Shown here: piece after piece, positions 1 to 64,000 of the stretch
Layout of the letters: the number at the start of each line of letters is the position of its first letter
Numbering within the stretch: position 1 is the stretch's first letter
Source: Bdellovibrio sp. BCCA
GTDB taxonomy: Bacteria; Bdellovibrionota; Bdellovibrionia; Bdellovibrionales; Bdellovibrionaceae
Reading direction: 5' to 3'
Assembly (NCBI RefSeq): GCF_037996825.1
Contig: NZ_JBBNAC010000001.1
Coordinates: 310,001 to 374,000, forward strand
Length of the DNA stretch: 64,000 nt
Program-made: the position numbers and the translations under genes
The notes under the pieces: model-generated
The model's input: the letters and a program-made list of their open reading frames with translations, nothing else
The model's database searches: none
Told to the model about the DNA's origin: nothing

Positions 1-358
1 AGTTTCTGGAGCTGCAGAAGAAGGTAAAGAAATCGTCTTTGTCTTCAAAACTCCTTCAGGGGAAGTGAAGGGCTCTATGCGTATGAAAGTGATGAAACAG
101 TCTCAAGATCGTACAGTGCAGTGGCGTTGTACAGAAGGTCCGGCGGAGTGGATCGGCACAGACATTACGTTTGATCTTTCCCAAGAAGGTGAATACGCCA
201 TCGTTCTTTTCGGTCACCGTAATTGGAAAGAAGAAGTCGAGTTCATGGGTCACTGTAGTACAAAGTGGGCGATCTTTATGATGAGCCTTAAGGACCTCAT
301 TGAAAAAGGCAAAGGTCAGCCTTCACCTATTGATGTGAAGATTGATAACTGGAATTAA
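1..358 (+). CDS. SRPBCC (AHSA1/START-like) domain protein, 5' truncated by window edge
   Basis: The reading frame is open from base 2 and ends at TAA 356-358, so the N-terminus lies outside the window. The visible ~118 residues have the alternating beta-strand pattern and long C-terminal helix (around WAIFMMSLKDLIEKGKG) of SRPBCC/AHSA1 small-ligand-binding proteins, with a W-x-G-T-D-I-T-F-D-L strand typical of that fold. Ligand and role are unknown. The family recurs nearby: a full-length member at 3462-3860 and a truncated one at 7014-7160. A strong hairpin follows the stop. A GTG at 65 can open a shorter frame, but similarity continues upstream of it, so it is not the real start. Confidence 0.75.
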   Translation, partial: VSGAAEEGKEIVFVFKTPSGEVKGSMRMKVMKQSQDRTVQWRCTEGPAEWIGTDITFDLSQEGEYAIVLFGHRNWKEEVEFMGHCSTKWAIFMMSLKDLIEKGKGQPSPIDVKIDNWN

Positions 359-360
359 AA

Positions 361-389
361 AAGGAAGGAGAACTTTCCTCTCCTTCCTT
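361..389. terminator. bidirectional hairpin terminator
   Basis: An 11-bp perfect stem (AAGGAAGGAGA 361-371 with TCTCCTTCCTT 379-389) and a 7-nt loop sits between two converging genes. It is preceded by an A-run and followed by TTAAG, so it could end transcripts from both sides. Confidence 0.7.
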
Positions 390-397
390 AAGTCTTG

Positions 398-1003
398 TTA
401 CTTTACGATCTGCGCACAGGAAGAATCGTCAACTTTCGTTACGATAGTTTTCGTTCGCTGTGCGTTTTGTTCTCCGATACCATGCAGATTCAAAATCTCG
501 TAGTAATCATCGGCTTTCATGCAAACCGCCGTTGAGCTGTCCATCACACCATTTGGATATTTCCAGAAATAAGATTGAGCATCGACAGTCGTGATTTCAT
601 AGTGGATAAGTCCGTCGCTCGGTAGAGATTGTTTCCATTGATTTAAAGCATCAGCGCAAATAGCTGGAGTTGCATCGTAAACTCCGGGGTCTCTGGGAAG
701 GTGAGCTGATAGACCTAATCCATAATCAGAATAATTTAAAGCATTTGGTGCTAAGAGCGGGAAAACGACACGGAATCGACATTGATGTCCTGGAATTTCA
801 TCGACCGTGTCGGCGCCGCAGTCATAAGATGTATCTGGATCGCAAGCAGGTGGGCGCCATTCAACAGTAAACGACGCCTGTATTTCACCTTGAGCAAAAG
901 TGCCCGTCTTGCGTGAAACAACAATTGTTTCCGCAGCAAAAGCCGAATGCGAAAACGAGATCGCTAGTAAAAAAATTGTGAGAGTGGATTGTTTGTAAGA
1001 CAC
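398..1003 (-). CDS. secreted protein of unknown function
   Basis: A 201-aa protein. I chose GTG at 1003 because AGGAGG (1009-1014) lies 5 nt upstream and translation from there gives a classical signal peptide: basic start, hydrophobic STLTIFLLAISF, then SAFAA before the likely cleavage. The frame stays open upstream to 1105, but that extension is not protein-like. The mature part has paired cysteines (CDPDTSYDCGAD, CRF, CADAL, CMK, SSCAQ), suggesting a disulfide-stabilised periplasmic or extracellular protein. I recognise no family. It converges on the SRPBCC gene and stands alone. Confidence 0.75.
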   Translation of the reverse strand: MSYKQSTLTIFLLAISFSHSAFAAETIVVSRKTGTFAQGEIQASFTVEWRPPACDPDTSYDCGADTVDEIPGHQCRFRVVFPLLAPNALNYSDYGLGLSAHLPRDPGVYDATPAICADALNQWKQSLPSDGLIHYEITTVDAQSYFWKYPNGVMDSSTAVCMKADDYYEILNLHGIGEQNAQRTKTIVTKVDDSSCAQIVK

Positions 1004-1225
1004 AGAAACCTCCTGGCAAATGCCGTTAATGAGGTTTCTTTCATCCTTTGATTTTTGCGGATCTGGCCGGGAAAGAAACGGCAAGACATCCAGATCCAAC
1101 ATCAAATTCGTGATCCTTATACCCTAGGCGCCATTTTAATGAAATAGGGTTCTGCGGAGCGCTGAAAACAATTCAACTTTGTAGCGAACAAAGGGTATTG
1201 TTAAAGTCATCTGTGGAGCTAACTT

Positions 1226-1639
1226 ATGAAAAAAACTGACTCATCTAAAGACCTTTCTCCTGCAAAAATGATCGACGCAAGAATCAAAGAACTTGGTGAC
1301 TGGCGCGGTAAAATGCTGAGTCAAATCCGCAAAATCGTTAAAGCGGCTGAGCCGGATATTGTTGAAGAGTGGAAGTGGAGAGGGGTTCCCGTGTGGGAAT
1401 ACAATGGGATCATCTGCACTGGTGAAACCTATAAGAGTGTCGTGAAGATGACTTTTGCCAAAGGCGCTTCTTTGAAAGATCCTTCGGGACTTTTCAACTC
1501 AAGTCTTGAAGGTAATACAAGACGCGCAATTAATTTTAAAGAGAGTGACAAGATCAATGAAAAAGCCTTGAAGGCTCTTATTAAAGAAGCCGTGACTCTG
1601 AATTCCACAAAAAAATCCAAAGCCAAAGCTACTAAATAA
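1226..1639 (+). CDS. DUF1801 domain protein (YdhG-like)
   Basis: A 137-aa cytoplasmic protein. Residues 10-125 fit the DUF1801 fold: an ID.RI.EL.DWR...L..IR.I....EPD..E.WKW..P.W region, then a strand with YK..VK..FAKGA and a C-terminal helix. The tail is Lys-rich (KKSKAKATK). Function is unknown; members are often found beside ECF sigma factors, DoxX, YCII and SRPBCC genes, as here. ATG at 1226 has a GGAG site 8 nt upstream. It converges with the DoxX-like gene with no intergenic space. Confidence 0.85.
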   Translation: MKKTDSSKDLSPAKMIDARIKELGDWRGKMLSQIRKIVKAAEPDIVEEWKWRGVPVWEYNGIICTGETYKSVVKMTFAKGASLKDPSGLFNSSLEGNTRRAINFKESDKINEKALKALIKEAVTLNSTKKSKAKATK

Positions 1640-2008
1640 TTAGAACGGTTTTAAAACAAGTCGGCCATAGGCGATGAACGCGCAGATGGCTACAACGACA
1701 AGCCAGTAAACCATTGGACCAAAATTTCCTTCGTCGGAAGCAAGGTGCAACCCGCAGAAGAGAAGCATTTCGGCTGCGATGATGATTGCACCCACAGAAG
1801 CTGAAATTCCCCACGACTTATTTAAGACAGGAAGAATTAAAAGCACGCTGCAAATAAGTTCAAGAATGGCCATTCCCATCCAAACTCCAGAGGGAATTGC
1901 TTTTAGGGACGGCATTGTTTGTTCTGCAGAATGCGAAAACTTCCACACAGCACCAACGGCTGTATGTAGAGCTAAAAGAACCTGAAGAATCCATAAGAAA
2001 ATATTCAT
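1640..2008 (-). CDS. DoxX-like small integral membrane protein
   Basis: A 122-aa protein with four predicted membrane helices (about residues 1-20, 42-62, 68-88, 95-117) and the size of DoxX-like proteins. The start lies 4 nt after the stop of the ECF sigma gene, so the two are almost certainly co-transcribed. DoxX-like genes are recurrent neighbours of ECF41-type sigma factors. DoxX proteins are linked to thiol or quinone redox stress in some bacteria; no such function can be read from this sequence. Confidence 0.8.
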   Translation of the reverse strand: MNIFLWILQVLLALHTAVGAVWKFSHSAEQTMPSLKAIPSGVWMGMAILELICSVLLILPVLNKSWGISASVGAIIIAAEMLLFCGLHLASDEGNFGPMVYWLVVVAICAFIAYGRLVLKPF

Positions 2009-2011
2009 TGA

Positions 2012-2917
2012 TTATCTCCCGCTATTTGATTCGATGATTTCAATTGTTGTTGCACTTAAGTTTTTTGGATCCATAACGATTTCAATATCTGCAATTTTGT
2101 CATCCACGACAGAAAAACGGAAAGCCACAACAGGTTTTCCGCCCGGAGCCCACGTTGCACCCGTCAACCCGTTAATAAGAGCCAATTGAGCTGCCGCAGC
2201 CTTGCCATTCATTGTGTCGGCCACATTATGAGCGCCTTTAATTTCTTTTTTAAATTGCGGAGCGCCTTTTGCTTTGTTGGCTTCAGCCACTTTGACGGCT
2301 GTTTCATCAGCTCGCAGAGTTGCATCAGGATGAAGAAGCTTGATCAGTGCATTCAAATTGCCTTCTCGTGAAGCCGCCAAAAATGCACTGACGATTTCTT
2401 TTTGACGGTTGGAATCTTCTTTGGAATTTTTCGCGCCACGAATTCTTTTTCTTGCGCGACTGGCAAGTTGTCTTGCGTTCTCTTCAGTACGATCAATGAT
2501 CGGAGCAATTTCTTCAAACGATAGATCAAAAAGATCGTGAAGCACGAAAGCGATTCTTTCAGCAGGCGTTAACGTATCTAAAACCAATAAAAGCGCGGGA
2601 CCGACAGCATCTGCAAGAATGAAATTAGTTTCGGGATTTTCAGAGCCATCGCTTGGGAGTTCCGAAATTTCATCGTCGAGCGGTTCTTCACGTTTGGATT
2701 TTTTAGAGCGAAGCATATCAAGACAAACTCTTGCAACAACAGTCGTGAGCCATCCATTGAGATTATCAATTACGTCGGACTCTGATTGAAGTCGTGTCCA
2801 TGTTTCTTGAACGGCATCTTCGGCTTCACCCGTAGAACCTAACATTCGATAAGCCACGGCCTTTAAATGACTTCGACGTTCTTCAAAATTTTTGGCCAGC
2901 CACTCTTTTTTATCCAT
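2012..2917 (-). CDS. ECF sigma factor with C-terminal SnoaL-like domain (SigJ/ECF41-like)
   Basis: A 301-aa protein. Residues ~10-75 form sigma region 2 (HLKAVAYRMLGSTGEAEDAVQETWTR, then GWLTTVVARVCLDMLRSKKSKRE). Residues ~110-160 form region 4 (LTPAERIAFVLHDLFDLSFEEIAPIIDRTEENARQLASRARKRIRG, in order). The C-terminal ~120 residues look like a SnoaL/NTF2-type domain with a VMDPKNL segment resembling the NPDKL motif of ECF41 proteins. The WLPEP linker motif and DGGGR motif of typical ECF41 members are not evident, so it is a divergent member. In this family the C-terminal domain replaces an anti-sigma factor. Two candidate promoters for it lie just upstream (2940-3001). Confidence 0.9.
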   Translation of the reverse strand: MDKKEWLAKNFEERRSHLKAVAYRMLGSTGEAEDAVQETWTRLQSESDVIDNLNGWLTTVVARVCLDMLRSKKSKREEPLDDEISELPSDGSENPETNFILADAVGPALLLVLDTLTPAERIAFVLHDLFDLSFEEIAPIIDRTEENARQLASRARKRIRGAKNSKEDSNRQKEIVSAFLAASREGNLNALIKLLHPDATLRADETAVKVAEANKAKGAPQFKKEIKGAHNVADTMNGKAAAAQLALINGLTGATWAPGGKPVVAFRFSVVDDKIADIEIVMDPKNLSATTIEIIESNSGR

Positions 2918-2939
2918 CTTCAGTTTCTCGAACTTTCTT

Positions 2940-2966
2940 TGTCACGTTCCTCTTTTTCGATCCGTC
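2940..2966 (+). promoter_or_regulatory. candidate ECF41-type promoter for the YCII-SRPBCC genes
   Basis: TGTCACG (2940-2946), 16 nt, then CGTC (2963-2966). The published ECF41 promoter form is TGTCACA with CGTC at the -10 position. It points at the YCII gene 3069-3422, about 100 nt downstream. Confidence 0.65.
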
Positions 2967-2974
2967 ATAGGCAT

Positions 2975-3001
2975 GACGAATAAGCGATATGAAATGTGAC
3001 A
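2975..3001 (-). promoter_or_regulatory. candidate ECF41-type autoregulatory promoter for the sigma factor gene
   Basis: On the minus strand: TGTCACA (3001-2995), 16 nt, then CGTC (2978-2975). This exactly matches the ECF41 promoter form and points at the sigma gene, whose start is at 2917. Spacing is identical to the divergent plus-strand motif, which makes chance less likely. Confidence 0.7.
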
Positions 3002-3068
3002 GGAATATTTGGATATTTTGAATTATGTCATAAATCGCTGAAATAACTAATCAATTTTAGGAGGCCTT

Positions 3069-3422
3069 ATGCAATTCGTACTTTTAATTTATCAAGGAAC
3101 CACACCTCTTCCAGGATCGGAGCGCTGGAATGCCCTTTCTGCAGAAGAGCAAAAAAGAATTTATGCGGACTACGCAGAGTTCAATAAAACAGCGGGTCTC
3201 ACAGCGGGACTTCCCTTAGGATTGCCAAATGTTGCAAAGACCGTTCAAGTTCACGACGATAAAGTGGAAGTGAAAAACGGAACTTATCTTCCCGAAGGAA
3301 TTGGCGGTTATTGCGTTTTTGAAGCTGAGAACATGGAAGCCGCAGTGGCTTTGGCTGCAAAAATTCCTGCAGCCCGTCTTGGCGGAGCGATTGAAGTTCG
3401 TCCTGCGGAGAAATACTGGTAA
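3069..3422 (+). CDS. YCII-family protein
   Basis: A 117-aa protein matching the YCII/DGPF family: an opening MQFVLLIYQG strand, a helix with SAEEQKRIYADYAEFN, a central strand-rich part and the ending GGAIEVRPAEKYW. YCII proteins are small ferredoxin-fold proteins of mostly unknown function that frequently sit beside ECF sigma factors. An AGGAGG site lies 7 nt upstream of ATG 3069. It is divergent from the sigma gene and downstream of a candidate ECF41-type promoter; the SRPBCC gene follows 39 nt later, probably in the same transcript. Confidence 0.85.
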   Translation: MQFVLLIYQGTTPLPGSERWNALSAEEQKRIYADYAEFNKTAGLTAGLPLGLPNVAKTVQVHDDKVEVKNGTYLPEGIGGYCVFEAENMEAAVALAAKIPAARLGGAIEVRPAEKYW

Positions 3423-3461
3423 AGTCTGTGAAGTAAATGCCTTAAAGAAAAGGATATATAT

Positions 3462-3860
3462 ATGACTTTTCCCGCAAGACAAATCAGCGTTTCAATTCAG
3501 CGTCCGATGAATGAAGTTTATGAATTTGCAGCAAACCCCTCTAATTTACCTCAGTGGGCGGAAGGGTTGAGCCGGTCATCAATGCAAAAGTTCGGTGATG
3601 AGTGGATCGCGGATTCTCCGATGGGAAAAGTCAAAGTGAAGTTTGCAGAGCAGAACCACTTCGGAGTTATTGATCACGACGTGACTCTACCGACGGGCGA
3701 AGTGTTTCACAATCCTTTAAGAGTGGTTCGAAATGGAGACGGCAGCGAGGTGATCTTTACGCTTTTTCGCATGCCTCAGATGTCGGACGCAGATTTCGCA
3801 AAAGACGCGGCAACGGTTGAAAAAGATTTGTTGCGACTTAAATCTCTCTTAGAAAAATAA
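3462..3860 (+). CDS. SRPBCC family protein (polyketide-cyclase-like)
   Basis: A 132-aa single-domain SRPBCC protein: first strand FPARQISVSIQRPMNEVYEFA, helix NPSNLPQWAEGL, then alternating strands and a C-terminal helix (DAATVEKDLLRLKSLLE). Such proteins bind hydrophobic ligands or act as cyclases; the ligand is not predictable. AAGGA lies upstream of ATG 3462. It follows the YCII gene and is likely part of the sigma-controlled unit. It converges with the DUF488 gene 7 nt away. Confidence 0.8.
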   Translation: MTFPARQISVSIQRPMNEVYEFAANPSNLPQWAEGLSRSSMQKFGDEWIADSPMGKVKVKFAEQNHFGVIDHDVTLPTGEVFHNPLRVVRNGDGSEVIFTLFRMPQMSDADFAKDAATVEKDLLRLKSLLEK

Positions 3861-3867
3861 AAATTTT

Positions 3868-4380
3868 TTACTTAAGGGGATAGGTGACCTTCTTGCGTGA
3901 TTTCACACGAGCGCCTTCGGTAAGTTTGGCGACGTCCACGCGATCCTTTCCCATAAGATGAAAAACTGTTTCTCTGTGTGCCAAAAGATAGTCAGAGATA
4001 ATTCGGCGATGACAACGCCACCACACAGCTTCGGAACACATAATCACGCAGCGTTTTTTTCGTCCGAGTTCAATAAGTTTTGCAAAACCATTTTGAAAAT
4101 CATCCGAAAGAGCATAGTCTGCGTAATTATGGAAATTACTATTCTCCCAAAAGCCATTTACTTCTGGTGATATGTCTTTGGGTTTGCTGCGCAGACCACC
4201 CAGTTCTGCGATATGATGATAACTGATTTTATACGGTTTTAAATTTTTCGGAAGGGCGTCTTTGTTGTATTGAGGATTGGTACGCGATCTTGGAACTCTG
4301 CGAACATCAATGACTAGTTCCACATCGCCTGCGCGAAGTAGCTCTACAAATTCCTCAATAGTGCGAGTTGAATGGCCCAC
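3868..4380 (-). CDS. DUF488 family protein
   Basis: About 170 aa, matching DUF488: GHSTRTIEEFVELL near the start, DVRRVPRSRTNPQYN, HIAELGGLR, a central Phe/Tyr-rich part, then CVIMCSEAVWWRCHRRIISDYL with the conserved Cys and CHR motif. Function is unknown. The annotated start is GTG at 4380, but family members normally have 4-6 more residues before GHST, and the frame continues upstream as LPFFTV. The true start may therefore be a rare codon such as CTG inside the tail of the upstream DUF2945 gene. The two genes are evidently coupled. Confidence 0.8.
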   Translation of the reverse strand: MGHSTRTIEEFVELLRAGDVELVIDVRRVPRSRTNPQYNKDALPKNLKPYKISYHHIAELGGLRSKPKDISPEVNGFWENSNFHNYADYALSDDFQNGFAKLIELGRKKRCVIMCSEAVWWRCHRRIISDYLLAHRETVFHLMGKDRVDVAKLTEGARVKSRKKVTYPLK

Positions 4381-4397
4381 CGTGAAAAACGGCAGGC

Positions 4398-4625
4398 TTA
4401 CTGCTTTCGCTTGTTGACGACCTTTTTTAAGGCACTGCCTTTGTGAGCGGCGACGTGATCTGACTTATCGCTTTTGATTTCGTACTGAGGATCTTCTTTT
4501 GAAGCGTGGTGTTTGTAGCCCTTGTATTTAAAATCCTTAGAGTGGACAGCGATGATTTTTCCACTCACTTTTCCTGCTTCTGAATTCCACGTGACATGAT
4601 CGCCCACTTTGAATTTGTTAGGCAT
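4398..4625 (-). CDS. DUF2945 (hypervirulence-associated TUDOR-domain) protein
   Basis: A 75-aa basic protein with the DUF2945/HVA1 signature: FKVGDHVTWNSEAGKVSGKI at the start, then a KGYKHHASKEDPQYEIKSDKS segment and a HKGSALKK ending. The fold is a small SH3/Tudor-like barrel; the cellular role is unknown. A GGAGGAAAC site precedes ATG 4625. It sits between the RibD_C-type gene and the DUF488 gene on the same strand with small gaps, so a three-gene operon is likely. Confidence 0.85.
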   Translation of the reverse strand: MPNKFKVGDHVTWNSEAGKVSGKIIAVHSKDFKYKGYKHHASKEDPQYEIKSDKSDHVAAHKGSALKKVVNKRKQ

Positions 4626-4638
4626 GTTTCCTCCAGAT

Positions 4639-5226
4639 TTACTTCTTTACTTTGTACGTAGCTGTGAAGACGCCCATTTTTGATGTTTTAGATTTTAAAA
4701 GCTCTAAATCTTGTTTGGGACCGGCGGGAAGGAAAAGACGTTTGCCTTCGCCGAGTGTAATTGGGTAAATCTTTAAAAAATATTCGTCGATCAATTGATG
4801 TCGCATGAGTGTTTGGCACAAATCACCACTGCCAAACATATAAATATCATTCCCAGGTTCTTGTTTAAGTTTAGCAACAGCCTCTGCTGTGTCGCCCGTT
4901 AGCAAAATTGAATTTTGCCATTCCGTCTTCTTCAAAGTTTTAGAGGCGACGTATTTCGTCGTGTTATTCATAAAGGGACCAATCCATTGAAGGTCTTTAC
5001 CCGTCGTCGGCCAATAGCCAGCAAAGATATCATATGTTTTGCGACCTATTAGCAGCGCACCCGCTTTGCCAATATCCTGAGGTAAACCGTCGTCATCTTC
5101 GTCACCCCAGAACGGCACTTGCCATCCACCATATTTAAAACCGCCGCTGGTATCTTCGTCTTTACCACCTGGGGCTTGCATGACTCCATCGAGAGTGAGG
5201 AATGAAATAACGATTAATTTTCTCAT
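4639..5226 (-). CDS. dihydrofolate-reductase-family (RibD C-terminal domain) protein
   Basis: A 195-aa protein with the RibD_C/DHFR-like fold: MRKLIVISFLTLDGVMQAPGG at the N-terminus, ALLIGRKTYDIFAGYWP, a nucleotide-binding strand DIYMFGSGDLCQTLMRHQLIDEY, and ITLGEGKRLF. Such stand-alone proteins are predicted NADPH-dependent reductases of unknown substrate; none is proven to be true DHFR. ATG 5226 has GGGAGA upstream and fits the family N-terminus; the frame stays open 12 nt further but without a ribosome site. A second family member lies at 6434-6994. Confidence 0.88.
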   Translation of the reverse strand: MRKLIVISFLTLDGVMQAPGGKDEDTSGGFKYGGWQVPFWGDEDDDGLPQDIGKAGALLIGRKTYDIFAGYWPTTGKDLQWIGPFMNNTTKYVASKTLKKTEWQNSILLTGDTAEAVAKLKQEPGNDIYMFGSGDLCQTLMRHQLIDEYFLKIYPITLGEGKRLFLPAGPKQDLELLKSKTSKMGVFTATYKVKK

Positions 5227-5316
5227 GGTTTCTCCCAATGTAATGTGATTATTGCGATTTTATCTTTTCTAGAAAGCGCCGTCATATTTCAAATGCTTAA
5301 GAAAAGTGAACTTGCC

Positions 5317-6408
5317 TTAGCGAACCTTCAACAGGCTGACAAGAAGGACAATCACAATCATCGCTTGAATCAATGTAAATCGCACAAGCACTTGGGTATT
5401 GGACCATCCTTTGTTATGTCGAACGTGATCGTGCAGCGGAAAACGAATCGTTCGAAACAATGAAAGCTTTAAAAATCTCAGCAATGCGACTTTTACTAAG
5501 CCCGTTCCGCCATTCACCAGTAAAACCGCCGAGACAATAAAAATTGTAAGTGGATTGCCAGACTTAATAACGAAAAACCCCAACAAAAAGCCTAAAGCTC
5601 GTGAGCCAGCATCTCCCATGAGCAGGATGGAGGGATTCGCATTATACCAAAGATAACCAAGGATACATCCAACCATCGAAAAAGCCATGATACCCCAAAC
5701 AGCGCCGTCTTGAGAATGCGGAAGACGTAAGTAAGTCGCGATATCTTTATGACCGATCACGAAATACAAAAGAGCCCCCAGGGTTGCAAAAGCAAGAACG
5801 GATAAAGTTCCCGAAAGACCGTCGACTCCGTCACTGCAGTTCGTGCAGTTAATAGAAGTCCAAATAAGAATTGCTCCCAGCGGAATAAAGACGACCGGAG
5901 GAATCATAAATGTTGTCGTAGTGAACGGCAGCCACATTTGCACGTCTTGCATTTCGCAAAGTAGAGCGGCGGCACCGATCGCCAGGACAGCGTCTAATAA
6001 TGCTTTTCGGTATTCTCCCCAAGAGTCGACGGACTTATCGTCAAAGTAGCCAGACAACATCTCTAAGAAAGTGACTAACAAAATTCCCCACGCTTGCAAA
6101 GACGGAGGAAGCAAGATCAGTTGAATAACAGTGAAAATCGAAACGAAGATAACTCCGGCGCCAGTGGGTTTGCCTTTTGAAGCACCACTTTGAATGGCGT
6201 ACGCACGACCACGGTCTGTAGGAAGTAAACCCATCAATCGAGGAAGAAGATAAAGGGTCAGAGCAAAACAGAGAATGGTGCTAAGTCCGCCAAGAAATAA
6301 GTGGGATGTCAAAAGTCGAAAAGGACCGTAGTAATTTTCTAAAGTCTGCCCAAACCAGTATATCAAGTGATCCCCCTTGCCCACGTCATCTAAAAAGATA
6401 TGATACAC
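5317..6408 (-). CDS. MraY-family phospho-MurNAc-pentapeptide translocase paralogue
   Basis: A 363-aa integral membrane protein with about ten helices. MraY landmarks are present in order: KGKPTGAGVIFV (residues ~78-89), GYFDDKS with D123/D124, a NCTNCSDGVDGLSG segment (D193, D196) matching the N-x-T-D-G-x-D-G-L motif, MGDAGSRALG (D266), and a late cytosolic loop HDHVRHNKGWSNTQV that replaces the usual HHHxE-x-KGW. Canonical MraY makes lipid I from undecaprenyl phosphate and UDP-MurNAc-pentapeptide at the inner membrane. This copy is outside a cell-wall cluster and has an altered His motif, so it may be a specialised second enzyme. Confidence 0.85.
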   Translation of the reverse strand: MYHIFLDDVGKGDHLIYWFGQTLENYYGPFRLLTSHLFLGGLSTILCFALTLYLLPRLMGLLPTDRGRAYAIQSGASKGKPTGAGVIFVSIFTVIQLILLPPSLQAWGILLVTFLEMLSGYFDDKSVDSWGEYRKALLDAVLAIGAAALLCEMQDVQMWLPFTTTTFMIPPVVFIPLGAILIWTSINCTNCSDGVDGLSGTLSVLAFATLGALLYFVIGHKDIATYLRLPHSQDGAVWGIMAFSMVGCILGYLWYNANPSILLMGDAGSRALGFLLGFFVIKSGNPLTIFIVSAVLLVNGGTGLVKVALLRFLKLSLFRTIRFPLHDHVRHNKGWSNTQVLVRFTLIQAMIVIVLLVSLLKVR

Positions 6409-6433
6409 AAATCGTACAGCGTGTGGAGGTCCG

Positions 6434-6994
6434 ATGGGAAAATTAATTTTGAGAATTTCTGTTTCGATCGACGGATTTATTGAGTCATCCGAAGAAAAGG
6501 TGGATTTTTCTAAATCAAGAAGCCCTGAAGGAGCAGCTTGGTTGGCGGGTAAGATTGGAAATGCAGGGGCTCATCTCATGGGACGAAAAGCTTTTACTCA
6601 GCTCTCTTCCTTTTGGCCTACGGCGAGCGGGCCGCTTGCGAACCATATGAATGAAATTCCTAAAATTGTTTTTTCAAAAAAAGGTTTTGATCCTTCTCAA
6701 GTTACGAGTGCGAAGGGTTGGACCGATGCAAAGGTGATCGGGAATTTGGCTCAGGGCCTTGCAGATCTTAAGAAGCAAATAGATAAAGACTTGATCGCAC
6801 ATGGTGGTGTTGAGTTCACACAAAATTTGGTGCAGACCGGACTTGTTGATGAGTTCTGGCTTGCTACGCATCCTGTGGCAACGGGACGCGGGTTTGGGTT
6901 ATTTCAAAAGTTGGAAAAGCCTTTGTATTTGAAGCTGGTTGAGACGAAAGTTTTTGCGACTGGCGCTATGATGAATATTTATCGACCGGAATAG
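6434..6994 (+). CDS. dihydrofolate-reductase-family (RibD C-terminal domain) protein
   Basis: A 186-aa RibD_C/DHFR-like protein: MGKLILRISVSIDGFIESSE, then HLMGRKAFTQLSSFWPTA, DLIAHGGVEFTQNLVQTGLVDEFW and a HPVATGRGFGLF segment. Predicted NADPH-dependent reductase, substrate unknown. GGAGG (6424-6428) precedes ATG 6434. It is divergent from the MraY paralogue with only 25 nt between start codons. It is a paralogue of 4639-5226 and is followed 19 nt later by the truncated SRPBCC frame. Confidence 0.88.
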   Translation: MGKLILRISVSIDGFIESSEEKVDFSKSRSPEGAAWLAGKIGNAGAHLMGRKAFTQLSSFWPTASGPLANHMNEIPKIVFSKKGFDPSQVTSAKGWTDAKVIGNLAQGLADLKKQIDKDLIAHGGVEFTQNLVQTGLVDEFWLATHPVATGRGFGLFQKLEKPLYLKLVETKVFATGAMMNIYRPE

Positions 6995-7013
6995 AAATCT
7001 CAGGAGGTATAAG

Positions 7014-7160
7014 ATGTGCAAAACAATAAAACAAAAGGTTCATTTTAAAGCTCCTCCAGATGTGATTTTCAGTTTATGGAGGACCGTACAACTGGGATCT
7101 GATAAAGAGTTATTTGGAGAAGCAGGAATATGGCGGACAGAAAGAGATTCGAACTCTTGA
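7014..7160 (+). pseudogene. truncated SRPBCC/AHSA1 gene running into tRNA-Ser
   Basis: ATG 7014 follows a good AGGAGG site and opens a 48-codon frame. Its first ~20 residues (MCKTIKQKVHFKAPPDVIF) are the standard N-terminus of AHSA1-type SRPBCC proteins. After that the similarity stops and the frame runs into the antisense strand of the 3' half of tRNA-Ser, ending at TGA 7158-7160. The intact family domain is ~130-150 aa, so this is a 5' remnant. Loss of the rest next to a tRNA 3' end suggests a past deletion or integration there. Confidence 0.6.
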
Positions 7161-7221
7161 TACGCTTTTGACGTATACTCGCGTTCCAGGCGAGCGCCTT
7201 CAACCACTCGGCCATCTGTCC
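7131..7221 (-). tRNA. tRNA-Ser(GGA)
   Basis: Read on the minus strand from 7221: acceptor GGACAGA pairs perfectly with TCTGTCC, the anticodon loop is CTGGAAC with anticodon GGA, a long variable arm typical of class II tRNA-Ser (TACG..CGTA) follows, the T-loop is GTTCGAATC, and CCA is encoded (7133-7131). Length is 91 nt. Confidence 0.95.
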
Positions 7222-7377
7222 GCAACTGGAACTCTTTTTAAGAAAAGCCAAGATAGCATATTGCATTGTGGCAAAGCAAGGCCGAATCCGCCTGCTATCA
7301 ATCATATGGGGAGCTTTTGTAAAAGCTCTTATCCTTTAACCAGAGCAACTCTAACTACTTACGGAAAAGGGGATCTT

Positions 7378-7908
7378 ATGGGAAAGGGATTTTTACTCGG
7401 CCTTGCCGTCCTTGCGACCACGTCGAGTCTCGCGTTTGCGAAAAGCACCAAACAGGAAGATTTCGAAAAGCTGCAAAAGAAAGTCGAAGAGCATTTGGCC
7501 ACTTTTGATGATTTGGATTTCAATGTTTTTTCAAATCAGAAATGGGATCAGCTCAGCAAAAGTCATAGCAAAGATATTCTTGTGCACTGGCCTGACGGTC
7601 ATACGACAAAGGGAATTGAAAAGCATATCGAGGATCTGAAGTACATGTTCACTTACGCTCCTGATACGCGCATCAAAGAGCATCCGATCCGCATTGGTCA
7701 AGGGGAGTGGACTGCTGTCTATGGAATCATGGAAGGCACGTTTACAAAACCCATGAAGACTCCCGATGGCAAAACGATTCAGCCAACCAACAAGTCTTTT
7801 AAAATTCCGATGGCGACGATTGGTCACTGGAATAATGGGACGATGGATGAGGAGTATTTGTTTTGGGACAACCAAACTTATATGAAACAAATAGGACTGG
7901 GAAAATAA
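7378..7908 (+). CDS. exported SnoaL/NTF2-like protein
   Basis: A 176-aa protein from ATG 7378. The frame is open back to 7114 but crosses tRNA-Ser, so that part is not coding. The N-terminus is a clean signal peptide (MGKGFLLGLAVLATTSSLAFA). The mature domain looks like a SnoaL/ester-cyclase NTF2-like fold: SHSKDILVHWPDGHTTKGIEKHIEDLKYMF, then VYGIMEGTF and HWNNGTMDEEYLFWDNQTYMKQIG. These bind or transform small molecules; the substrate is unknown. It is probably periplasmic. It converges with the membrane-protein gene at 7924. Confidence 0.8.
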   Translation: MGKGFLLGLAVLATTSSLAFAKSTKQEDFEKLQKKVEEHLATFDDLDFNVFSNQKWDQLSKSHSKDILVHWPDGHTTKGIEKHIEDLKYMFTYAPDTRIKEHPIRIGQGEWTAVYGIMEGTFTKPMKTPDGKTIQPTNKSFKIPMATIGHWNNGTMDEEYLFWDNQTYMKQIGLGK

Positions 7909-7923
7909 ATTCCCAGCTCCTTT

Positions 7924-8424
7924 TTACTCACTAAAGTATTCATAAAGTTCGTCTTGCTTTACCTTAGCATAGAGTTCTTTTTGTTTCACCTTCCGAGCGC
8001 GCGCTTGAAGAAAAGGCCAGTAGAGGAGTTGGTAGAGCAAGAACACGCCAACTCCTCCAGCGAGAGCCAAAAAGGCGGCTCTGCTGTCTTCCCATTCAGC
8101 CATAGCGGTGAAGAGAACTAACGGATGCATCATAAATAAAACCGCGTGCAACCACATTTCTTCGGCCTGACAGAATTTTCTGTGAACCCATTCGTCCTTT
8201 GTCACGAGAATGCACGAAATCCCGGCCATCACGTAATATATTTTTTCGGTCGTGGGGGTGCGCTCGACAAAGGCTAAAAATAATAAACACGCGATCACTG
8301 TCAAAGTGTCGATGGGATGACTGATCATCTCCCACTTCGGAAGACCTCGTTTGCGATGAAATAAAAACTCGTCGAGTAAAATGGCAGCACCTTGCAATGC
8401 AGACACTATTAAAAACATGCTCAT
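7924..8424 (-). CDS. integral membrane protein coupled to type III polyketide synthase
   Basis: A 166-aa protein with about four or five membrane helices and a charged C-terminal tail (ARARKVKQKELYAKVKQDELYEYFSE). I recognise no family. ATG 8424 has GGAGAAACT upstream and overlaps the TGA of the polyketide synthase gene (ATGA, 8424-8421), so translation is coupled. This suggests work on or with the polyketide product, for example as a membrane-bound modifying or transport factor. A conserved-looking cytosolic loop TKDEWVHRKFCQAEEMWLHA holds His, Cys and Glu residues that could be functional. Confidence 0.75.
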   Translation of the reverse strand: MSMFLIVSALQGAAILLDEFLFHRKRGLPKWEMISHPIDTLTVIACLLFLAFVERTPTTEKIYYVMAGISCILVTKDEWVHRKFCQAEEMWLHAVLFMMHPLVLFTAMAEWEDSRAAFLALAGGVGVFLLYQLLYWPFLQARARKVKQKELYAKVKQDELYEYFSE

Positions 8425-9530
8425 AGTTTCTCCATTAAACTTGCACAAATTGTAAGGCCGGGACCGAACGCATAGCTGATGATGGGAGTTCCCGACGGAA
8501 TGTTTTTATCGTCAATCAATCGCTCCCACAGATGGGGAAGTGTTGCTGATGACATATTGCCTCGGTCTTTTAGAATTTCACGGCTGGCTTTCACTTGCTC
8601 GTCGGAAAGTTCCAGTTGTTTTGCAACTTGATCGATAATTTTTGGACCACCTGGATGAACCGCGAAAAGCGCTTTCTTTGCAAGAGCGGTGGTATTTTCA
8701 CCACGTGATTCCAACCATCGTGACGTGAACTCACGGATTTTTTTTCCGACAAGCGTAGGGACATCTTTTGAGAGAGACATCTTCATGCCGTAATCAGAAA
8801 CCATCCACTCCATGGCTCCGGCGGTGTCAGGCACGAGCTCTTCGTACAATGAAAGAATGCGAAAGCCTTGATCTGGTTTTTTTGTTGTCATCGAATAAGC
8901 GATGGCTCCATCGGCAAAAAGACTTTGGATCACCATTTGTTCCAAAGTTGGATCTTGTGGATTTAAATGCAGACTGCAAAGTTCCGTGTGAACTAGATCC
9001 ACGGAGTTTTTATTGCCGAGCACTTCAGTGCTGCTTAAAAATCCCGAAGCCATTCGCAAAGCAGGGAAAGCGCCATAGCAGCCCATATGGTAGGAGTGAG
9101 TCACCGTTACGTTTTTCGGAGCGCGCACGGCCACCATTTGCGCCGCACTCGGGGAGATATAACCCGTGCAACTGACATGGATGATGTCATCGGGATAAGG
9201 TCGAGTTTCGTAAATCTTGTTAAAGATCTCTCCCACTGTTTTATGAAAGAACTCCTGGCGCTTTTGCATTGTAGCACCGCGAGGGCTGTCCTTGATGGGA
9301 TAGATAATTTGTTTTTCCCACTCAGCATGCTGAGAATCGGGAAGAAAAAATTTTCTGGTCCCAATTTGTGATTCAGGACAAGCGACTCTGTTCAGAAGTT
9401 TGGAATAGTCATCTTCTGTGTACGCTTGATCCTTCTGAGCGATCTTGTAGGCGGCGGCAAGCCACTTCAGACCTTCAGTTTGGTTTCTAAGATAGGGCGG
9501 TTGTATGGAGTAAAAATTTGTTAAGTACAT
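8421..9530 (-). CDS. type III polyketide synthase (chalcone/stilbene synthase family)
   Basis: A 369-aa thiolase-fold enzyme. The catalytic triad is visible: Cys151 in YHMGCYGAFPALRMA, His292 in FAVHPGGPKI and Asn325 in DRGNMSSATLPHLW; the CHS-type AFGPGL loop lies near the C-terminus. Bacterial members condense a fatty-acyl starter with malonyl-CoA to make alkylresorcinols or alkylpyrones, often membrane-associated lipids. The product is unknown here. ATG 9530 is used; a TTG two codons upstream is possible, and neither has a strong ribosome site. It is followed with a 4-nt overlap by a membrane protein and lies 44 nt downstream of the NDH-2 gene. Confidence 0.92.
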   Translation of the reverse strand: MYLTNFYSIQPPYLRNQTEGLKWLAAAYKIAQKDQAYTEDDYSKLLNRVACPESQIGTRKFFLPDSQHAEWEKQIIYPIKDSPRGATMQKRQEFFHKTVGEIFNKIYETRPYPDDIIHVSCTGYISPSAAQMVAVRAPKNVTVTHSYHMGCYGAFPALRMASGFLSSTEVLGNKNSVDLVHTELCSLHLNPQDPTLEQMVIQSLFADGAIAYSMTTKKPDQGFRILSLYEELVPDTAGAMEWMVSDYGMKMSLSKDVPTLVGKKIREFTSRWLESRGENTTALAKKALFAVHPGGPKIIDQVAKQLELSDEQVKASREILKDRGNMSSATLPHLWERLIDDKNIPSGTPIISYAFGPGLTICASLMEKL

Positions 9531-9574
9531 ACCCAAAGGCTAAGAGCGGCCTCTGGGCTTGAATAGATCCAGTG

Positions 9575-10852
9575 TTACGAAACAGGTGTCTTCATTTTTT
9601 GGGAACGCCACTCTTTATCAACAATCAAACGAGCACCACGCTTGAATGTAAAATAAGCATACGCCCATTGCCAGATAACGAAGAATTTATTTTTAAATCC
9701 AATCAAATAGTAGACGTGGATAAATAACCATAAAATCCATGCGAAAAATCCGCTGAATTTCAAATTGCGAATCTGTGCAATGGCTTTCTTGCGACCGATT
9801 GTCGCCATTTGGCCTTTATCTATATAGTGAAATGTGGTCCGCGGCTTTCCGGCAATTTCGTGTAAAATTTCACGAGCAGCGTGCTCACCTTGTTGCATGG
9901 CTACTGAAGCAAGACCTGGTAAGGATTTTCCGTCGTCGGTTAAATAACAAGCTTGATCGCCTAAGACAAAAACTTCCGGATGATCTTTAAGGCTTAAATC
10001 TTTTTCGATAAGCACACGTCCCGCGCGGTCCAACGGAACGCCTAGAGTTTTATTTAAACTGGAAGGTTGAACTCCCGCCGCCCAAAAAATTGTTGAGGCT
10101 TTAATAACTTCATCACCAAGAACGACAGAGTTTTCTTTGATGTCAGTCACTCGGGTGTTTGTCCAAATCTGCACGCCGAGATCTTCTAAATCACGAGCGG
10201 CTTTTCTGGAAAGCTCAGGATCAAAAGAGGCGAGAATGCGTGAGCCTGCTTCAATCAAAAGAACACGTGTTTGTGAAGGATCGATGTGGCGGAAATCCAG
10301 AGTCAAAGTGTGACGACTGATTTCGGCAATAGCGCCGGCAAGTTCTACTCCGGTGGGACCTGCACCTACGATCACAAAAGTCAGATGCTGCTTTTGTTTT
10401 TCAGGATTGCTTTCTTTTTCTGCCATTTCAAAAGCAATCAAAAGTCGGCGACGAATTTCTGTAGCTTGCTCTAACGTTTTTAAGCCCGGTGCATTTTCTT
10501 CCCATTCAGGATGAGCAAAGTAACTGTGTTTTGCTCCACACGCTAAAATCAAATAATCATAATCAATATTGCGATCTGAAACTTCGATTTTTTTATTGGC
10601 AAGGTCCACGGACTTTACGTTGTCCAAATAGACGGAAATGTTTTTGTACTTAGATAAAATTCCGCGAATGGGTCCTGAGATTTCTGCAGGGGAAAGTCCT
10701 GCTGTGGCCACTTGATAAAGCAAAGGTTGGAAAAGATGATAGTTGCGACGGTCAATCAGAGTGACAGAGACATCGTCTTTGTTGCCTAGAGCGCGAGCCG
10801 CTTTGAGTCCCGCAAATCCACCACCGACGATGACGACTTTTTTACTAGCCAT
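9575..10852 (-). CDS. ndh: type II NADH:quinone oxidoreductase
   Basis: A 425-aa NDH-2. The FAD-binding Rossmann motif is KKVVIVGGGFAGLKAARAL (residues ~4-22), the NADH-binding motif is TFVIVGAGPTGVELAGAIAE (~157-176), and VFVLGDQACYL is the second FAD contact. The C-terminal part (WILWLFIHVYYLIGFKNKFFVIWQW) is the hydrophobic membrane-anchoring region of this family. It passes electrons from NADH to quinone without pumping protons. ATG 10852 has a GAGG site. It lies between AmpG and the polyketide synthase on the same strand; a hairpin at 10892-10920 separates it from AmpG. Confidence 0.93.
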   Translation of the reverse strand: MASKKVVIVGGGFAGLKAARALGNKDDVSVTLIDRRNYHLFQPLLYQVATAGLSPAEISGPIRGILSKYKNISVYLDNVKSVDLANKKIEVSDRNIDYDYLILACGAKHSYFAHPEWEENAPGLKTLEQATEIRRRLLIAFEMAEKESNPEKQKQHLTFVIVGAGPTGVELAGAIAEISRHTLTLDFRHIDPSQTRVLLIEAGSRILASFDPELSRKAARDLEDLGVQIWTNTRVTDIKENSVVLGDEVIKASTIFWAAGVQPSSLNKTLGVPLDRAGRVLIEKDLSLKDHPEVFVLGDQACYLTDDGKSLPGLASVAMQQGEHAAREILHEIAGKPRTTFHYIDKGQMATIGRKKAIAQIRNLKFSGFFAWILWLFIHVYYLIGFKNKFFVIWQWAYAYFTFKRGARLIVDKEWRSQKMKTPVS

Positions 10853-10891
10853 ACGAACCTCGTTTGCGATGAGGCCATACTAGCACCGATA

Positions 10892-10920
10892 CTTTAGGAA
10901 GAAAATCAATCTTCCTAAAG
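10892..10920. terminator. hairpin between AmpG-like and NDH-2 genes
   Basis: Perfect 10-bp stem CTTTAGGAAG / CTTCCTAAAG with a 9-nt loop in the 99-nt gap. There is no T-run after it on the minus strand, so it may be a weak terminator, processing site or mRNA stabiliser. Confidence 0.4.
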
Positions 10921-10951
10921 CAGGAACTCTAACAAGTTTTACACATTGTTG

Positions 10952-12286
10952 CTATTTAGCGACAGGAGTTTTGTTACTTCGAACAAGCAGGATACACAAT
11001 AACAAGGCCGGTATTCCCACAAGAGCTGTGCTTAGGAAAAACAAAGCGTAACCTTGCATGAGTGAGCGGCCTTCAGAAAAAGTCTGCACCATGACGCCCG
11101 AAAAGCCTTTAAGAACTTTTCCGAGTAAAGCATAGAAAGAACTTAGGAGCGCATACTGAGTCGCGGTGTATCCAAAAGTTGTGAGGCTCGACATATAACC
11201 GACAAGGGCCGTTCCTGCAAAACCAGAAGCAAAGTTATCAATCACCATCGCCGCTGTGAAGACTTCATTGCTAGGTCCCACCATCGCTAAAAGAGAAAAC
11301 CCTAAATTAGAAGCAGGTCCAATCACTGCACCTACTAACAACGTTGTGATAAATCCAAAACGAACCGCAGAGAGTCCTCCAGCGGCAACGCCGATCACGG
11401 AAGCAATCAATCCAATCGATCCGCGCACAGCTCCCACAGTCTCTTTTGTGATTCCGATATCAGCATAAAAAGGATTTGCCATCGGTCCCATCATAAAATC
11501 GGAAAGGCGATACAAACTGACAGCGGCAAGAATCAATAATGCTTTTTTTCCGTGTTGTTTGAAGAACGCAATGAAAGGTCCACAGACAGCATCAAAGATC
11601 CCGCGCAGATTCCACATGGTTCCTGTTTCGTGACCTGTGATATTGCGCCCGGGTTCAACAGCAAGGAATGTGGCAATAAGTCCGATGGCCATCAACGCAC
11701 CCATTACGGTGTACGAAAGTGCCCAGCCGACAGAGGCTGCGATAATTAAAATCAATGCATCCGTTAAAAGCAAAGAAGCACGGTAACCTAATTGATATGC
11801 GGAAGATAAAAGAGCCATGTCTTCGCTGGCATCGGAAACTTCAATCCTCCATGCATCCACAACAATGTCTTGAGTCGCAGAAGCAAAAGCGGCTAAAGCG
11901 GCAAGTCCCGTGAAAAGCCACAAGCCGCCTTCTGGTTTTACCATCGCCATTCCTAAAAGTCCCAAAGCGACAAGAATTTGCGAAACCACCATCCAACCGC
12001 GACGACGTCCCAGCCATTTTCCAATCAGTGGAGCATCGGCTTTATCAATCAAAGGAGCCCACAAAAATTTCAGTGAGTAAGCCAAACCCACCCACGAGAG
12101 AAATCCGATGGTTGCCAGCGTGATTCCGCTTTCACGCAACCAGAATCCCAAAGTGTTTCCGACAAGCATAAAGGGAAGACCTGAGGAAAATCCCAAAGCC
12201 AGCATGATGGCGACTTTAGGGCGAGTCACGGCGCGAAGAGTTTGCATCCAAGAAGGCTTCGTCGATTTTTTTGTAGCTGTGGTCAC
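10952..12286 (-). CDS. ampG: AmpG-type muropeptide permease (MFS)
   Basis: About 444 aa with roughly 12-14 membrane helices. AmpG marks are clear: LRAVTRPKVAIMLALGFSSGLPF, LTLATIGFLSWVGLAYSLKFLWAPLIDK-like loops, LGRRRGWMV and FASATQDIVVDAWRIEV. AmpG imports GlcNAc-anhydroMurNAc peptides from the periplasm for recycling; in a predator it could take up prey wall fragments. GTG 12286 overlaps the TAG of the upstream gene (TAGTG), suggesting coupling. A longer in-frame GTG start at 12322 overlaps that gene by 37 nt and has no ribosome site, so I prefer the shorter form. Confidence 0.88.
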   Translation of the reverse strand: MTTATKKSTKPSWMQTLRAVTRPKVAIMLALGFSSGLPFMLVGNTLGFWLRESGITLATIGFLSWVGLAYSLKFLWAPLIDKADAPLIGKWLGRRRGWMVVSQILVALGLLGMAMVKPEGGLWLFTGLAALAAFASATQDIVVDAWRIEVSDASEDMALLSSAYQLGYRASLLLTDALILIIAASVGWALSYTVMGALMAIGLIATFLAVEPGRNITGHETGTMWNLRGIFDAVCGPFIAFFKQHGKKALLILAAVSLYRLSDFMMGPMANPFYADIGITKETVGAVRGSIGLIASVIGVAAGGLSAVRFGFITTLLVGAVIGPASNLGFSLLAMVGPSNEVFTAAMVIDNFASGFAGTALVGYMSSLTTFGYTATQYALLSSFYALLGKVLKGFSGVMVQTFSEGRSLMQGYALFFLSTALVGIPALLLCILLVRSNKTPVAK

Positions 12287-13923
12287 TAGATGTTCTTTCT
12301 CAGTTTTTTTCTCATCGTCCACAAAAGGTGGCTGATGTATGGGCGACGGGTTTCTCCCGTTGTTACCATTAGTAGTTTTGTGATCTTAAGGTTTACAGCA
12401 TCTGTATAAAGCAAGATCAACATCTCATAAATAAAATTCGTATTCAGCGTGACGTAGTTGTCGGTTCCAACTCCGAGCTGCACGCCTTTTTTTTCCCACC
12501 ACGAAAACGGATGATCTTTGTAGTCTTCAAATTTTCCAGTGAGTTTATTGTTCGAAGAAGGCAGCGACACTAAAGTCACACCTTTTTGAATCATACGATT
12601 TAAAACATCGTGCTGATAATGCTCCACTTCACGAGCCGTGTGAAACTTTGCTTTCACAAATAAAATATCTTCAGCAGGAGTTAACGGTGCCCCTTGAAGA
12701 ACTTTATCAAGAACACTGCGGTTAAATCCCCAATCCAATTCCACGAGCTCTCTGTGCAGAGGATCTTTGTCAGTGATCGGTTGGCCTTTTTGGTTTTTCG
12801 CGTGAAGGTCTTGATAAATACGGTGGAAGTATTTATTGGGATTAATACCCAAGCTGATTCCATGCTCTAAAGTGTCGATGTGCCAAATGTTCATGGCATT
12901 ATCGACAGCCTGGATGCCTTTTTTCAAGGTGTACCAAGTTTCACCGTGATGCGAACGAATTTTAAAGCCACGGTATTGAAGTTTGCGGAAACCTGCTTGC
13001 ATTTCATTGAAATGCTCTTTGCGGTAAAGTTCGCGTTCATCTCCCACCGTATCCACATCCGTCATGTGACGAACAAGGAAAGGGTATTTGTCCAACATGT
13101 GCACGATCTCGTTGATCTGCTCCATGAAGTGAGCTTGGCGGTTTGCATACTTTTCGGCGTCAAAGTGATTGGCTTCCTTACGGAAAGACGGGGAAAGAAT
13201 AAAATCAAAATGCGGATGCTGTTCTTGAAATTTTCTAAAGCCGTCGTAAAGGCCTAACACAACATCTTCGGAAGTCACGTCATCAATGCCGGGAATTTGC
13301 TCTGAAGAACTGGAAGTCGAACGTGACAAAGAAAATTTCAAACGAATGCGACCGACATTGTATTTGTGATAAAGCTCTTGCGCCATATGATAGGCCGCTT
13401 CTTCGTGAGCTTCTCTGGAAATAAAAATCAATTTTGGAAGGTACAAAATTTTAAGATAACGGGAAAAGCCTTCGTTTTCTTGCAGGCGAATCAAGCGGTC
13501 CACATCTTCGACAGAGCGAATCGGCAAAGCCTTGTCACCATACACTTCGCGAATTTTTTCTTCGTAAATATCTTTGTGCGGACCTTCTAAAAGTTTTTTC
13601 AAACGAGGATAGATAAACTCGGCCGTGATCGCGCCTGTTAAATGGATGTGCTCTTCATTGTACTTTAACGGAAAATGTTTAAAGAACTCTGCAAGTGCCG
13701 CAGACACAGGGTGTTTTAACAAAGCACTGATTGTGACTTGATTGATTTGAAAACGATTGAGCAATTCACGAAACTCTTCGACTTGTTTAAACGCGTCAGG
13801 ATGACGTTGTTTTAAATCTGAAGAGATTAAGAGATCAATAGTGTCAGAGAGCGAAATTCCATTCGTTTCACTGATGATTGTCGTAAGCGCCGAGGTCAGT
13901 TGATTATGAACATCCGTATTCAT
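12286..13923 (-). CDS. adenosine/AMP-deaminase-like metallohydrolase
   Basis: A 545-aa amidohydrolase-fold protein of the adenosine deaminase group. Metal and substrate motifs are in order: EEHIHLTG (HxH on strand 1), IRSHHGETW (catalytic Glu region), HIDTLEHGISL, LVSLPSSNNKLTG and GVGTDNY. It is longer than classical ADA (~340 aa), with an N-terminal helical part of ~90 residues and an inserted central region. A purine or related deaminase role is expected; the exact substrate is unknown, and ADA-like proteins of other specificity exist. It starts 9 nt after the GNAT gene and is coupled to AmpG downstream. Confidence 0.8.
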   Translation of the reverse strand: MNTDVHNQLTSALTTIISETNGISLSDTIDLLISSDLKQRHPDAFKQVEEFRELLNRFQINQVTISALLKHPVSAALAEFFKHFPLKYNEEHIHLTGAITAEFIYPRLKKLLEGPHKDIYEEKIREVYGDKALPIRSVEDVDRLIRLQENEGFSRYLKILYLPKLIFISREAHEEAAYHMAQELYHKYNVGRIRLKFSLSRSTSSSSEQIPGIDDVTSEDVVLGLYDGFRKFQEQHPHFDFILSPSFRKEANHFDAEKYANRQAHFMEQINEIVHMLDKYPFLVRHMTDVDTVGDERELYRKEHFNEMQAGFRKLQYRGFKIRSHHGETWYTLKKGIQAVDNAMNIWHIDTLEHGISLGINPNKYFHRIYQDLHAKNQKGQPITDKDPLHRELVELDWGFNRSVLDKVLQGAPLTPAEDILFVKAKFHTAREVEHYQHDVLNRMIQKGVTLVSLPSSNNKLTGKFEDYKDHPFSWWEKKGVQLGVGTDNYVTLNTNFIYEMLILLYTDAVNLKITKLLMVTTGETRRPYISHLLWTMRKKLRKNI

Positions 13924-13932
13924 GTATGAAGG

Positions 13933-14388
13933 TTATCGAGGAATCAGAGGCTTGTACATGACTTTATGGGGACCGATGTCTTTCATTTCAAACAGAGGTC
14001 CGTGATAGTAAAATCCGAGTTTTTCATAGAATGGAAACGCTTTGATGCGAGCATTGAACCATAAAAGATCGCAGCGTTTTGAACGAAGATGTTCGACTCC
14101 ATAGCGCAAAAGTTTTTGGCCAAAGCCCTGGCCTTGATATTTGTCGTCAGTCGCCATTCCACGCAAACGATACGGGAAGCCCGCAGAAAAATCGGGATGT
14201 GACTCTAGAAGAAAAGTCGCCACAGAAACAAGTTTGTCTGCGTGAAAAAGACCGAAATGGTAAGTGGTCGGTAAATCATCCCCGACATTGATACATTCAT
14301 CGGGGTGCAAGAAAGGTTTTAAAACCCTTTGGCGTAAAGGCAGAGTTTCGGCGGTGGTTATTTCTCTGATGTCGTACTGCAAACTCAT
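13933..14388 (-). CDS. GNAT family N-acetyltransferase
   Basis: A 151-aa single-domain GNAT. Acetyl-CoA-binding motif A is RLRGMATDDKYQGQGFGQKLL (residues ~75-95; Q-G-x-G-x-G/Q form), followed by LWFNARIKAFPFYEKLGFYYHG (motif B). The N-terminus holds TLPLRQRVLKPFLHPDE, seen in small GNATs of the ElaA-like type. The substrate is unknown. It lies between the HNH gene (10 nt upstream) and the deaminase-like gene (9 nt downstream) on the same strand, so HNH-GNAT-deaminase-AmpG may form one transcript. Confidence 0.85.
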   Translation of the reverse strand: MSLQYDIREITTAETLPLRQRVLKPFLHPDECINVGDDLPTTYHFGLFHADKLVSVATFLLESHPDFSAGFPYRLRGMATDDKYQGQGFGQKLLRYGVEHLRSKRCDLLWFNARIKAFPFYEKLGFYYHGPLFEMKDIGPHKVMYKPLIPR

Positions 14389-14398
14389 TCTCTAAAAT

Positions 14399-14932
14399 TT
14401 ACCCTGTGTTCAACCTTAGGTAGGGGGCCCAGTCAGGGGGCACATGGTCTTCGCTAATTTCAAGTTGTAGTGTTGGTAACCAGTTTGGTGCGCGCGGCTC
14501 TGTGAGTAAAGGCATATTTGCGGATCGCGGAGTGCGATTGGCTTTTTTCTGATTACAGTCTCTGCAGGCAGAAACGACATTGGTCCAGTTTTTTGGGCCG
14601 TTCTGAGAAGCAGGAACGACGTGATCAAGAGTGAGCTGTTTGGCGGGTAGTTTTGTTGCGCAATATTGGCAGGTGTAATTATCTCGGATGTAGACGTTTT
14701 CTCGACAAAACCGAACTGCGTTAGAGGTCCGGGGCCGTACATAACTTTTCAGCCGCAAGACACTGGGCAGTTGAAACCTTCGTTGAACAGATCGGGCAAA
14801 CGCAGAGTGATATTCCAGTATCTCTACCTTACCCTGAAACCACAAAACCAAGGCCTTTTGCCAACTTACAACCCGCATGGGTTCATAACTCGAGTTGAGC
14901 AATAAAGACCTCAGTGAGGATACGTGCATCAT
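14399..14932 (-). CDS. HNH endonuclease
   Basis: A 177-aa protein of a widespread HNH family. It starts LLLNSSYEPMRVVSWQKALVLW, carries a zinc pair CQYC at about residue 90 and CRDC at ~122, and the nuclease core TLDHVVPASQNGPKNWTNVV with the His-Asn-type metal site between them. The family is common in bacteria as a chromosomal gene of unknown physiological role, possibly in repair or DNA processing. ATG 14932 and the next codon, also ATG, are equivalent starts. It is divergent from the SlyD-like gene. Confidence 0.9.
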   Translation of the reverse strand: MMHVSSLRSLLLNSSYEPMRVVSWQKALVLWFQGKVEILEYHSAFARSVQRRFQLPSVLRLKSYVRPRTSNAVRFCRENVYIRDNYTCQYCATKLPAKQLTLDHVVPASQNGPKNWTNVVSACRDCNQKKANRTPRSANMPLLTEPRAPNWLPTLQLEISEDHVPPDWAPYLRLNTG

Positions 14933-15085
14933 GCTTTCCCCCCTCAGGTACTTATTTAATTGTAGCTAAGGTCGGTGTTTCATTTCAAGCCCCCTCGTTA
15001 AATATTCAGAAGAACTAGGCGTTTTAGATTGCATAAGAAATGTAATAGTGGGAAAACCGCCTCTATATTGAAAAGGAGCATCAAA

Positions 15086-15559
15086 ATGAGAAGAGTATTG
15101 GCATTTAACTATGTTTTAAAAGGACCTGATGGAAATGTTTTGGATGCTTCTGAGCGCGGACAACCACTTCCATTTTTGGAAGGTGCTGGACAAATCATTC
15201 CTAAACTTGAAGAAGAAATCAAAGACCTTAAAGAAGGCGATAAAAAAATCGTGAAGCTTGCTGCAAAAGATGCTTACGGTGAAATGAAAGACAATATGTT
15301 CATGGACGTTCCAAAAGAAGAACTCGCACATCTTCCGCAATTGGAAGTGGGCGCGCACCTTCGTTTGGAATTGGGCAGTGGTGCACACATCGTACGCGTT
15401 TCTAAAATCACAGAGACTCATGTGACTCTTGATGGAAATCATCCTCTTGCTGGACAAGATCTTGAATTCGACATCGAGATGGTTTTAGTTCGTGAAGCGA
15501 CGACTGAAGAAGTACTCCATGGGCACCCACACGGCTTGCATGGTAATGCCGGTCATTAA
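15086..15559 (+). CDS. slyD: SlyD-like FKBP-type peptidyl-prolyl isomerase
   Basis: A 157-aa SlyD-type FKBP. VLAFNYVLKGPDGNVLDAS begins the FKBP fold; LEGAGQIIPKLEEEIKDLKEGDKK and DAYGE are signature pieces; the insert-in-flap segment lies around residues 70-120; and a His-rich tail (HGHPHGLHGNAGH) could bind nickel or other metals. It catalyses cis-trans prolyl isomerisation and acts as a chaperone in the cytoplasm. AAAGGAG lies 9 nt upstream of ATG 15086; the frame is open 57 nt further but lacks similarity there. YajQ follows after 16 nt, probably in the same operon. Confidence 0.92.
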   Translation: MRRVLAFNYVLKGPDGNVLDASERGQPLPFLEGAGQIIPKLEEEIKDLKEGDKKIVKLAAKDAYGEMKDNMFMDVPKEELAHLPQLEVGAHLRLELGSGAHIVRVSKITETHVTLDGNHPLAGQDLEFDIEMVLVREATTEEVLHGHPHGLHGNAGH

Positions 15560-15575
15560 TTTTCGGAGTTGAGCA

Positions 15576-16061
15576 ATGCCTTCGTTTGATATTGTTTCTG
15601 AAATCGATACTCAAGAAGTAGATAATGCTATTAACCAAGCTCGTAAAGAGGTTGAGGGGCGTTACGATTTTAAAGGCAGTAAGGCTGAGATTCAGTGGGA
15701 CAAAAAAGAAATCACTTTGCTCGCTGAGGACGAATATAAAGTTGAGGCCATGGGCAGTATCTTGCAGACAAAGTTGCACCGTCGCGGCATCGATATTAAG
15801 GCTATTAAGTTTGAAAAAATTGAAGAAGCCGGTGGTCGTATGCTGCGCCGAAAGGTCACATTGGTTCAAGGTATTGACCGCGAAATTGCTAAAGATGTTA
15901 TTAAATTGATTAAGGATTCTAAGCTGAAAGTGCAGCCTGCGGTTGCGGACGACAAGATCAAAGTTTCGTCAAAAAGTATTGATGAATTGCAGGAATGTAT
16001 CAGCCTAGTACGCGGTGGTAATTTTCCGATTCCCTTACAATATAATAATATGCGTTCGTAA
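15576..16061 (+). CDS. yajQ: YajQ family cyclic-di-GMP-binding protein
   Basis: A 161-aa YajQ: MPSFDIVSEIDTQEVDNAIN at the N-terminus, RYDFKGSKAEI, a central HRRGIDIKAI segment, and the C-terminal SKSIDELQECISLVRGGNFPIPLQYNNMRS typical of the family. It has two ferredoxin-like domains; in Xanthomonas the homologue binds c-di-GMP and acts with a transcription factor. A GGAG site precedes ATG 15576, 16 nt after slyD. Other c-di-GMP genes in the window are the GGDEF protein (45762) and two PilZ proteins (48507, 55509). Confidence 0.93.
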   Translation: MPSFDIVSEIDTQEVDNAINQARKEVEGRYDFKGSKAEIQWDKKEITLLAEDEYKVEAMGSILQTKLHRRGIDIKAIKFEKIEEAGGRMLRRKVTLVQGIDREIAKDVIKLIKDSKLKVQPAVADDKIKVSSKSIDELQECISLVRGGNFPIPLQYNNMRS

Positions 16062-16069
16062 AATTGGGC

Positions 16070-16097
16070 TTGCACGTTTTTTGGGCTGTGCTAGCCT
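16070..16097 (+). promoter_or_regulatory. candidate sigma70 promoter of the RRM gene
   Basis: TTGCAC (16070-16075), 16-nt spacer, TAGCCT (16092-16097) in the gap after yajQ. This would give an mRNA leader of about 85 nt before the RNA-binding protein gene. Confidence 0.45.
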
Positions 16098-16188
16098 AGA
16101 TCTCAGTTAAAGTTCCCCGTGTGAGTGTTCTCGATTTTTAGTGGTTCGAAGGCTTCCTCGGGTTAAAAAAAATCCACAGGAGGTCTTT

Positions 16189-16548
16189 GTGGCTAAAAAA
16201 TTATACGTAGGAAACTTGCCTTACTCAGTTGACGATGAGGCTCTTCACCAACACTTCGCTCAATTCGGAGCGGTTGATTCTGCAAAAGTTATCATGGACA
16301 GAGAAACAGGCCGTTCTAAAGGTTTCGGCTTTGTTGAAATGGCTGATGACTCTGCTGCTGATCAAGCAATCGAAAAAGCAAACGGTTACGAACTAAACGG
16401 TCGCGCTATCAACGTATCTGAAGCTCGCCCACAAGCTCCTCGTGAGGGTGGCCCTCGTCGCGGTGGTTTCGGTGGCGGTCGTGACGGCGGTCCTCGTCGT
16501 GGCGGTTTCGGCGGTGGCGACCGTGGTCCACGCGGTCCTCGCAACTAG
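16189..16548 (+). CDS. RRM RNA-binding protein with Gly/Arg-rich tail
   Basis: A 119-aa protein: one RNA recognition motif (residues ~1-80) with RNP2 LYVGNLP and RNP1 KGFGFVEM, then a tail of repeated GGPRRGGFGGG units. Bacterial RRM proteins of this type are cold-shock or post-transcriptional regulators; the RGG tail favours RNA contact and condensation. GTG 16189 is chosen because AGGAGG lies 7 nt upstream and the RRM starts right there. It is preceded by a promoter candidate and a long leader, and followed by two hairpins, so it appears monocistronic. Confidence 0.92.
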   Translation: MAKKLYVGNLPYSVDDEALHQHFAQFGAVDSAKVIMDRETGRSKGFGFVEMADDSAADQAIEKANGYELNGRAINVSEARPQAPREGGPRRGGFGGGRDGGPRRGGFGGGDRGPRGPRN

Positions 16549-16604
16549 TTTGTTTGCAGTCTGAAGTTCTTTTGACGAAGTCAGACTTGTAATAACGAAT
16601 CTTC

Positions 16605-16640
16605 AAAGGTCTCATAGTCATACTATGAGACCTTTTTTAT
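16605..16640 (+). terminator. intrinsic terminator overlapping the next start codon
   Basis: A 13-bp perfect stem (AAAGGTCTCATAG 16605-16617 with CTATGAGACCTTT 16623-16635), 5-nt loop and TTTTT. It terminates the RRM transcript. The ATG of the esterase gene (16625-16627) lies inside its 3' arm. Confidence 0.8.
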
Positions 16641-17227
16641 TTTCTCTTCTCATCATCTTTTCTTGTTCATTTTCTTTTGCGCAGAAAAAGTTAATCGTGC
16701 TTGGTGATTCACTCACGGAAGGGTTCGGTGTTGCTAAAGAAGCGGCTTATCCTGCTGTGCTTGAAAAAAAACTACATGAAGCGGGTAAAAAAGAATGGAC
16801 GGTTATTAATTCGGGCGTGAGTGGTTCTACGACGGCTTCGGCGGTGACACGTATGAAGTGGTTGTATAAGTCCAAGCCTGATGCTGTTCTGCTTGTTCTA
16901 GGCGCGAACGACGGACTTCGTGGTCTTAAGATTGAAGACAGTGAAAAGCATTTGGCGGAAGCCATTGAGTATTCGCAAAAGCAAAATGTGCGTGTGATTT
17001 TGGGTGGCCTCTATATGCCTCCGAATTATGGTGCTGCATACACCGGAAAATTTAAAAAGATGTACGAGTCTTTGTCGAAGAAGTACAAGCTCACTTTCAT
17101 TCCATTCGTTTTAGATAAGGTCGGTGGAAATCCTAAATATAATTTAGCTGACGGCATTCATCCTAACGAAGAGGGACATAAAATTATTGCTGACAACATC
17201 TTCCAAGTTTTAAAGGGGGAGTTGTGA
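16625..17227 (+). CDS. tesA: SGNH/GDSL lysophospholipase-arylesterase (TesA-like), exported
   Basis: A 200-aa periplasmic GDSL hydrolase with an N-terminal signal peptide (PFLFSLLIIFSCSFSFAQ). SGNH blocks: LGDSLTEGFG (catalytic Ser), NSGVSGST (Gly), LGANDGLRG (Asn), DGIHPNEEGH (catalytic Asp and His). It hydrolyses acyl esters or thioesters of lysophospholipids and aryl esters. It is the first gene of a tesA-ybbA-ybbP-like operon: its TGA overlaps the GTG of the ABC ATPase by 4 nt. No ribosome site is seen, and the start codon is buried in the terminator hairpin of the preceding gene. Confidence 0.93.
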   Translation: MRPFLFSLLIIFSCSFSFAQKKLIVLGDSLTEGFGVAKEAAYPAVLEKKLHEAGKKEWTVINSGVSGSTTASAVTRMKWLYKSKPDAVLLVLGANDGLRGLKIEDSEKHLAEAIEYSQKQNVRVILGGLYMPPNYGAAYTGKFKKMYESLSKKYKLTFIPFVLDKVGGNPKYNLADGIHPNEEGHKIIADNIFQVLKGEL

Positions 17228-17889
17228 GTTTAGTTTTAAGCAGCGTTCGTAAAAGTTTTCGTCAGGGCGAAACTGAAATCCAAGTTCTAAAAAGTTTGGA
17301 TGTGACGATTGAGCCAGGACAAGTCGTGTCGATCGTAGGTCAATCCGGCAGTGGTAAATCCACGCTGCTTTCCTTGCTGGCAGGCCTTGAGCGGGCAGAC
17401 GGTGGAAAAATTCTTGTGGATAAAGTCAATTTGTTGCCGCTCTCGGAGCAAGAGATGACTTTGTTTCGCGCGCAAAATATCGCCATCGTTTTTCAGCAGT
17501 ACCATTTGATTGCTCACCTCACAGCTTTAGAAAACGTGATGCTCGCCCTTGAGATCTTAAAACTTGAAAATCCGCGCGAGCGTGCTGAAGAAGCATTGAA
17601 AGAACTAGGATTAGGACACCGTTTGAACCATTTCCCAAGCCAACTCAGTGGAGGAGAATGTCAACGTGTCGCGATTGCCAGAGCGTTGGTAGTAAAACCT
17701 AAAATTTTGTTAGCCGATGAGCCCAGCGGAAATTTAGATACGCAGACGGGTGATAAGGTGATGGATGTCTTCTTTGATATTGTTCGCAAGCATAAGATCA
17801 CAACCATTCTTGTAACTCACAGTGAAGTCTTAGCAAAAAAATGTGAACGCATCTTGCGCCTTGAAGAAGGTCACCTGAGGGAAGTCTAA
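17224..17889 (+). CDS. ybbA: ABC transporter ATP-binding protein, YbbA/LolD type
   Basis: A 221-aa ATPase: Walker A GQSGSGKST (residues ~38-46), Q-loop QQYH, signature LSGGECQRVAIARAL, Walker B ILLADEPSG, and H-loop THS. Sequence type and genomic place (after a TesA-like gene, before an 800-residue FtsX permease) match the E. coli tesA-ybbA-ybbP arrangement. This MacB/LolD group extracts or moves molecules rather than importing them; the substrate is unknown. GTG start; its stop overlaps the permease ATG (TAATG). Confidence 0.92.
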   Translation: MSLVLSSVRKSFRQGETEIQVLKSLDVTIEPGQVVSIVGQSGSGKSTLLSLLAGLERADGGKILVDKVNLLPLSEQEMTLFRAQNIAIVFQQYHLIAHLTALENVMLALEILKLENPRERAEEALKELGLGHRLNHFPSQLSGGECQRVAIARALVVKPKILLADEPSGNLDTQTGDKVMDVFFDIVRKHKITTILVTHSEVLAKKCERILRLEEGHLREV

Positions 17890-20435
17890 TGCTTTTGCGT
17901 CTGGCAGTTCGTGAGCTTTTGCGAAGCTGGCGATTTGGTCTCTTTTTTATTTTTAATTTAAGCTTAGGTTTAACAGGATTTGTATCGTTACAGGCGTTTA
18001 ATACCGCCCTTGAATCACAAATCAAAGCCAATGCAAAATCCATTTTGTCTGCCGATATGGCGGTGGCTTCCCGCCGTGAACTCACGGAAGACGAACAAAA
18101 GAAAATGCAAGCGGCTTTGCCGCCGGGAACGGAAGAGTCCAAGATCTATGAATTCTTTGCGATGCTCAGTTCGGCGAAAGGGTCTCGCCTTGTTTTAGTA
18201 AAAGCCATTGATAAGTCTTATCCTTTTTATGGTGAGTTGGTTCTGCAATCTGGAAAAGTCATCAACAGTGGTGCTGAAAAAGAAATTTTAAGTGCGCCCA
18301 AGGTTTGGATCTATCCGGAACTAAAATCGCAATTGGGTCTGGATGTGGGCGACGAAGTTAAAGTTGGAAATTTGGACTTAAAAATTTCTGATTTGATTGA
18401 AAAAGACGCCACACAAACTTTTAGAGCGATGAGCATTGCGCCGCGGATTTTTATCAACCGTGATTTACTTCCGCAATCAGGACTCATGCAGTATGGAAGT
18501 ACGTTTTCATTAGCGCATCTTTTTAAATTTCCTGCAAATGTGCAAGAGGATGTTGTTCAGGATAATCTTTATAAAGCTTTGCAAGATCCCGCCATCAATG
18601 TGGCAACTCCTTCTTCGGCTGGGGAAGATTCAGGCCGCCAATTAGGTTATCTTTCAGACTACCTGGGACTGGTATCGATCATTGCATTATTTATGTCAGC
18701 CTTGGGAGCTGCTTATATCTACCGTCTGTTTCTTTCAACACGCATGAAGGAAATCGCCATTCTAAGAACATTGGGATTGCAAAGCAGTCAGGCGGTCGGC
18801 GTCTATATTGTGCAAGCTTCTTTGTTGGGGTTGATTGCCACAATTCCTACTTTGATATTCAGTAATTTAGTTTTGCCACTTTTAAGCAAACTTCTGGCAA
18901 GCTTTACACCGTTTAACTTGCAACCTCATGTGAATTTAGAAGCGTTCTTGGTTTGTCTTTTTATGGCGGTCTTTGGAAGCTTTGTTGTCAGTCTTCCTTT
19001 CTTGGTTAAGATCTTTGACTTAAAGGCGGCGAAATTATTTAGCGAAGAAAAATTTTCTGTCGGTGAAGGCCCTCGTCGCTTATGGCCATTTTTACCTTCA
19101 CTCGTTTTGTTTTACTTTCTTTCTGTTTATCAGGCGCACTCTTGGAAAATCGGTAGCATCTTCGTCGGAGCCATGGTTGCAGTTATTGCAGCACTGCTTA
19201 TGATTGGTTATCTGACGGTGAAGCTTGCGGGCTTTATTACGGGATTCCGCCGTTGGTTTCTTAAATTCAGTTTCTTAAGTCTTTCCCGCAGAGCGGGAGC
19301 AAGTCTTGCGATCTTTGTGGCTTTGGGCCTTGGCGCATTGTTAATCAATATCTTGCCGCAATTAAAAAATTCGCTTCAAGCCGAGTTTCAGGTCGAAGGC
19401 CGCTCTAAGATTCCATCTCTTTTCATGTTTGATATTCAAGATGAGCAACTTCCCGGTGTTGAAAAAATCTTAGCAGAAAATAATGTTAAACCTCTGGGCC
19501 TTTCCCCGCTTGTTCGCGCGCGCATTTTAAAGGTGAATGGTCAGGATTATGAACGCAAACTTGAGACTCAAGGCTTTAAAACACGTGAAGAAGAACGTGA
19601 TGCCCGATTTAGAAATCGCGGTGTGAATCTTTCCTATCGTCAGGATTTATCGGGAACAGAAAATATTGTGGATGGTCGCCCTTTTTCCGGCGATTTTAAT
19701 CCTGCAAAACAAAAACGTGCGGAACTTTCAGTCGAAGTCCGCTTTGCTGAGCGCATGGGATTTAAAATCGGTGATGTTCTTGTTTTTGACGTTCAAGGCG
19801 TGGAAGTTGAAGGCGAGATCATCAATCTTCGCAAAGTGAAATGGACAAGCTTTCAGCCGAATTTCTTTATTCTTGTGCAAAACGGAGTTCTAAATGAAGC
19901 TCCGAAAACATTTATCGCGGCAATTCCATCTTTGAAAGAGGAAAAGCGCACTCTTTTGCAAAACGAAATCGCCAAAGAATTTTCCAACGTGTCAGTCGTC
20001 GATGTTGTGCGGACGGTGGATGACGTTCTTAATATGGGTGAAAGAATGAGCTGGTCGCTGGAGCTTATGGCGGCTTTGGCTTTGCTGACTGGCTACATCG
20101 TTTTATTCTCGATTGTGCGCAGTCAGATCAAACTGCGTCGTTGGGAACTAAATATGTTAAAAATCCTGGGAGCCTCCTGGGGTGAAGTGGCGAGTTTTAT
20201 TTTGGCCGAGTTTTCATTCTTGTCTTTTCTCGCGGCTCTCACGGGTTCGCTTTTAAGCATTGTCGTCAGTTTTTCACTGAACATGTTTATTTTTGAAAGT
20301 GATTTCACGCTTTCATGGGTGCAGCCGCTTGTGTCCGTTGTCTTAATTACGGGATTAAGTCTTTTGATCTCTTTCTTGGCAAGCTTGGATATTGTGAGGG
20401 AAAGCGCACTCAGCATTTTGCGTGAGGAACGATAG
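17889..20435 (+). CDS. ybbP: FtsX-like ABC permease, YbbP type
   Basis: An 848-aa permease. One N-terminal helix (residues ~14-35) is followed by a ~200-residue periplasmic MacB-type domain, then FtsX core helices (~255-280, 300-330, 350-375), further helices (400-450, 470-490), a second periplasmic domain (~490-700) and a final FtsX core (~715-840). This duplicated layout is that of YbbP. It partners the ATPase encoded just upstream. The role is unproven even in E. coli; with a lipid esterase in the operon, envelope lipid handling is a reasonable inference. Confidence 0.9.
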   Translation: MLLRLAVRELLRSWRFGLFFIFNLSLGLTGFVSLQAFNTALESQIKANAKSILSADMAVASRRELTEDEQKKMQAALPPGTEESKIYEFFAMLSSAKGSRLVLVKAIDKSYPFYGELVLQSGKVINSGAEKEILSAPKVWIYPELKSQLGLDVGDEVKVGNLDLKISDLIEKDATQTFRAMSIAPRIFINRDLLPQSGLMQYGSTFSLAHLFKFPANVQEDVVQDNLYKALQDPAINVATPSSAGEDSGRQLGYLSDYLGLVSIIALFMSALGAAYIYRLFLSTRMKEIAILRTLGLQSSQAVGVYIVQASLLGLIATIPTLIFSNLVLPLLSKLLASFTPFNLQPHVNLEAFLVCLFMAVFGSFVVSLPFLVKIFDLKAAKLFSEEKFSVGEGPRRLWPFLPSLVLFYFLSVYQAHSWKIGSIFVGAMVAVIAALLMIGYLTVKLAGFITGFRRWFLKFSFLSLSRRAGASLAIFVALGLGALLINILPQLKNSLQAEFQVEGRSKIPSLFMFDIQDEQLPGVEKILAENNVKPLGLSPLVRARILKVNGQDYERKLETQGFKTREEERDARFRNRGVNLSYRQDLSGTENIVDGRPFSGDFNPAKQKRAELSVEVRFAERMGFKIGDVLVFDVQGVEVEGEIINLRKVKWTSFQPNFFILVQNGVLNEAPKTFIAAIPSLKEEKRTLLQNEIAKEFSNVSVVDVVRTVDDVLNMGERMSWSLELMAALALLTGYIVLFSIVRSQIKLRRWELNMLKILGASWGEVASFILAEFSFLSFLAALTGSLLSIVVSFSLNMFIFESDFTLSWVQPLVSVVLITGLSLLISFLASLDIVRESALSILREER

Positions 20436-20512
20436 TACCTTGGTGAAAAGCAATTAAAACAATCTAGTCACATGAAAAGACTCCCTCTATCGTAAATTTC
20501 CTAGGGGGAGTT

Positions 20513-21574
20513 ATGCACTTTTATCGAGTGTTAACGGGCATGGTTTTGTTTTTAGCGACCGGAACTTGGGCTTTTAATAAGACAGCGTCTCAAGAAGTTC
20601 GAATTTATTCAGGACCTGATAAAATTCTGGAAGATCATTCGCCGTATGCTCTGAAGGTGCATTCACAGTCGCACAATGAACAAAACTATCTTCGTCCCAA
20701 TGCTTTGTGTGTCGAAGCTATTGTGGCTTCGAATTGTTGTTACTACACGATTTACGACGGCTATGCGAAAAAAAATATCAACTACAAAGGCACAAAACCG
20801 GTTTTTGGTTCTGAGGAAGCCGCTCGAACCTGGGCAAAGCAGCAAATTCCCCGCATGGTTTTTCTTCTTCCCTATGATGGAGCTGAGGCTTCACTGGGAC
20901 AGGGATGGCACTACAACAATGGCGGTGAACATTCCGGTCTTGATTCGTGGAGAGACACCGTTCAGTTGGGAAAAGATGTTTCCTTTGATGTTTTGGCGGC
21001 GGCTCCGGGAAGAGTGGTTACGAAACTTTGGGATGATTGGTTTGGTAACACGGTGATCCTTGAACACACAGCTCACGATGGCACGAAGTACCGCACGATC
21101 TACATGCATCTGCGCGATGGATTTTCTCACGATGTAAAATCGGCGCGTGCGATGGTGCCACCGGATAAAAACGCCAATGATAATTGGGCGAAGTATGCTC
21201 GTTATGCCAAGTACACTCCTTTAAAACTTTTTTGGGGTCAGGAATCAGACACCATTGCCGTGAACGTCGGTGACTGGGTGAGGATGGGGCAATACATTGG
21301 AAAATCCGGAAATACCGGAGCGGGTGGCGCTGGTAACGGACTTAATAATGACGGAACTCCTTTTGATAAAATCAGAGCCAACAACCACTTGCATTTTATG
21401 CTCACGGTGCCGAACCCGCAAACTCCCGACGAGTGGGTGTTTATCGATGCCTTCGGTGTTTACAATCAAGTGAGTTCCGGTTGCTACGCTTCGACAAAAG
21501 AGGTGGAATATCCTCGCTTTTTTGTACCATGGGCTTTCAGTGGCAACCGTTTTGGAAGCATTTGGGGAAAATAG
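20513..21574 (+). CDS. exported M23 (LytM) metallopeptidase
   Basis: A 353-aa protein with a signal peptide (MHFYRVLTGMVLFLATGTWAF) and a C-terminal M23 domain. Zinc ligands: H140 and D144 in EHSGLD, and H294 in NNHLHFML with H292 beside it; H199 in YMHLRD is the other catalytic-site His. The G-x-V-x-x-G segment GDWVRMGQYIGKSGNTG supports the family. Such enzymes cut peptidoglycan cross-bridges or cross-links; in a predator the wall of self or prey could be the target. A GGGGGAG site precedes the ATG and can pair with an upstream ACTCCC. Confidence 0.88.
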   Translation: MHFYRVLTGMVLFLATGTWAFNKTASQEVRIYSGPDKILEDHSPYALKVHSQSHNEQNYLRPNALCVEAIVASNCCYYTIYDGYAKKNINYKGTKPVFGSEEAARTWAKQQIPRMVFLLPYDGAEASLGQGWHYNNGGEHSGLDSWRDTVQLGKDVSFDVLAAAPGRVVTKLWDDWFGNTVILEHTAHDGTKYRTIYMHLRDGFSHDVKSARAMVPPDKNANDNWAKYARYAKYTPLKLFWGQESDTIAVNVGDWVRMGQYIGKSGNTGAGGAGNGLNNDGTPFDKIRANNHLHFMLTVPNPQTPDEWVFIDAFGVYNQVSSGCYASTKEVEYPRFFVPWAFSGNRFGSIWGK

Positions 21575-21651
21575 TTTACTCTGACGCCTTGATTTCTTTC
21601 CTTGTGGACAGTCTTATTGTAAAAGTAAGAGATTCGACGCAGGGAAAAAGT

Positions 21652-22668
21652 ATGATGTCGCCTAATGAGGCCTTGGCAAAAGCAAAAAATATCTTGGATG
21701 AGGGGGGAGTTATCGGTCTTCCCACTGAGACTGTTTACGGCCTTGCTGCGCGCATTGATATTCCCTCTGCCATCGAAAAGATTTTTACGACAAAAGAGCG
21801 CCCTTTTTTTGATCCCTTGATTGTGCATGTCGCTTCCATTGAGCAAGCTAAAAAAGTAACGGCTTATTGGGGACCTGCTTCCGAAGCTTTGGCTGAAGCT
21901 TTTTGGCCGGGGCCTTTAACAATGATTTTGCCGCGCGACCCTTCAGTGAATTTGATGATCACGTCAGGTTTGGAATCTGTCGGGATTCGTATGCCAAACC
22001 ATCCATTGGCGTTGGAACTTTTGCGCCAAGTGGGCATGCCTTTGGCGGCTCCCAGTGCGAATAAATTTGGAAGAACGTCACCGACTTCGGCAGGCCACGT
22101 TCGTGTTGAGTTTAAAAATGAAAATGTCTTTGTCGTCGACGGAGGAGACTGTCAAATCGGCATCGAATCCACGGTTTTGTTGGTTCGTCACCGTCCTGAT
22201 AAGGTAGAGCTATCGATCCTTCGCCGCGGTCATATTTTAAAATCCGATATCGCACGCGTTTTGACTGAAAAAGGTTTTACTTTCGAATTTATCGAGCAGA
22301 TCGACAAGCGTGAATCTCCGGGACATATGAAACATCATTATATGCCTCCGGTTCCGCTGATAGTTTGCAATGACATCACCAGAACTCCCGAGAGTGTTCT
22401 TAGGGAAGTAAATACCAAGCTTGGTGAACTTCCTGATGAAATTGAAAGTATTAAGATCATCAAACCTGAAGGTGGTATTCACACTCACGCGGTTTTAAAA
22501 CTTTCTGAGGACCCGGTCTTAGCAACGCGGGAGTTTTACGGAAAACTGCGTGAAGTGGCAGCCCAAGGTCCAGACTGCATTCTATTTTACCGTGAAGCTC
22601 ATCAATCCGGAGAGCGTTGGGAATCCTTGTTTGATCGTTTGAACAAAGCGGCGTCTTTGATTCTCTAA
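21652..22668 (+). CDS. tsaC: L-threonylcarbamoyladenylate synthase, Sua5 type
   Basis: A 338-aa protein. The N-terminal ~200 residues form the YrdC/TsaC domain: GGVIGLPTETVYGLAA, TKERPFFDPLIVHV, FWPGPLTMIL, VGIRMPNHP and APSANKFGRTSPT. The C-terminal ~130 residues are the extra Sua5 domain, linked by SPGHMKHHYMP. It makes threonylcarbamoyl-AMP from Thr, bicarbonate and ATP for tRNA t6A37. ATG 21652 (next codon also ATG) is chosen; the frame is open to 21433 but overlaps the M23 gene there. Confidence 0.92.
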   Translation: MMSPNEALAKAKNILDEGGVIGLPTETVYGLAARIDIPSAIEKIFTTKERPFFDPLIVHVASIEQAKKVTAYWGPASEALAEAFWPGPLTMILPRDPSVNLMITSGLESVGIRMPNHPLALELLRQVGMPLAAPSANKFGRTSPTSAGHVRVEFKNENVFVVDGGDCQIGIESTVLLVRHRPDKVELSILRRGHILKSDIARVLTEKGFTFEFIEQIDKRESPGHMKHHYMPPVPLIVCNDITRTPESVLREVNTKLGELPDEIESIKIIKPEGGIHTHAVLKLSEDPVLATREFYGKLREVAAQGPDCILFYREAHQSGERWESLFDRLNKAASLIL

Positions 22669-22758
22669 ACTCATTTCGAACACAATCTTAAGAAACTTCT
22701 GACAATTTCCGTTTTCAAAGATCGCTACACTGATGTTGACCACAAGGGGAGGGGCCTT

Positions 22759-23634
22759 ATGATCAACACGCTAGCATACGCCAGTTTTGAAAAAGTATCT
22801 TTGAACCTTCAATCCTTTTATCAGTTGCGACTCAATCGCATTCACAAGTTCAGAGCGAAGATTGAAATTCGCTCTGAGGTCGGTCCGTTTGAAATGAAAA
22901 CGGTCACGGATGTGGAAGAACTTAAAGAGGCGCTGGCTTTGCGCTATGAGGTTTTCCATAAAGAGATGATGGGGAAAAAAGCTCCTCGCGGAATTGATGT
23001 CGATGAATTCGACTTTGATTGTGATCACCTTATTATTAAGGACAAACGCAGCAACCGTATCGTCGGTACATACCGTCTGAATTGTTCTTTGTTCACTCAA
23101 AATTTTTATTCGGCCAAAGAATTTATGATGGCTAATGTCATGCAGTACCCCGGCGTAAAATTGGAATTGGGACGCGCCTGCATTCATAAAGACTTCCGCC
23201 GTGGTGTTTTGATTTCTCTACTGTGGCGAGGCATTGCAGAATACATGGCAGCTTCCGAAGCAAAAGTGCTTTTTGGTTGTGCCACTGTGAAAACAGATGA
23301 CCCGCGTGATGCGGCTCTTCTGACTCGTTACTTTGAAGAAGAAGGTCGAATCCTCACGGGATTCCGCACTCGTCCGACTTTAAAGTTTACGATGCCGATG
23401 TTGAATTACTTTTTGGATGAAGTTCGCGGCCCTCTCACGGAGACTCAGAAAGCGCAAGCCGAAGAACTTCTTCCACCTCTTTGCCGTGCTTATCTTAAAA
23501 TCGGAGCTTCTATCGGCGGGGAACCGGCGTGGGATCAAGAATTCCAATGCATCGACTTCCTCACGATTCTTCAGCGCGAAGATTTAAACCGCACTCTTTG
23601 GAAAAAGTTTAAATTAGATTCGACGGAAGTATAG
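22759..23634 (+). CDS. OlsB-like GNAT-fold acyltransferase
   Basis: A 291-aa protein. The core (residues ~45-215) matches the hemolysin-like/OlsB family: EELKEALALRYEVFHKEM, DVDEFDFDCDHLII, RIVGTYRL, and LELGRACIHKDFRRG ahead of a long helix. Related enzymes make N-acyl amino acids such as lyso-ornithine lipid from an acyl-ACP. The C-terminal ~75 residues resemble the extension seen in acetyltransferases coupled to lipid acyltransferases. No OlsA gene is adjacent, but a PlsC-like gene lies at 30188. ATG 22759 is downstream of GGGGAGGGG. Confidence 0.75.
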   Translation: MINTLAYASFEKVSLNLQSFYQLRLNRIHKFRAKIEIRSEVGPFEMKTVTDVEELKEALALRYEVFHKEMMGKKAPRGIDVDEFDFDCDHLIIKDKRSNRIVGTYRLNCSLFTQNFYSAKEFMMANVMQYPGVKLELGRACIHKDFRRGVLISLLWRGIAEYMAASEAKVLFGCATVKTDDPRDAALLTRYFEEEGRILTGFRTRPTLKFTMPMLNYFLDEVRGPLTETQKAQAEELLPPLCRAYLKIGASIGGEPAWDQEFQCIDFLTILQREDLNRTLWKKFKLDSTEV

Positions 23635-23742
23635 TTTTTGATTTCTCACACGACGGAGTGAGCTGAGTTTTATCAGAATGTCCGTCTTCATTTGGTGTCC
23701 CTCCATATTCCCGACTACCCTTTCCTCAGGGTAGGAGGGGAT

Positions 23743-24627
23743 ATGCGTTCAAATATTTGGAAGGGCACTATCAGCTTCGGACTTTTAAACATACCCGTGA
23801 CTTTGCAGAGCGCTCAACAAGATCGAGATCTGCATTTTTCACTGCTTGATGAAAAAGATCTTTCGCACATCAAGTATCAAAGAATCAATGCTAAAACCGG
23901 GAAAGAAGTTCCTTACGATCGCATCGTTAAAGGCTATGAATATAAGTCAGGCCAATACGTGATCATGAACGATGCGGATTTTGATCGAGCCAACGTGAAG
24001 GCGACAAAAACAATCGAAATCGAAGACTTCGTTCTTTTGGATGATATTGATACGATGCTTTTTGAAAAGCCCTACTACATTGCCCCTCAAAAAGGTGCTG
24101 AAAAAGGATATTTCCTTTTACGGGAAGCGCTTGAACATACCCGCAAAGTCGCTATTGCGAAAATCGTGATTCGCACGAAACAACACCTGGCTGCGGTAAT
24201 GCCTCGGGGTGACTATTTGATTTTAGAAATTCTGCGTTTTTCCCACGCGGTAAAACAAATCGATGAAGTAGATTATTTAAGGGAAGTAAACAAGGCTGTT
24301 AAATTTTCCCCTCGTGAACTTAAAATGGCTGAAGACCTTATCAAAGGCATGACTGCGAAGTGGCGGCCCGACAAATATAAAGATACTTACTACGACGACA
24401 TCATGAAACGTATTGAAGCCAAGGTGAAACAAGGTCGCGGTAAATACATCGAAGAACCTGTCAAAGAGGAACGCATTCAGGAATCTTCCAATGTGGTCGA
24501 TCTGTTGCCTCTTTTGCGTAAAAGCCTTGAAGCCCGTCAAACGAAGAAAACCCGTGGTGCCCCTGCAGCGGCTCGTAAGGCCGCTGGTGGAAGGAGAGTA
24601 AGTCATGCCTCTTCGAGAGTACATTAA
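23743..24627 (+). CDS. ku: bacterial Ku protein (non-homologous end joining)
   Basis: A 294-aa Ku: MRSNIWKGTISFGLLNIPVTL start, VKGYEYKSGQYVIMNDADF, EIEDFV, YYIAPQKGAEKGYFLLREAL and the Ku-core end around EDLIKGM; the C-terminal ~60 residues are basic (KKTRGAPAAARKAAGGRR), as in Ku proteins that bind DNA and recruit LigD. ATG 23743 has GTAGGAGGGG upstream; the longer frame to 23692 is not family-like. Its 3' end overlaps the LigD start by 23 nt, so the two partners are made together. Confidence 0.95.
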   Translation: MRSNIWKGTISFGLLNIPVTLQSAQQDRDLHFSLLDEKDLSHIKYQRINAKTGKEVPYDRIVKGYEYKSGQYVIMNDADFDRANVKATKTIEIEDFVLLDDIDTMLFEKPYYIAPQKGAEKGYFLLREALEHTRKVAIAKIVIRTKQHLAAVMPRGDYLILEILRFSHAVKQIDEVDYLREVNKAVKFSPRELKMAEDLIKGMTAKWRPDKYKDTYYDDIMKRIEAKVKQGRGKYIEEPVKEERIQESSNVVDLLPLLRKSLEARQTKKTRGAPAAARKAAGGRRVSHASSRVH

Positions 24628-27007
24628 GAAACGCGACTTCACGAAAACACCGGAGCCTCGCTCTTCTCCGAAAAAGAAAAAGGGGAAAGAGGCTCCGCTG
24701 ATGTTTGTGGTGCAAGAACATCATGCTTCGCATTTACATTATGATTTTCGTTTGGAATGGGGCGGAGTTTTAAAAAGTTGGGCCGTGCCGAAAGGTCCGT
24801 CGATGGACCCTAAAACGAAGCGCCTTGCTGTCGAAACAGAAGATCATCCACTGTCCTATGGAACATTTGAAGGCGTTATTCCTAAAGATCAATACGGCGC
24901 AGGCCGAGTTTATATTTGGGATACCGGAACGTGGGAACCGATCGGCAATGCTCGAGAAGGATTTAAAAAAGGGCATCTTGAATTTAAACTCAAAGGCAAA
25001 AGGCTTCACGGTCATTGGATCTTGGTCAAAACCCAACGTGGTTCGGGAAGCAAAGCTCAGTGGCTGTTAATTAAACGAACCGATGAATACGCATCGACCG
25101 GAGAAGAATTAAAAAAAAAGTCCGTAAAAAAAATCCCGCAATTCATCTCGCCGGAACTCGCAGAACTCGCCAAGGAACCACCGGAAGGGGAAAAGTGGCT
25201 ACACGAAACAAAGTATGACGGCTACCGCACGCAAGCGCATATCGAAAAAGGAAAAGTAAATCTTTATACGCGCAGCGGACTTGATTGGACAAACAAATAT
25301 CCTTACGTCGCCGAAGCCATTGCGCAATTACCAGTACAGAACGCCATTGTTGACGGAGAGGTCGTGTGGGTTGATGCCGAAGGACGAACTGATTTTCAAA
25401 AATTACAAAATGCTTTGAAAGAAAAAAACCAGGGACGGTTAGTCTATTATGCTTTTGATCTTTTATTTTTAAATGGCGAAGACTGTCGGGAATTTCCACT
25501 GCGAGAACGAAAACACCGTCTTGAAAAATTGGTGCACTCTTTAAAACACCCTTTGATTCGCTATAGTGATCATATCGAAGGTCATGCGAAAGCATTTTTG
25601 GAAACGGCCTGTGCTTACAAACTAGAGGGAATCATTTCGAAAAACAGTGAAAGTTTATATTCTTCTGGTCGGAGTGGATCTTGGATTAAAACAAAATGCA
25701 AAATGCAGCAAGAGTTTGTCGTTGGCGGCTACGCTGAAGGAAAAGGAGCCAGAGCGAGCTTCGGAGCGTTACTTTTAGGAGTCTATGAAGGTGGCAAGCT
25801 CAAGTACGCTGGCAAAACGGGAACAGGATTCACCGAAAAATCAGCTACGGATGTTTTAAAAAAATTAAAACGCCTTGAAACCTCCAAATCTCCTTTTTCT
25901 TTGAATGCTCCGAAAGGGAAGGGCCTGCATTGGGTGAAGCCCGAACTTGTCGCTGATGTCGCTTTTGCCAATTGGACAAATGACGACATCTTGCGAACGG
26001 CCGTTTTTCATGGATTGCGTGAAGACAAGCCCGCAAAAGAAGTGAAAATAGAAAAAGCAAAACCGCTTGAGGAAATCGCAGAGGTTGAGAAACCAAAAAA
26101 AGGATTTAAACCTGCAAAAAATCTTGAGCCTCTCAGAGCGATTTCAAATCCGGATAAAGTCCTTTTTAAAAAAGAAGGTATAACTAAGCTTGAGGTCGCG
26201 CGGTATTATCAGGATATTGCTTCGCTAATTCTTCCTCATATTGCAGATCGTCCTTTAGCTCTTTTAAGATGCCCGGAAGGAACATCAAAAAAATGTTTTT
26301 TTCAAAAACACATATCAGGCGAAATTCCTCCTGACATCACACCGGTGACCATCAGGGAAAAAAGCGGTTCTAAGGATTACCTCACGATTGATTCCAAAGA
26401 GGGACTGTTGTCGTTGACTCAAATGGGTGCATTTGAAATGCACGCGTGGGGATGCCATAGTGGCAATATCGAATATCCTGATCAGATAGTGATGGATTTA
26501 GATCCCGGACCCGGAGTTGAGTGGGATCATGTTATTGAAGCTGCTTTCAAACTTCGTGAAATTTTTGATGGTATTGATTTAAAAAGTTTCGTGAAGATTT
26601 CCGGAGGTAAAGGTCTGCATGTTCAGGTGCCGATTGCGCCACTTTACTCTTGGGAGCAGATCAAAAGTTTCACCAGAACGGTAGGCGAAGAACTGGTCTC
26701 GCGTCATCCCGACGAATACACCGTCGTCATGTCGAAACAAAAACGAAGCAAAAGAATCTTTATTGATTACCTGAGAAACGGACGCGGTGCCACGGCTGTT
26801 GTGCCGTATGTGTTAAGGGCGCGTCCAATGAGCAGTGTGGCCATGCCTTTGTCCTGGGAAGAGCTTCTAGATATTGAGGGACCTGACGTGTTCACTTTAA
26901 AAAGAACTTATGAACATTTAAGTAAACGTAAGAAAGATCCATGGCGAGACTTTTTTAAGAAAGAACAAAAGATCTCAATTCTTAAGCCGACAGTTGCTAG
27001 TGGTTAG
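24605..27007 (+). CDS. ligD: multifunctional ATP-dependent DNA ligase LigD
   Basis: An 800-aa protein with three domains in the order phosphoesterase-ligase-polymerase. 3'-phosphoesterase ~30-160 (VQEHHASHLHYDFRLEW, DPKTKRLAVETEDHPLSY); ligase ~185-490 with nucleotidyl-accepting K203 in ETKYDGYR; primase-polymerase ~520-790 with DLDPGPG and SGGKGLHVQVP. It processes and seals double-strand breaks held by Ku. The order differs from Mycobacterium (Pol-PE-Lig) and matches the Pseudomonas type. It overlaps the Ku gene by 23 nt. Useful to a predator exposed to DNA damage in a non-growing attack phase (inference). Confidence 0.95.
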   Translation: MPLREYIKKRDFTKTPEPRSSPKKKKGKEAPLMFVVQEHHASHLHYDFRLEWGGVLKSWAVPKGPSMDPKTKRLAVETEDHPLSYGTFEGVIPKDQYGAGRVYIWDTGTWEPIGNAREGFKKGHLEFKLKGKRLHGHWILVKTQRGSGSKAQWLLIKRTDEYASTGEELKKKSVKKIPQFISPELAELAKEPPEGEKWLHETKYDGYRTQAHIEKGKVNLYTRSGLDWTNKYPYVAEAIAQLPVQNAIVDGEVVWVDAEGRTDFQKLQNALKEKNQGRLVYYAFDLLFLNGEDCREFPLRERKHRLEKLVHSLKHPLIRYSDHIEGHAKAFLETACAYKLEGIISKNSESLYSSGRSGSWIKTKCKMQQEFVVGGYAEGKGARASFGALLLGVYEGGKLKYAGKTGTGFTEKSATDVLKKLKRLETSKSPFSLNAPKGKGLHWVKPELVADVAFANWTNDDILRTAVFHGLREDKPAKEVKIEKAKPLEEIAEVEKPKKGFKPAKNLEPLRAISNPDKVLFKKEGITKLEVARYYQDIASLILPHIADRPLALLRCPEGTSKKCFFQKHISGEIPPDITPVTIREKSGSKDYLTIDSKEGLLSLTQMGAFEMHAWGCHSGNIEYPDQIVMDLDPGPGVEWDHVIEAAFKLREIFDGIDLKSFVKISGGKGLHVQVPIAPLYSWEQIKSFTRTVGEELVSRHPDEYTVVMSKQKRSKRIFIDYLRNGRGATAVVPYVLRARPMSSVAMPLSWEELLDIEGPDVFTLKRTYEHLSKRKKDPWRDFFKKEQKISILKPTVASG

Positions 27008-27028
27008 GACTTATTTCATAGTGAAGAT

Positions 27029-29362
27029 ATGACACAAACACTTCCCAAAGAACTTACAAGTCTTGTCGATTGGTCGGTCAGTGAGTTAGGACGCGTGATT
27101 GAGTCCGAGCTGGGCACCAAAGGTTTTCAAAGAATTGAAAACATCCGTCGCTATGTCAAATCTGATAATGGTCAAAGCCTGCAAGGTCTTCTGAAACTGA
27201 AAAAAGATTTAGCGTCTTTGTCGTCTAAAGAGCGTTATGACATCGCTCATTCGTTTTCACTGATGTTGGAACTTATCAATGCCTGCGAGGCCGCTTATCG
27301 CACTTTTCGTCTTAAAGAAGAATTTAAAAAAGAAACTTTGGAGTCACACAGATACGGTCGTATCATTCATGTTTTGACGGCTCATCCGACAGAATCCCGT
27401 AATCCCGACATCATTTATTATTTTAAAAAGATTCAAACGCTTTTAGAAAAACATTTAGATCACTCTGAAGACCAAGATTTACAGGACCTGCACGTCTTAA
27501 TTAAATGGGTGTGGCGCATTCCCATGTCCAAACAAAGAAAGCCCTCGGTGATGGATGAGGCCGAGTATATTTACTCCTTGGCTTTGCAAAAAGATATTTT
27601 GGATGTGTTCATTCAACAAAGAAAACTAAAGCTGCCATTTTATATTCGTACCTGGGTCGGTGGAGATAAAGACGGTCATCCCGGTGTCGATGAAAAGACG
27701 ATGCTCGGAAGTTTGCAGATGGCGCGAGGATTTTTGCTGGAATGGATTCACGAAAAACTGCGAAACTATTTTGCTGACCTAGAGCCACTTGCACATTCTT
27801 GGGACAAAAAGAAAGTTCAGGCCCTTATTCTGCAATCAAAAAAAATCAGATCGCATCTGACGAAAATTCAAAAAATTCGCACGGGAGACTCTCATCGAGT
27901 CCACGCGCTAAAACAGATTCTGGATCAGACCGCGAAGACTTATAAAAGTATCTTTACTGTAGAATCCCCAAGCCTTTTTGAAATTCGCGAATTAATGAAG
28001 ATTTTCCCGGGCCTTGTGGTTCCTTTGGAGCTTCGTGAAGACAGCTCTTTGGTGCATGAATCTTTAAAGGGAAGCCCTCGTAAATATGCTATTTCGAGAA
28101 TGCTTAAGGCCTTGGCGCAGATCTCACCTCAACATGATCCCCGGTTTTATGTGCGTGGATTTGTTCTAAGTCATACCGAGTCCGCTCAAGATATTATTGC
28201 CGGAATTTCGCTTGCTGAAAGATTTTTGGGAAAGGCGCGTTTGCCCATAGTCCCTCTTTTTGAAAGTGCTAATGCTTTAGAATCTGGCGTCTCTATCATC
28301 GAAGAATTTTTGAAAAGTCCCCAGCGTCGTCAGCTTATTCAAAAGTATTGGTCCAAAAAATTGGAAGTGATGGTGGGATACTCGGATTCTGCGAAAGAAA
28401 ACGGTTCTTTCCCATCGCGTTTTTTAATTCACTCTGCCCTGGAGCGTTTGGAAGCGGCTATCAAAAAACACGGTCTCGTTCCCATTTTCTTCCACGGTTC
28501 TGGGGGAAGCGTGGAGCGGGGAGGCGGTTCGGTTCAAGAGCAAACTGAGTGGTGGCCTGAGTCAGCGTTAGCAACCGTGAAAGCCACCGTTCAGGGAGAA
28601 ATGATTTATCGCAACTACACGTCGCCAGAAATTCTTTTAAGGCAGCTTGAAAGATTTGCGGCGGCTCGTGATCAGGGAAGAAAGAAAGTCCCAGCCAAAG
28701 AATCCGTGGAAAAAGACCTGCAAAGGCTTTCTGATTTTGTGCAGAATGAATATCGTGAGATTTTGAAAGCCCCGCACTTTTTAGAACTAATCGAGTGGGC
28801 GACGCCGTATTCGTTTATGAAAGACTTGCGAATGGGTTCGCGTCCGTCGAAACGCCAAGGTGCCGTTGATTTAACAAATCTCCGGGCGATTCCGTGGGTG
28901 CTTTGCTGGACCCAGACACGAGCGCTGTTCCCGAGTTGGTGGGGTGTCGGGAGTTTTTGGCAAACACTTTCATCAGAAGAAAAATCTCGATATCAAAAAG
29001 CTTTTGCGCAAAGTTCTCTTTTTAGGTCCTATATTAAAGTTTTGGGATTTACTTTAGAAAAAATCGAGTTGGATATTTTTGCGATGTATCTGCATTCTTC
29101 GCGTCTTCCTAAAGAAGTGGCCGATTCATTTGTCGCACGCTTTGAAAAAGAGTTTGCGGCTTGTAAGAAAGCCGTTCACGAAATCACCGGAGAGAAAAGT
29201 CTTTTGTGGTATCGCCCTTGGTTAGAAACCAGTATTTCACTGCGTTCTCCGTTGATTCATCCTTTGAATGTCCTGCAGCTTTTGGCGCTGCAAGACAAAG
29301 ACATTCTTCTTTTGCGAGAAACTGTTACGGGTATCGCGAGTGGTATGTTGACGACCGGTTAA
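27029..29362 (+). CDS. ppc: phosphoenolpyruvate carboxylase
   Basis: A 777-aa PEPC. Catalytic motifs: VLTAHPTESR (His, ~residue 117), WVGGDKDGHPGV (~210), VGYSDSAKENGSF (~450), FFHGSGGSVERGGG (~490) with the flexible-loop Arg, and QGEMIYRNY. The C-terminus TVTGIASGMLTTG matches the conserved end, but QNTG is replaced by LTTG. It is shorter than E. coli PEPC (~880), as in many bacterial variants. It forms oxaloacetate from PEP and bicarbonate to refill the TCA cycle. It lies 21 nt after ligD, perhaps by read-through; no functional link is obvious. Confidence 0.92.
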   Translation: MTQTLPKELTSLVDWSVSELGRVIESELGTKGFQRIENIRRYVKSDNGQSLQGLLKLKKDLASLSSKERYDIAHSFSLMLELINACEAAYRTFRLKEEFKKETLESHRYGRIIHVLTAHPTESRNPDIIYYFKKIQTLLEKHLDHSEDQDLQDLHVLIKWVWRIPMSKQRKPSVMDEAEYIYSLALQKDILDVFIQQRKLKLPFYIRTWVGGDKDGHPGVDEKTMLGSLQMARGFLLEWIHEKLRNYFADLEPLAHSWDKKKVQALILQSKKIRSHLTKIQKIRTGDSHRVHALKQILDQTAKTYKSIFTVESPSLFEIRELMKIFPGLVVPLELREDSSLVHESLKGSPRKYAISRMLKALAQISPQHDPRFYVRGFVLSHTESAQDIIAGISLAERFLGKARLPIVPLFESANALESGVSIIEEFLKSPQRRQLIQKYWSKKLEVMVGYSDSAKENGSFPSRFLIHSALERLEAAIKKHGLVPIFFHGSGGSVERGGGSVQEQTEWWPESALATVKATVQGEMIYRNYTSPEILLRQLERFAAARDQGRKKVPAKESVEKDLQRLSDFVQNEYREILKAPHFLELIEWATPYSFMKDLRMGSRPSKRQGAVDLTNLRAIPWVLCWTQTRALFPSWWGVGSFWQTLSSEEKSRYQKAFAQSSLFRSYIKVLGFTLEKIELDIFAMYLHSSRLPKEVADSFVARFEKEFAACKKAVHEITGEKSLLWYRPWLETSISLRSPLIHPLNVLQLLALQDKDILLLRETVTGIASGMLTTG

Positions 29363-29470
29363 ATGACAGTCTCATCGGTGCATCTTTGACTCTGGCATTC
29401 TCTTTGAATAGAGCTATTCAGGGTGGAAAATCTGGTAGCAAAAAGCTCCAGCCATCACAAAGGGGGATTT

Positions 29471-30031
29471 ATGAGTAAAGGCGCTTTGATTCTAGCAACT
29501 GGTTTTCTCTTTGTTGTTCAAGCTAAAGCTTTGAATTTAGGAACTGTCGAAATCGCGGGAAATGCCTGCGAAAACCAAGTTGGAACTCATGATGTCACGG
29601 AAGTGAGCGAAGGGCGTTTTGTCATTCCCACTGGATTGTATCTGAAAAAAGAAGAAGACAAGCGTATCGCGAGAGGCACGTGTACTTTTGCTCTTCCTCT
29701 TAAGGCATCAGTCGGGAAGAAAATTGTAGTTTCTGACAGTCATCAATTAGCAAGTCTTCGCGCTTATCCTGCGCAAACAAAAGCACGCATTGATTTGGAA
29801 ATTTTTAAAGCGGGCAGCCAAGGCGTAAAACAAATCTTGGAAGTCGAGGCCATCGACCAAGCTTCCAAAGTAAATAAATCTTTGGGTCAACAAGAGGCCA
29901 TGGTTGAAACCGAGTGTGGAGGCTCTGCCATCCTTCGCGGGAATTTAGCCGCAACATTGATGGGCGAAGGAAAAGCCAGAGCCTTTGCGCGCAATCTTTA
30001 CCTTAATATCGCAGAAGTCGACTGCAATTAA
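29471..30031 (+). CDS. small exported protein, DUF4360-like
   Basis: A 186-aa protein from ATG 29471 with GGGG upstream and a signal peptide ([19 protein letters not shown]). Cys residues at NACEN, GTCTF, TECGG and VDCN are spaced as in DUF4360 secreted proteins, where an early CP/C motif, a central TCTFALPL strand and a late CG motif recur; I assign it only tentatively. It is predicted to be a small beta-rich, disulfide-bonded extracytoplasmic protein of unknown function. It stands alone between ppc and plsC. Confidence 0.7.
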
Positions 30032-30187
30032 GGATTGGGGTTGGCAAAGTAAACTCACTTCTGCGTTCTGGGCGAACGTAGGAAACTCCTTAAAACGCCT
30101 TGCAAATGAGGAAGACCTAAGAATCTTATTTTGTGCGCCCAGAGTTGTCCGCAAGACCCTTGACGATTTTAGCCCAAGCGGATTTAA

Positions 30188-31033
30188 ATGAAGTCTGTGG
30201 AAGAAATTCAAGCCGGACTTCGCGGAGTCTACAGATTTATTTTATTCGTTCTTGTGATCCTCAGTTTTCTTATGTGGTCTTTTGTTTGCCATTGGACGAT
30301 TCGCGATCCTGAAAAACGTCTTCGTCGCTTTTCTCGCAACACACAGTTTTTCTGTGGTTTGATGATCAAAGGATTGGGCTTAAAACTCAACGTCGTTAAC
30401 AAGCCTTCTGATGATCAGAAATTTTTAGTCGTCAGCAATCACATGGGTTTTGTAGATATTCTTTCATTGGCGACGTGTTTCCCCATGCTCTTTGTGACTT
30501 CAAATGAAATGCGCGAAACTCCGTTTTTAGGACTTCTTACGGAAATGGGTGGCTGCATTTATGTTGAGCGACGTAGCCGCACGAAAATTTTAGATGAAAT
30601 GAAATCCATAGTTTCCTCTCTGAAAAATGGTTTCAGAGTCGTCTTGTATCCAGAAGCAACGTCTACAAACGGTGAAAAAGTTTTGCCATTTAAAAAGACT
30701 TTGATGATGGCGGCCGCACAAGCGGGCGTGCCGATTCAGCCTGTCGTCATTAACTTCCGTGAAATCAATGGCGAAGAATTTTCGCTCAAGTGGCGCGACC
30801 ATGTTTGTTGGTACGGTGACATTCCTTTTGTCACTTCAATGTGGAAGACCATGACCTTGAAATCTGTCACGGCGGAAATTGAGTTTTTAGAACAAATCCA
30901 CACAACAGTCGAAGATGACCGTGGTGTGATTGCCGAAAAAGCTCATGCAATGATTGCGGCGAAGTTTGTACCTGTAAAAGGCCTTCCTGATACGGCCCCG
31001 ACTCCTGCCGACATGGAAGCAGATCCTACTTGA
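30188..31033 (+). CDS. plsC: 1-acyl-sn-glycerol-3-phosphate acyltransferase family protein
   Basis: A 281-aa membrane-bound acyltransferase. One N-terminal helix (~15-35) is followed by the PlsC domain: catalytic NHMGFVD (H85-x4-D90), YVERRSRTK, and the substrate motif LYPEATSTNGEKVLPFK (~152-168; EGT replaced by EAT), then VPIQPVVINF. It transfers an acyl chain to a lysophosphatidic acid or a related lyso-lipid. With the OlsB-like gene at 22759 an OlsA-type role in ornithine lipid synthesis is a possible alternative. dinB follows 32 nt downstream. Confidence 0.85.
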   Translation: MKSVEEIQAGLRGVYRFILFVLVILSFLMWSFVCHWTIRDPEKRLRRFSRNTQFFCGLMIKGLGLKLNVVNKPSDDQKFLVVSNHMGFVDILSLATCFPMLFVTSNEMRETPFLGLLTEMGGCIYVERRSRTKILDEMKSIVSSLKNGFRVVLYPEATSTNGEKVLPFKKTLMMAAAQAGVPIQPVVINFREINGEEFSLKWRDHVCWYGDIPFVTSMWKTMTLKSVTAEIEFLEQIHTTVEDDRGVIAEKAHAMIAAKFVPVKGLPDTAPTPADMEADPT

Positions 31034-31065
31034 TTTCATAATTTAGATATGTAAATAATGTGTAA

Positions 31066-32136
31066 ATGAAGAAGATCATTCATGTCGACATGGACTGCTT
31101 TTACGCGGCCGTGGAGGTGAAATACCGCCCAGAACTCAAAGGGAAGCCTTTAGGAATCGGTGGACCTCCAAACACTCGCAGTGTTCTTACGACCGCAAGC
31201 TACGAGGCACGCAAATTTGGTGTGCGCTCGGCCATGCCTTCTTCGCAAGCTGTGCGTTTGTGCCCGCAGTTGATTTTAGTTCCTCCGCATTTTGACTTGT
31301 ACAAAGCTGAGAGTCGCAAAGTCCGTGAAATTCTTCAAAGATTCACAAACAAAATTGAACCGTTGTCGTTGGATGAAGCGTATTTAGATGTCACTGAGTG
31401 CACTCAATTTGGTGGCAGTGCCACGCTGATTGCCCAAGAAATCCGTCGTTTGATTTACACAGAACTCAATCTCACGGCCTCAGCTGGTGTAGCTCCAAAT
31501 AAGTTCCTCGCAAAGATCGCCAGCGATTGGAAAAAACCCAACGGTCAATTCGTGATCCGTCCGCAAGATGTTTCAGCTTTTGTGAAAGACCTTCCGGTTG
31601 AAAAAATCTTTGGCGTTGGCAAAGTAACCGCGCAAAAGATGCACGATCTGGGTCTTTACACTTGTGGTGACATTCAGAAGTATACGGTCTTAGAGCTTCA
31701 GACTTGGTTCGGTTCTCGCGCCCAAGAACTTTATGACTTTGCTCGCGGTGAAGATCACCGTGAAGTGATCACCGAGTGGGAAAGAAAATCTCTCACGGTG
31801 GAAGAGACCTTCAATAAAGATCTGCAAACTTTGGAAGATTGTCTTAAGACTCTTCCGCCGATTTATGAAGACTTCCTCTATCGTCTTGAAAAAGGGGAGT
31901 ATCAAGATCGCATCAAAGGTATTGTCGTGAAATTAAAGTTCTTCGATTTTAAACAGACAACATGCGAAGAAGTTTTTCATGAAGTTCCTGTCATCGAAGA
32001 TTTTGAGCGCTTGCTTGAGAACGCGTGGAATCGTCGTGGAGTTCCGGTGCGACTTGTGGGGCTTGGAGTTCGTTTGGGATCACAGAAGAAAGAATCCCCA
32101 CGCATTGACTCATCGCAATTAAGATTCGCAATCTAA
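31066..32136 (+). CDS. dinB: DNA polymerase IV (Y family)
   Basis: A 356-aa Y-family polymerase: HVDMDCFYAAVEV (metal-binding D8), a YEARKFGVRSAMPS finger region, SLDEAYLDVTE (catalytic D/E at ~105), helix-hairpin-helix PVEKIFGVGKVTAQKM and a C-terminal little-finger domain ending in VRLVGLGVRLG. It performs error-prone translesion synthesis. The C-terminal beta-clamp peptide is not obvious; the protein ends SQLRFAI, which resembles a weak QL-x-F clamp motif. It follows plsC by 32 nt. Confidence 0.93.
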   Translation: MKKIIHVDMDCFYAAVEVKYRPELKGKPLGIGGPPNTRSVLTTASYEARKFGVRSAMPSSQAVRLCPQLILVPPHFDLYKAESRKVREILQRFTNKIEPLSLDEAYLDVTECTQFGGSATLIAQEIRRLIYTELNLTASAGVAPNKFLAKIASDWKKPNGQFVIRPQDVSAFVKDLPVEKIFGVGKVTAQKMHDLGLYTCGDIQKYTVLELQTWFGSRAQELYDFARGEDHREVITEWERKSLTVEETFNKDLQTLEDCLKTLPPIYEDFLYRLEKGEYQDRIKGIVVKLKFFDFKQTTCEEVFHEVPVIEDFERLLENAWNRRGVPVRLVGLGVRLGSQKKESPRIDSSQLRFAI

Positions 32137-32271
32137 AGTACTTCTGCTGTCTCAATTATTTTTTCGAAAACCTTTTAGTGGTGCGCTTTGTTTTGGCACT
32201 TTCGTTGCTTCCTTGTCGGACTGCTCAATGGGCGGTGCCAAAGAGACATCGCTTTAAAAGAAAGGACCACT

Positions 32272-32895
32272 ATGAAGAAGATTATTCTATCAGGGCTTCT
32301 CATCACCACTTTGTTTTGTAATACAGGCTGTGATTCTTCGGATATTGCAGCAGGAGCTATCGGCGTTGCCATCGGCATTGGCATTGGTGCCGGCGACCAT
32401 GGCCATGGTCACCATCATGATCGTCGTCCTCCACGTTATCGTGAATGCGGAAGATATCGCTGTTATGAAGCCAACACGCAAATTGATTTGGGAACAAATC
32501 CAGAAGCTGTGGCATTCGCTCAAAGACATCAAATAAGCCTGCAAGCTGCAGAGCAAATTCAAGATGCTTTTGCGAAAGTATCAACAGAGGGCTTGAATGC
32601 CTTTACTCGCATTGGTTTGAATCAGAAAGACATCAAAGCGATCAGCAAAAGAAGTCTTCCAGATCCAGACTCTTTAGCGTTAATGGCGCAAAAATTAGAT
32701 ATGTCACAGGCGCAAGCGCGCGATTTAATGAAAGCCGTAGTTGCTGATTTTGATGCCCAGGCATCTGATGTGAGCAGTGCTTATTGGCAATCGTGCATGG
32801 CTAAAGGAAAGTGGAAAACTCCGCAAAATATGATTTGCAAAAAAACTTTCTGGCCTGGTTGCAGTCCTGAAACGGGCGCGACTCTTTGTTATTAA
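32272..32895 (+). CDS. putative lipoprotein with His-rich segment
   Basis: A 207-aa protein. The N-terminus MKKIILSGLLITTLFCNTGC is a lipoprotein-like signal with cysteine 20 as the possible acylation site (lipobox NTGC, atypical at -3). It is followed by a Gly/Ile-rich segment and HGHGHHHDRR, a possible metal-binding stretch. The C-terminal half is helical and ends with several Cys (SCMAKGKW, ICKK, GCSPE, LCY). I recognise no family. ATG 32272 has AAAGGA upstream; the frame is open 84 nt further without protein character. A hairpin follows at 32906. Confidence 0.7.
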   Translation: MKKIILSGLLITTLFCNTGCDSSDIAAGAIGVAIGIGIGAGDHGHGHHHDRRPPRYRECGRYRCYEANTQIDLGTNPEAVAFAQRHQISLQAAEQIQDAFAKVSTEGLNAFTRIGLNQKDIKAISKRSLPDPDSLALMAQKLDMSQAQARDLMKAVVADFDAQASDVSSAYWQSCMAKGKWKTPQNMICKKTFWPGCSPETGATLCY

Positions 32896-32905
32896 TATGT
32901 CCTTT

Positions 32906-32940
32906 GGCAGAGTCAGGACCTTAGGGTCTTGGTCTCTGCC
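32906..32940 (+). terminator. imperfect hairpin after lipoprotein gene
   Basis: GGCAGAG at 32906 pairs with CTCTGCC ending at 32940, with an inner GGACC/GGTCT pairing and a TTAG loop. It lies 10 nt after the stop. There is no clear T-run, so it may be a transcript-end structure rather than a strong terminator. Confidence 0.45.
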
Positions 32941-32977
32941 GCTCTCTTCGAGTAAAATATTTTTGAAGGGAGATTTT

Positions 32978-33106
32978 ATGATCAGCCTCTGGATTGTTAT
33001 TTTAACTATGGCGATTGTTCTTGCGGGAGCTTACTTCGTTTACAAAATGAATAAAACGGATGCTCTTAAAGTGGACCGTCGTCATCGTCATCATCCGAAA
33101 ACTTAA
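32978..33106 (+). CDS. small single-pass membrane protein
   Basis: A 42-aa protein: ATG 32978 with GAAGGGAG upstream, one hydrophobic helix (SLWIVILTMAIVLAGAYFVY) and a basic His-rich tail (KVDRRHRHHPKT). The ribosome site, size and topology are convincing for a small membrane protein, but there is no known family. The tail would lie in the cytoplasm by the positive-inside rule. It follows the lipoprotein gene across a hairpin. Confidence 0.55.
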   Translation: MISLWIVILTMAIVLAGAYFVYKMNKTDALKVDRRHRHHPKT

Positions 33107-33145
33107 ATCTCATTCTGAGACAACCCAGGTTTTTGGCATAAATTT

Positions 33146-33171
33146 GGTATTTCAAAAAAGTATGAAATACC
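33146..33171. terminator. hairpin between small membrane protein and ArsC-like gene
   Basis: A 9-bp perfect stem GGTATTTCA / TGAAATACC with an 8-nt loop between converging genes. T-runs are weak on both sides, so termination is only plausible. Confidence 0.4.
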
Positions 33172-33213
33172 TTCTGAGGAAGTGCCTTTTTTATTTTCGT
33201 CTCAAAAAGAATC

Positions 33214-33573
33214 CTAGAAAACTTTTTTCCATTCGTCTTCTTTAAACCCGACAAGATGAATATCGTCACCGATGACGAACGGTCTTTTCACCAACTTGCC
33301 GTTTTCAGAAAGAAGTTTGATCGCTTCAGCTTCAGTCATAGACGGAAGCTTTTCGCTCAGCTTCATTTCTTTATAGACAAGGCCTGACGTATTAAAGAGA
33401 TTGCGAATGCCGCCGCCGCGTTCTTTCAAAGCGGCAAGCATTTCTTTAAGTTCTTTTTGTGAAGGAGCTTTATCGACAATAGGAAGTTTGTCGTATTTCA
33501 CTTTCTTAGCATCTAAGATTTTCAAAGCCTTCACACATGTGGAACATTTCGCGTATTCGTAAACTTTAAGCAT
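33214..33573 (-). CDS. ArsC/Spx-family thioredoxin-fold protein
   Basis: A 119-aa ArsC-family protein with an N-terminal CSTC motif (YEYAKCSTCVKALKIL), a helix rich in KELKEMLAAL, IRNLFNTSGLVYKEMKL, and the C-terminal LVKRPFVIGDDIHLVGFKEDEW in which the conserved RP of the family is present. The CxxC form resembles Spx/MgsR or the YffB group more than true arsenate reductase. It may be a thiol-redox protein or regulator. The start overlaps the last 8 nt of the arginase-family gene (ATGCTTAA), so the two are translationally coupled. Confidence 0.85.
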   Translation of the reverse strand: MLKVYEYAKCSTCVKALKILDAKKVKYDKLPIVDKAPSQKELKEMLAALKERGGGIRNLFNTSGLVYKEMKLSEKLPSMTEAEAIKLLSENGKLVKRPFVIGDDIHLVGFKEDEWKKVF

Positions 33574-34621
33574 TGCTCTTCACCAACCAGCCGCACATTT
33601 TATAAAGAATGCGGGCGCCGACGTTGCCGTCCCACTCCACTTCGTGCTCTTCAAGGCCGCCAGTAGAAACTTCATTCAAGTCAAAAGCGATGATCTTGCG
33701 ACCCGAAGCATGAACTTCGCGGAACAAGAAGAACACTTGATCGACACTCAAGCCACCTGGAACTGGAGTTCCTGTGTGAGGGCAGAACGCAGGATCAAGA
33801 CCGTCGATATCAAAAGAGATATAAACGTTTTGCGGAAGTTCTTTGATGATGTCCTTACAAACTTGTTCCCAAGTTTCGCCTTTCAAAAGACGACGCTTTA
33901 AATCCAAGTCATAGAATGTTTTGATGTCTTCGCGAGAATTGCTGAAGTCATATTCTTCTTCGCAGAAATCACGAATACCGATTTGTACTAGTTTTTTTGG
34001 TTTCTTCGCATCTGTCATCACGTTGTACATGATCGATGCGTGAGATTGTTTGAAACCTTGGTAGGCTTTGCGTAAATCTGCATGGGCATCGATATGGAGC
34101 ACGCCAAAGTCGCCTTTAAACTTGTCACTCACCGCACGGATCGCTCCCAAAGGAGTTGAGTGGTCTCCGCCGACAAGACCCAAAAGCTTTCCCTTTTTCA
34201 AAACGTCAGAGCACTGGTCATAAACCCATTGAGTCATCTCTTCGCAAGCCGTGTTCACTTGCGCTGCGAGAGAGTTCATTTTGGCTTCATCTTCGCTGAG
34301 GTTTGTTCGCATTTCGATAAGCTCTTGCGCCACGGCCTTGAACTTGTCGTTCATTTTACAAAGATCTTCCGGGAAGTCGCGCATGTGGTAGCCGACTTCG
34401 TAAGCCTTGCCGACTTCGATGTCAAAAAGGTCAATCTGTTCACTGGCTTGGCGGATGATTTGAGGGCCGCGAGAAGCGCCTTCACCGTAGGAAGTCGTAA
34501 CCTCCCAGGGAACCGGAACCAAAACGACTTTGGATTCTTCCTCCGTCATAGGGATTCCAAAGATGCCGAACTCAGCAGAAATGGTCGTAGTTGGATCGAA
34601 TTTTACCGTCTTTTCAGACAT
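33566..34621 (-). CDS. speB: arginase/agmatinase family ureohydrolase
   Basis: A 351-aa ureohydrolase. Mn-binding motifs are complete: GGDHSTPLG, DAHADLR, and SFDIDGLDPAFCPHTGTPVPGG. It is longer than E. coli SpeB (306 aa), with ~50 extra N-terminal residues and a helical insertion around residues 95-125. Because arginine decarboxylase (speA) is in the same window at 40919, agmatinase (agmatine to putrescine plus urea) is the most economical call; arginase or formiminoglutamase cannot be excluded by sequence reading. A promoter candidate lies at 34646-34673. It is coupled to the ArsC-like gene. Confidence 0.82.
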   Translation of the reverse strand: MSEKTVKFDPTTTISAEFGIFGIPMTEEESKVVLVPVPWEVTTSYGEGASRGPQIIRQASEQIDLFDIEVGKAYEVGYHMRDFPEDLCKMNDKFKAVAQELIEMRTNLSEDEAKMNSLAAQVNTACEEMTQWVYDQCSDVLKKGKLLGLVGGDHSTPLGAIRAVSDKFKGDFGVLHIDAHADLRKAYQGFKQSHASIMYNVMTDAKKPKKLVQIGIRDFCEEEYDFSNSREDIKTFYDLDLKRRLLKGETWEQVCKDIIKELPQNVYISFDIDGLDPAFCPHTGTPVPGGLSVDQVFFLFREVHASGRKIIAFDLNEVSTGGLEEHEVEWDGNVGARILYKMCGWLVKSNA

Positions 34622-34645
34622 TTATTTTCTCCTTAGAAAGACTAA

Positions 34646-34673
34646 CTTATATAACATTTAAGCATGGCGTCAA
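34646..34673 (-). promoter_or_regulatory. candidate sigma70 promoter of speB
   Basis: On the minus strand: TTGACG (34673-34668), 16-nt spacer, TATAAG (34651-34646), about 25 nt before the start codon. Good match to consensus at both boxes. Confidence 0.6.
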
Positions 34674-34769
34674 TCGAGCAATAACTTGATTATTTTTCTC
34701 GCATAACCCATTTTAAGCGCACTTTGGGAACTATTGAAATTCCCTACGAAATTCTTTGGAGGAAACACA

Positions 34770-36392
34770 ATGAATATGAAGGGTCTCCTAGCTCTACTTC
34801 TGAGCTCAGCTTTGACAGCACCCGCTTTAGCAGCAGCACCAAATGCGAACGCTCCTAAAGGCGGAAATTTCGTCTTCAACCTTGGGGGAGAACCTCCAAC
34901 AGTACATCCTATCACTGCGACAGACGTTTACTCCCGTAACGTGCAAAATTACGTATGTGACGGCTTGGCAACTCGCGATGCTGAGACTTACGAGTGGAAA
35001 CCTCGTTTGGCAGAAAAATGGGATATCTCCAAAGATAACAAAGTATTCACATTCCACATCCGCAAAGACGCAGTTTTCCACGACGGCACGCCTGTAACGG
35101 CTGACGACGTGAAATTCTCTTTCGACGCGATCTTTGAACCAAAGTATGAAGCAGCTCACTTGCGTCCTTACTTTGAAGGTATCGCAAAAGTAGAAGTTCT
35201 GGATCCAAAGACGGTTCGTTTCACTGCGAAAGATCTTTATTTCAACAACTTCGAATCTGCGGCGACTTTGACTGTAATTCCAAAAAAAGTTTACAGCGAT
35301 GTTGAGAAGTCTAAGAAAATGAACCGCCAACTTATCTGCGCGGGTCCTTACGTTCTTTCTAAATTTGACCGTGGCCAATTGATCACTCTTAAAAAGTTCG
35401 ACAAATGGTACGGCAACAACGACGCGGCTTTCAAAGGCATGTACAACTTCGACACAATCACTCTTCGTTTCTACAAAGATGAAAACGTAGAGCTTGAGCG
35501 CGCGAAAAAAGGTGAGTTGGATTACCTTGATATGCGTGTTGAAGCGTTCATGAAGAAAACAGAAGGCGCTCCTTGGGGTAAAACGATCCTTAAGCACAAA
35601 GTTGAAAACAGCGCTCCTAAATCTTACGGTTTCATCGGTTGGAACTTCCGCAAAGAATTGTTCCAAGACAGAAACGTGCGTGTCGCTCTTGCACACCTTT
35701 TGAACCGTGAAGAGATGAACAAAAAGTTCCGTTACGGTATGTCTGATTTGGCAAACGGCGCGATCTACTTGCGCTCTGAATACAACCCAGGCAACAAAGC
35801 GATTGAGTTCAATCCGAAAAAAGCTCAAGAACTTTTGGCTAAAGCTGGTTGGACAGACACTGATAAAAACGGTGTTTTAGAAAAAACTGTTAACGGTAAG
35901 AAAACTGAATTCAAATTCACATTGATCTATCCGTCTAAAGACGTTGAAAAATACTACACTATGTATCGTGAAGACTTGAAAAAAGCCGGCATCGATATGG
36001 AGTTGAAATATCTTGAGTGGAACTCATTCTTGAAGCTTGTTGACGAAGGTAACTTCGACGCTGTGACAATGGCTTGGGGTGGCGGTTCTGTAGATCCAGA
36101 TCCAAAACAAATCTGGCACTCTGCAAGTGCTGTAGTTGGTGGATCTAACTTCATCGCTTACAAAAACCCTGAAGTTGATAAATTGATCGACGAAGCTCGC
36201 GTTGAGCCGAATAAAGCAAAACGTGTTGCTGCACTTAAAAAGGTTTACGCGAAGATCGCTGAAGACGCTCCTTACGCGTTCCTTTTCAACGACAAGTATG
36301 CATTTTATGCAAATTCTTCTCGTATGGGCATGCCAGCCGAGACATTTAAGTACGAAATTGGTAGAGACTACTGGTGGTTGAAAGCTCAATAA
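34770..36392 (+). CDS. peptide ABC transporter substrate-binding protein (family 5, OppA/DppA-like)
   Basis: A 540-aa periplasmic binding protein. Signal peptide MNMKGLLALLLSSALTAPALAA, then the SBP_bac_5 fold: PPTVHPITATDVYSRNVQNYVCDGL, LAEKWDISKDNKVFTFHIRKDAVFHDGTPVTADDVKFSFD, and ALAHLLNREEM near the hinge. It should bind oligopeptides and feed them to the two permeases downstream. GGAGG lies 8 nt before ATG 34770. Codon usage is biased (many AAC, CTT, GAA and TTC choices), consistent with strong expression. A nested palindrome at 36412-36490 separates it from the permease genes. Confidence 0.92.
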   Translation: MNMKGLLALLLSSALTAPALAAAPNANAPKGGNFVFNLGGEPPTVHPITATDVYSRNVQNYVCDGLATRDAETYEWKPRLAEKWDISKDNKVFTFHIRKDAVFHDGTPVTADDVKFSFDAIFEPKYEAAHLRPYFEGIAKVEVLDPKTVRFTAKDLYFNNFESAATLTVIPKKVYSDVEKSKKMNRQLICAGPYVLSKFDRGQLITLKKFDKWYGNNDAAFKGMYNFDTITLRFYKDENVELERAKKGELDYLDMRVEAFMKKTEGAPWGKTILKHKVENSAPKSYGFIGWNFRKELFQDRNVRVALAHLLNREEMNKKFRYGMSDLANGAIYLRSEYNPGNKAIEFNPKKAQELLAKAGWTDTDKNGVLEKTVNGKKTEFKFTLIYPSKDVEKYYTMYREDLKKAGIDMELKYLEWNSFLKLVDEGNFDAVTMAWGGGSVDPDPKQIWHSASAVVGGSNFIAYKNPEVDKLIDEARVEPNKAKRVAALKKVYAKIAEDAPYAFLFNDKYAFYANSSRMGMPAETFKYEIGRDYWWLKAQ

Positions 36393-36411
36393 GAGCTTTC
36401 GCCACGCAGTC

Positions 36412-36490
36412 TTTTTAATTTTACCTGCGTTGCTTCGTTCGTCGGCGTACAATGTACGCCTTCCTCCTAGCGCCTTGTTAAAATTAAAAA
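36412..36490 (+). repeat. nested palindromic element between binding-protein and permease genes
   Basis: Outer 12-nt arms TTTTTAATTTTA (36412-36423) and TAAAATTAAAAA (36479-36490) are exact inverted repeats; in the centre GGCGTACAATGTACGCC (36444-36460) is a 7-bp perfect hairpin. The element fills most of the 143-nt intergenic gap. It resembles REP-type intergenic structures that lower downstream expression relative to the binding protein. Confidence 0.7.
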
Positions 36491-36535
36491 TACAGCGTAG
36501 CTATCTTTAAGTTTTTTTCTGTTTGGAGTAGGGCT

Positions 36536-37570
36536 TTGATCGTTTACCTGATTCGCCGATTGCTTTTGATGATCCCGACGTTCTTCGGGATCACCGTTTT
36601 GACCTTTGTGCTGATTAACTTGGCTCCGGGAAGTCCCATTGAGCAGAAGCTGCAAGCGATCCGTTTCGGATCTGCCGGTGGCGGAGGCGGCGGTGGTGGC
36701 GGTGGTATCAACACTCGTGGTGATACGTCGGTGAATGAGGAGGTTATCGAAGCCCTCAAAAAACAATATGGCTTTGATAAGCCGTTGCACGAACGCTACA
36801 TCATTTGGGTAAAAAACCTAGCGCGTTTGGATTTCGGCGAAAGCTTCACTTATCAAGAGCCTGTTATCGACGTTATCAAAAGTAAACTTCCTGTTTCTTT
36901 GTCCTTCGGTATCGCTTCTTTGATTCTGACATATATTGTGTGTATTCCTTTAGGGGTGCGGAAGGCGATTAAAGCCGGAGCTTCCTTTGACCGTGTGACC
37001 ACGATCCTGCTCAATCTCACTTACTCCATTCCTCCGCTGGTATTGGGTATCTTCTTGATCGTTGTGTTTGCGGGTAAATTAAATATGTTCCCTATTGGGG
37101 GCTTCCAGTCAGACGACTACGAGTCGTTGACGACGATGGGCAAGATTTTAGATCGCGCTCATCACTTTGTTCTTCCTTTGATTTGTTATATGATCGGTGG
37201 TTTCACCGAACTTTCTATCTTGATGCGAAACTCGATGCTCGACGTCGTGAAATCAGACTTTGTTCGTACGGCTCGCGCTAAGGGTTTGTCTGAAAAGGTT
37301 GTTATCTTTAAGCATGCTCTCCGTAATGCTTTGATTCCGATTGCAACAGGCTTGGGTGGTTTCTTCGGGGCTTTCCTTGCAGGTTCTTTGATCATCGAGC
37401 AGATGTTCAACTTGGACGGTATCGGCCTTCTTGGTTATCAATCAGTTCTTTCTCGTGACTACAACGTGATCATGGGAATTACGTTTATTTCTTCGTTGCT
37501 CTTGATGCTTGGCCGCGTATTTAGCGACATCATCTATGTTCTTATCGACCCAAGGATTGACTTCAAATGA
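36536..37570 (+). CDS. oligopeptide ABC transporter permease (OppB/DppB-like)
   Basis: A 344-aa inner-membrane permease, six helices. N-terminal MIVYLIRRLLLMIPTFFGITVLTFVLINLAPGSP is typical of DppB; the cytosolic EAA loop is VRTARAKGLSEKVVIFKHALRNALIPIATG. It starts at TTG 36536 with GGAGTAGGG upstream, and overlaps the next permease by 4 nt (ATGA). Odd feature: ten consecutive glycines (residues 48-57) in the first periplasmic loop, encoded by mixed GGT/GGC/GGA codons, where homologues usually have a short loop. It pairs with the OppC-like protein; ATPases are at 56388-58348. Confidence 0.9.
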   Translation: MIVYLIRRLLLMIPTFFGITVLTFVLINLAPGSPIEQKLQAIRFGSAGGGGGGGGGGINTRGDTSVNEEVIEALKKQYGFDKPLHERYIIWVKNLARLDFGESFTYQEPVIDVIKSKLPVSLSFGIASLILTYIVCIPLGVRKAIKAGASFDRVTTILLNLTYSIPPLVLGIFLIVVFAGKLNMFPIGGFQSDDYESLTTMGKILDRAHHFVLPLICYMIGGFTELSILMRNSMLDVVKSDFVRTARAKGLSEKVVIFKHALRNALIPIATGLGGFFGAFLAGSLIIEQMFNLDGIGLLGYQSVLSRDYNVIMGITFISSLLLMLGRVFSDIIYVLIDPRIDFK

Positions 37571-38595
37571 TGGATCCAATTCAAAAATATCTTATTAAGA
37601 ATGAGCTTACGCTTAAAAGATATAAACGCTTTAAGCGCGACCGTGTGGCCGTCATCTCTGTTTGGGTTTTGTTGACGATGTTCTTCTTTAGCTTCACTGC
37701 GGAGCTATGGGCAAACAACCGTCCTCATATCATGAGCTATCACGGGAAATTGTATTTCCCACTTTTCGTAGACTACCATCCGACAGCCTTCGGCCGTGAA
37801 GATATCTACGTCATGGATTACCGTCAGCTTGAGATGGGTGAGGGTGACTGGGCTGTGTGGCCGGTTATCCAGTGGGACCCTTACGAGAGCAATAAATCCG
37901 TCGACACTTATCCGTCTCCTCCAACGAAAGTAAATTGGATCGGTACAGACGAAAGTGGCCGTGACGTGATGACTCGTCTTCTTTACGGTTTCCGCTACAC
38001 AATGCTCTTCGCATTGGGAAGCTGGATTGTGACTTATGCTTTGGGTATCACCTTGGGTGCGTTGATGGGTTACAAGGGCGGGAAGGTCGACTTGGTTGGC
38101 CAACGTGTCGTTGAAGTCGTGGAGAGTGTGCCGATCTTGTTCGTGTTAATCACGATCATCTCGATCTTTACGCCAAGCTTACCGATTCTGATTCTTCTTG
38201 TGTCTTTCTTCGGATGGACAGGTATTTCTGCTTACATGCGTGCGCAGTTCCTTTCTTTAAGAAAGCGTGAGTACGTTGAAGCAGCAAAAGCCATCGGTGC
38301 TGATCACAAACGCATTATCGGAAAACACATTCTTCCAAATGGTCTGACTCCGATCGTGACATTTGCTCCGTTCTTTATCGCAGGCGGCGTGAATACACTT
38401 TCTTTCCTGGATTACTTGGGACTAGGACTTGTTCCACCAACACCAAGTTGGGGTGAACTCATGGCTCAAGCCCAAAAATGGTTCACAATCGCCGAGTGGC
38501 TAGTATGGGGACCAATGGTCGCTATCGTCCTAACACTAACAGTTTTGATCAACATCGGTCTCGCCGTCCGCGACGCCTTCGACGCAAAGATGTAG
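37567..38595 (+). CDS. oligopeptide ABC transporter permease (OppC/DppC-like)
   Basis: A 342-aa permease with the OppC N-terminal segment (RFKRDRVAVISVWVLLTMFFFSFTAEL), a long periplasmic insert (residues ~50-125), the GTDESGRDVMTRLLYGFRYTM motif and the EAA loop YVEAAKAIGADHKRIIGKHILPNGLTPIVTF. It forms the channel with the OppB-like protein. The stop codon TAG (38593-38595) is the first three bases of a REP-like repeat copy (38593-38630), so the present C-terminus was set where the repeat begins. A terminator follows at 38668. Confidence 0.92.
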   Translation: MMDPIQKYLIKNELTLKRYKRFKRDRVAVISVWVLLTMFFFSFTAELWANNRPHIMSYHGKLYFPLFVDYHPTAFGREDIYVMDYRQLEMGEGDWAVWPVIQWDPYESNKSVDTYPSPPTKVNWIGTDESGRDVMTRLLYGFRYTMLFALGSWIVTYALGITLGALMGYKGGKVDLVGQRVVEVVESVPILFVLITIISIFTPSLPILILLVSFFGWTGISAYMRAQFLSLRKREYVEAAKAIGADHKRIIGKHILPNGLTPIVTFAPFFIAGGVNTLSFLDYLGLGLVPPTPSWGELMAQAQKWFTIAEWLVWGPMVAIVLTLTVLINIGLAVRDAFDAKM

Positions 38596-38630
38596 GTACC
38601 TGCTTCCCTTCGTGTCGATTTAGGTACATG
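38593..38630 (+). repeat. REP-like repeat copy A (next to transposase)
   Basis: TAGGTACCTGCTTCCCT, one variable base, then CGTGTCGATTTAG and GTACATG. GTACCT (38597-38602) pairs with AGGTAC (38622-38627), so the element can fold. The first TAG is the stop codon of the OppC-like gene. Copies B (39367-39393) and C (40885-40921) are inverted relative to it. Confidence 0.8.
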
Positions 38631-38667
38631 GTCTGACTTCGGACAGATAAGAATTCAAATAGAAATT

Positions 38668-38697
38668 AAAAGGCTCCTCTCAACGGGAGCCTTTTTG
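38668..38697 (+). terminator. intrinsic terminator of the oligopeptide permease operon
   Basis: Stem AAAAGGCTCC / GGAGCCTTTT with an 8-nt loop and a run of T ending at 38696. It stands just before the transposase gene. Confidence 0.85.
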
Positions 38698-38713
38698 CTT
38701 ATTGGCCAACCAT

Positions 38714-39352
38714 ATGCCAAGACAGAAGCAAATTTATACACCCGAATTTCCGTATCACATCACCGCTCGCTGCCATAATAAAGAATGGTTCGATCTTCCG
38801 ATAGAGGAAGTCTGGACCGTCATGTCCAACTATCTTTATTTTATCCATTGTGCCTACAAAGTAGAAATTCATGCCTTTGTATTAATGAGTAATCACTTTC
38901 ACCTCATTGTTCGATTTCCCGAGAATAATATGTCCGAGGCCATGAACTATTTTATGAGGGAAACGTCCCGTGTGATTTCTCGCGGAGCTGGAAGAATCAA
39001 TCAAACCTATGGATCGAGATATTTTCGTTCAGTGATTGGTAAGTCGAACTACCTTGAACATGTTTATAAATATTTATATCGGAATCCCGTAGAGGCAGGT
39101 CTTTGCAAGCGCGTGGAGGAATACTCCTTTAGTACTCTGCAAATTCGACTGGGAATGAGGAGAGGAGTGATCCCTCTTGTGCGCGATCTCCTTTTAGAAG
39201 AAACCCCGAGCGCAACTTTGGAATGGTTAAATACAAAGCCTAAGGACAACGATTGGGAAGAGATCAAAAAGGGTCTCCAAAAACCTCAATTCGGACTTCC
39301 GAAAAGAAAGAGTGGAACTTTTATTCATCATTTGGAAGTGAATCGTTTTTAA
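38714..39352 (+). CDS. REP-associated tyrosine transposase (RAYT, Y1_Tnp)
   Basis: A 212-aa single-strand transposase of the IS200-like Y1/HUH superfamily. N-terminal PRQKQIYTPEFPYHITARCHN strand, the HUH motif in LMSNHFHLIVRF (residues ~62-73), and the catalytic-helix Tyr in YLEHVYKYLYRNPVEAGLC (~117-135), as in TnpA-REP proteins. The tail is basic (FGLPKRKSGTF). ATG 38714 gives the family N-terminus; a TTG 12 nt earlier is less likely. It is bracketed by repeat copies A and B in inverted orientation, the expected arrangement for a RAYT and its own REP elements. Confidence 0.92.
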   Translation: MPRQKQIYTPEFPYHITARCHNKEWFDLPIEEVWTVMSNYLYFIHCAYKVEIHAFVLMSNHFHLIVRFPENNMSEAMNYFMRETSRVISRGAGRINQTYGSRYFRSVIGKSNYLEHVYKYLYRNPVEAGLCKRVEEYSFSTLQIRLGMRRGVIPLVRDLLLEETPSATLEWLNTKPKDNDWEEIKKGLQKPQFGLPKRKSGTFIHHLEVNRF

Positions 39353-39366
39353 AACCAAGCGTCCTT

Positions 39367-39393
39367 ATTCGATACGGAGGGAAGCAGGTACCT
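39367..39393 (-). repeat. REP-like repeat copy B (partial)
   Basis: On the minus strand GGTACCTGCTTCCCTCCG followed by TATCGAAT: the GGTACCTGCTTCCCT core is identical to copies A and C, while the second half has decayed (GTATCGAAT versus GTGTCGATT). It lies between the RAYT stop and the GNAT gene stop. Confidence 0.75.
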
Positions 39394-39397
39394 TTGC

Positions 39398-39955
39398 TTA
39401 TAGATCCAGACCTATATTTTTCCCAAAAGCTTTGCGTCTATTGGGGCAAAAAAAATATTTAAGATCTACTAAAAAACGAAATTTTTCATGGAACTGCACT
39501 GAGTTTATTATGAAACCCGCTTTCAGTTTGGGAATCAGGACGGCGGCATTGTTGGGATGATGCGAACTTGTCACAACTTGAAATCCTTCTTCAGATATTC
39601 TTTCAAGTACTGTTTCTAATAGGCGTCCATAGAGTCCTTGGCCGCGGAAAGATTCGAGGATGGCTGAATTTTGCATATAGTAAGTTTCAGCGTCGACGGC
39701 ATAACCGAAATGCCAACCGACGACTTCTTGTCCTTGAAATAAGACTAAACGAAGTCGAAATCGATTGTCCTTGTTGGCCCGTTCTTTTATTTTCAAATTA
39801 ATGTCATCGGGGATTGAACTGCTGAATAATTCATTGGAGCGATTCTTAAAAATGCGGTCAAAATTCAATCTTAGGATCGTCGATAGCTCTTGCTGTGTAA
39901 CTTCTCGAATAACAAATCCGTTTTCTAGTTCTTTCGGTAGCATAGTGATCCTCAT
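39398..39955 (-). CDS. GNAT family acetyltransferase in small-peptide operon
   Basis: A 185-aa GNAT protein: VLFQGQEVVGWHFGY, then motif A as AILESFRGQGLYGRLLETVLERI (R-G-Q-G-L-Y-G) and a C-terminal VQFHEKFRFLVDLKYF. The substrate is unknown. It is the third gene of an operon with a GRDP-like protein and a small secreted peptide; the start overlaps the upstream stop (ATGA, 39955-39952). It is the end of the operon and its stop is 5 nt from repeat copy B. The context suggests it could modify the peptide or protect the cell, but nothing in the sequence proves it. Confidence 0.8.
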   Translation of the reverse strand: MRITMLPKELENGFVIREVTQQELSTILRLNFDRIFKNRSNELFSSSIPDDINLKIKERANKDNRFRLRLVLFQGQEVVGWHFGYAVDAETYYMQNSAILESFRGQGLYGRLLETVLERISEEGFQVVTSSHHPNNAAVLIPKLKAGFIINSVQFHEKFRFLVDLKYFFCPNRRKAFGKNIGLDL

Positions 39956-40359
39956 TTTAATAATTCGGGATAAATAAAAAATATTCTGTTAACGAATTCG
40001 GGTCCTAAGTGATTTTCTAACAACGTCATTTGCTGTTTTAGCACTTCTTCCATTGAAATATTGTTTTCATTGGATTCTACGTTGAGTGCTTCAGGATGGT
40101 GATGCAAGTATTCACCAAACTCGCTGCTGCAAAAATCATGATACAATTTTGTATGGAGAATGAAATGGTGCCAAATGGAATCTAGATAATTTATTTGATT
40201 GGTAAAAAAGAAGGGTTCGTTAAGAAGCCCTCCTTTTTGCGCTTTGTGAACAAATCTTAGTAATGTCAGGAGATCTTGAAAGATCATGTCAATGAGAGTC
40301 TGTGATTTTGAGTTTTGATAATCTTTAAAATTCACGGCTTTACAAATAATATCTTTCAT
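39952..40359 (-). CDS. GRDP-like (glycine-rich-domain-protein N-terminal type) protein
   Basis: A 135-aa helical protein. The segment INYLDSIWHHFILHTKLYHDFCSSEFGEYLHHHPE (in three blocks: LDSIWHHFILHTKLY, HDFCSSEFG, EYLHHHPE) matches the pattern D-x-x-W-H-x-x-I-L-x-T-x-x-Y-x-x-F-C-x-x-x-F-G-x-x-x-H-H-x-P seen in GRDP-like/DUF1399 proteins of plants and bacteria. The conserved His and Cys look like a metal site. No biochemical function is established to my knowledge. It lies between the secreted peptide gene (20 nt upstream) and the GNAT gene (4-nt overlap). Confidence 0.65.
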   Translation of the reverse strand: MKDIICKAVNFKDYQNSKSQTLIDMIFQDLLTLLRFVHKAQKGGLLNEPFFFTNQINYLDSIWHHFILHTKLYHDFCSSEFGEYLHHHPEALNVESNENNISMEEVLKQQMTLLENHLGPEFVNRIFFIYPELLK

Positions 40360-40379
40360 GGAGGTCGTCCTTTTTTTAA

Positions 40380-40679
40380 TTATACGGGATCGCCGTCGCC
40401 ACCATGAGAACCTTGTCCACAGGTTCGATAGATTTCGCCATCTGAAGCCTTTTGTAAGAGATTTGATTTTGATTTTTCGTAGCTACGGATATTGCCGCCT
40501 TGATTTCTAAGAACTTCAATGTCTTCATTAGTAAGTTGAGATTCATCGATGTTCAATGCGCGTAAAACGCTTCGAACAGATGAAATTTCCGCATTATTTA
40601 AGGCCGCTGCGTTGGCATATGGGGCCGTGGCCAAAACAATCACGGCAATAAGTGTTTTTTTAAGGTTTGTAGCTTTCAT
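40380..40679 (-). CDS. small secreted peptide with CGQGSHGGDGDPV tail
   Basis: A 99-aa protein from ATG 40679 (AAGGAGAAA upstream). Signal peptide: KKTLIAVIVLATAPYANAA. The mature ~75 residues are helical and charged (LNNAEISSVRSVLRAL, QLTNEDIEVLRNQG) and end in a Gly-rich tail with a single Cys, CGQGSHGGDGDPV. The leader-plus-Gly-rich-core look recalls precursor peptides of modified peptides or bacteriocins, but it could equally be a small structural secreted protein. It is the first gene of the operon with GRDP-like and GNAT genes. Confidence 0.7.
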   Translation of the reverse strand: MKATNLKKTLIAVIVLATAPYANAAALNNAEISSVRSVLRALNIDESQLTNEDIEVLRNQGGNIRSYEKSKSNLLQKASDGEIYRTCGQGSHGGDGDPV

Positions 40680-40753
40680 AATTTTCTCCTTCCGTTTATC
40701 GGATGACATTTCCGTATTGCGAACCAAATGCCATGCTTAAAGAGAGTATATTT

Positions 40754-40768
40754 GAGATGGCTTATCTC
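40754..40768. promoter_or_regulatory. possible operator in the peptide-operon promoter region
   Basis: Palindrome GAGATGGCTTATCTC (GAGAT-N5-ATCTC) about 75 nt before the peptide start, adjacent on the minus strand to a TATACT box. Such a site could bind a dimeric regulator. Weak evidence only. Confidence 0.3.
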
Positions 40769-40842
40769 ACAGACTCTTGAAGGTCTTAATTCTTAGAATA
40801 TAGAAGAAAAGTTAGATGGTAAAAATCCGCAGGATCACAGAA

Positions 40843-40876
40843 TAAAAAAAAGCCCGCAGAGTGTGGCTGCGGGCTT
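40843..40876 (-). terminator. intrinsic terminator of speA
   Basis: Stem AAGCCCGCAG / CTGCGGGCTT with a 7-nt loop; on the minus strand it is followed by eight T. It lies 43 nt after the speA stop, with repeat copy C between. Confidence 0.88.
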
Positions 40877-40884
40877 GGTTAACT

Positions 40885-40921
40885 CATGTACTAAATCGAC
40901 ACGGAGGGAAGCAGGTACCTA
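40885..40921 (-). repeat. REP-like repeat copy C (solo)
   Basis: On the minus strand TAGGTACCTGCTTCCCT, C, CGTGTCGATTTAG, TACATG: 35 of ~37 bases match copy A. The first TAG is the stop codon of speA (40921-40919). It lies between the stop and the terminator, the same position copy A takes after the OppC-like gene. Confidence 0.85.
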
Positions 40922-42823
40922 TTCGGCTTCTTCGAGGTATGTGTAGCCGGAGAGGCCTTCCTCGTAGTGCTTGATTAGGAGCTTTGCTTCTTGTTTTGTG
41001 ATCGAACCTTTTTGGATTGATTCTTCTGTGGCTTGACGAACGCTGTCTACCATTTCAGAGCGGCCGTATTGAACGTAAGAAAGAACTTCCGTTACGGTGT
41101 CGCCTGGAACGTAGTGGTCGATTGTGTATCCAACGCCGTTCAATGAAATGTGAACTGCGTCTGTATCGCCGAACAAGTTGTGAAGGTCGCCTAGGATCTC
41201 TTGGTATGCGCCTGTGAGGAACACGCCAAGATAGTACTGTTGACCGTCTGTGAACTTGTGCAAGCGAATTGTTTCTTTTGGTTCGCCAGATTCTGTGTCG
41301 ATGAATTTTTCAATCACACCGTCAGAGTCGCAAGTCAAATCTGCCAACGTCGCTTCACGGCCTGGTTCTTCACCAAGGCGGTGAATTGGAACCACTGGGA
41401 AAAGTTGTCCTACGGCCCAAGAGTCAGGAACAGATTGGAACACAGAGAAGTTTGAGAAATAAGTATCGCAAAGCTCTTTAGAAAGCGCTGTGATGATGTC
41501 TTCTGTGTCTGGAACAGTTTTCGCTAGTTTCACCATTTTTGTGGCGATAGCGAAGTACATGCTTTCACACCATGCACGTTGTTCAAGACTCAAAACGCCG
41601 TACGTGAAAAGTTGCAACGTCTCTTGTTTTGCTTGTTCAAGGTCATTGAAACATTCGTTGATATTGTCTTTGTTCACTTTTTCAAAAATGTACTGCATGT
41701 CTTGCATGATCGAAGGATCTGTCTTCGCAGCAGGACGAGGCGGTTCATGACGGTGAAGGTCGTTGATACCCATCACGTTAAAGATCAAAACAGAGTGATG
41801 CGCCACCAAGAAGCGGCCAGACTCTGTCACGATGTTTGGATGAGGAATGCCTTTTTCATCACAAAGAGTTTGCAAAACAGACACGATGTCGTTCGCGTAC
41901 TCCTGTTCAGAGTAGTTGATAGAGCTGTCAGAGTGGCCTGAGCCGTCGTAGTCAACACCGAGGCCGCCGCCCACGTCGATGTACTTAAGGCCTGCACCCA
42001 TTTTGTGAAGTTCCGTATAGAAACGAGCGCCTTCTTTCAAAGAAGACTTGATTGATTGAATTTGTGGAACTTGAGAGCCGATGTGGTAATGAAGAAGTTC
42101 AAGGCAATCAAGCATGCCTTCTTTTTTCAAGAACTCAACGCCTTCAACGATCTCTGTTGCTGTTAAGCCGAACTTCGAGCGAGCGCCGGAAGAATCAACC
42201 CATTTACCTGCACCTTGAGTGTTCAATTTTGCGCGGAAACCGATTTTTGGACGAGCGTTGAATTTCTTCGCTACGTCGACGATCATTTTCAATTCTTCTT
42301 TACGGTCGACAACGATGATCGTGTTTCTTCCCAATTTTTGAGAAAGGATCGCTGTTTCGATGTATTCAGCATCTTTAAAGCCGTTGCAGATGATCAACGC
42401 GTTTTCCGTGTTCATCAAAGCAAGAACCACAAGAAGCTCTGGTTTGGAACCGGCTTCAAGGCCCATGTGGAAGCCTTTGCCGTATTTCACAAGCTCTTGA
42501 ACAAGGTGGCGCTGTTGGTTCACCTTGATCGGGTAAACGCCACGGTAGCCACCTTTGTAGCCGTGATCTGCGAAAGCTTTTTGAAAGCAGTTATTCAAAA
42601 GCTCAACACGAGCTTTGATGATGTCAGGAAAGCGAATCATGATTGGAACGCGAATACCGCGGTCCAAAAGATCTTGGGTTAAATCAAACAAGTCCACTGA
42701 CGGACCGTTTGCTCCCATTGGAGTAACGGAAACATTACCTGCTCCGTTGATTCTGAAATAACCGTTGCCCCAGTTGTTGATCCCATAAAGCTCAGCGCTT
42801 TTCTCAGGACTCCAATTAGACAT
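40919..42823 (-). CDS. speA: biosynthetic arginine decarboxylase
   Basis: A 634-aa PLP fold-III decarboxylase. PLP-binding K100 lies in GVYPIKVNQQRHLV; the TIM barrel includes LLHYHIGSQVPQI and YIDVGGGLGVDYDGS; the active-site motif after the barrel is CESMYFA. Length and N-terminus (ELYGINNWGNGYFRI) match SpeA (~630-660 aa). It converts arginine to agmatine, the substrate of SpeB. The last codon is followed by a TAG that belongs to repeat copy C. A terminator follows at 40843. It starts downstream of leuS on the same strand, across the hairpin at 42854. Confidence 0.95.
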   Translation of the reverse strand: MSNWSPEKSAELYGINNWGNGYFRINGAGNVSVTPMGANGPSVDLFDLTQDLLDRGIRVPIMIRFPDIIKARVELLNNCFQKAFADHGYKGGYRGVYPIKVNQQRHLVQELVKYGKGFHMGLEAGSKPELLVVLALMNTENALIICNGFKDAEYIETAILSQKLGRNTIIVVDRKEELKMIVDVAKKFNARPKIGFRAKLNTQGAGKWVDSSGARSKFGLTATEIVEGVEFLKKEGMLDCLELLHYHIGSQVPQIQSIKSSLKEGARFYTELHKMGAGLKYIDVGGGLGVDYDGSGHSDSSINYSEQEYANDIVSVLQTLCDEKGIPHPNIVTESGRFLVAHHSVLIFNVMGINDLHRHEPPRPAAKTDPSIMQDMQYIFEKVNKDNINECFNDLEQAKQETLQLFTYGVLSLEQRAWCESMYFAIATKMVKLAKTVPDTEDIITALSKELCDTYFSNFSVFQSVPDSWAVGQLFPVVPIHRLGEEPGREATLADLTCDSDGVIEKFIDTESGEPKETIRLHKFTDGQQYYLGVFLTGAYQEILGDLHNLFGDTDAVHISLNGVGYTIDHYVPGDTVTEVLSYVQYGRSEMVDSVRQATEESIQKGSITKQEAKLLIKHYEEGLSGYTYLEEAE

Positions 42824-42853
42824 CTCTTTTGGCCCTCGCAGTTAGGGGCCTTG

Positions 42854-42885
42854 AAAGGACCCCATGTTATTTGTTGGGGTCCTTT
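42854..42885 (-). terminator. terminator between leuS and speA
   Basis: A 10-bp stem AAAGGACCCC / GGGGTCCTTT with a 12-nt loop, flanked by TTTTC on the plus strand and TTTC on the minus strand. It lies 19 nt after the leuS stop. Confidence 0.75.
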
Positions 42886-42903
42886 TCGGTAAAGAACCCA
42901 AAA

Positions 42904-45288
42904 TTATTTAACGATCAAATTCAAAATTCTGCCAGCCTTATAAATCACCTTGTCGGGATTTTTTCCAGCCAAAACTGAGGAAACTGCAGAAACGGCTTTC
43001 GCCGCCGCCAACGCTTCGTCTTCGGAAGCTGTCGGGCTAATCTCGATCGTGCCGCGCATTTTTCCATTCACTTGCACGCCGATAGTTACAGTGTCATCAG
43101 CGACGAGGGTACTATCATATTTTGGCCATGGAGCCAAAGAGCAAAGTCCCTCTCCGCCCATTTTTTCCCACAATTCTTCCGCCAAGTGCGGAGCAAAAGG
43201 AGCCAAAATCTGAACGAGTGGTTTTAAGGCCATTTCCGAGCGGCATTCTGCCTTGTAAAGCTCGTTTACAAGGATCATCATCGCGCTGATCGCTGTGTTA
43301 AAGCTCATCGTCTCGATGTCTTCTGTGACTTTTTTAATCGTTTTATGAACTAATTTCTGAACCTCTGCCGGAGCCGCGTCTTTCGTTGCGATCGTTTGAC
43401 CGTCGTCGTTCACCACAAGGCGAGAAATGCGGTCCAAGAAACGCTTCACGCCATCAATGCCCGTCGGAGCCCAAGGTTTGTCCTTGTCCACCGGACCCAT
43501 GAAGCTGATAAAGGTTCTCATCGCATCGGCACCATGAGTTTTCGCAATGTCTTCCGGAGAAATCACGTTTCCACGAGATTTCGACATTTTTTCACCATCT
43601 GGTCCCAAGATCATTCCTTGGTGAAGCAACTTTTGGAAAGGCTCATCGTGAGTCACAAGGCCGCAGTCAAAAAGAACCTTCATCCAGAAGCGAGAGTAAA
43701 GTAAATGCCCTACGGTGTGCTCCGGTCCACCAACGTAAAGATCCACAGGCATCCAGTATTTTTCAGCGTCAGGACTGAACGGAGCTTTGTCGTTTTGAGG
43801 GTCAATGTAACGCAAGAAGTACCAGGAAGAGCCCGCCGCACCCGGCATCGTGTCTGTCTCGCGACGACCGCCGTTTTTGTACTGAACCCATTCGGCATTG
43901 CGAGCCAAAGGAGCTTCTCCAGAGTCAGAAGGTTCATAGTCTGCGACTTCAGGTAAAATCACCGGAAGCTCATTCACAGGGACTCCGCGCGAGCCATCAG
44001 CGTAGTGAACAATCGGGAACGGTTCGCCCCAGTAACGTTGACGGCTGAACAACCAGTCACGCAACTTGTACTGAACTTCGCGCACGCCCAACTTGTGGCT
44101 TTCCAAATGAGAAAGCATTTTTTTGATCGCATCAGACTTAGAAAGACCGTTTAAGAAATCAGAATTAACTAAAGTGCCTTCTCCTTCAAACGGAAGAGTG
44201 TCGCCACCTTCCAAAACACGTTTGATCGGAAGATGGAATTTCGTTGCAAATTCATGATCACGAGCATCGTGACCAGGAACCGCCATGATCGCACCAGTTC
44301 CATAATCCATCAAAACATAGTCCGCAATCCAAATAGGAATTTTATCGCCCGTGATTGGATGAATGGCGTGCGCGCCTGTGAAAACACCTGTTTTTTCAGT
44401 CGTCGCTTTACGTTCCACTTCTGATTTACGAGAAGTCGCTGTTACGTACTCTTCGACATTGCGGTGCTGTTCTTTCGTTGTGATTTTTTTCACAAGCTCA
44501 TGCTCAGGAGCCATCACCATGAAAGTGACACCAAACAATGTATCAGGACGAGTAGTGAAGACCCCAAAAGTTTCAGGGTGACTATCCAACTTGAATGTCA
44601 CACGTGCGCCTTCGCTTTTTCCAATCCAGTTGCGTTGCGCTTCTTTTGTTCTTTCTGGCCAGTCGACTTTATCAAGATCATTCAACAAGCGCTCAGCATA
44701 GTCTGTGATCTTAAGCATCCACTGTTTCATCGGAACACGAATAACGGGATGACCACCACGCTCTGATTTTCCGTCGATGACTTCATCGTTCGCCAAAACC
44801 GTTTTCAAAGCTGGGCACCAGTTCACAGGAACTTCTTTTTGATAAGCAAGGCCCTGTTCATAAAGTTTTAAGAAAATAAATTGAGTCCACTTGTAGTAGC
44901 TAGGTTCACAAGTAGAGATCTCACGACTCCAGTCGAAACTAAAACCAAAAGATTTTAAAGTTTTACGGAAACTCTCAATAGCTTTTTGAGTCGTGATCGC
45001 AGGATGAATGCCTGTTTGAATCGCATACTGCTCTGCAGGCAAACCAAAAGCATCATATCCCATCGGATGAAGAACATTGAACCCCTTCGCACGCTTGTAG
45101 CGAGAAACAATATCGCCGGGAGTGTAAGAAGCCATATGCCCAATATGAAGTCCCGAACCAGAAGGATACGGAAACATGTCGAGAGCATAATACTTCGGCT
45201 TAGAACTATTCGTCTCAGCATGAAACGCCTTTTTCTCTTCCCACTTCTGCTGCCATTTCGCTTCAATCTCGGTGAAGTTCAAACTCAT
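42904..45288 (-). CDS. leuS: leucyl-tRNA synthetase
   Basis: A 794-aa class I synthetase. MFPYPSGSGLHIGHMASYTPGD holds the HIGH signature; PVNWCPALKTVLANDEV and the CP1 editing domain (about residues 225-420, with VFTTRPDTLFGVTF) follow; KMSKSRGNVISPEDI is the KMSKS loop; the C-terminal anticodon-binding part ends VIYKAGRILNLIVK. It charges tRNA-Leu. ATG 45288 is chosen (AAGGATG upstream, family N-terminus MSLNFTEIEAKWQ); the frame is open 57 nt upstream without similarity. A 473-nt non-coding region separates it from the divergent GGDEF gene. Confidence 0.97.
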   Translation of the reverse strand: MSLNFTEIEAKWQQKWEEKKAFHAETNSSKPKYYALDMFPYPSGSGLHIGHMASYTPGDIVSRYKRAKGFNVLHPMGYDAFGLPAEQYAIQTGIHPAITTQKAIESFRKTLKSFGFSFDWSREISTCEPSYYKWTQFIFLKLYEQGLAYQKEVPVNWCPALKTVLANDEVIDGKSERGGHPVIRVPMKQWMLKITDYAERLLNDLDKVDWPERTKEAQRNWIGKSEGARVTFKLDSHPETFGVFTTRPDTLFGVTFMVMAPEHELVKKITTKEQHRNVEEYVTATSRKSEVERKATTEKTGVFTGAHAIHPITGDKIPIWIADYVLMDYGTGAIMAVPGHDARDHEFATKFHLPIKRVLEGGDTLPFEGEGTLVNSDFLNGLSKSDAIKKMLSHLESHKLGVREVQYKLRDWLFSRQRYWGEPFPIVHYADGSRGVPVNELPVILPEVADYEPSDSGEAPLARNAEWVQYKNGGRRETDTMPGAAGSSWYFLRYIDPQNDKAPFSPDAEKYWMPVDLYVGGPEHTVGHLLYSRFWMKVLFDCGLVTHDEPFQKLLHQGMILGPDGEKMSKSRGNVISPEDIAKTHGADAMRTFISFMGPVDKDKPWAPTGIDGVKRFLDRISRLVVNDDGQTIATKDAAPAEVQKLVHKTIKKVTEDIETMSFNTAISAMMILVNELYKAECRSEMALKPLVQILAPFAPHLAEELWEKMGGEGLCSLAPWPKYDSTLVADDTVTIGVQVNGKMRGTIEISPTASEDEALAAAKAVSAVSSVLAGKNPDKVIYKAGRILNLIVK

Positions 45289-45518
45289 AAATTCATCCTT
45301 ACTAAAACAAGAAAAACACTTCCTACTTGAATATCGAAAAAGCAATACAAGTGCAATTTATTAGCGCTCAAACAATACTAACGCACACAAATATTCTCCT
45401 AAAAATTTCCCACCAAAAACTCCTTTAGCTAGGAGGCACCCACGAAAGCCTTCCGCCGGTGGTTTTCAAATTTTTAAGGAAGTCTCTAATCTAAACGTTT
45501 TGTTCGACCAAACTGTGT

Positions 45519-45652
45519 CGCATTGAGGGTTGGGAAATACAGTTCTGACGCGAGTTCCGCAGCGAGCCCAAGGTCTAAGTCATGTCAACCAAAGTCGAAA
45601 CGAGCGAGGACTGTCCGAAGCGACAGAACTGTATTTCCCAGCCCTCAAAGCG
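45519..45652. repeat. 33-nt inverted repeat with 68-nt spacer: candidate structured RNA or MITE
   Basis: Left arm 45519-45551 and right arm 45620-45652 pair at 30 or more of 33 positions; the shared core is TGGGAAATACAGTTCTG. One of the three differences is a G-U pair in RNA, the other two are A-A mismatches. The 68-nt centre holds short GCGAG/GAGCGAGG motifs, and a small GGTC-GAA-GACC hairpin follows at 45666. It sits in the only gene-free stretch over 300 nt (45289-45761), whose left part (45346-45518) shows only AT-rich sequence and a small CTCCT/AGGAG hairpin. No known RNA family recognised. Confidence 0.6.
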
Positions 45653-45761
45653 GTCCCAGGCCTTAGGTCGAAGACCAGACTCGTCGATAGATTAGAAAAG
45701 GCCCTAAACAATTAGAGCAAATTAACCGAAGAGAAGAGCTGAAGTTACACTGGTATGTAGT

Positions 45762-46757
45762 ATGAGTTTTGATGGTATGAAACAACCCAAGAGTCGCCGT
45801 ATTCTAGTAATCGACGACGATAAAGACAGCTTAGAGATTCTTTTAGAACCTCTAAGATGGGAAGGCTATGATGCTCGTGGGGTCACTTCGGATACCGAAG
45901 CCCACAAGTTGATCGAGTCATGGATTCCTCATGTCGTTATTTTGGATTGGATGGCGCCGTCGATGGCTGGACTTAAAGTTCTCAGAGCCGTGCGTGAGCG
46001 TCTTTCTCACGTGTCTTGCGTCTTCGTGTCAGAAAACTCCAGCACCGAGGCGATTATTGAAGCCCTGGATGCCGGAGCTGACGACTACATCGTAAAACCT
46101 TTTGTTCCTCTTGAATTATTAGCACGCATCCGTACGCAATTGCGCATCCGCGATTTGCACGAACAACTTCTTTTTGCCAATGAAAAATTAAAAGAGCTCG
46201 TGGATACCGATGACCTCACAGGTCTTTATAACATGCGCTCATTGTATCAACGTCTGGACTTTGAGATGGAACGTGGACGTCGATTCCATCGTGACGTTTG
46301 CGTCGTGATGATGGACATGGACTATTTTAAAACCGTGAATGACGGGCATGATCATCTTTTTGGAAGTTACGTGCTTTCGGAAGTGGGAAAAATCATTCGT
46401 GCGAACACGCGCAACGTCGATATTCCAGCACGCTATGGTGGAGATGAATTCTTGGTGGTTTTGACGGAAACGAATCACGAAGGTGCAACGTACTTCTGTG
46501 AACGTCTGCGTGAAAACATCCAAAAAACGACTTTCAAAAATGGCGATGATTCGATCAAGCTGACAGCCTCTGTGGGATTCGCGATCACAATTCCGGGCGA
46601 GAATATCAGTGCCCGCGAACTTGTGCGCCGTGCGGACCATGCACTTTACGAAGCAAAACGCGGTGGCCGTAATCAGGTTGCGTACTATAAACCCGAAGTC
46701 GCTCCTGTTGTTGATTTGAAGTCAGCTCAGCAAAAACGCCGAAAAGCAGCAGGTTAA
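45762..46757 (+). CDS. response regulator diguanylate cyclase (REC-GGDEF)
   Basis: A 331-aa PleD-like protein. Receiver domain 13-130: acidic pocket D18-D20, phospho-acceptor D62 (VVILDWMAPS), K112 (VKPF). GGDEF domain 150-315: active GGDEF at 226-230 and an intact inhibitory RxxD (RNVD, 217-220) five residues before it, so the enzyme should make c-di-GMP and be product-inhibited. Phosphorylation by an unlinked kinase is expected. ATG 45762 has no strong ribosome site; M6 (45777) is an alternative. The inverted-repeat region lies directly upstream. Confidence 0.93.
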   Translation: MSFDGMKQPKSRRILVIDDDKDSLEILLEPLRWEGYDARGVTSDTEAHKLIESWIPHVVILDWMAPSMAGLKVLRAVRERLSHVSCVFVSENSSTEAIIEALDAGADDYIVKPFVPLELLARIRTQLRIRDLHEQLLFANEKLKELVDTDDLTGLYNMRSLYQRLDFEMERGRRFHRDVCVVMMDMDYFKTVNDGHDHLFGSYVLSEVGKIIRANTRNVDIPARYGGDEFLVVLTETNHEGATYFCERLRENIQKTTFKNGDDSIKLTASVGFAITIPGENISARELVRRADHALYEAKRGGRNQVAYYKPEVAPVVDLKSAQQKRRKAAG

Positions 46758-46796
46758 TTATTGACGAACCGAGGGTGATCGTCGAAAACCCTTTAT

Positions 46797-47834
46797 ATGG
46801 CAAACTACGTGACATCTTCAGATACCATTCGCAATCGTGCCGCGTGGATTTCAGCGCTGGCAAGTTTCACTATTTTTGGTTTGAAGCTGGGAGCCTATAA
46901 AATCACAGGATCAACCGCAGTCCTTTCCGATGCGCTTGAAAGTATCGTGAATGTGATCGCTTCTTTGGTGGCTTTGTTTGTCATTCGTTTTGCATCTCAA
47001 CCTGCCGATCACGAACATCCTTATGGACACGGAAAAGCAGAATCATTTTCTTCCGCATTTGAAGGCGGGATGATTTTCTTCGCGGCCATCATGATTATTG
47101 GCGAGGCGGTCAAAGCTTTAATCAATCACGAGCCTACTCAGCAACTGGAAATGGGTTTGTTGATTGTTGGGGGAGCGGCTTTGGTCAATCTGGCTTTAGG
47201 ATTGTATCTCAAACGTGTAGGTAAGACTCATCACTCTGAAGCATTAAGAGCTAGCGGTGCGCATGTTATTTCTGACGTTCTCACCACAGCAGGAGTCATG
47301 GTGGGCTTGGGACTTGTGATGCTCACAGGGCTTCAGTGGCTCGATCCCGTGGTGGCGATTCTTGTCGGTCTTCAGTTGGCGTATTCAGGATACACCATCG
47401 TTCGTTCGTCTTTGGGAATCTTAATGGATGAACAAGATGAGGATATCTTAGAAAATTTGGCGGAAGCTTTAAGAAAGAATCGCGTACCGGGCATCATTGA
47501 CATTCATCACCTAAGAACAATTCGTTCGGGTCGTTTTCATCATGTGGATGCGCACATGGTGGTGCCTGAATATTGGGATGTAACTCATGCTCACGAAGTG
47601 ACTCATGCGTTTGAAAACCGAGTGGTTGCCGACTATGATTTTGATGGAGAGTTGGCTTTTCATCTCGACCCCTGTAAAAAATCCTACTGTTCAGCTTGTG
47701 ACGTCGAAAATTGCCCTATCCGTTTGCAGCCCTTTAAGGAAGGTCATCCTTTCACGGTGAAAAGCTTGACCGGCGGGCCGCACCCGACTAATCAGGTGGC
47801 CTATGACAAGTCCGGTTCCTCGCAGAAGAATTAA
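46797..47834 (+). CDS. cation diffusion facilitator transporter with Cys-rich tail
   Basis: A 345-aa CDF protein: six helices, metal site SDALES and HVISD on helices II and V, and HPYGHGKAE in the second loop. The cytosolic C-terminal domain (residues ~215-345) carries His-rich strands (IDIHHLRTIRSGRFHHVDAHMV) and an extra motif CKKSYCSACDVENCPIR that could bind zinc or another thiophilic metal. It exports divalent metal such as Zn, Co or Mn by proton antiport. It overlaps trmB by 32 nt in another frame. Confidence 0.9.
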   Translation: MANYVTSSDTIRNRAAWISALASFTIFGLKLGAYKITGSTAVLSDALESIVNVIASLVALFVIRFASQPADHEHPYGHGKAESFSSAFEGGMIFFAAIMIIGEAVKALINHEPTQQLEMGLLIVGGAALVNLALGLYLKRVGKTHHSEALRASGAHVISDVLTTAGVMVGLGLVMLTGLQWLDPVVAILVGLQLAYSGYTIVRSSLGILMDEQDEDILENLAEALRKNRVPGIIDIHHLRTIRSGRFHHVDAHMVVPEYWDVTHAHEVTHAFENRVVADYDFDGELAFHLDPCKKSYCSACDVENCPIRLQPFKEGHPFTVKSLTGGPHPTNQVAYDKSGSSQKN

Positions 47835-48501
47835 TATTACGAAAGACCTACCTAAACAAAATGCTTACACGTTGGCATTGAACGGTGAGTATTCTCACGT
47901 TGCATTCGATGAGCTTCGTGCTCCCAACAACAAAGGCAAATGGCGTTCAGATGTTTTTAAAGCAGATAGCGCTTTGCCGATGGATGTGGAAGTGGGAACG
48001 GGCAACGGAACTTATTTTGCGCATCACGCACAAACTCATGCAAATCGTTTGCTTGTGGGATTGGAGCTTAAGTACAAGCCTTTGATTCAAACAATCCGTC
48101 GTGCTGTAACGGCAGGCTGCAAGAACGCCGCGATTGCGCGTTTTCACGCTTTCAACATCGACGAGCTTTTTAACGAAGGTGAAATCGACAACGTTTACAT
48201 TCATTTCCCGGATCCATGGACGTCGCCGAAGAAACCTAAAAATCGTTTCGTGTGTAAGCAGAATTTAGATGTTTTGCATCGCTTGCAAAAGCCAGGTTCT
48301 TTTATCAACTTCAAGACAGATTCTTTGGATTATTTCTTGTGGGCGATGGATGAAATCCGCGAATCCAAGTACAAAATTATTTTTGAGACGCAGGATTTGC
48401 ACAATTCAGAAATGAAAGCACAAAACTTTGAAACGGCTTTCGAAAAGATCTTTATGCGCGAAGGCATTAAGATCAACATGGTCCGTTTGCAAAAAGTGTA
48501 A
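47803..48501 (+). CDS. trmB: tRNA (guanine-N7)-methyltransferase
   Basis: A 232-aa TrmB: SAM-binding VEVGTGNGTYF, GLELKYKPL, IDNVYIHFPDPWTSPKKPKNRFV (catalytic FPDPW motif) and FKTDSLDYF. It methylates G46 of tRNA. ATG 47803 begins inside the CDF gene (32-nt overlap); the family N-terminus would fit here, though M-less shorter starts cannot be excluded. It converges with the PilZ gene. Confidence 0.94.
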   Translation: MTSPVPRRRINITKDLPKQNAYTLALNGEYSHVAFDELRAPNNKGKWRSDVFKADSALPMDVEVGTGNGTYFAHHAQTHANRLLVGLELKYKPLIQTIRRAVTAGCKNAAIARFHAFNIDELFNEGEIDNVYIHFPDPWTSPKKPKNRFVCKQNLDVLHRLQKPGSFINFKTDSLDYFLWAMDEIRESKYKIIFETQDLHNSEMKAQNFETAFEKIFMREGIKINMVRLQKV

Positions 48502-48506
48502 TTCTA

Positions 48507-49358
48507 TTATGGCAAAGCGGTCTGCTTTGCCATTTCCTCGATAAATTTTCTTCCAGATTCTGACAAATGAGTGAAACGAACACCGTAGCGGATGTAAATG
48601 CTGTCCGAGCCGGGGAGTTTTACTTTACGCACGGAAACCACAATGCCGCGGGCATCGGATTTATTATCCGTGAGAGTTTCCTGGAATTTTAAATGCAGAT
48701 TTTCATTTAAATCACATTTGGCAGAGCGAACAATGAATGCCATGCCGGTTCTTGAAATGTCCGGGCAGAAAACCTGGAAACCGCCGTTTTTCCCAATGGA
48801 GACAAAAACTTTTCCGCAAGCAAAGCGCGGTGATTTTCTGCGAATATGGACATCAGGAAGTTTTTCATCTGAAATCTTTTTGTAATTCTCTAAAGACTTC
48901 GGAGAAAACTCTTCCCAATCGATGATTTTTTGCCAAGGACCGTGCGGTGTTTTTGAAAGAAGACTTTGCTCTGTCAGTTTTTGCGAGTGAATCAAAGACA
49001 ACACTTCCAAGTATTTCAAACGCTGACTGGAGCGTTCTTTTTCATACCAATAAACGGGTGTGAGAATCGGAAAATTCTCTGGAGTCACGAAGGAAGACGC
49101 TTGAGTTTCTTCACTCAAATCATCCGAGATCAAGCCCACCGCGAAGTGGCCTTCTTGTTCTTTGTTGTTTTGTGCTTCAGAAGGGCCTTCTAAATCTGAA
49201 AAATCCGGATGTTGAATAAGCATCATCCATTCATTCGTTTGATTGTTAAGAATCATGTCGAACAAACTGATTTTTCCAGAGCGAACTCCAGAAAGAATGT
49301 CCTTTTCAGAGAGAGGACCCAGTTTTAATTTTCCCGTCGTAAGATAATAGCCAGCCAC
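48507..49358 (-). CDS. GYF_2-PilZ domain protein
   Basis: A 283-aa protein. The N-terminal ~55 residues look like a GYF_2/DUF4339 domain (GYYLTTGKLKLGPLSEKDIL, SLFDMILNNQTNEW). The C-terminal ~105 residues form PilZ: the RxxxR motif in RRKSPRFACGK and the DxSxxG motif in DISRTGMAFI, both needed for c-di-GMP binding. The middle region has YWYEKERSSQRLKYLEVL, another GYF-like part. It starts at GTG 49358 (AAGGATGG upstream; a stop lies 6 codons before). It is a likely c-di-GMP effector; the target is unknown. A protein of similar plan is encoded at 55509. Confidence 0.85.
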   Translation of the reverse strand: MAGYYLTTGKLKLGPLSEKDILSGVRSGKISLFDMILNNQTNEWMMLIQHPDFSDLEGPSEAQNNKEQEGHFAVGLISDDLSEETQASSFVTPENFPILTPVYWYEKERSSQRLKYLEVLSLIHSQKLTEQSLLSKTPHGPWQKIIDWEEFSPKSLENYKKISDEKLPDVHIRRKSPRFACGKVFVSIGKNGGFQVFCPDISRTGMAFIVRSAKCDLNENLHLKFQETLTDNKSDARGIVVSVRKVKLPGSDSIYIRYGVRFTHLSESGRKFIEEMAKQTALP

Positions 49359-49528
49359 GGCGAACCATCCTTGTCATACGTTCCGAGTGTGGTCATACCA
49401 AATATTTCACTTTCTCTTCGGCATTTTTGGTCCTGTTCTTAAGGATTCCGGGACAAGGTCCAGCGTTAAATTGCAGCCGTAAGAAAAACAAGCAACGGGT
49501 TTATAATAAGCGACATCGGGAGGTGAAT

Positions 49529-49816
49529 ATGAAAACCTTTCTCTTTATTTTCATTCTGAGTTTCGGTGCTTCTGCGGCGATTCCACCGGGACGAGACAAC
49601 CCCGAATTTATTGCACCGAATGAATCCTTAACAGTATTACGAGGCTCCACAACTTTATGTACGAGCGAAAGTCCTATGGGAGGACATCGAGGTCTTTCTT
49701 TTATTCAGTTAGGAAAAGGAAAGTGCCCACCACGCATCTCAACTCCAGTGGGTTGGGATCGCCCCGAAGAAGACCCGACATCGCCAGGAATTCCTTTTAA
49801 GGGCCGTGGTCTTTGA
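49529..49816 (+). CDS. small exported protein of unknown function
   Basis: A 95-aa protein from ATG 49529 with GGGAGG upstream. Signal peptide KTFLFIFILSFGASA, then ~78 residues rich in Pro and Gly with two Cys (TLCTSES, GKCPPR) that may form a disulfide. The end is PTSPGIPFKGRGL. No family recognised. It is transcribed toward the ferredoxin gene, 1 nt between stops. Confidence 0.65.
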   Translation: MKTFLFIFILSFGASAAIPPGRDNPEFIAPNESLTVLRGSTTLCTSESPMGGHRGLSFIQLGKGKCPPRISTPVGWDRPEEDPTSPGIPFKGRGL

Positions 49817-49817
49817 T

Positions 49818-50105
49818 CTACCAGTAAGTCGCATCCACCGTGACATCGCCAAAGACTTCGGTTTGGCAACTAATGCGCATGCCCGATGGAATATTATTGG
49901 TTTCCTTGAGGAAAACTTCCGTCTCGTTCTCTCCCGATAAGTTTTCTCCACCCTCTACGATGATGATTTTGCATTTAGCGCAAACGCCATCGCCGTCACA
50001 GCTTGAAGCAACAGGAAGGCCTGCATCAAGCAGAGACTTCATCAGGTTTGCACCGTGGGAAACCTCATAGGGTGGTCGATTCTTTTTAAACGAAATAAAA
50101 GGCAT
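49818..50105 (-). CDS. [2Fe-2S] plant/adrenodoxin-type ferredoxin
   Basis: A 95-aa ferredoxin. Cluster ligands: CDGDGVCAKC (C-x5-C-x2-C) and a distal ISCQT Cys. The fold is beta-grasp with LMKSLLDAGLPVASSCDG leading into the cluster loop. A soluble electron carrier; the reductase partner is unknown. TrxB is divergent and 107 nt away, but ferredoxin-thioredoxin coupling cannot be claimed since TrxB here is the NADPH type. Confidence 0.9.
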   Translation of the reverse strand: MPFISFKKNRPPYEVSHGANLMKSLLDAGLPVASSCDGDGVCAKCKIIIVEGGENLSGENETEVFLKETNNIPSGMRISCQTEVFGDVTVDATYW

Positions 50106-50212
50106 GGCTCATTGTAGCTGACGCAGTCCAAAACGTGCAAAGAACTAATGAAAACAACTTTGTTTGTTGATAGCCTAGGGGCGTAAATATTGCCTATTTT
50201 GTGAGGAAATCT

Positions 50213-51157
50213 ATGACACAAGATCAAAAAGTAGAAAACGTTATCATCATCGGTTCTGGCCCTGCAGGTCTGACATCTGCAGTTTACACTTCTCGCGCGA
50301 ACCTTGAGCCGCTCATGATCGAAGGTGAAGAAGCCGGCGGTCAGTTGATGACCACAACAGAAGTTGAAAACTTCCCTGGCTTTGAACACGGAATCACAGG
50401 ACCTGATTTGATCACTGTGATGAGAAAACAAGCCGAGAGATTTGGAACCCGCTTCCTCACTCGCAACGTGACGAAAGTGGATTTCTCTCAACGTCCTTTC
50501 AAAATTTGGGTGGGCGACAAATTGCATTTGGCCAAAGCCGTGATCATTTCAACAGGTGCGAGTGCAAAATACTTGGGTCTTCCTTCTGAGAAACAATACG
50601 CGAACCGCGGTGTTTCTGCGTGTGCGACTTGTGATGGCGCTTTCTTCCGCAATCAAGAAATCGGCGTTGTCGGTGGCGGTGATACAGCGATGGAAGAAGC
50701 TCAATTCCTGACTCGTTTTGCTTCGAAAGTTTACTTGCTGCACAGACGCGACCATTTCCGCGCTTCTAAAATCATGGCAGAGCGTGTGATGAAAAATCCA
50801 AAAATTGAAATCTTGTGGAATACCGAAGTGGCTGAAGTTTTGGGTGACGGTAAGAGCATGACAGGTGCCAAAATCAAAAGCACGGTCACTGGAGCTGTCA
50901 AAGAACTTCCCATCACGGGCTTATTCCTAGCCATTGGACATAAGCCTAATACGGACCTGTTTAAAGGAATGTTGGATATGAATGAGACAGGCTATTTGGT
51001 AACTCAACCAAATACCACTTATACTAATATTCCAGGTGTCTTTGCGGCGGGAGACGTGCAAGATCATGTATATCGTCAAGCGATCACAGCGGCGGGTACA
51101 GGTTGCATGGCAGCCATTGATGCTGAAAGATGGCTTGAGGCTCAAGCTTCTCACTAA
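50213..51157 (+). CDS. trxB: thioredoxin reductase (NADPH)
   Basis: A 314-aa TrxB: FAD motif NVIIIGSGPAGLTSAVYTSRA, redox-active CATC in GVSACATCDGAFF (~135-140), NADPH motif GVVGGGDTAMEEA and HRRDHFRA, and the C-terminal GVFAAGDVQDHVYRQAITAAGTGC. It reduces thioredoxin with NADPH. ATG 50213 is preceded by GAGGAAATCT; GTG 50201 is in frame but gives a non-family start. A receiver-domain gene follows 7 nt downstream, so they are probably co-transcribed. Confidence 0.96.
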   Translation: MTQDQKVENVIIIGSGPAGLTSAVYTSRANLEPLMIEGEEAGGQLMTTTEVENFPGFEHGITGPDLITVMRKQAERFGTRFLTRNVTKVDFSQRPFKIWVGDKLHLAKAVIISTGASAKYLGLPSEKQYANRGVSACATCDGAFFRNQEIGVVGGGDTAMEEAQFLTRFASKVYLLHRRDHFRASKIMAERVMKNPKIEILWNTEVAEVLGDGKSMTGAKIKSTVTGAVKELPITGLFLAIGHKPNTDLFKGMLDMNETGYLVTQPNTTYTNIPGVFAAGDVQDHVYRQAITAAGTGCMAAIDAERWLEAQASH

Positions 51158-51164
51158 GGAACGT

Positions 51165-51662
51165 ATGAAGGATAAAAAGATCAACACCAAGGATTTAATC
51201 GAGAAGATCGAAAAGATGACGAAGGCGCGCATCGCGAGCCAAGACGTGGTCTCTTTAGATTCTTTTCGTGAAGCAAAAAAGAAACTCGATCCCAAAGTTA
51301 TTCTGGTCATTGAAGATGACGAGACAATGCGTTTGGCGATGAAGAGAATCCTTGAAAGCGAAGGTTATGTGACGAAGCTCGCAGCAGACGGCACGGAACT
51401 TTCAACAGCTTTGGATGATCATCCGGTGGATCTTATTTTGATGGACGTTGGCCTTCCTTGGGTGAACGGTTTTGAACTTGCGCAGCTTTTAAAAGATCAC
51501 AAAGACCTTAAGAAAATTCCGTTGGTTTTCGTTTCTGGAAAAGCATCCGAAGACGACATGAAAAAGGCGTTCGAGATTGGGGCCGATGACTATATCAAAA
51601 AACCTTTCGACGTTGAAAAGCTTAAGAAGACAGTTCACACACTTTTAAAGTTGAACGAATAA
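51165..51662 (+). CDS. single-domain response regulator with N-terminal extension
   Basis: A 165-aa protein. Residues ~43-165 are a complete receiver: VILVIEDDETMRLAMKRIL (acidic pair), VDLILMDVGLPWVNGFEL (phospho-Asp), VFVSGKAS and DYIKKPFD (Lys). The first 42 residues are basic and helical (KDLIEKIEKMTKARIASQDVVSLDSFREAKKK). There is no output domain, so it would act by protein contact or phosphotransfer. ATG 51165 has AAGGAACGT upstream, 7 nt after trxB. A strong terminator follows. Confidence 0.9.
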   Translation: MKDKKINTKDLIEKIEKMTKARIASQDVVSLDSFREAKKKLDPKVILVIEDDETMRLAMKRILESEGYVTKLAADGTELSTALDDHPVDLILMDVGLPWVNGFELAQLLKDHKDLKKIPLVFVSGKASEDDMKKAFEIGADDYIKKPFDVEKLKKTVHTLLKLNE

Positions 51663-51687
51663 TTAGGTCTCCATTTAATAAAGACTC

Positions 51688-51719
51688 AAAAGCCTTCGTG
51701 ATTTCGCGAAGGCTTTTTT
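51688..51719 (+). terminator. intrinsic terminator of the trxB operon
   Basis: An 11-bp stem AAAAGCCTTCG / CGAAGGCTTTT with an 8-nt loop and six T. Strong and canonical. Confidence 0.92.
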
Positions 51720-51845
51720 GTAGGAAGTCTTATGGACAAAGGTATTGTTCCATAATGAGATTCAAAAGTACTTCCATACTTTCCCAATAATTTACAAAGA
51801 AAATAGTGAGCAGGAGGGTGTTTTACTGGTTAAAATAGAAGGCTC

Positions 51846-52577
51846 ATGGCACGTCGAACACTGGTCGTTTTATTCTTAGTTCTTTTAGGAGCTGTTTTTG
51901 CTCTTGTCCTTTCTAACAAAGGCGAGACACCAGAGTTCCATGCAGTTTCTGAAAATCAGGAAGAAGCGCAATCTTCTAAAACTCCGGCCCCTGAAAATTC
52001 CCCGGCAGCAACAACGCAAGTCACGGAAGTGGCTTCTTCAGAACAACCTCAGGGGATGCCAGCGCGTGAAAAGATCCGTGATCTTAAATCCATTCGCGGT
52101 GCTAAAACCATCAATACGAAAAATGCAAATCTTGAAGAAGTCGGTTTGTTTGCAGATTCACGCTGGAAGCTTTGGAATGGCGTGAGTGCAGTTTCAAAAT
52201 CGGCGGGTAGAAAGCCTCAAGGAAATATCCTCGGTGAGGTGAACGGTTATTATCTCGTGGAAGAAGAAGCTGCAGTTAACGATTTCAAAAATTTCTCATC
52301 AGCACATCCTTTGGTTGTGATGGATTCCCGCTTGGATGAAGTGGGTGTCGTGACAGGAGTCTTCACCGTCACTCTTAAAGAAGGTGTTTCACCGGATATT
52401 TTAACTCAAGCATCGGGCTTAAAAGTTTTAAATTCGTTTCCCAATATTCGTACATATTTCGTGACGTCTTCTCAGGAGCCTTTTGATTTGCAGTCTTTTC
52501 AAGACGCTCTCAAAGGTGAGGCCTCTGTTGAGGAAGTTAAAATGGAAGTGTTGAGTCGTCAGTATGAGAAGAATTAG
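51846..52577 (+). CDS. exported protein resembling a stand-alone subtilase propeptide
   Basis: A 243-aa protein with an N-terminal membrane anchor or uncleaved signal (RRTLVVLFLVLLGAVFALVLS), an Ala/Pro/Glu linker (~30-70) and a C-terminal alpha-beta part (~110-243). The segment GVVTGVFTVTLKEGVSPDILTQASGLKVLNSFPNIRTYFV has the look of a peptidase S8 prodomain (strand-helix-strand). The next gene is an S8 protease that itself lacks a prodomain, and the two overlap by 14 nt. I infer a chaperone-inhibitor supplied in trans; similarity is by pattern only. Confidence 0.6.
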   Translation: MARRTLVVLFLVLLGAVFALVLSNKGETPEFHAVSENQEEAQSSKTPAPENSPAATTQVTEVASSEQPQGMPAREKIRDLKSIRGAKTINTKNANLEEVGLFADSRWKLWNGVSAVSKSAGRKPQGNILGEVNGYYLVEEEAAVNDFKNFSSAHPLVVMDSRLDEVGVVTGVFTVTLKEGVSPDILTQASGLKVLNSFPNIRTYFVTSSQEPFDLQSFQDALKGEASVEEVKMEVLSRQYEKN

Positions 52578-54270
52578 TAAAAAGGCTCAAGCTTTATGTG
52601 TGTTGTTTGTGGTGAGTCTCACCACAGGGGTCTTCTTCACGAACTGTGCGGAAAACGGATTTAAAGTTTCAGGCGATCCTAAGACGGCCGATCCGTTTTT
52701 AGATATGGCTTGGCATATCAGCAACACCGCCCAGAAAGTTTTTTCAGCGGATTCAGGTGAATCAGGAAATGATTTAAACCTTCTACAAACGTGGCTCAGT
52801 GGTATCAGCGGTAAAGGAATTAAGATTTTAATTTCTGATGATGGCGTAGAAGACACGCATGAAGATTTGAAAGCGAATTATCTTTATACGGGTGTTTCGA
52901 AAGATTATACAAAGAGCTCTCCGTATCTTGCGAGTTCTTCTCCACCGAAAGCCACTGATGACAACCATGGGACGGCGGTGGCGGGTCTTGCTGCAGCGGC
53001 GGCCGCGAATGGCAAAGGTAGTAAAGGTGTTGCGTTTGAAGCGTCTTTGGTTTCCGCAAATTTCTTGTCCTCTGCAGTAACCCAAACAGAACCCACCTTG
53101 GTGGACCAAGCCGGTGGAGCTTTTGATATTTTCAGTATGAGCTGGGGATCGGCACAAAACAGTTTGATCACTCCAGTGGCGTCATTTCAGTCACAAATGC
53201 GTTCGGGAGCTTTGAGTGGTCGTTCTGGAAAAGGGGCGATCTATGTTAAGTCTGCGGGCAATGACTTTATGGTTTATTGCAAAGGTTCGACGTCTGAATA
53301 CTGCACGGGGAACGCCAATTTCGATTCGGACAATAGCACGCCTTATACAATTTTAACGGCGGCGTTGAATGCATCTGGTTATGCTGCAAGTTACTCTTCG
53401 CCAGGATCTAACGTGTGGATTTCTTCTTTCGGCGGAGAATTTGGCGACGACTCGCCTGCGATGATCACAACGGATCGCATGGGATGTACAAAAGGTTTTT
53501 CAACTTCAACGATTTCAGGAAAGTTAGAGTTTGAACGTGGAGGGTTGGGAAACACCAATTGCAATTACACGGCGACATTCAACGGAACTTCCGCAGCAGC
53601 ACCAGTGTTGAGTGGCTCTATTGCTCTTTTGCTACAAGCCAATCCAAACTTAAGCTGGCGTGATGTAAAATATATTTTGGCAAAAACGGCGGTTCCAGTT
53701 CATTACACGACGTCAGGTTCTATTGCTCATCCCAAGCCGTCAGAGCCCATTCCGTCTGGCGCTGTGTGGGAACAAGTCTGGGTGCAAAACGGAGCCGGTT
53801 TTAAATTTCACAACTGGTATGGTTTTGGCCGAGTGAATGTGGATGCCGCTGTGGCGATGGCGAGGTCTTATACATCTCCGTTTAACGCTTACGTTGAAAC
53901 AAACTGGGTGGATGATCGAAGCGGGTTGAACCTAGGTATTCCGGATAACAGTGCCACAGGTGCTTCAGACACCATGTTTGTAAATACGAATATCAAAATT
54001 GAATCTGTGCAGCTTCGCGTGTGGGTGACACACACAAATATTGCAAATCTGGCGCTGGAACTGACGTCACCAAGCGGTACAAAAAGTATTGTGATTAACA
54101 TGAACAATGCCCTTCGCAATGTTGCGAATTATCAGGGCGAAGTTTTCTTAACGAATGCCTTTTATCGAGAGAATTCTCAAGGCAATTGGACTGTGAAAGT
54201 CATCGACGGTACGGCCACCCATACAGGAACGCTCACTAGGTGGTCTTTAAATTTCACCGGAAGCAATTAA
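52564..54270 (+). CDS. kexin-like S8 serine protease with C-terminal P domain, putative lipoprotein
   Basis: A 568-aa protease. Catalytic residues: D92 (ILISDDGVEDTHEDL), H135 (DDNHGTAVAG), oxyanion N233 (KSAGNDF) and S343 (FNGTSAAAPVLSG). The VDDG-type first motif and C-terminal P/proprotein-convertase domain (~455-566, ending TGTLTRWSLNF) are kexin traits. The N-terminus is an export signal with C28 after VFFTN, a possible but atypical lipobox. Only ~50 residues precede the catalytic domain, too few for a prodomain. It overlaps the preceding propeptide-like gene by 14 nt and meets the lipoprotein gene tail to tail. Confidence 0.92.
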   Translation: MRRISKKAQALCVLFVVSLTTGVFFTNCAENGFKVSGDPKTADPFLDMAWHISNTAQKVFSADSGESGNDLNLLQTWLSGISGKGIKILISDDGVEDTHEDLKANYLYTGVSKDYTKSSPYLASSSPPKATDDNHGTAVAGLAAAAAANGKGSKGVAFEASLVSANFLSSAVTQTEPTLVDQAGGAFDIFSMSWGSAQNSLITPVASFQSQMRSGALSGRSGKGAIYVKSAGNDFMVYCKGSTSEYCTGNANFDSDNSTPYTILTAALNASGYAASYSSPGSNVWISSFGGEFGDDSPAMITTDRMGCTKGFSTSTISGKLEFERGGLGNTNCNYTATFNGTSAAAPVLSGSIALLLQANPNLSWRDVKYILAKTAVPVHYTTSGSIAHPKPSEPIPSGAVWEQVWVQNGAGFKFHNWYGFGRVNVDAAVAMARSYTSPFNAYVETNWVDDRSGLNLGIPDNSATGASDTMFVNTNIKIESVQLRVWVTHTNIANLALELTSPSGTKSIVINMNNALRNVANYQGEVFLTNAFYRENSQGNWTVKVIDGTATHTGTLTRWSLNFTGSN

Positions 54271-55421
54271 TTCCCGACAAACATTGAAGAGATACAACGA
54301 GTTTCATAGTTTCCAGAATAAAAGGTCGTACTGCCGACTCTTGTGAAAACTTTTGTTGTTGGATTGTAGCTGAACTTTTCAATGTTATAGGGCGCGTTTC
54401 CTGTCGTCAGATTCGTAGAAACAGTGCTGCCAGTGGCGACATACAGATATCCTTTAGCTTCATCGTAAGTCATCGCAGAGGCGCCGTAGATGACGCTAGG
54501 ATTTTCAAAACCATTCACGGGATCGCTGATGATATTGGAAGTCGCAGCATCGTCGATAGCATAAGAATACAAAGAGTTTTGCAAAGCCGCATTGGTTCCA
54601 GCGTAAGAGACCACCATACGTTTAAACGCACTCATATAAGCAGAAGCCGTCGGATAAGCCGTTGCACCCACTGTGGATTGATCATCAAGGCATCCTGAAG
54701 TGCCATTCCATCCTGTCGCACCATTGATCACGCCAAGGCGGTTGTTGGTTGCTGAAGATGCATTTTGTGAATGTGTATAGACGATATTGTATCCAGCCGT
54801 ATTTGTTGTCGTCGGATAAGTGAGAAGAGAAGTGATATTCACAGCCGACGCTGAACAAGCTCCACCAGGGCTTTGCACCCAGGCATTTGTTCCAGTGCCT
54901 GCTTGGCGACCTTTACCTGCATCCAGTTTTTCAATCGCCGTTGTGCGACTGATAAGAAATCCGTCAGCAACACTCATCACAAATTTCGCAGCTGACTGAA
55001 GCGCACCAATCGGAGCTGTTGTTGAGGTGTTGTTATAGAAAGTCGTTCTTGCTCCATCGAGTTTTTTCTCGATAAGTTCAATTCGTCTTTGTCCTGTGTG
55101 CTCTAACAGGACCATCATATGTGTGTCGTCATAATTAGAAATGCTCACCGGAGTTGTGCCTGTCGCCTCTGTGGCCTTTGTAAAATCAGCGACACGGCCT
55201 TCGTAAGCACCGGTCTCAAGGTTGACCTTAAAGATCACGTTGGATGCTGTGGAAGAAGTGTAAGTTGTGTTCCCTGTGCCGGAGTAGCAAAGTCCCGAAG
55301 CTACGTAAAGGTAGCGTGTGGATTGAGAGGACACAGTGTCTTCTTCAGGAACGGGCGGCTGACATGCAGAAATAAATGCTGTGAGAGATCCTAAGAGAAC
55401 GAAGTACTTCGCTGTACTCAT
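54267..55421 (-). CDS. putative lipoprotein, beta-propeller-like
   Basis: A 384-aa protein. Lipoprotein signal KYFVLLGSLTAFISAC (SAC lipobox, C20). The mature part is rich in Ser, Thr, Gly and Asn with repeated strands ending in aromatic residues (RYLYVASG, YNIVYTHSQ, GYLYVATG, YNIEKFSY), as in beta-propeller or cell-surface proteins. No family recognised. It converges with the kexin-like gene, overlapping it by 4 nt at the shared TTAA, and could be a target or partner of the protease, but that is speculation. Confidence 0.75.
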   Translation of the reverse strand: MSTAKYFVLLGSLTAFISACQPPVPEEDTVSSQSTRYLYVASGLCYSGTGNTTYTSSTASNVIFKVNLETGAYEGRVADFTKATEATGTTPVSISNYDDTHMMVLLEHTGQRRIELIEKKLDGARTTFYNNTSTTAPIGALQSAAKFVMSVADGFLISRTTAIEKLDAGKGRQAGTGTNAWVQSPGGACSASAVNITSLLTYPTTTNTAGYNIVYTHSQNASSATNNRLGVINGATGWNGTSGCLDDQSTVGATAYPTASAYMSAFKRMVVSYAGTNAALQNSLYSYAIDDAATSNIISDPVNGFENPSVIYGASAMTYDEAKGYLYVATGSTVSTNLTTGNAPYNIEKFSYNPTTKVFTRVGSTTFYSGNYETRCISSMFVGN

Positions 55422-55508
55422 ATTGTTTTCTCCTTAACGTGCTTCAAAATAAGATATCGGAGCGATGTTAAGGATTCTTGATTTACAGTTTGGAAATCTA
55501 GACTAAGA

Positions 55509-56330
55509 CTAGCCGGCGCTTCGGCGCACTTGATCTTGGTAAGCGACGTACGCTTTCAAAAGTGCGTCTAGACGTAGAGTCATGGCAACGTCTTGCTCGA
55601 TGAACATCAGGCGGCGCGGATCGGTCATGTCGCCGACGATCTTCGCTCTGAAAAGCAGACGCGCTTTCGATGGATCGGCTTCAAAAGGATTCACGATGAT
55701 CAAGTCAAAAGGCTTGTTTAAAAAGTCTCGAGGGATTTCGTCTTCAAGCATGGTTCCGCTTAAAGAAATATTTTTTGAATGCGTGCGGAAAGAACGAATC
55801 TTAGAAACCAGAACGACTTCAATTTTGAAGTTGTGACGTGGATCGCGGCGACGGTCGGCTCCACTTGGTTCTTCTTTCGGAGCAGCCTCAGATGATTTTT
55901 TCTTCGTGGCTTCCGGTTTTACTTTTTTGATTTTCGAAAGATCCAGCTCGTCGCCGTTAAAATCCTTCACATGATAACCACCGATTTCTTGATGTTTGAT
56001 CGGTGCATCGCCCACAACGACTTGCGTGTAAGGACTGTCCGGATTGTTAGTTGCAGGAGCATTTTGTGTCGCTGTCAAAGTGTCTTGAGGAAGACCGCTT
56101 GGCTCCATCGGTTTTGGCGGTTGAGCCATCACGAAATATTTTTGATCGGATTCCAGGAATTCGCGAACGCAAACCCATTCTTCCCAACCCGGAGTCCAAA
56201 GAAAGTATTTCCCGGGATTTTTATCAGCCAGAGAAAGCAAGGCGACCTGAGCTTGAACGACAGACATAGGTTTCGTCTGCGTTTTTGTCTCAGCATCGTA
56301 GATAATCCAAACTTTTCCCTGTGTTTTCAT
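55509..56330 (-). CDS. PilZ domain protein with N-terminal GYF-like region
   Basis: A 273-aa protein from ATG 56330 (GGGGAG upstream; an in-frame start 18 nt earlier is weaker). The N-terminal region (VWIIYDAETKTQTKPMSVVQAQVAL, YFLWTPGWEEWV) resembles a GYF_2-type domain. A Pro/Glu/Lys linker covers ~85-155. PilZ spans ~160-265 with RRRDPRHNF as the RxxxR motif and NISLSGTMLED as the N-x-S-x-x-G motif. It is a likely c-di-GMP effector of the same design as 48507-49358. Stands alone. Confidence 0.85.
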   Translation of the reverse strand: MKTQGKVWIIYDAETKTQTKPMSVVQAQVALLSLADKNPGKYFLWTPGWEEWVCVREFLESDQKYFVMAQPPKPMEPSGLPQDTLTATQNAPATNNPDSPYTQVVVGDAPIKHQEIGGYHVKDFNGDELDLSKIKKVKPEATKKKSSEAAPKEEPSGADRRRDPRHNFKIEVVLVSKIRSFRTHSKNISLSGTMLEDEIPRDFLNKPFDLIIVNPFEADPSKARLLFRAKIVGDMTDPRRLMFIEQDVAMTLRLDALLKAYVAYQDQVRRSAG

Positions 56331-56387
56331 AGACTCCCCAAGCAACACATGTCTTAGGGGAGTTATCGGAAAAAAGAGGTAACTTCT

Positions 56388-57356
56388 TTACACTCGAATG
56401 CAGGCTGCGATGTGGTCTTTGGATTTTTCTTCCAAAGGCGGGACGATCGTCTTGCACTCTTCAATCGCCATAGGGCAACGAGGGTGGAAGTGGCAACCTG
56501 TCGGAGGATTGATTGGTGAAGGAACGTCGCCAGTCAAAATGATACGCTCGTCTTTACGGCGAGGATCTGGAACTGGGATCGCCGACATCAGGGCTTTCGT
56601 ATAGGGATGTTTCGGATTGCGGTAAAGCTCTTCCGCCTCCGCCATCTCAACGATTTTACCCAAGTACATCACCGCCACTTTAGTTGAAACGTGTTCAACG
56701 ACTTTTAAGTCATGGGCGATAAAGATGTAAGTCAGACCCAACTTTTGTTGGAGCTCCATCAACAAATTAATAACCTGAGCTTGGATAGAAACGTCCAAAG
56801 CAGAAACAGGTTCGTCACATACAATCAACTCTGGGTTCACGGCCAAAGCGCGCGCGATACCTACACGTTGACGTTGGCCACCTGAAAACTCATGCGGATA
56901 ACGATTCAAGTGTTCACGGCGAAGTCCCACAAGGTCGATCAATTCATGAATACGATCTTGGCGATCTTTCGCCGAGCGATGAAGATTGTGAATGATAAGA
57001 GGCTCTTCAAGAATTGAACCGATAGTCATGCGCGGATTCAAAGAGGCAAACGGATCTTGGAAGATGATTTGCATTTTTTTACGCATGTCACGAAGCTCTT
57101 CGCCTTGGATGTGCGTGATGTCTTTGCCGTTGTAAATAATATTTCCGGAAGTCGTATCGTGAAGACGAATCAAGCAACGACCTAAAGTGGATTTACCGCA
57201 ACCGGACTCACCCACAAGGCCCAAAGTTTCACCTTTGTTCAATTCGAAAGACACACCTTGAACTGCCTTAACAGCAGCCACTTCACGGCTGAAAACTCCA
57301 CCGTAAATAGGAAAGCTCTTCGTAACGTTTTCGACTTTCAAAAGAGGAGTGCTCAT
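56388..57356 (-). CDS. oligopeptide ABC transporter ATP-binding protein (OppF/DppF)
   Basis: A 322-aa ATPase: Walker [11 protein letters not shown]-loop [16 protein letters not shown], signature [17 protein letters not shown], Walker [20 protein letters not shown]-loop AHDL, and the C-terminal oligo_HPY region with [15 protein letters not shown] (Cys residues that in related proteins bind an Fe-S cluster). Its ATG shares one base with the stop of the OppD-like gene (TAATG). It should pair with OppD and energise the binding protein-permease set at 34770-38595. Confidence 0.94.
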
Positions 57357-58348
57357 TATTTTTGTACCTCTTCACTCAACGGGTGATAGCAAGCCACTTT
57401 GTGAAGACCGCGAAGATTTTCAAGGTTCGGGTAAGCAGCACGGCAGTCGTCTTGAGCATAAGGGCAACGATCGGCAAATCGGCAACCTTTAGGAAGGTTG
57501 TACAGACTTGGAACCATGCCTTTGATAGTTTTAAGCTCTTCAAGCTTGTGACCTGTTTCAAAGTGTGGAATAGAATCCAAAAGACCTTTTGTGTACGGAT
57601 GTTTTGGACGATAGAAAATATCTTCTACAGTTCCGAACTCAACAATACGGCCCGCATACATCACGGCAACTTCCTGGCACATCTCTGCGACGACGCCAAG
57701 GTCATGCGTAATCAAAATCATTCCCGCGCCGAAGTCTTTTTGCAACTTGCGCATCAAATCCAAAATCTGCGCTTGGATTGTTACGTCCAAAGCTGTTGTG
57801 GGCTCATCGGCAATCAAAAGTTCCGGATTGCAGCTGATCGCCATTGCGATCATCACACGCTGTCTCATGCCGCCCGAAAGTTGGTGCGGATATTCGTGGA
57901 AACGCTTTTCAGGAGCAGGGATACCTACTTTGCGAAGCATTTCAATCGCGCGCTCGCGAGCTTGCTGTTTGTTAAGATCTTTTTGGTGAAGCAAAATAGC
58001 TTCTTCGATCTGATCACCGATGGTGTAAACCGGATTCAAAGAAGTCATTGGCTCTTGGAAAATCATCGCGATTTCGTTACCGCGAATTTCTCTCATTTTA
58101 TCATCGGACAGTTGGAGAAGGTCTTTGCCTTTGAAGAGAACCTTGCCGGATTGGATATTCCCAGGCTTTTGGATCAAACGCATCACCGAAAGAGACGTTA
58201 CGGATTTGCCGCAACCAGATTCTCCAACGATTCCAAGAGTTTGGCCTTTTTTAACAGAGAAGCTTACGTCGTCAACAGCCGTAAAAGCGCCGTCGTCGGT
58301 TTTAAAGCCCGTTTTAAGATTTTGAACCTCTAAAAGAAGATCGCTCAC
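57356..58348 (-). CDS. oligopeptide ABC transporter ATP-binding protein (OppD/DppD)
   Basis: A 330-aa ATPase: Walker [11 protein letters not shown]-loop [16 protein letters not shown], signature [16 protein letters not shown], Walker [20 protein letters not shown]-loop THDLGVVAE, and an oligo_HPY C-terminus with [16 protein letters not shown]. First gene of the oppDF pair, transcribed from a good promoter candidate at 58377-58405. The related binding protein and permeases are 18 kb away, so the transporter is genetically split. Confidence 0.94.
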
Positions 58349-58376
58349 CGGAGATCACCCCCATTTGAAACCCCAT

Positions 58377-58405
58377 CTTATATAGTTCACGCCGCCCTGA
58401 GGCAA
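58377..58405 (-). promoter_or_regulatory. candidate sigma70 promoter of oppDF
   Basis: On the minus strand: TTGCCT (58405-58400), 17-nt spacer, TATAAG (58382-58377), about 28 nt before the oppD start codon. Confidence 0.65.
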
Positions 58406-58411
58406 GTCCAC

Positions 58412-58434
58412 AAAAGGGGAGCAGGTCCTTTTTT
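58412..58434. terminator. short hairpin between HAD gene and oppD
   Basis: AAAAGG (58412-58417) pairs with CCTTTT (58427-58432), with a T-run on the plus strand and TTTT within the arm on the minus strand. The minus-strand sequence GGACCTGCTCCCCTTTT resembles the core of the REP-like repeat (GGTACCTGCTTCCCT), but the match is too short to call a copy. Confidence 0.4.
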
Positions 58435-58448
58435 CTAGCGAATATGCG

Positions 58449-59111
58449 TCATCTTTTCTGAGAGAGTTTCTGAAGGAGTTCAGGAAGCTCTCGATAGTGA
58501 CTCAAAACTCCTCGTGGCTCATATTTTTGAAGAAGTTCCATGGAAGTGTATCCGAATTCAATCGCAATTGACGGAACATCCGCGCGCAGAGCTGAAAGAA
58601 CGTCAGGAACTCCGTCGCCAATCATAAAAGTATTCTCGGGAGTATGCCCCACAAGCTTCATCATCGTTTGTAGAGGCAAGGGACTGGGTTTGCGCTCTTC
58701 CAAGGTGTCGGCGCCAAAGACATTCATCCAAGGGAAGCGATCCAAGCCAAGATGTTTGAGAATCGCTTTAGCGGGTCTTTCATTTTTGTTGGTAATAATG
58801 GCCATCGGGCCCTGGTAACTTCCCAGGAAGTCTTCGACACCGGGAAAAATCTGAGTCCGATTGAACATCTCAGACTCATAAATACGAAGAAACTCCATTT
58901 CAAGTTCGGTGATTTGCGCAGGCTCGAGGTTGTCTCCCATAAAAAGATCGGCGATGAGTTTTTTAAGACCTTCACCAATATGAGAAATAATAATTTCGTC
59001 GCTCAGAATTTTTTTGCCGTGATTTTTCAGAGTACGGTTCACCGCCACAACGATATCCGGAGCCGAATCAATCAAAGTGCCATCGAGATCGAAAACAAGA
59101 AGTGGGTTCAT
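58449..59111 (-). CDS. HAD-superfamily phosphatase (Gph-like)
   Basis: A 220-aa HAD subfamily IA protein: motif I FDLDGTLIDSAPDI (nucleophile D8), motif II AIITNKN, motif III with RPAKAILKHLG and KPSP, motif IV MIGDGVPDVLSA. The four-helix cap lies at ~17-80. It resembles phosphoglycolate phosphatase; the true substrate is not certain. It is the last gene, 26 nt after the FabD-like gene, of an operon running OmpA-like lipoprotein, di-iron protein, FabD-like protein, HAD. Confidence 0.85.
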   Translation of the reverse strand: MNPLLVFDLDGTLIDSAPDIVVAVNRTLKNHGKKILSDEIIISHIGEGLKKLIADLFMGDNLEPAQITELEMEFLRIYESEMFNRTQIFPGVEDFLGSYQGPMAIITNKNERPAKAILKHLGLDRFPWMNVFGADTLEERKPSPLPLQTMMKLVGHTPENTFMIGDGVPDVLSALRADVPSIAIEFGYTSMELLQKYEPRGVLSHYRELPELLQKLSQKR

Positions 59112-59137
59112 AGGCCCCCATCTTGCCGTTTTTCATT

Positions 59138-60079
59138 TTATTGGACAATCTCTAAATCGACCGATTGCAAGAGCAGGTCCGAGGCTTCGTAGGTCTCGAC
59201 TGTCACAGGGATGTCTTTCATAAGACCTGTGAGACTTTTGCAAGGGCCTATATTGATAAACCGAGTGACACCTTTTTCTTTTACAAGGCATTGAATCGCT
59301 TTGGACCACTGAACGGCTTGAGTGATGCAAAGTAAGAACTCCGCTTTAATCACATCAGGGTCTTCCAGGGCTTGCGCGCTCACGCTTGAAAAAACCGGCA
59401 CGCGGGGAGTGTCAGTGTGCACCGTTGCAAATTCGCTGGCGACGGCCTGCACGTAAGGCAGAATGTAGCGCGAATGGACGGGATAGTTGAGAATATCAAT
59501 AACGTTCCAATCTTTTTCTTTCGCTCGTTCTTCGACTTTTAAAAGGTCTTTGTAGCGGCCGCCAATATTCAAAAAGCGGGGAGTCAGGCAAGATACGTCG
59601 ACACAGATTTCTTCAAACCATTGATAGTCGGCGGCGGTAAAGTTTTGCCCTCGCGGCGCAAGCACTCCGATATTTCGTCCGATCTTATCAATGCCATCGA
59701 TTTTTTGTGTGAACCAGATGTGATTGTAGACCGCGTCTTCAAAGCTGTAGCACTCTGCAAATACGGCGCGTGCTAAATCACCCAATGAGCAACCCATCAC
59801 CCAATGCGGATCGCCGATTTGTTTTCTTAAGCGAAGGGCCACGCCGACTTGAATGCAACAAATAGCGACGGCGGCAAGACTGATATTTTTTAATGCATAG
59901 ATTTCTTCGGCAGGAAGATTGAGAAATTCTTTGAAGCTGATGTGTTGGCCGAAGCGTTCGGCGATCACTTTTTCAGCTCTTGCGAAGTGTTCTTGCACTT
60001 CAGGAAGGTGAGTAAAACGATTTCGATCTACCTTTCTAAGTAAGGCATTAAGTCCGGGAAAAATAAAAGCAATCATCAA
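59138..60079 (-). CDS. FabD-like acyltransferase, atypical
   Basis: A 313-aa AT-fold protein. Opening AFIFPGLN replaces FPGQG; nucleophile S98 lies in MGCSLGDLARAVFA (GxSxG); catalytic H202 in NYPVHSRYILPY; a late SVSAQALEDPDVIKAEFL and FINIGPCKSLTGLM match FabD. At the position of FabD Arg117, which holds the malonyl carboxylate, this protein reads NHIWFTQKI (Trp/Phe), so malonyl transfer is doubtful and a neutral acyl group is more likely. The start overlaps the stop of the di-iron gene by 4 nt (ATGA). Confidence 0.8.
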   Translation of the reverse strand: MMIAFIFPGLNALLRKVDRNRFTHLPEVQEHFARAEKVIAERFGQHISFKEFLNLPAEEIYALKNISLAAVAICCIQVGVALRLRKQIGDPHWVMGCSLGDLARAVFAECYSFEDAVYNHIWFTQKIDGIDKIGRNIGVLAPRGQNFTAADYQWFEEICVDVSCLTPRFLNIGGRYKDLLKVEERAKEKDWNVIDILNYPVHSRYILPYVQAVASEFATVHTDTPRVPVFSSVSAQALEDPDVIKAEFLLCITQAVQWSKAIQCLVKEKGVTRFINIGPCKSLTGLMKDIPVTVETYEASDLLLQSVDLEIVQ

Positions 60080-61416
60080 TTCAACTCCAGTGTGGCGGAT
60101 TCTGTGTTTACAGATAACATTTGCGGAACCGAGTGGAAGGTGTGTCGATAAGGTGGAGCAAAATCAGGTTTTTCATCTAATTGAAAAATAAGATCCAACG
60201 CTTCTTTGCAGGCGCTTTCAAACAGATCTTCTTCTAGTTGACGGACCCATTTGAGCGCTTCAGGATTCAGAATATTTCTTTCGATCAAGGACGTATGAAC
60301 CATGTGCGTATGCTCCGTTTCGTCGATCAAGATTCCTGAAATTGTGTGGGCTACGCCGACGTCGTCAGTCCATTTCATGATTTCCGTGTAGTGTTTAAAG
60401 ACTCTCATCTCAAGCCCCCAAGCTCCGTAAAGATAAATACTGTGGGGATCTTTGAATCTCTTCATGATGGAGCTAAAGAAAAGAACCAAGTACTTTTCCA
60501 GCAAATGTCCCATCGCCAGCTCGGCTTCTTTGTAAGGACATTTAGCCAACCAAGAACGACGTTGTAAGAGGACACTTCGTTGTAGAAGTTTTGCATGGCG
60601 TAGTTCGTCTTCAACGTGCGCTGGCATTTCTTGAGGTAAAGGCAGGTTGCGGATTTTAAAAATACGCTGCATGTGCCGAGACGCGATCTCTTCACTTTTT
60701 CCTAAAACATGAATCCATGCGCAGGTGGCCCAGGGACGCTCTCCTAACATCCATGCCAGACGAGTACTGGCTTTGCTTGAAGGTAAAAAGAAAGCATCCC
60801 GATTTTGAAAGCGCGAGACGATTTCGGTCATGCGCTCAACCATGATCTGACACATTTCTTTTTCGATGATCTGAAGTTCACTTAAAGACAGTCGCCCGTT
60901 TTGGGGGAGTTGTTGCCAAAACTTTTTTCCGAGTTGAATGTGTCCGACTTCGTCATCCAATATACTCTGCATGGCTTCGCGGATCTGGATGTCTTTAGTT
61001 CCTTGGATGTAAGCGGAATAAATTTGAAATGGAAACTGTTCAATGATGATGGCACCGTGAACGTAAGCGACAAAACGGGATCGCGCCGTTGTTAAAATAG
61101 TTGTAGCGAAATAACCTTTGATAAAAGATTCGGCGATTGCACACAGGCGCTGACTAAGATTTAAATAATCTTCGTTGATGGCTTCCTGAAAAGGACGGAT
61201 TTTTAAAATGGTGTCGCGATGGCGGGACTCATCAGCGGCGTGAGTTTTAATTTCGCTAATGTGTTCTTGCGGCGTGGACTTTGTGATATTTCCCAAAATC
61301 TGTTCTGCCGCCAGATGTTCTAAGTGTGCCAAGGCCGTCAACCATGCAGATTCCATTTGTGGTTCACGTGTGACGAGCTCGATTAAAACTTGGATGGACT
61401 TCGTAAAATTTTTCAT
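60076..61416 (-). CDS. tandem ferritin-like di-iron protein
   Basis: A 446-aa protein with two complete ferritin-like metal sets: E33, E63-x2-H66, E126, E156-x2-H159 and E243, E271-x2-H274, E336, E366-x2-H369. Spacings within the two halves are nearly equal (30 residues between paired Glu), so the protein is a fused duplication. Such sites activate O2 for oxidation or desaturation, as in AurF-like or PKS-associated oxygenases, or store iron. ATG 61416 is 1 nt after the OmpA-like stop; an in-frame start 42 nt upstream would overlap that gene. It is coupled to the FabD-like gene. Confidence 0.8.
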   Translation of the reverse strand: MKNFTKSIQVLIELVTREPQMESAWLTALAHLEHLAAEQILGNITKSTPQEHISEIKTHAADESRHRDTILKIRPFQEAINEDYLNLSQRLCAIAESFIKGYFATTILTTARSRFVAYVHGAIIIEQFPFQIYSAYIQGTKDIQIREAMQSILDDEVGHIQLGKKFWQQLPQNGRLSLSELQIIEKEMCQIMVERMTEIVSRFQNRDAFFLPSSKASTRLAWMLGERPWATCAWIHVLGKSEEIASRHMQRIFKIRNLPLPQEMPAHVEDELRHAKLLQRSVLLQRRSWLAKCPYKEAELAMGHLLEKYLVLFFSSIMKRFKDPHSIYLYGAWGLEMRVFKHYTEIMKWTDDVGVAHTISGILIDETEHTHMVHTSLIERNILNPEALKWVRQLEEDLFESACKEALDLIFQLDEKPDFAPPYRHTFHSVPQMLSVNTESATLELN

Positions 61417-61417
61417 T

Positions 61418-61924
61418 TTATTCGATAATCTCAAAGTCAACACGACGATCACGGGCATTCTGTGCGGCGGAGGCCATGGTGTTGTTGTTCACAGGGCCTT
61501 TGCCGACGGCCTCCAGTTTTTCTTCCGAAACTCCGCGCGAGATCAGGTAATTGCGAACAGTGTCGGCGCGCCTTTGAGAGAGCTGCTGATTGCGTTCCGC
61601 ATCTCCTGTGGGGTCTGTGAGACCTTCAATGCGAATTCGTCCAAAGGAGTCTTCTGTTTTTTTGATTTCATTGGCAATTTCATCTAAAGCTCTGCGGCTT
61701 GACGGAGACAGCTCTGTACTTGCGACGTTAAAACGAATGTTCTGTGAAAGAGTGATGAACTTCGTGTTCTTGCGTAAATCCGAAGAAGCGCCCGACAACG
61801 GAGTGGTGCGAGTGCGTGGAGCTGGCTGCTGTGGTTTCGCAGAAGTGACGTACTCCCTCTTGATTTCTTTGGAAGCACAAGCACCAAGAGCCAATGTCAA
61901 AATCAGAACGGTTGTGAATTTCAT
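61418..61924 (-). CDS. OmpA-family lipoprotein
   Basis: A 168-aa protein. ATG 61924 (GAGGAGGC upstream) gives a signal peptide with lipobox LGAC (C16). A Pro/Arg/Thr-rich linker (~25-55) leads to an OmpA_C peptidoglycan-binding domain (~60-168): IRFNVASTELSPSSRRALDEIA, IRIEGLTDPTGDAERNQQLSQRRADTVRNYL and NARDRRVDFEI. It anchors the outer membrane to the wall. The di-iron gene starts 1 nt after its stop, so envelope and enzyme genes share one transcript. Confidence 0.9.
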   Translation of the reverse strand: MKFTTVLILTLALGACASKEIKREYVTSAKPQQPAPRTRTTPLSGASSDLRKNTKFITLSQNIRFNVASTELSPSSRRALDEIANEIKKTEDSFGRIRIEGLTDPTGDAERNQQLSQRRADTVRNYLISRGVSEEKLEAVGKGPVNNNTMASAAQNARDRRVDFEIIE

Positions 61925-62039
61925 AAAAGCCTCCTCAGAAACGGAGTTTAAGCTGTTAGACAAAATTAAACTGTGAAGGGAAAGCAGCATCAAATTAACT
62001 TCCTGTTAACTTCAATGGAAAACTATGAGACCATGAATC

Positions 62040-62699
62040 ATGCGTGAAACAGTGCTAACAAACAGAGAAGTCTATATGGGTTCTCTTCTTCTTGAAGAGA
62101 ATGAATGCAAACAGCAATCGCGAAAATTCGCGGAAGAGTTGGGCTTGGCCCGCATTAGTATTTCTCCGGCAGAGGCGCAACTGATCAAAACTCTGGTGCG
62201 TTTGCATGGTGCAAAGAAGTTTGTGGAGATCGGAACGCTCACAGGCTTATCTGCGCAGTACCTTTTTGAAGCCCTTCCCGAAGGGGGCGAGCTTTGGACC
62301 TTGGAAAAAGAGCCGAAGCACGGCGATATGGCTTCGCAAGTATTTAATAAACTAGATCAGACGAAAAAGAAAATTCATTTGGTTTTAGGTGATGCCCGTG
62401 AAGAGCTGACAAAGCTTTCTACGCAAGGGCCCTTTGATGGTGTTTTCATTGATGGCAACAAGGCTGCTTATTTTGATTATTTGTCCTGGGCTGAAAGCAA
62501 TTTGCGCCCGGGCGGTTTGATTCTGGCCGATAATATTTTCTTAAGCGGTTCTGTTTGGGGAGATACGGCCCTGCAGCGTTTTTCAGAAAAACAAATAAAG
62601 ATCATGCAAGAATTCAACGAACGTCTTTCAGATCCGGCGCTTTTTGAAGCGGCCATCGTACCAAGTTATGAAGGACTTTTTGTCGCGATCAAAAAATAA
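62040..62699 (+). CDS. class I SAM-dependent O-methyltransferase (family 3)
   Basis: A 219-aa methyltransferase of the caffeoyl-CoA OMT-like group: SPAEAQLIKTLVRL, SAM motif I FVEIGTLTGLSAQYL, ELWTLEKEPKHGDMA, FDGVFIDGNKAAYFDYL (metal-binding Asp) and LRPGGLILADNIF (Asp-Asn). In bacteria such enzymes may act on catechols or on tRNA (TrmR). ATG 62040; a downstream ATG at 62076 is also possible. It is divergent from the OmpA-like operon; any link to that pathway is unproven. Confidence 0.88.
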   Translation: MRETVLTNREVYMGSLLLEENECKQQSRKFAEELGLARISISPAEAQLIKTLVRLHGAKKFVEIGTLTGLSAQYLFEALPEGGELWTLEKEPKHGDMASQVFNKLDQTKKKIHLVLGDAREELTKLSTQGPFDGVFIDGNKAAYFDYLSWAESNLRPGGLILADNIFLSGSVWGDTALQRFSEKQIKIMQEFNERLSDPALFEAAIVPSYEGLFVAIKK

Positions 62700-63578
62700 T
62701 TAATCTTTGAATGGATCGTACCACAGTTCTTTTTCTTTGAATGGGACGGTCGCAGGCAGATACGGATTTTCTAATTTAATAAGCTGGCGTTTTTTCAATT
62801 TTAGTTTTGCAAGATTTGCGGCGTAGTAGTTGTCGAAAATTTTCTGGTATTCACCGTTTTTTAGAAGAATTCGAAATCCTTCTTCCACGCGACGAGCCGT
62901 GACTTTACCCTCCGCAGAATTTTGAAACCAGAAATATGTCGGCAGCGGATAATAAATTAAAAATTTTTTTTCAATGGTAAGATGCGGATACAGTTTTTGA
63001 AATGTCTCGAGTTCTTTGTGGACTTCTGAGATACCACGAGGGAAGGCCAGATAGCGGCCGGTACTAAGATGTTTGAAAAGATCGTCATAGTAAATTTCCG
63101 TAAGAACTTTAAAACCGGCTTTTTCAAGAATCTTGATGTCGCCCCAGCCTTGTCCCTGTCCAAGGGGAACCTGTTTTAAATCTTCCAGTGAATTCCATTT
63201 ATCAAAATGTTTTTGAAAAGAGTCTTTGATAAGAAAAACCCGATATCCCAAAAGGTTTCGATCGATAGGAATGCGGACGGGAATCAGAATTTTTTCCATC
63301 TGCTGATCTGTTTCGCGGATCATGACAGTTAGCGACGCATGTTTCTTTTGAATTTCCGAAATCTGCCGGTCTTCGGTCATAAAGACAGAGGCATGCATCT
63401 CGTAGGGGCCGTATTTTGCAGATGTTGTTTCAAGAATTTCGCGTAACACTTTCCAATGAAAGTCGTAGCGGGAGTCAGAACTGGACTCTGGTGCATGATA
63501 AATAAACTTCATGGTTGCCCATGTAGAAGAGCAAAAAAACACAAACAGGACACTCAAAGACGCCGCAAAAAACTTCAT
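62700..63578 (-). CDS. periplasmic solute-binding-like protein (SBP family 3 type)
   Basis: A 292-aa protein with a signal peptide (KFFAASLSVLFVFFCSSTWA). The mature part looks like a family 3 binding protein or ligand-sensing module without membrane helices: YDFHWKVLREIL, a central LGQGQGWGDIKILEKAGFKVLTEIYYDDLFKHLSTGRYLAFPRG lobe-crossing segment, and FRILLKNGEYQKIFDNYY near the end. No transporter genes are adjacent, so it could be a stand-alone sensor or binding protein. It meets the methyltransferase gene end to end. Confidence 0.75.
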   Translation of the reverse strand: MKFFAASLSVLFVFFCSSTWATMKFIYHAPESSSDSRYDFHWKVLREILETTSAKYGPYEMHASVFMTEDRQISEIQKKHASLTVMIRETDQQMEKILIPVRIPIDRNLLGYRVFLIKDSFQKHFDKWNSLEDLKQVPLGQGQGWGDIKILEKAGFKVLTEIYYDDLFKHLSTGRYLAFPRGISEVHKELETFQKLYPHLTIEKKFLIYYPLPTYFWFQNSAEGKVTARRVEEGFRILLKNGEYQKIFDNYYAANLAKLKLKKRQLIKLENPYLPATVPFKEKELWYDPFKD

Positions 63579-63646
63579 GGTTTTATTTTACAGGATGATC
63601 ATAAAAATGCCAGCTATCTGTCTAAAAGAAAATAGAAGTGTAATGC

Positions 63647-64000
63647 TCAATCTTTTTTATAAGCTTCAATTTTCATTTCAATGGAATAGTCTTTGGAAGC
63701 TTCTTTCAAAGGAGCCAATTGCCATATCCATTCTTTGAGCTTTGTGAAGCCTTCGAAAGAAACAGGATACTCACCCGTATAGATGACTTCGCCTTTGGTG
63801 TCGCGGTAAATCACTTTTCGGTCTGCATAGACCAGCTTGCGTCCTTTGCAGTTTTTTAAGTTTTTAAGGTGCAATTCCGCAAAGGCAGTGCAGATCTGAT
63901 CCTTTTCTTCCAAAGACAAAGATCTTTTGATTTTTCTTTCCACGGCTTCTATTGGAAGCAAAGCCAATTGTGAAAGAAGATTGCCTGAAATCACCAAATC
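63647..64000 (-). CDS. conserved-looking hypothetical protein, 5' truncated by window edge
   Basis: The frame is open to the window end (a GTG at 63997 is available but the codons beyond it are also open). The visible ~117 residues are helical at first (VERKIKRSLSLEEKDQICTAFAELHLKNLKNC), then strand-rich (KLVYADRKVIYRDTKGEVIYTGEYPVSF), and end KEWIWQLAPLKEASKDYSIEMKIEAYKKD. No family recognised; no signal peptide can be judged because the start is missing. Confidence 0.6.
   Translation of the reverse strand, partial: DLVISGNLLSQLALLPIEAVERKIKRSLSLEEKDQICTAFAELHLKNLKNCKGRKLVYADRKVIYRDTKGEVIYTGEYPVSFEGFTKLKEWIWQLAPLKEASKDYSIEMKIEAYKKD

Follow-up and report, generated by a model that had tools for sequence, protein, structure and literature searches.

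At the oppC–speA locus of this Bdellovibrio genome, two convergent genes end exactly where copies of a short repeat begin, and a gene for a RAYT transposase lies with the repeats between them. The locus therefore raises the question of whether the repeat supplies the two stop codons or lies behind stops that were already there. The window, meaning the whole stretch of 64,000 nucleotides that was analysed (G000:C1:310001-374000), belongs to a 4.0 Mb genome in two contigs. Its relevant features are as follows.

37567-38595, forward strand: OppC-like ABC permease gene (ORF; PF00528, 5.5e-32, and PF12911), with the stop codon TAG at 38593-38595.
38593-38629, forward strand: copy A, in which GGTACCTGCTTCCCT starts at 38595 and shares the G of the oppC TAG stop.
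38668-38695, forward strand: terminator-like hairpin 3' of oppC and copy A.
38714-39352, forward strand: RAYT gene (TnpAREP-like Y1 HUH transposase, 212 aa) with NHFH and KYLYRNP motifs (PF01797, 1.1e-9).
39363-39393, reverse strand: copy B, inverted relative to copy A, near the RAYT stop.
39398-39955, reverse strand: GNAT acetyltransferase gene (ORF and domain search), between the RAYT gene and speA.
40850-40876, reverse strand: terminator-like hairpin 3' of speA and copy C.
40885-40921, reverse strand: copy C, in which GGTACCTGCTTCCCT starts at 40919 and shares the G of the speA TAG stop.
40919-42823, reverse strand: speA, biosynthetic arginine decarboxylase (NF003763, 1.2e-260), with the stop codon TAG at 40921-40919.

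A preliminary description had reported three copies, and a pattern search of the window recovered all of them (at 38593, 39393, and 40921). GGTACCTGCTTCCCT had three exact matches; with up to three mismatches, it had six matches against 0.74 expected, a number reached in 0 of 100 shuffles. The ORFs confirmed that oppC and speA terminate in frame at the TAG of copies A and C, respectively, and both copies are followed by terminator-like hairpins, consistent with their reported position between stop and terminator. The RAYT gene is bracketed by A and B, which are inverted to each other, and B also lies 5 nt past the stop of the convergent GNAT gene (39955-39398). In G000, the GNAT gene and two small ORFs (window positions 39398-40727) separate copy B from speA; in G003, G010, G020, and G023, the oppC–speA gap is approximately 0.8 to 1.1 kb and contains a RAYT gene without the GNAT gene and the small ORFs.

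The repeat unit is approximately 45 to 48 nt long, (A)AAGGTACCTGCTTCCC...AAAAGGAACCAGGTTCCTTT, and forms an imperfect palindrome with the consensus nAAAGGTACCTGCTTCCCTTTGTGTnnAAAAGGAACCAGGTTCCTTTT; pairing of its arms usually leaves two mismatches. The repeat occurs as full units, inverted doublets, and single arms, and copies A, B, and C are all single arms. The repeat proper starts at GGTACC and is preceded by an A-run in most copies away from stops. Because most of these copies start with AAAGG and not TAGG, only the last base of the stop TAG is clearly repeat sequence; the earlier proposal that the repeat begins with the stop codon thus clearly holds only for the shared G. No GTAG/GTGG or CGTC tetranucleotide was found at the hairpin foot; the heads are A-runs, and TAGG appears mainly after a stop codon. 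The copies were detected by searching for the 5' arm pattern, so that some of the conservation seen in this arm stems from the search itself.

In the G000 genome, nine copies are exact and several others are near matches, and at four loci (136535/136587, 888613/888664, 2176486/2176543, and 3046032/3046087) they form inverted doublets 50 to 60 nt apart, i.e., a dispersed unit of the REPIN type. The repeat is multi-copy in seven of the 24 Bdellovibrio species (G000, G003, G006, G010, G019, G020, and G023), and in the remaining species of the genus it is absent or represented by a stray match. Outside the genus, a single match was found in one of 42 other family members. Genomes with the repeat have 9 to 19 matches, below the tens to hundreds of copies of REPINs.

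Genome-wide, the repeat showed a preference for stop codons across the genus that is far above chance. By our count, 39 of 108 repeat arms start at -1 to +3 nt relative to the end of a stop codon on the same strand, a range that comprises 1.27% of intergenic positions, which speaks against the coincidence that the preliminary description had considered. In 20 arms, the repeat overlaps the stop by the G of TAG, approximately 26 different genes have a repeat at their stop, the 5' arm usually faces the stop, and almost no arm starts between +12 and +37. Genes were predicted by an ad hoc caller based on codon usage. Since many copies are orthologous, the count was repeated per locus family with placement in the copy's own spacer: uniform placement within each spacer predicted 13.6 arms at stops against 37 observed, and taking one pick per locus family gave 19.3 of 38 against 8.6 expected (median P 1.7e-8). 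The -1 to +3 range was chosen after the data had been seen, and these P-values are therefore descriptive. A target preference for A-runs or TAA alone was rejected as an explanation because the predicted proportions, approximately 2.5% and 8%, respectively, are too low. A sister repeat family belonging to other RAYTs of the genus is placed at stops in a similar way, with 10 of 42 copies at exactly TAA+2, where TAA is followed by AA and GGTGCC.

These counts also bear on whether the pattern is a by-product of genome compactness, in which only insertions into non-coding gaps persist and the stop is simply the first tolerated site behind a gene. The coding density is approximately 88%, and some spacers are entirely taken up by the element, as this explanation would predict. 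The excess at stops nevertheless remains more than twofold within the same spacer, and the peak at 0 to 3 nt is far narrower than the room available ahead of terminators would demand. We regard this explanation as decidedly unlikely.

The preliminary description had further proposed that the repeat supplies the stop codon and thereby shortens or replaces the C-terminus. In mechanistic terms, if the A-run or AGG head of an element were joined to an in-frame T, TAA or TAG would arise and reset the gene end, and the G of TAG common to gene and repeat in 20 arms fits such an origin. We compared gene ends between relatives that have the repeat and those that lack it. SpeA has an identical end position across the 24 species, whether or not the repeat is present; its stop is TAG in all six species with an intact repeat and TAA or TAG in the rest. 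Every OppC found has the C-terminus DAFD(A/S)(K/R)M, and oppC orthologs with the repeat have the junctions TAGG, TAAGG, and TAAAGG. Five further stop-associated genes (from G020, G019, and G006) have orthologs that almost all lack the repeat, and nearly all of these orthologs have the same end codon. Gene ends are thus equal with and without the repeat, indicating that the stops are older than the insertions. The comparison therefore largely refutes the stop-making role, and replacement of C-termini by the repeat is rejected on the basis of speA, oppC, and the five other genes. The proteins are unchanged, with one possible exception. In lysC of G005 (L225), the predicted protein ends early at FIE*, and the TAG is directly joined to a related repeat, GTACCAGCTTC; this gene may be a true case of C-terminal truncation and favors a stop made by the element. 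As an account of the whole family, a stop made by the element is highly improbable.

Copies at stops might alternatively be kept for a function: as an RNA hairpin adjoining the stop codon, they could slow termination, stall ribosomes, or protect the 3' end of the mRNA. In E. coli, ribosomes can reportedly be stalled by REPs that lie no more than 15 nt from a stop codon, according to the passage of PMC12306157 that cites its reference 17. The sharp peak at 0 to 3 nt and the mostly 5'-arm-first orientation would fit such retention, as would the presence of different repeat types at the lysC stop in G000, G020, G001/G004/G007/G008, and G005, and at the stop of one of the five further genes in G020, G004, and G007. 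By contrast, stop copies fold worse than other copies (mean -12.4 versus -17.0 kcal/mol, P 0.007). Many full copies fold well, whereas A, B, and C do not, with no significant hairpin in any of the three (DNA z-scores of 0.0, 0.7, and 1.5). Both results argue that the placement is not due to a hairpin function. The repeat alignment showed no covariation beyond that of shuffles; together with the weaker folding at stops, this led us to reject a conserved RNA structure. Most orthologs also lack the repeat, and retention for a function appears doubtful to us.

The assignment of the repeat to the RAYT, which had been proposed from proximity and inverted flanking, gained support from the rest of the genus. 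The window protein matched NF047646 (REP_Tyr_transpos) with 2.5e-20 and 72.8 bits, just below the curator's threshold of 80, and scored much lower against plain IS200 (20.8 bits). Its AlphaFold2 model (pLDDT 90.7) had as the best PDB fold match 4er8_A, TnpAREP bound to a REP hairpin, which was also matched by sequence (2e-7). The residues H61, H63, Y120, N124, and P125 of the HuH and Tyr/NP motifs are invariant across 28 RAYTs. RAYTs of one clade (support 100/99) are present in five species, always at oppC–speA and always between inverted copies (5/5); these five RAYTs have 64 to 78% identity to the window protein, compared with at most 57% for other full-length RAYTs of the genus. Comparative sequence data thus support the view that the repeat belongs to this RAYT. 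A broken RAYT copy lies beside speA in G005. G006 and G019 have many repeat copies, yet no RAYT of the oppC–speA clade was found in the genome analysed for either species, which counts against the proposed dispersal by this RAYT; G019 carries repeats at both the oppC and speA stops with no RAYT between them, and in G018, where both stops have repeat relics, a RAYT of the clade is likewise missing.

RAYT genes are known to sit between inverted REPs (PMC2817692), and the present family resembles REPIN–RAYT systems (PMC3116915, PMC2817692, and PMC3390384) in that the RAYT lies between inverted repeats and is inherited at one locus, and further cognate repeats occur elsewhere, some in inverted doublets and some alone. 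It differs from them in its few copies, its A-rich head, and a long, loose palindrome where those systems have a compact hairpin with GTAG. E. coli TnpAREP (PDB 4er8; PMC8266576) is the best match in sequence and fold, shares the HUH and Tyr motifs, and has a REP stem that, like the Bdellovibrio repeat, contains two mismatches. However, the E. coli enzyme cuts at CT and needs GTAG at the hairpin foot. GTAG-tagged REPs are likewise short intergenic palindromes that crowd gene ends, and flanking ORFs often take their TAG stop from the REP terminus (Di Nocera 2013, PMC3733652). They number hundreds per genome, compared with approximately 9 to 19 matches here, and the Bdellovibrio family has an A-run and GGTACC with no GTAG/CGTC tag. 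Stop-overlapping REP termini are thus already known from GTAG REPs, and here they occur with an A-rich head instead of GTAG. The family behaves like a REP but has few copies and, without a GTAG/GTGG or CGTC tag, is not classed as a tagged REP. Among the papers searched, none relevant to RAYTs or REPs of Bdellovibrio was found. The present data show RAYT-linked REP-like repeats with a non-GTAG head in a predatory bacterial genus.

Taken together, the repeat is probably a REP/REPIN-like non-autonomous element of the Bdellovibrio RAYT lineage at oppC–speA that was put directly behind existing stops. The RAYT would have moved or copied the elements via single-stranded DNA, with insertion directly behind stop codons already present and usually with the 5' arm against the stop. 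With an A-run and GG at the head of the element, every junction from TAAAAGG to TAGG remains a stop; the host protein thus keeps its end, and the insertion would be tolerated. The precision of the placement could reflect a preference for cutting or targeting DNA near TA(A/G), with purifying selection acting on the outcome. As evidence against this reading, the search turned up no recent, clean insertion for which an intact empty site was available, and the close relatives G003, G006, and G010 mostly keep decayed copies. A stronger version, in which Bdellovibrio RAYTs truly prefer stop-like TA(A/G) in single-stranded DNA and transposition itself is aimed at gene ends, is speculative and rather unlikely; if true, such targeting would be a way for a mobile element to spare its host. 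The repeat-free orthologs show REP-type elements settling beside existing stops rather than making them, and target choice versus selection becomes testable, as the repeat and transposase can be assayed for a TAA/TAG preference.

The oppC and speA copies are more alike within a genome (0.75, outside the shared arm) than copies at the same site are between genomes (0.64 and 0.53), which points to homogenisation within each genome. Nearly every other RAYT examined in the genus lies between inverted copies of a repeat of its own, such as AAGGTGCCTGCTTCTTTTTTGGGTCTACA or AGGTACGCCGTACCTTTT; these RAYTs include the genes at C1:577930-578532 and C1:400342-400965 in G000 and the loci L072-L096, and the genus thus holds a whole set of RAYT–repeat pairs. 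At two loci in G006 (L127 and L131), several copies of a different palindromic repeat, TTACTTCCACNGTGGAAGTAA / TTACTGCCACNGTGGCAGTAA, lie near the repeat studied here.
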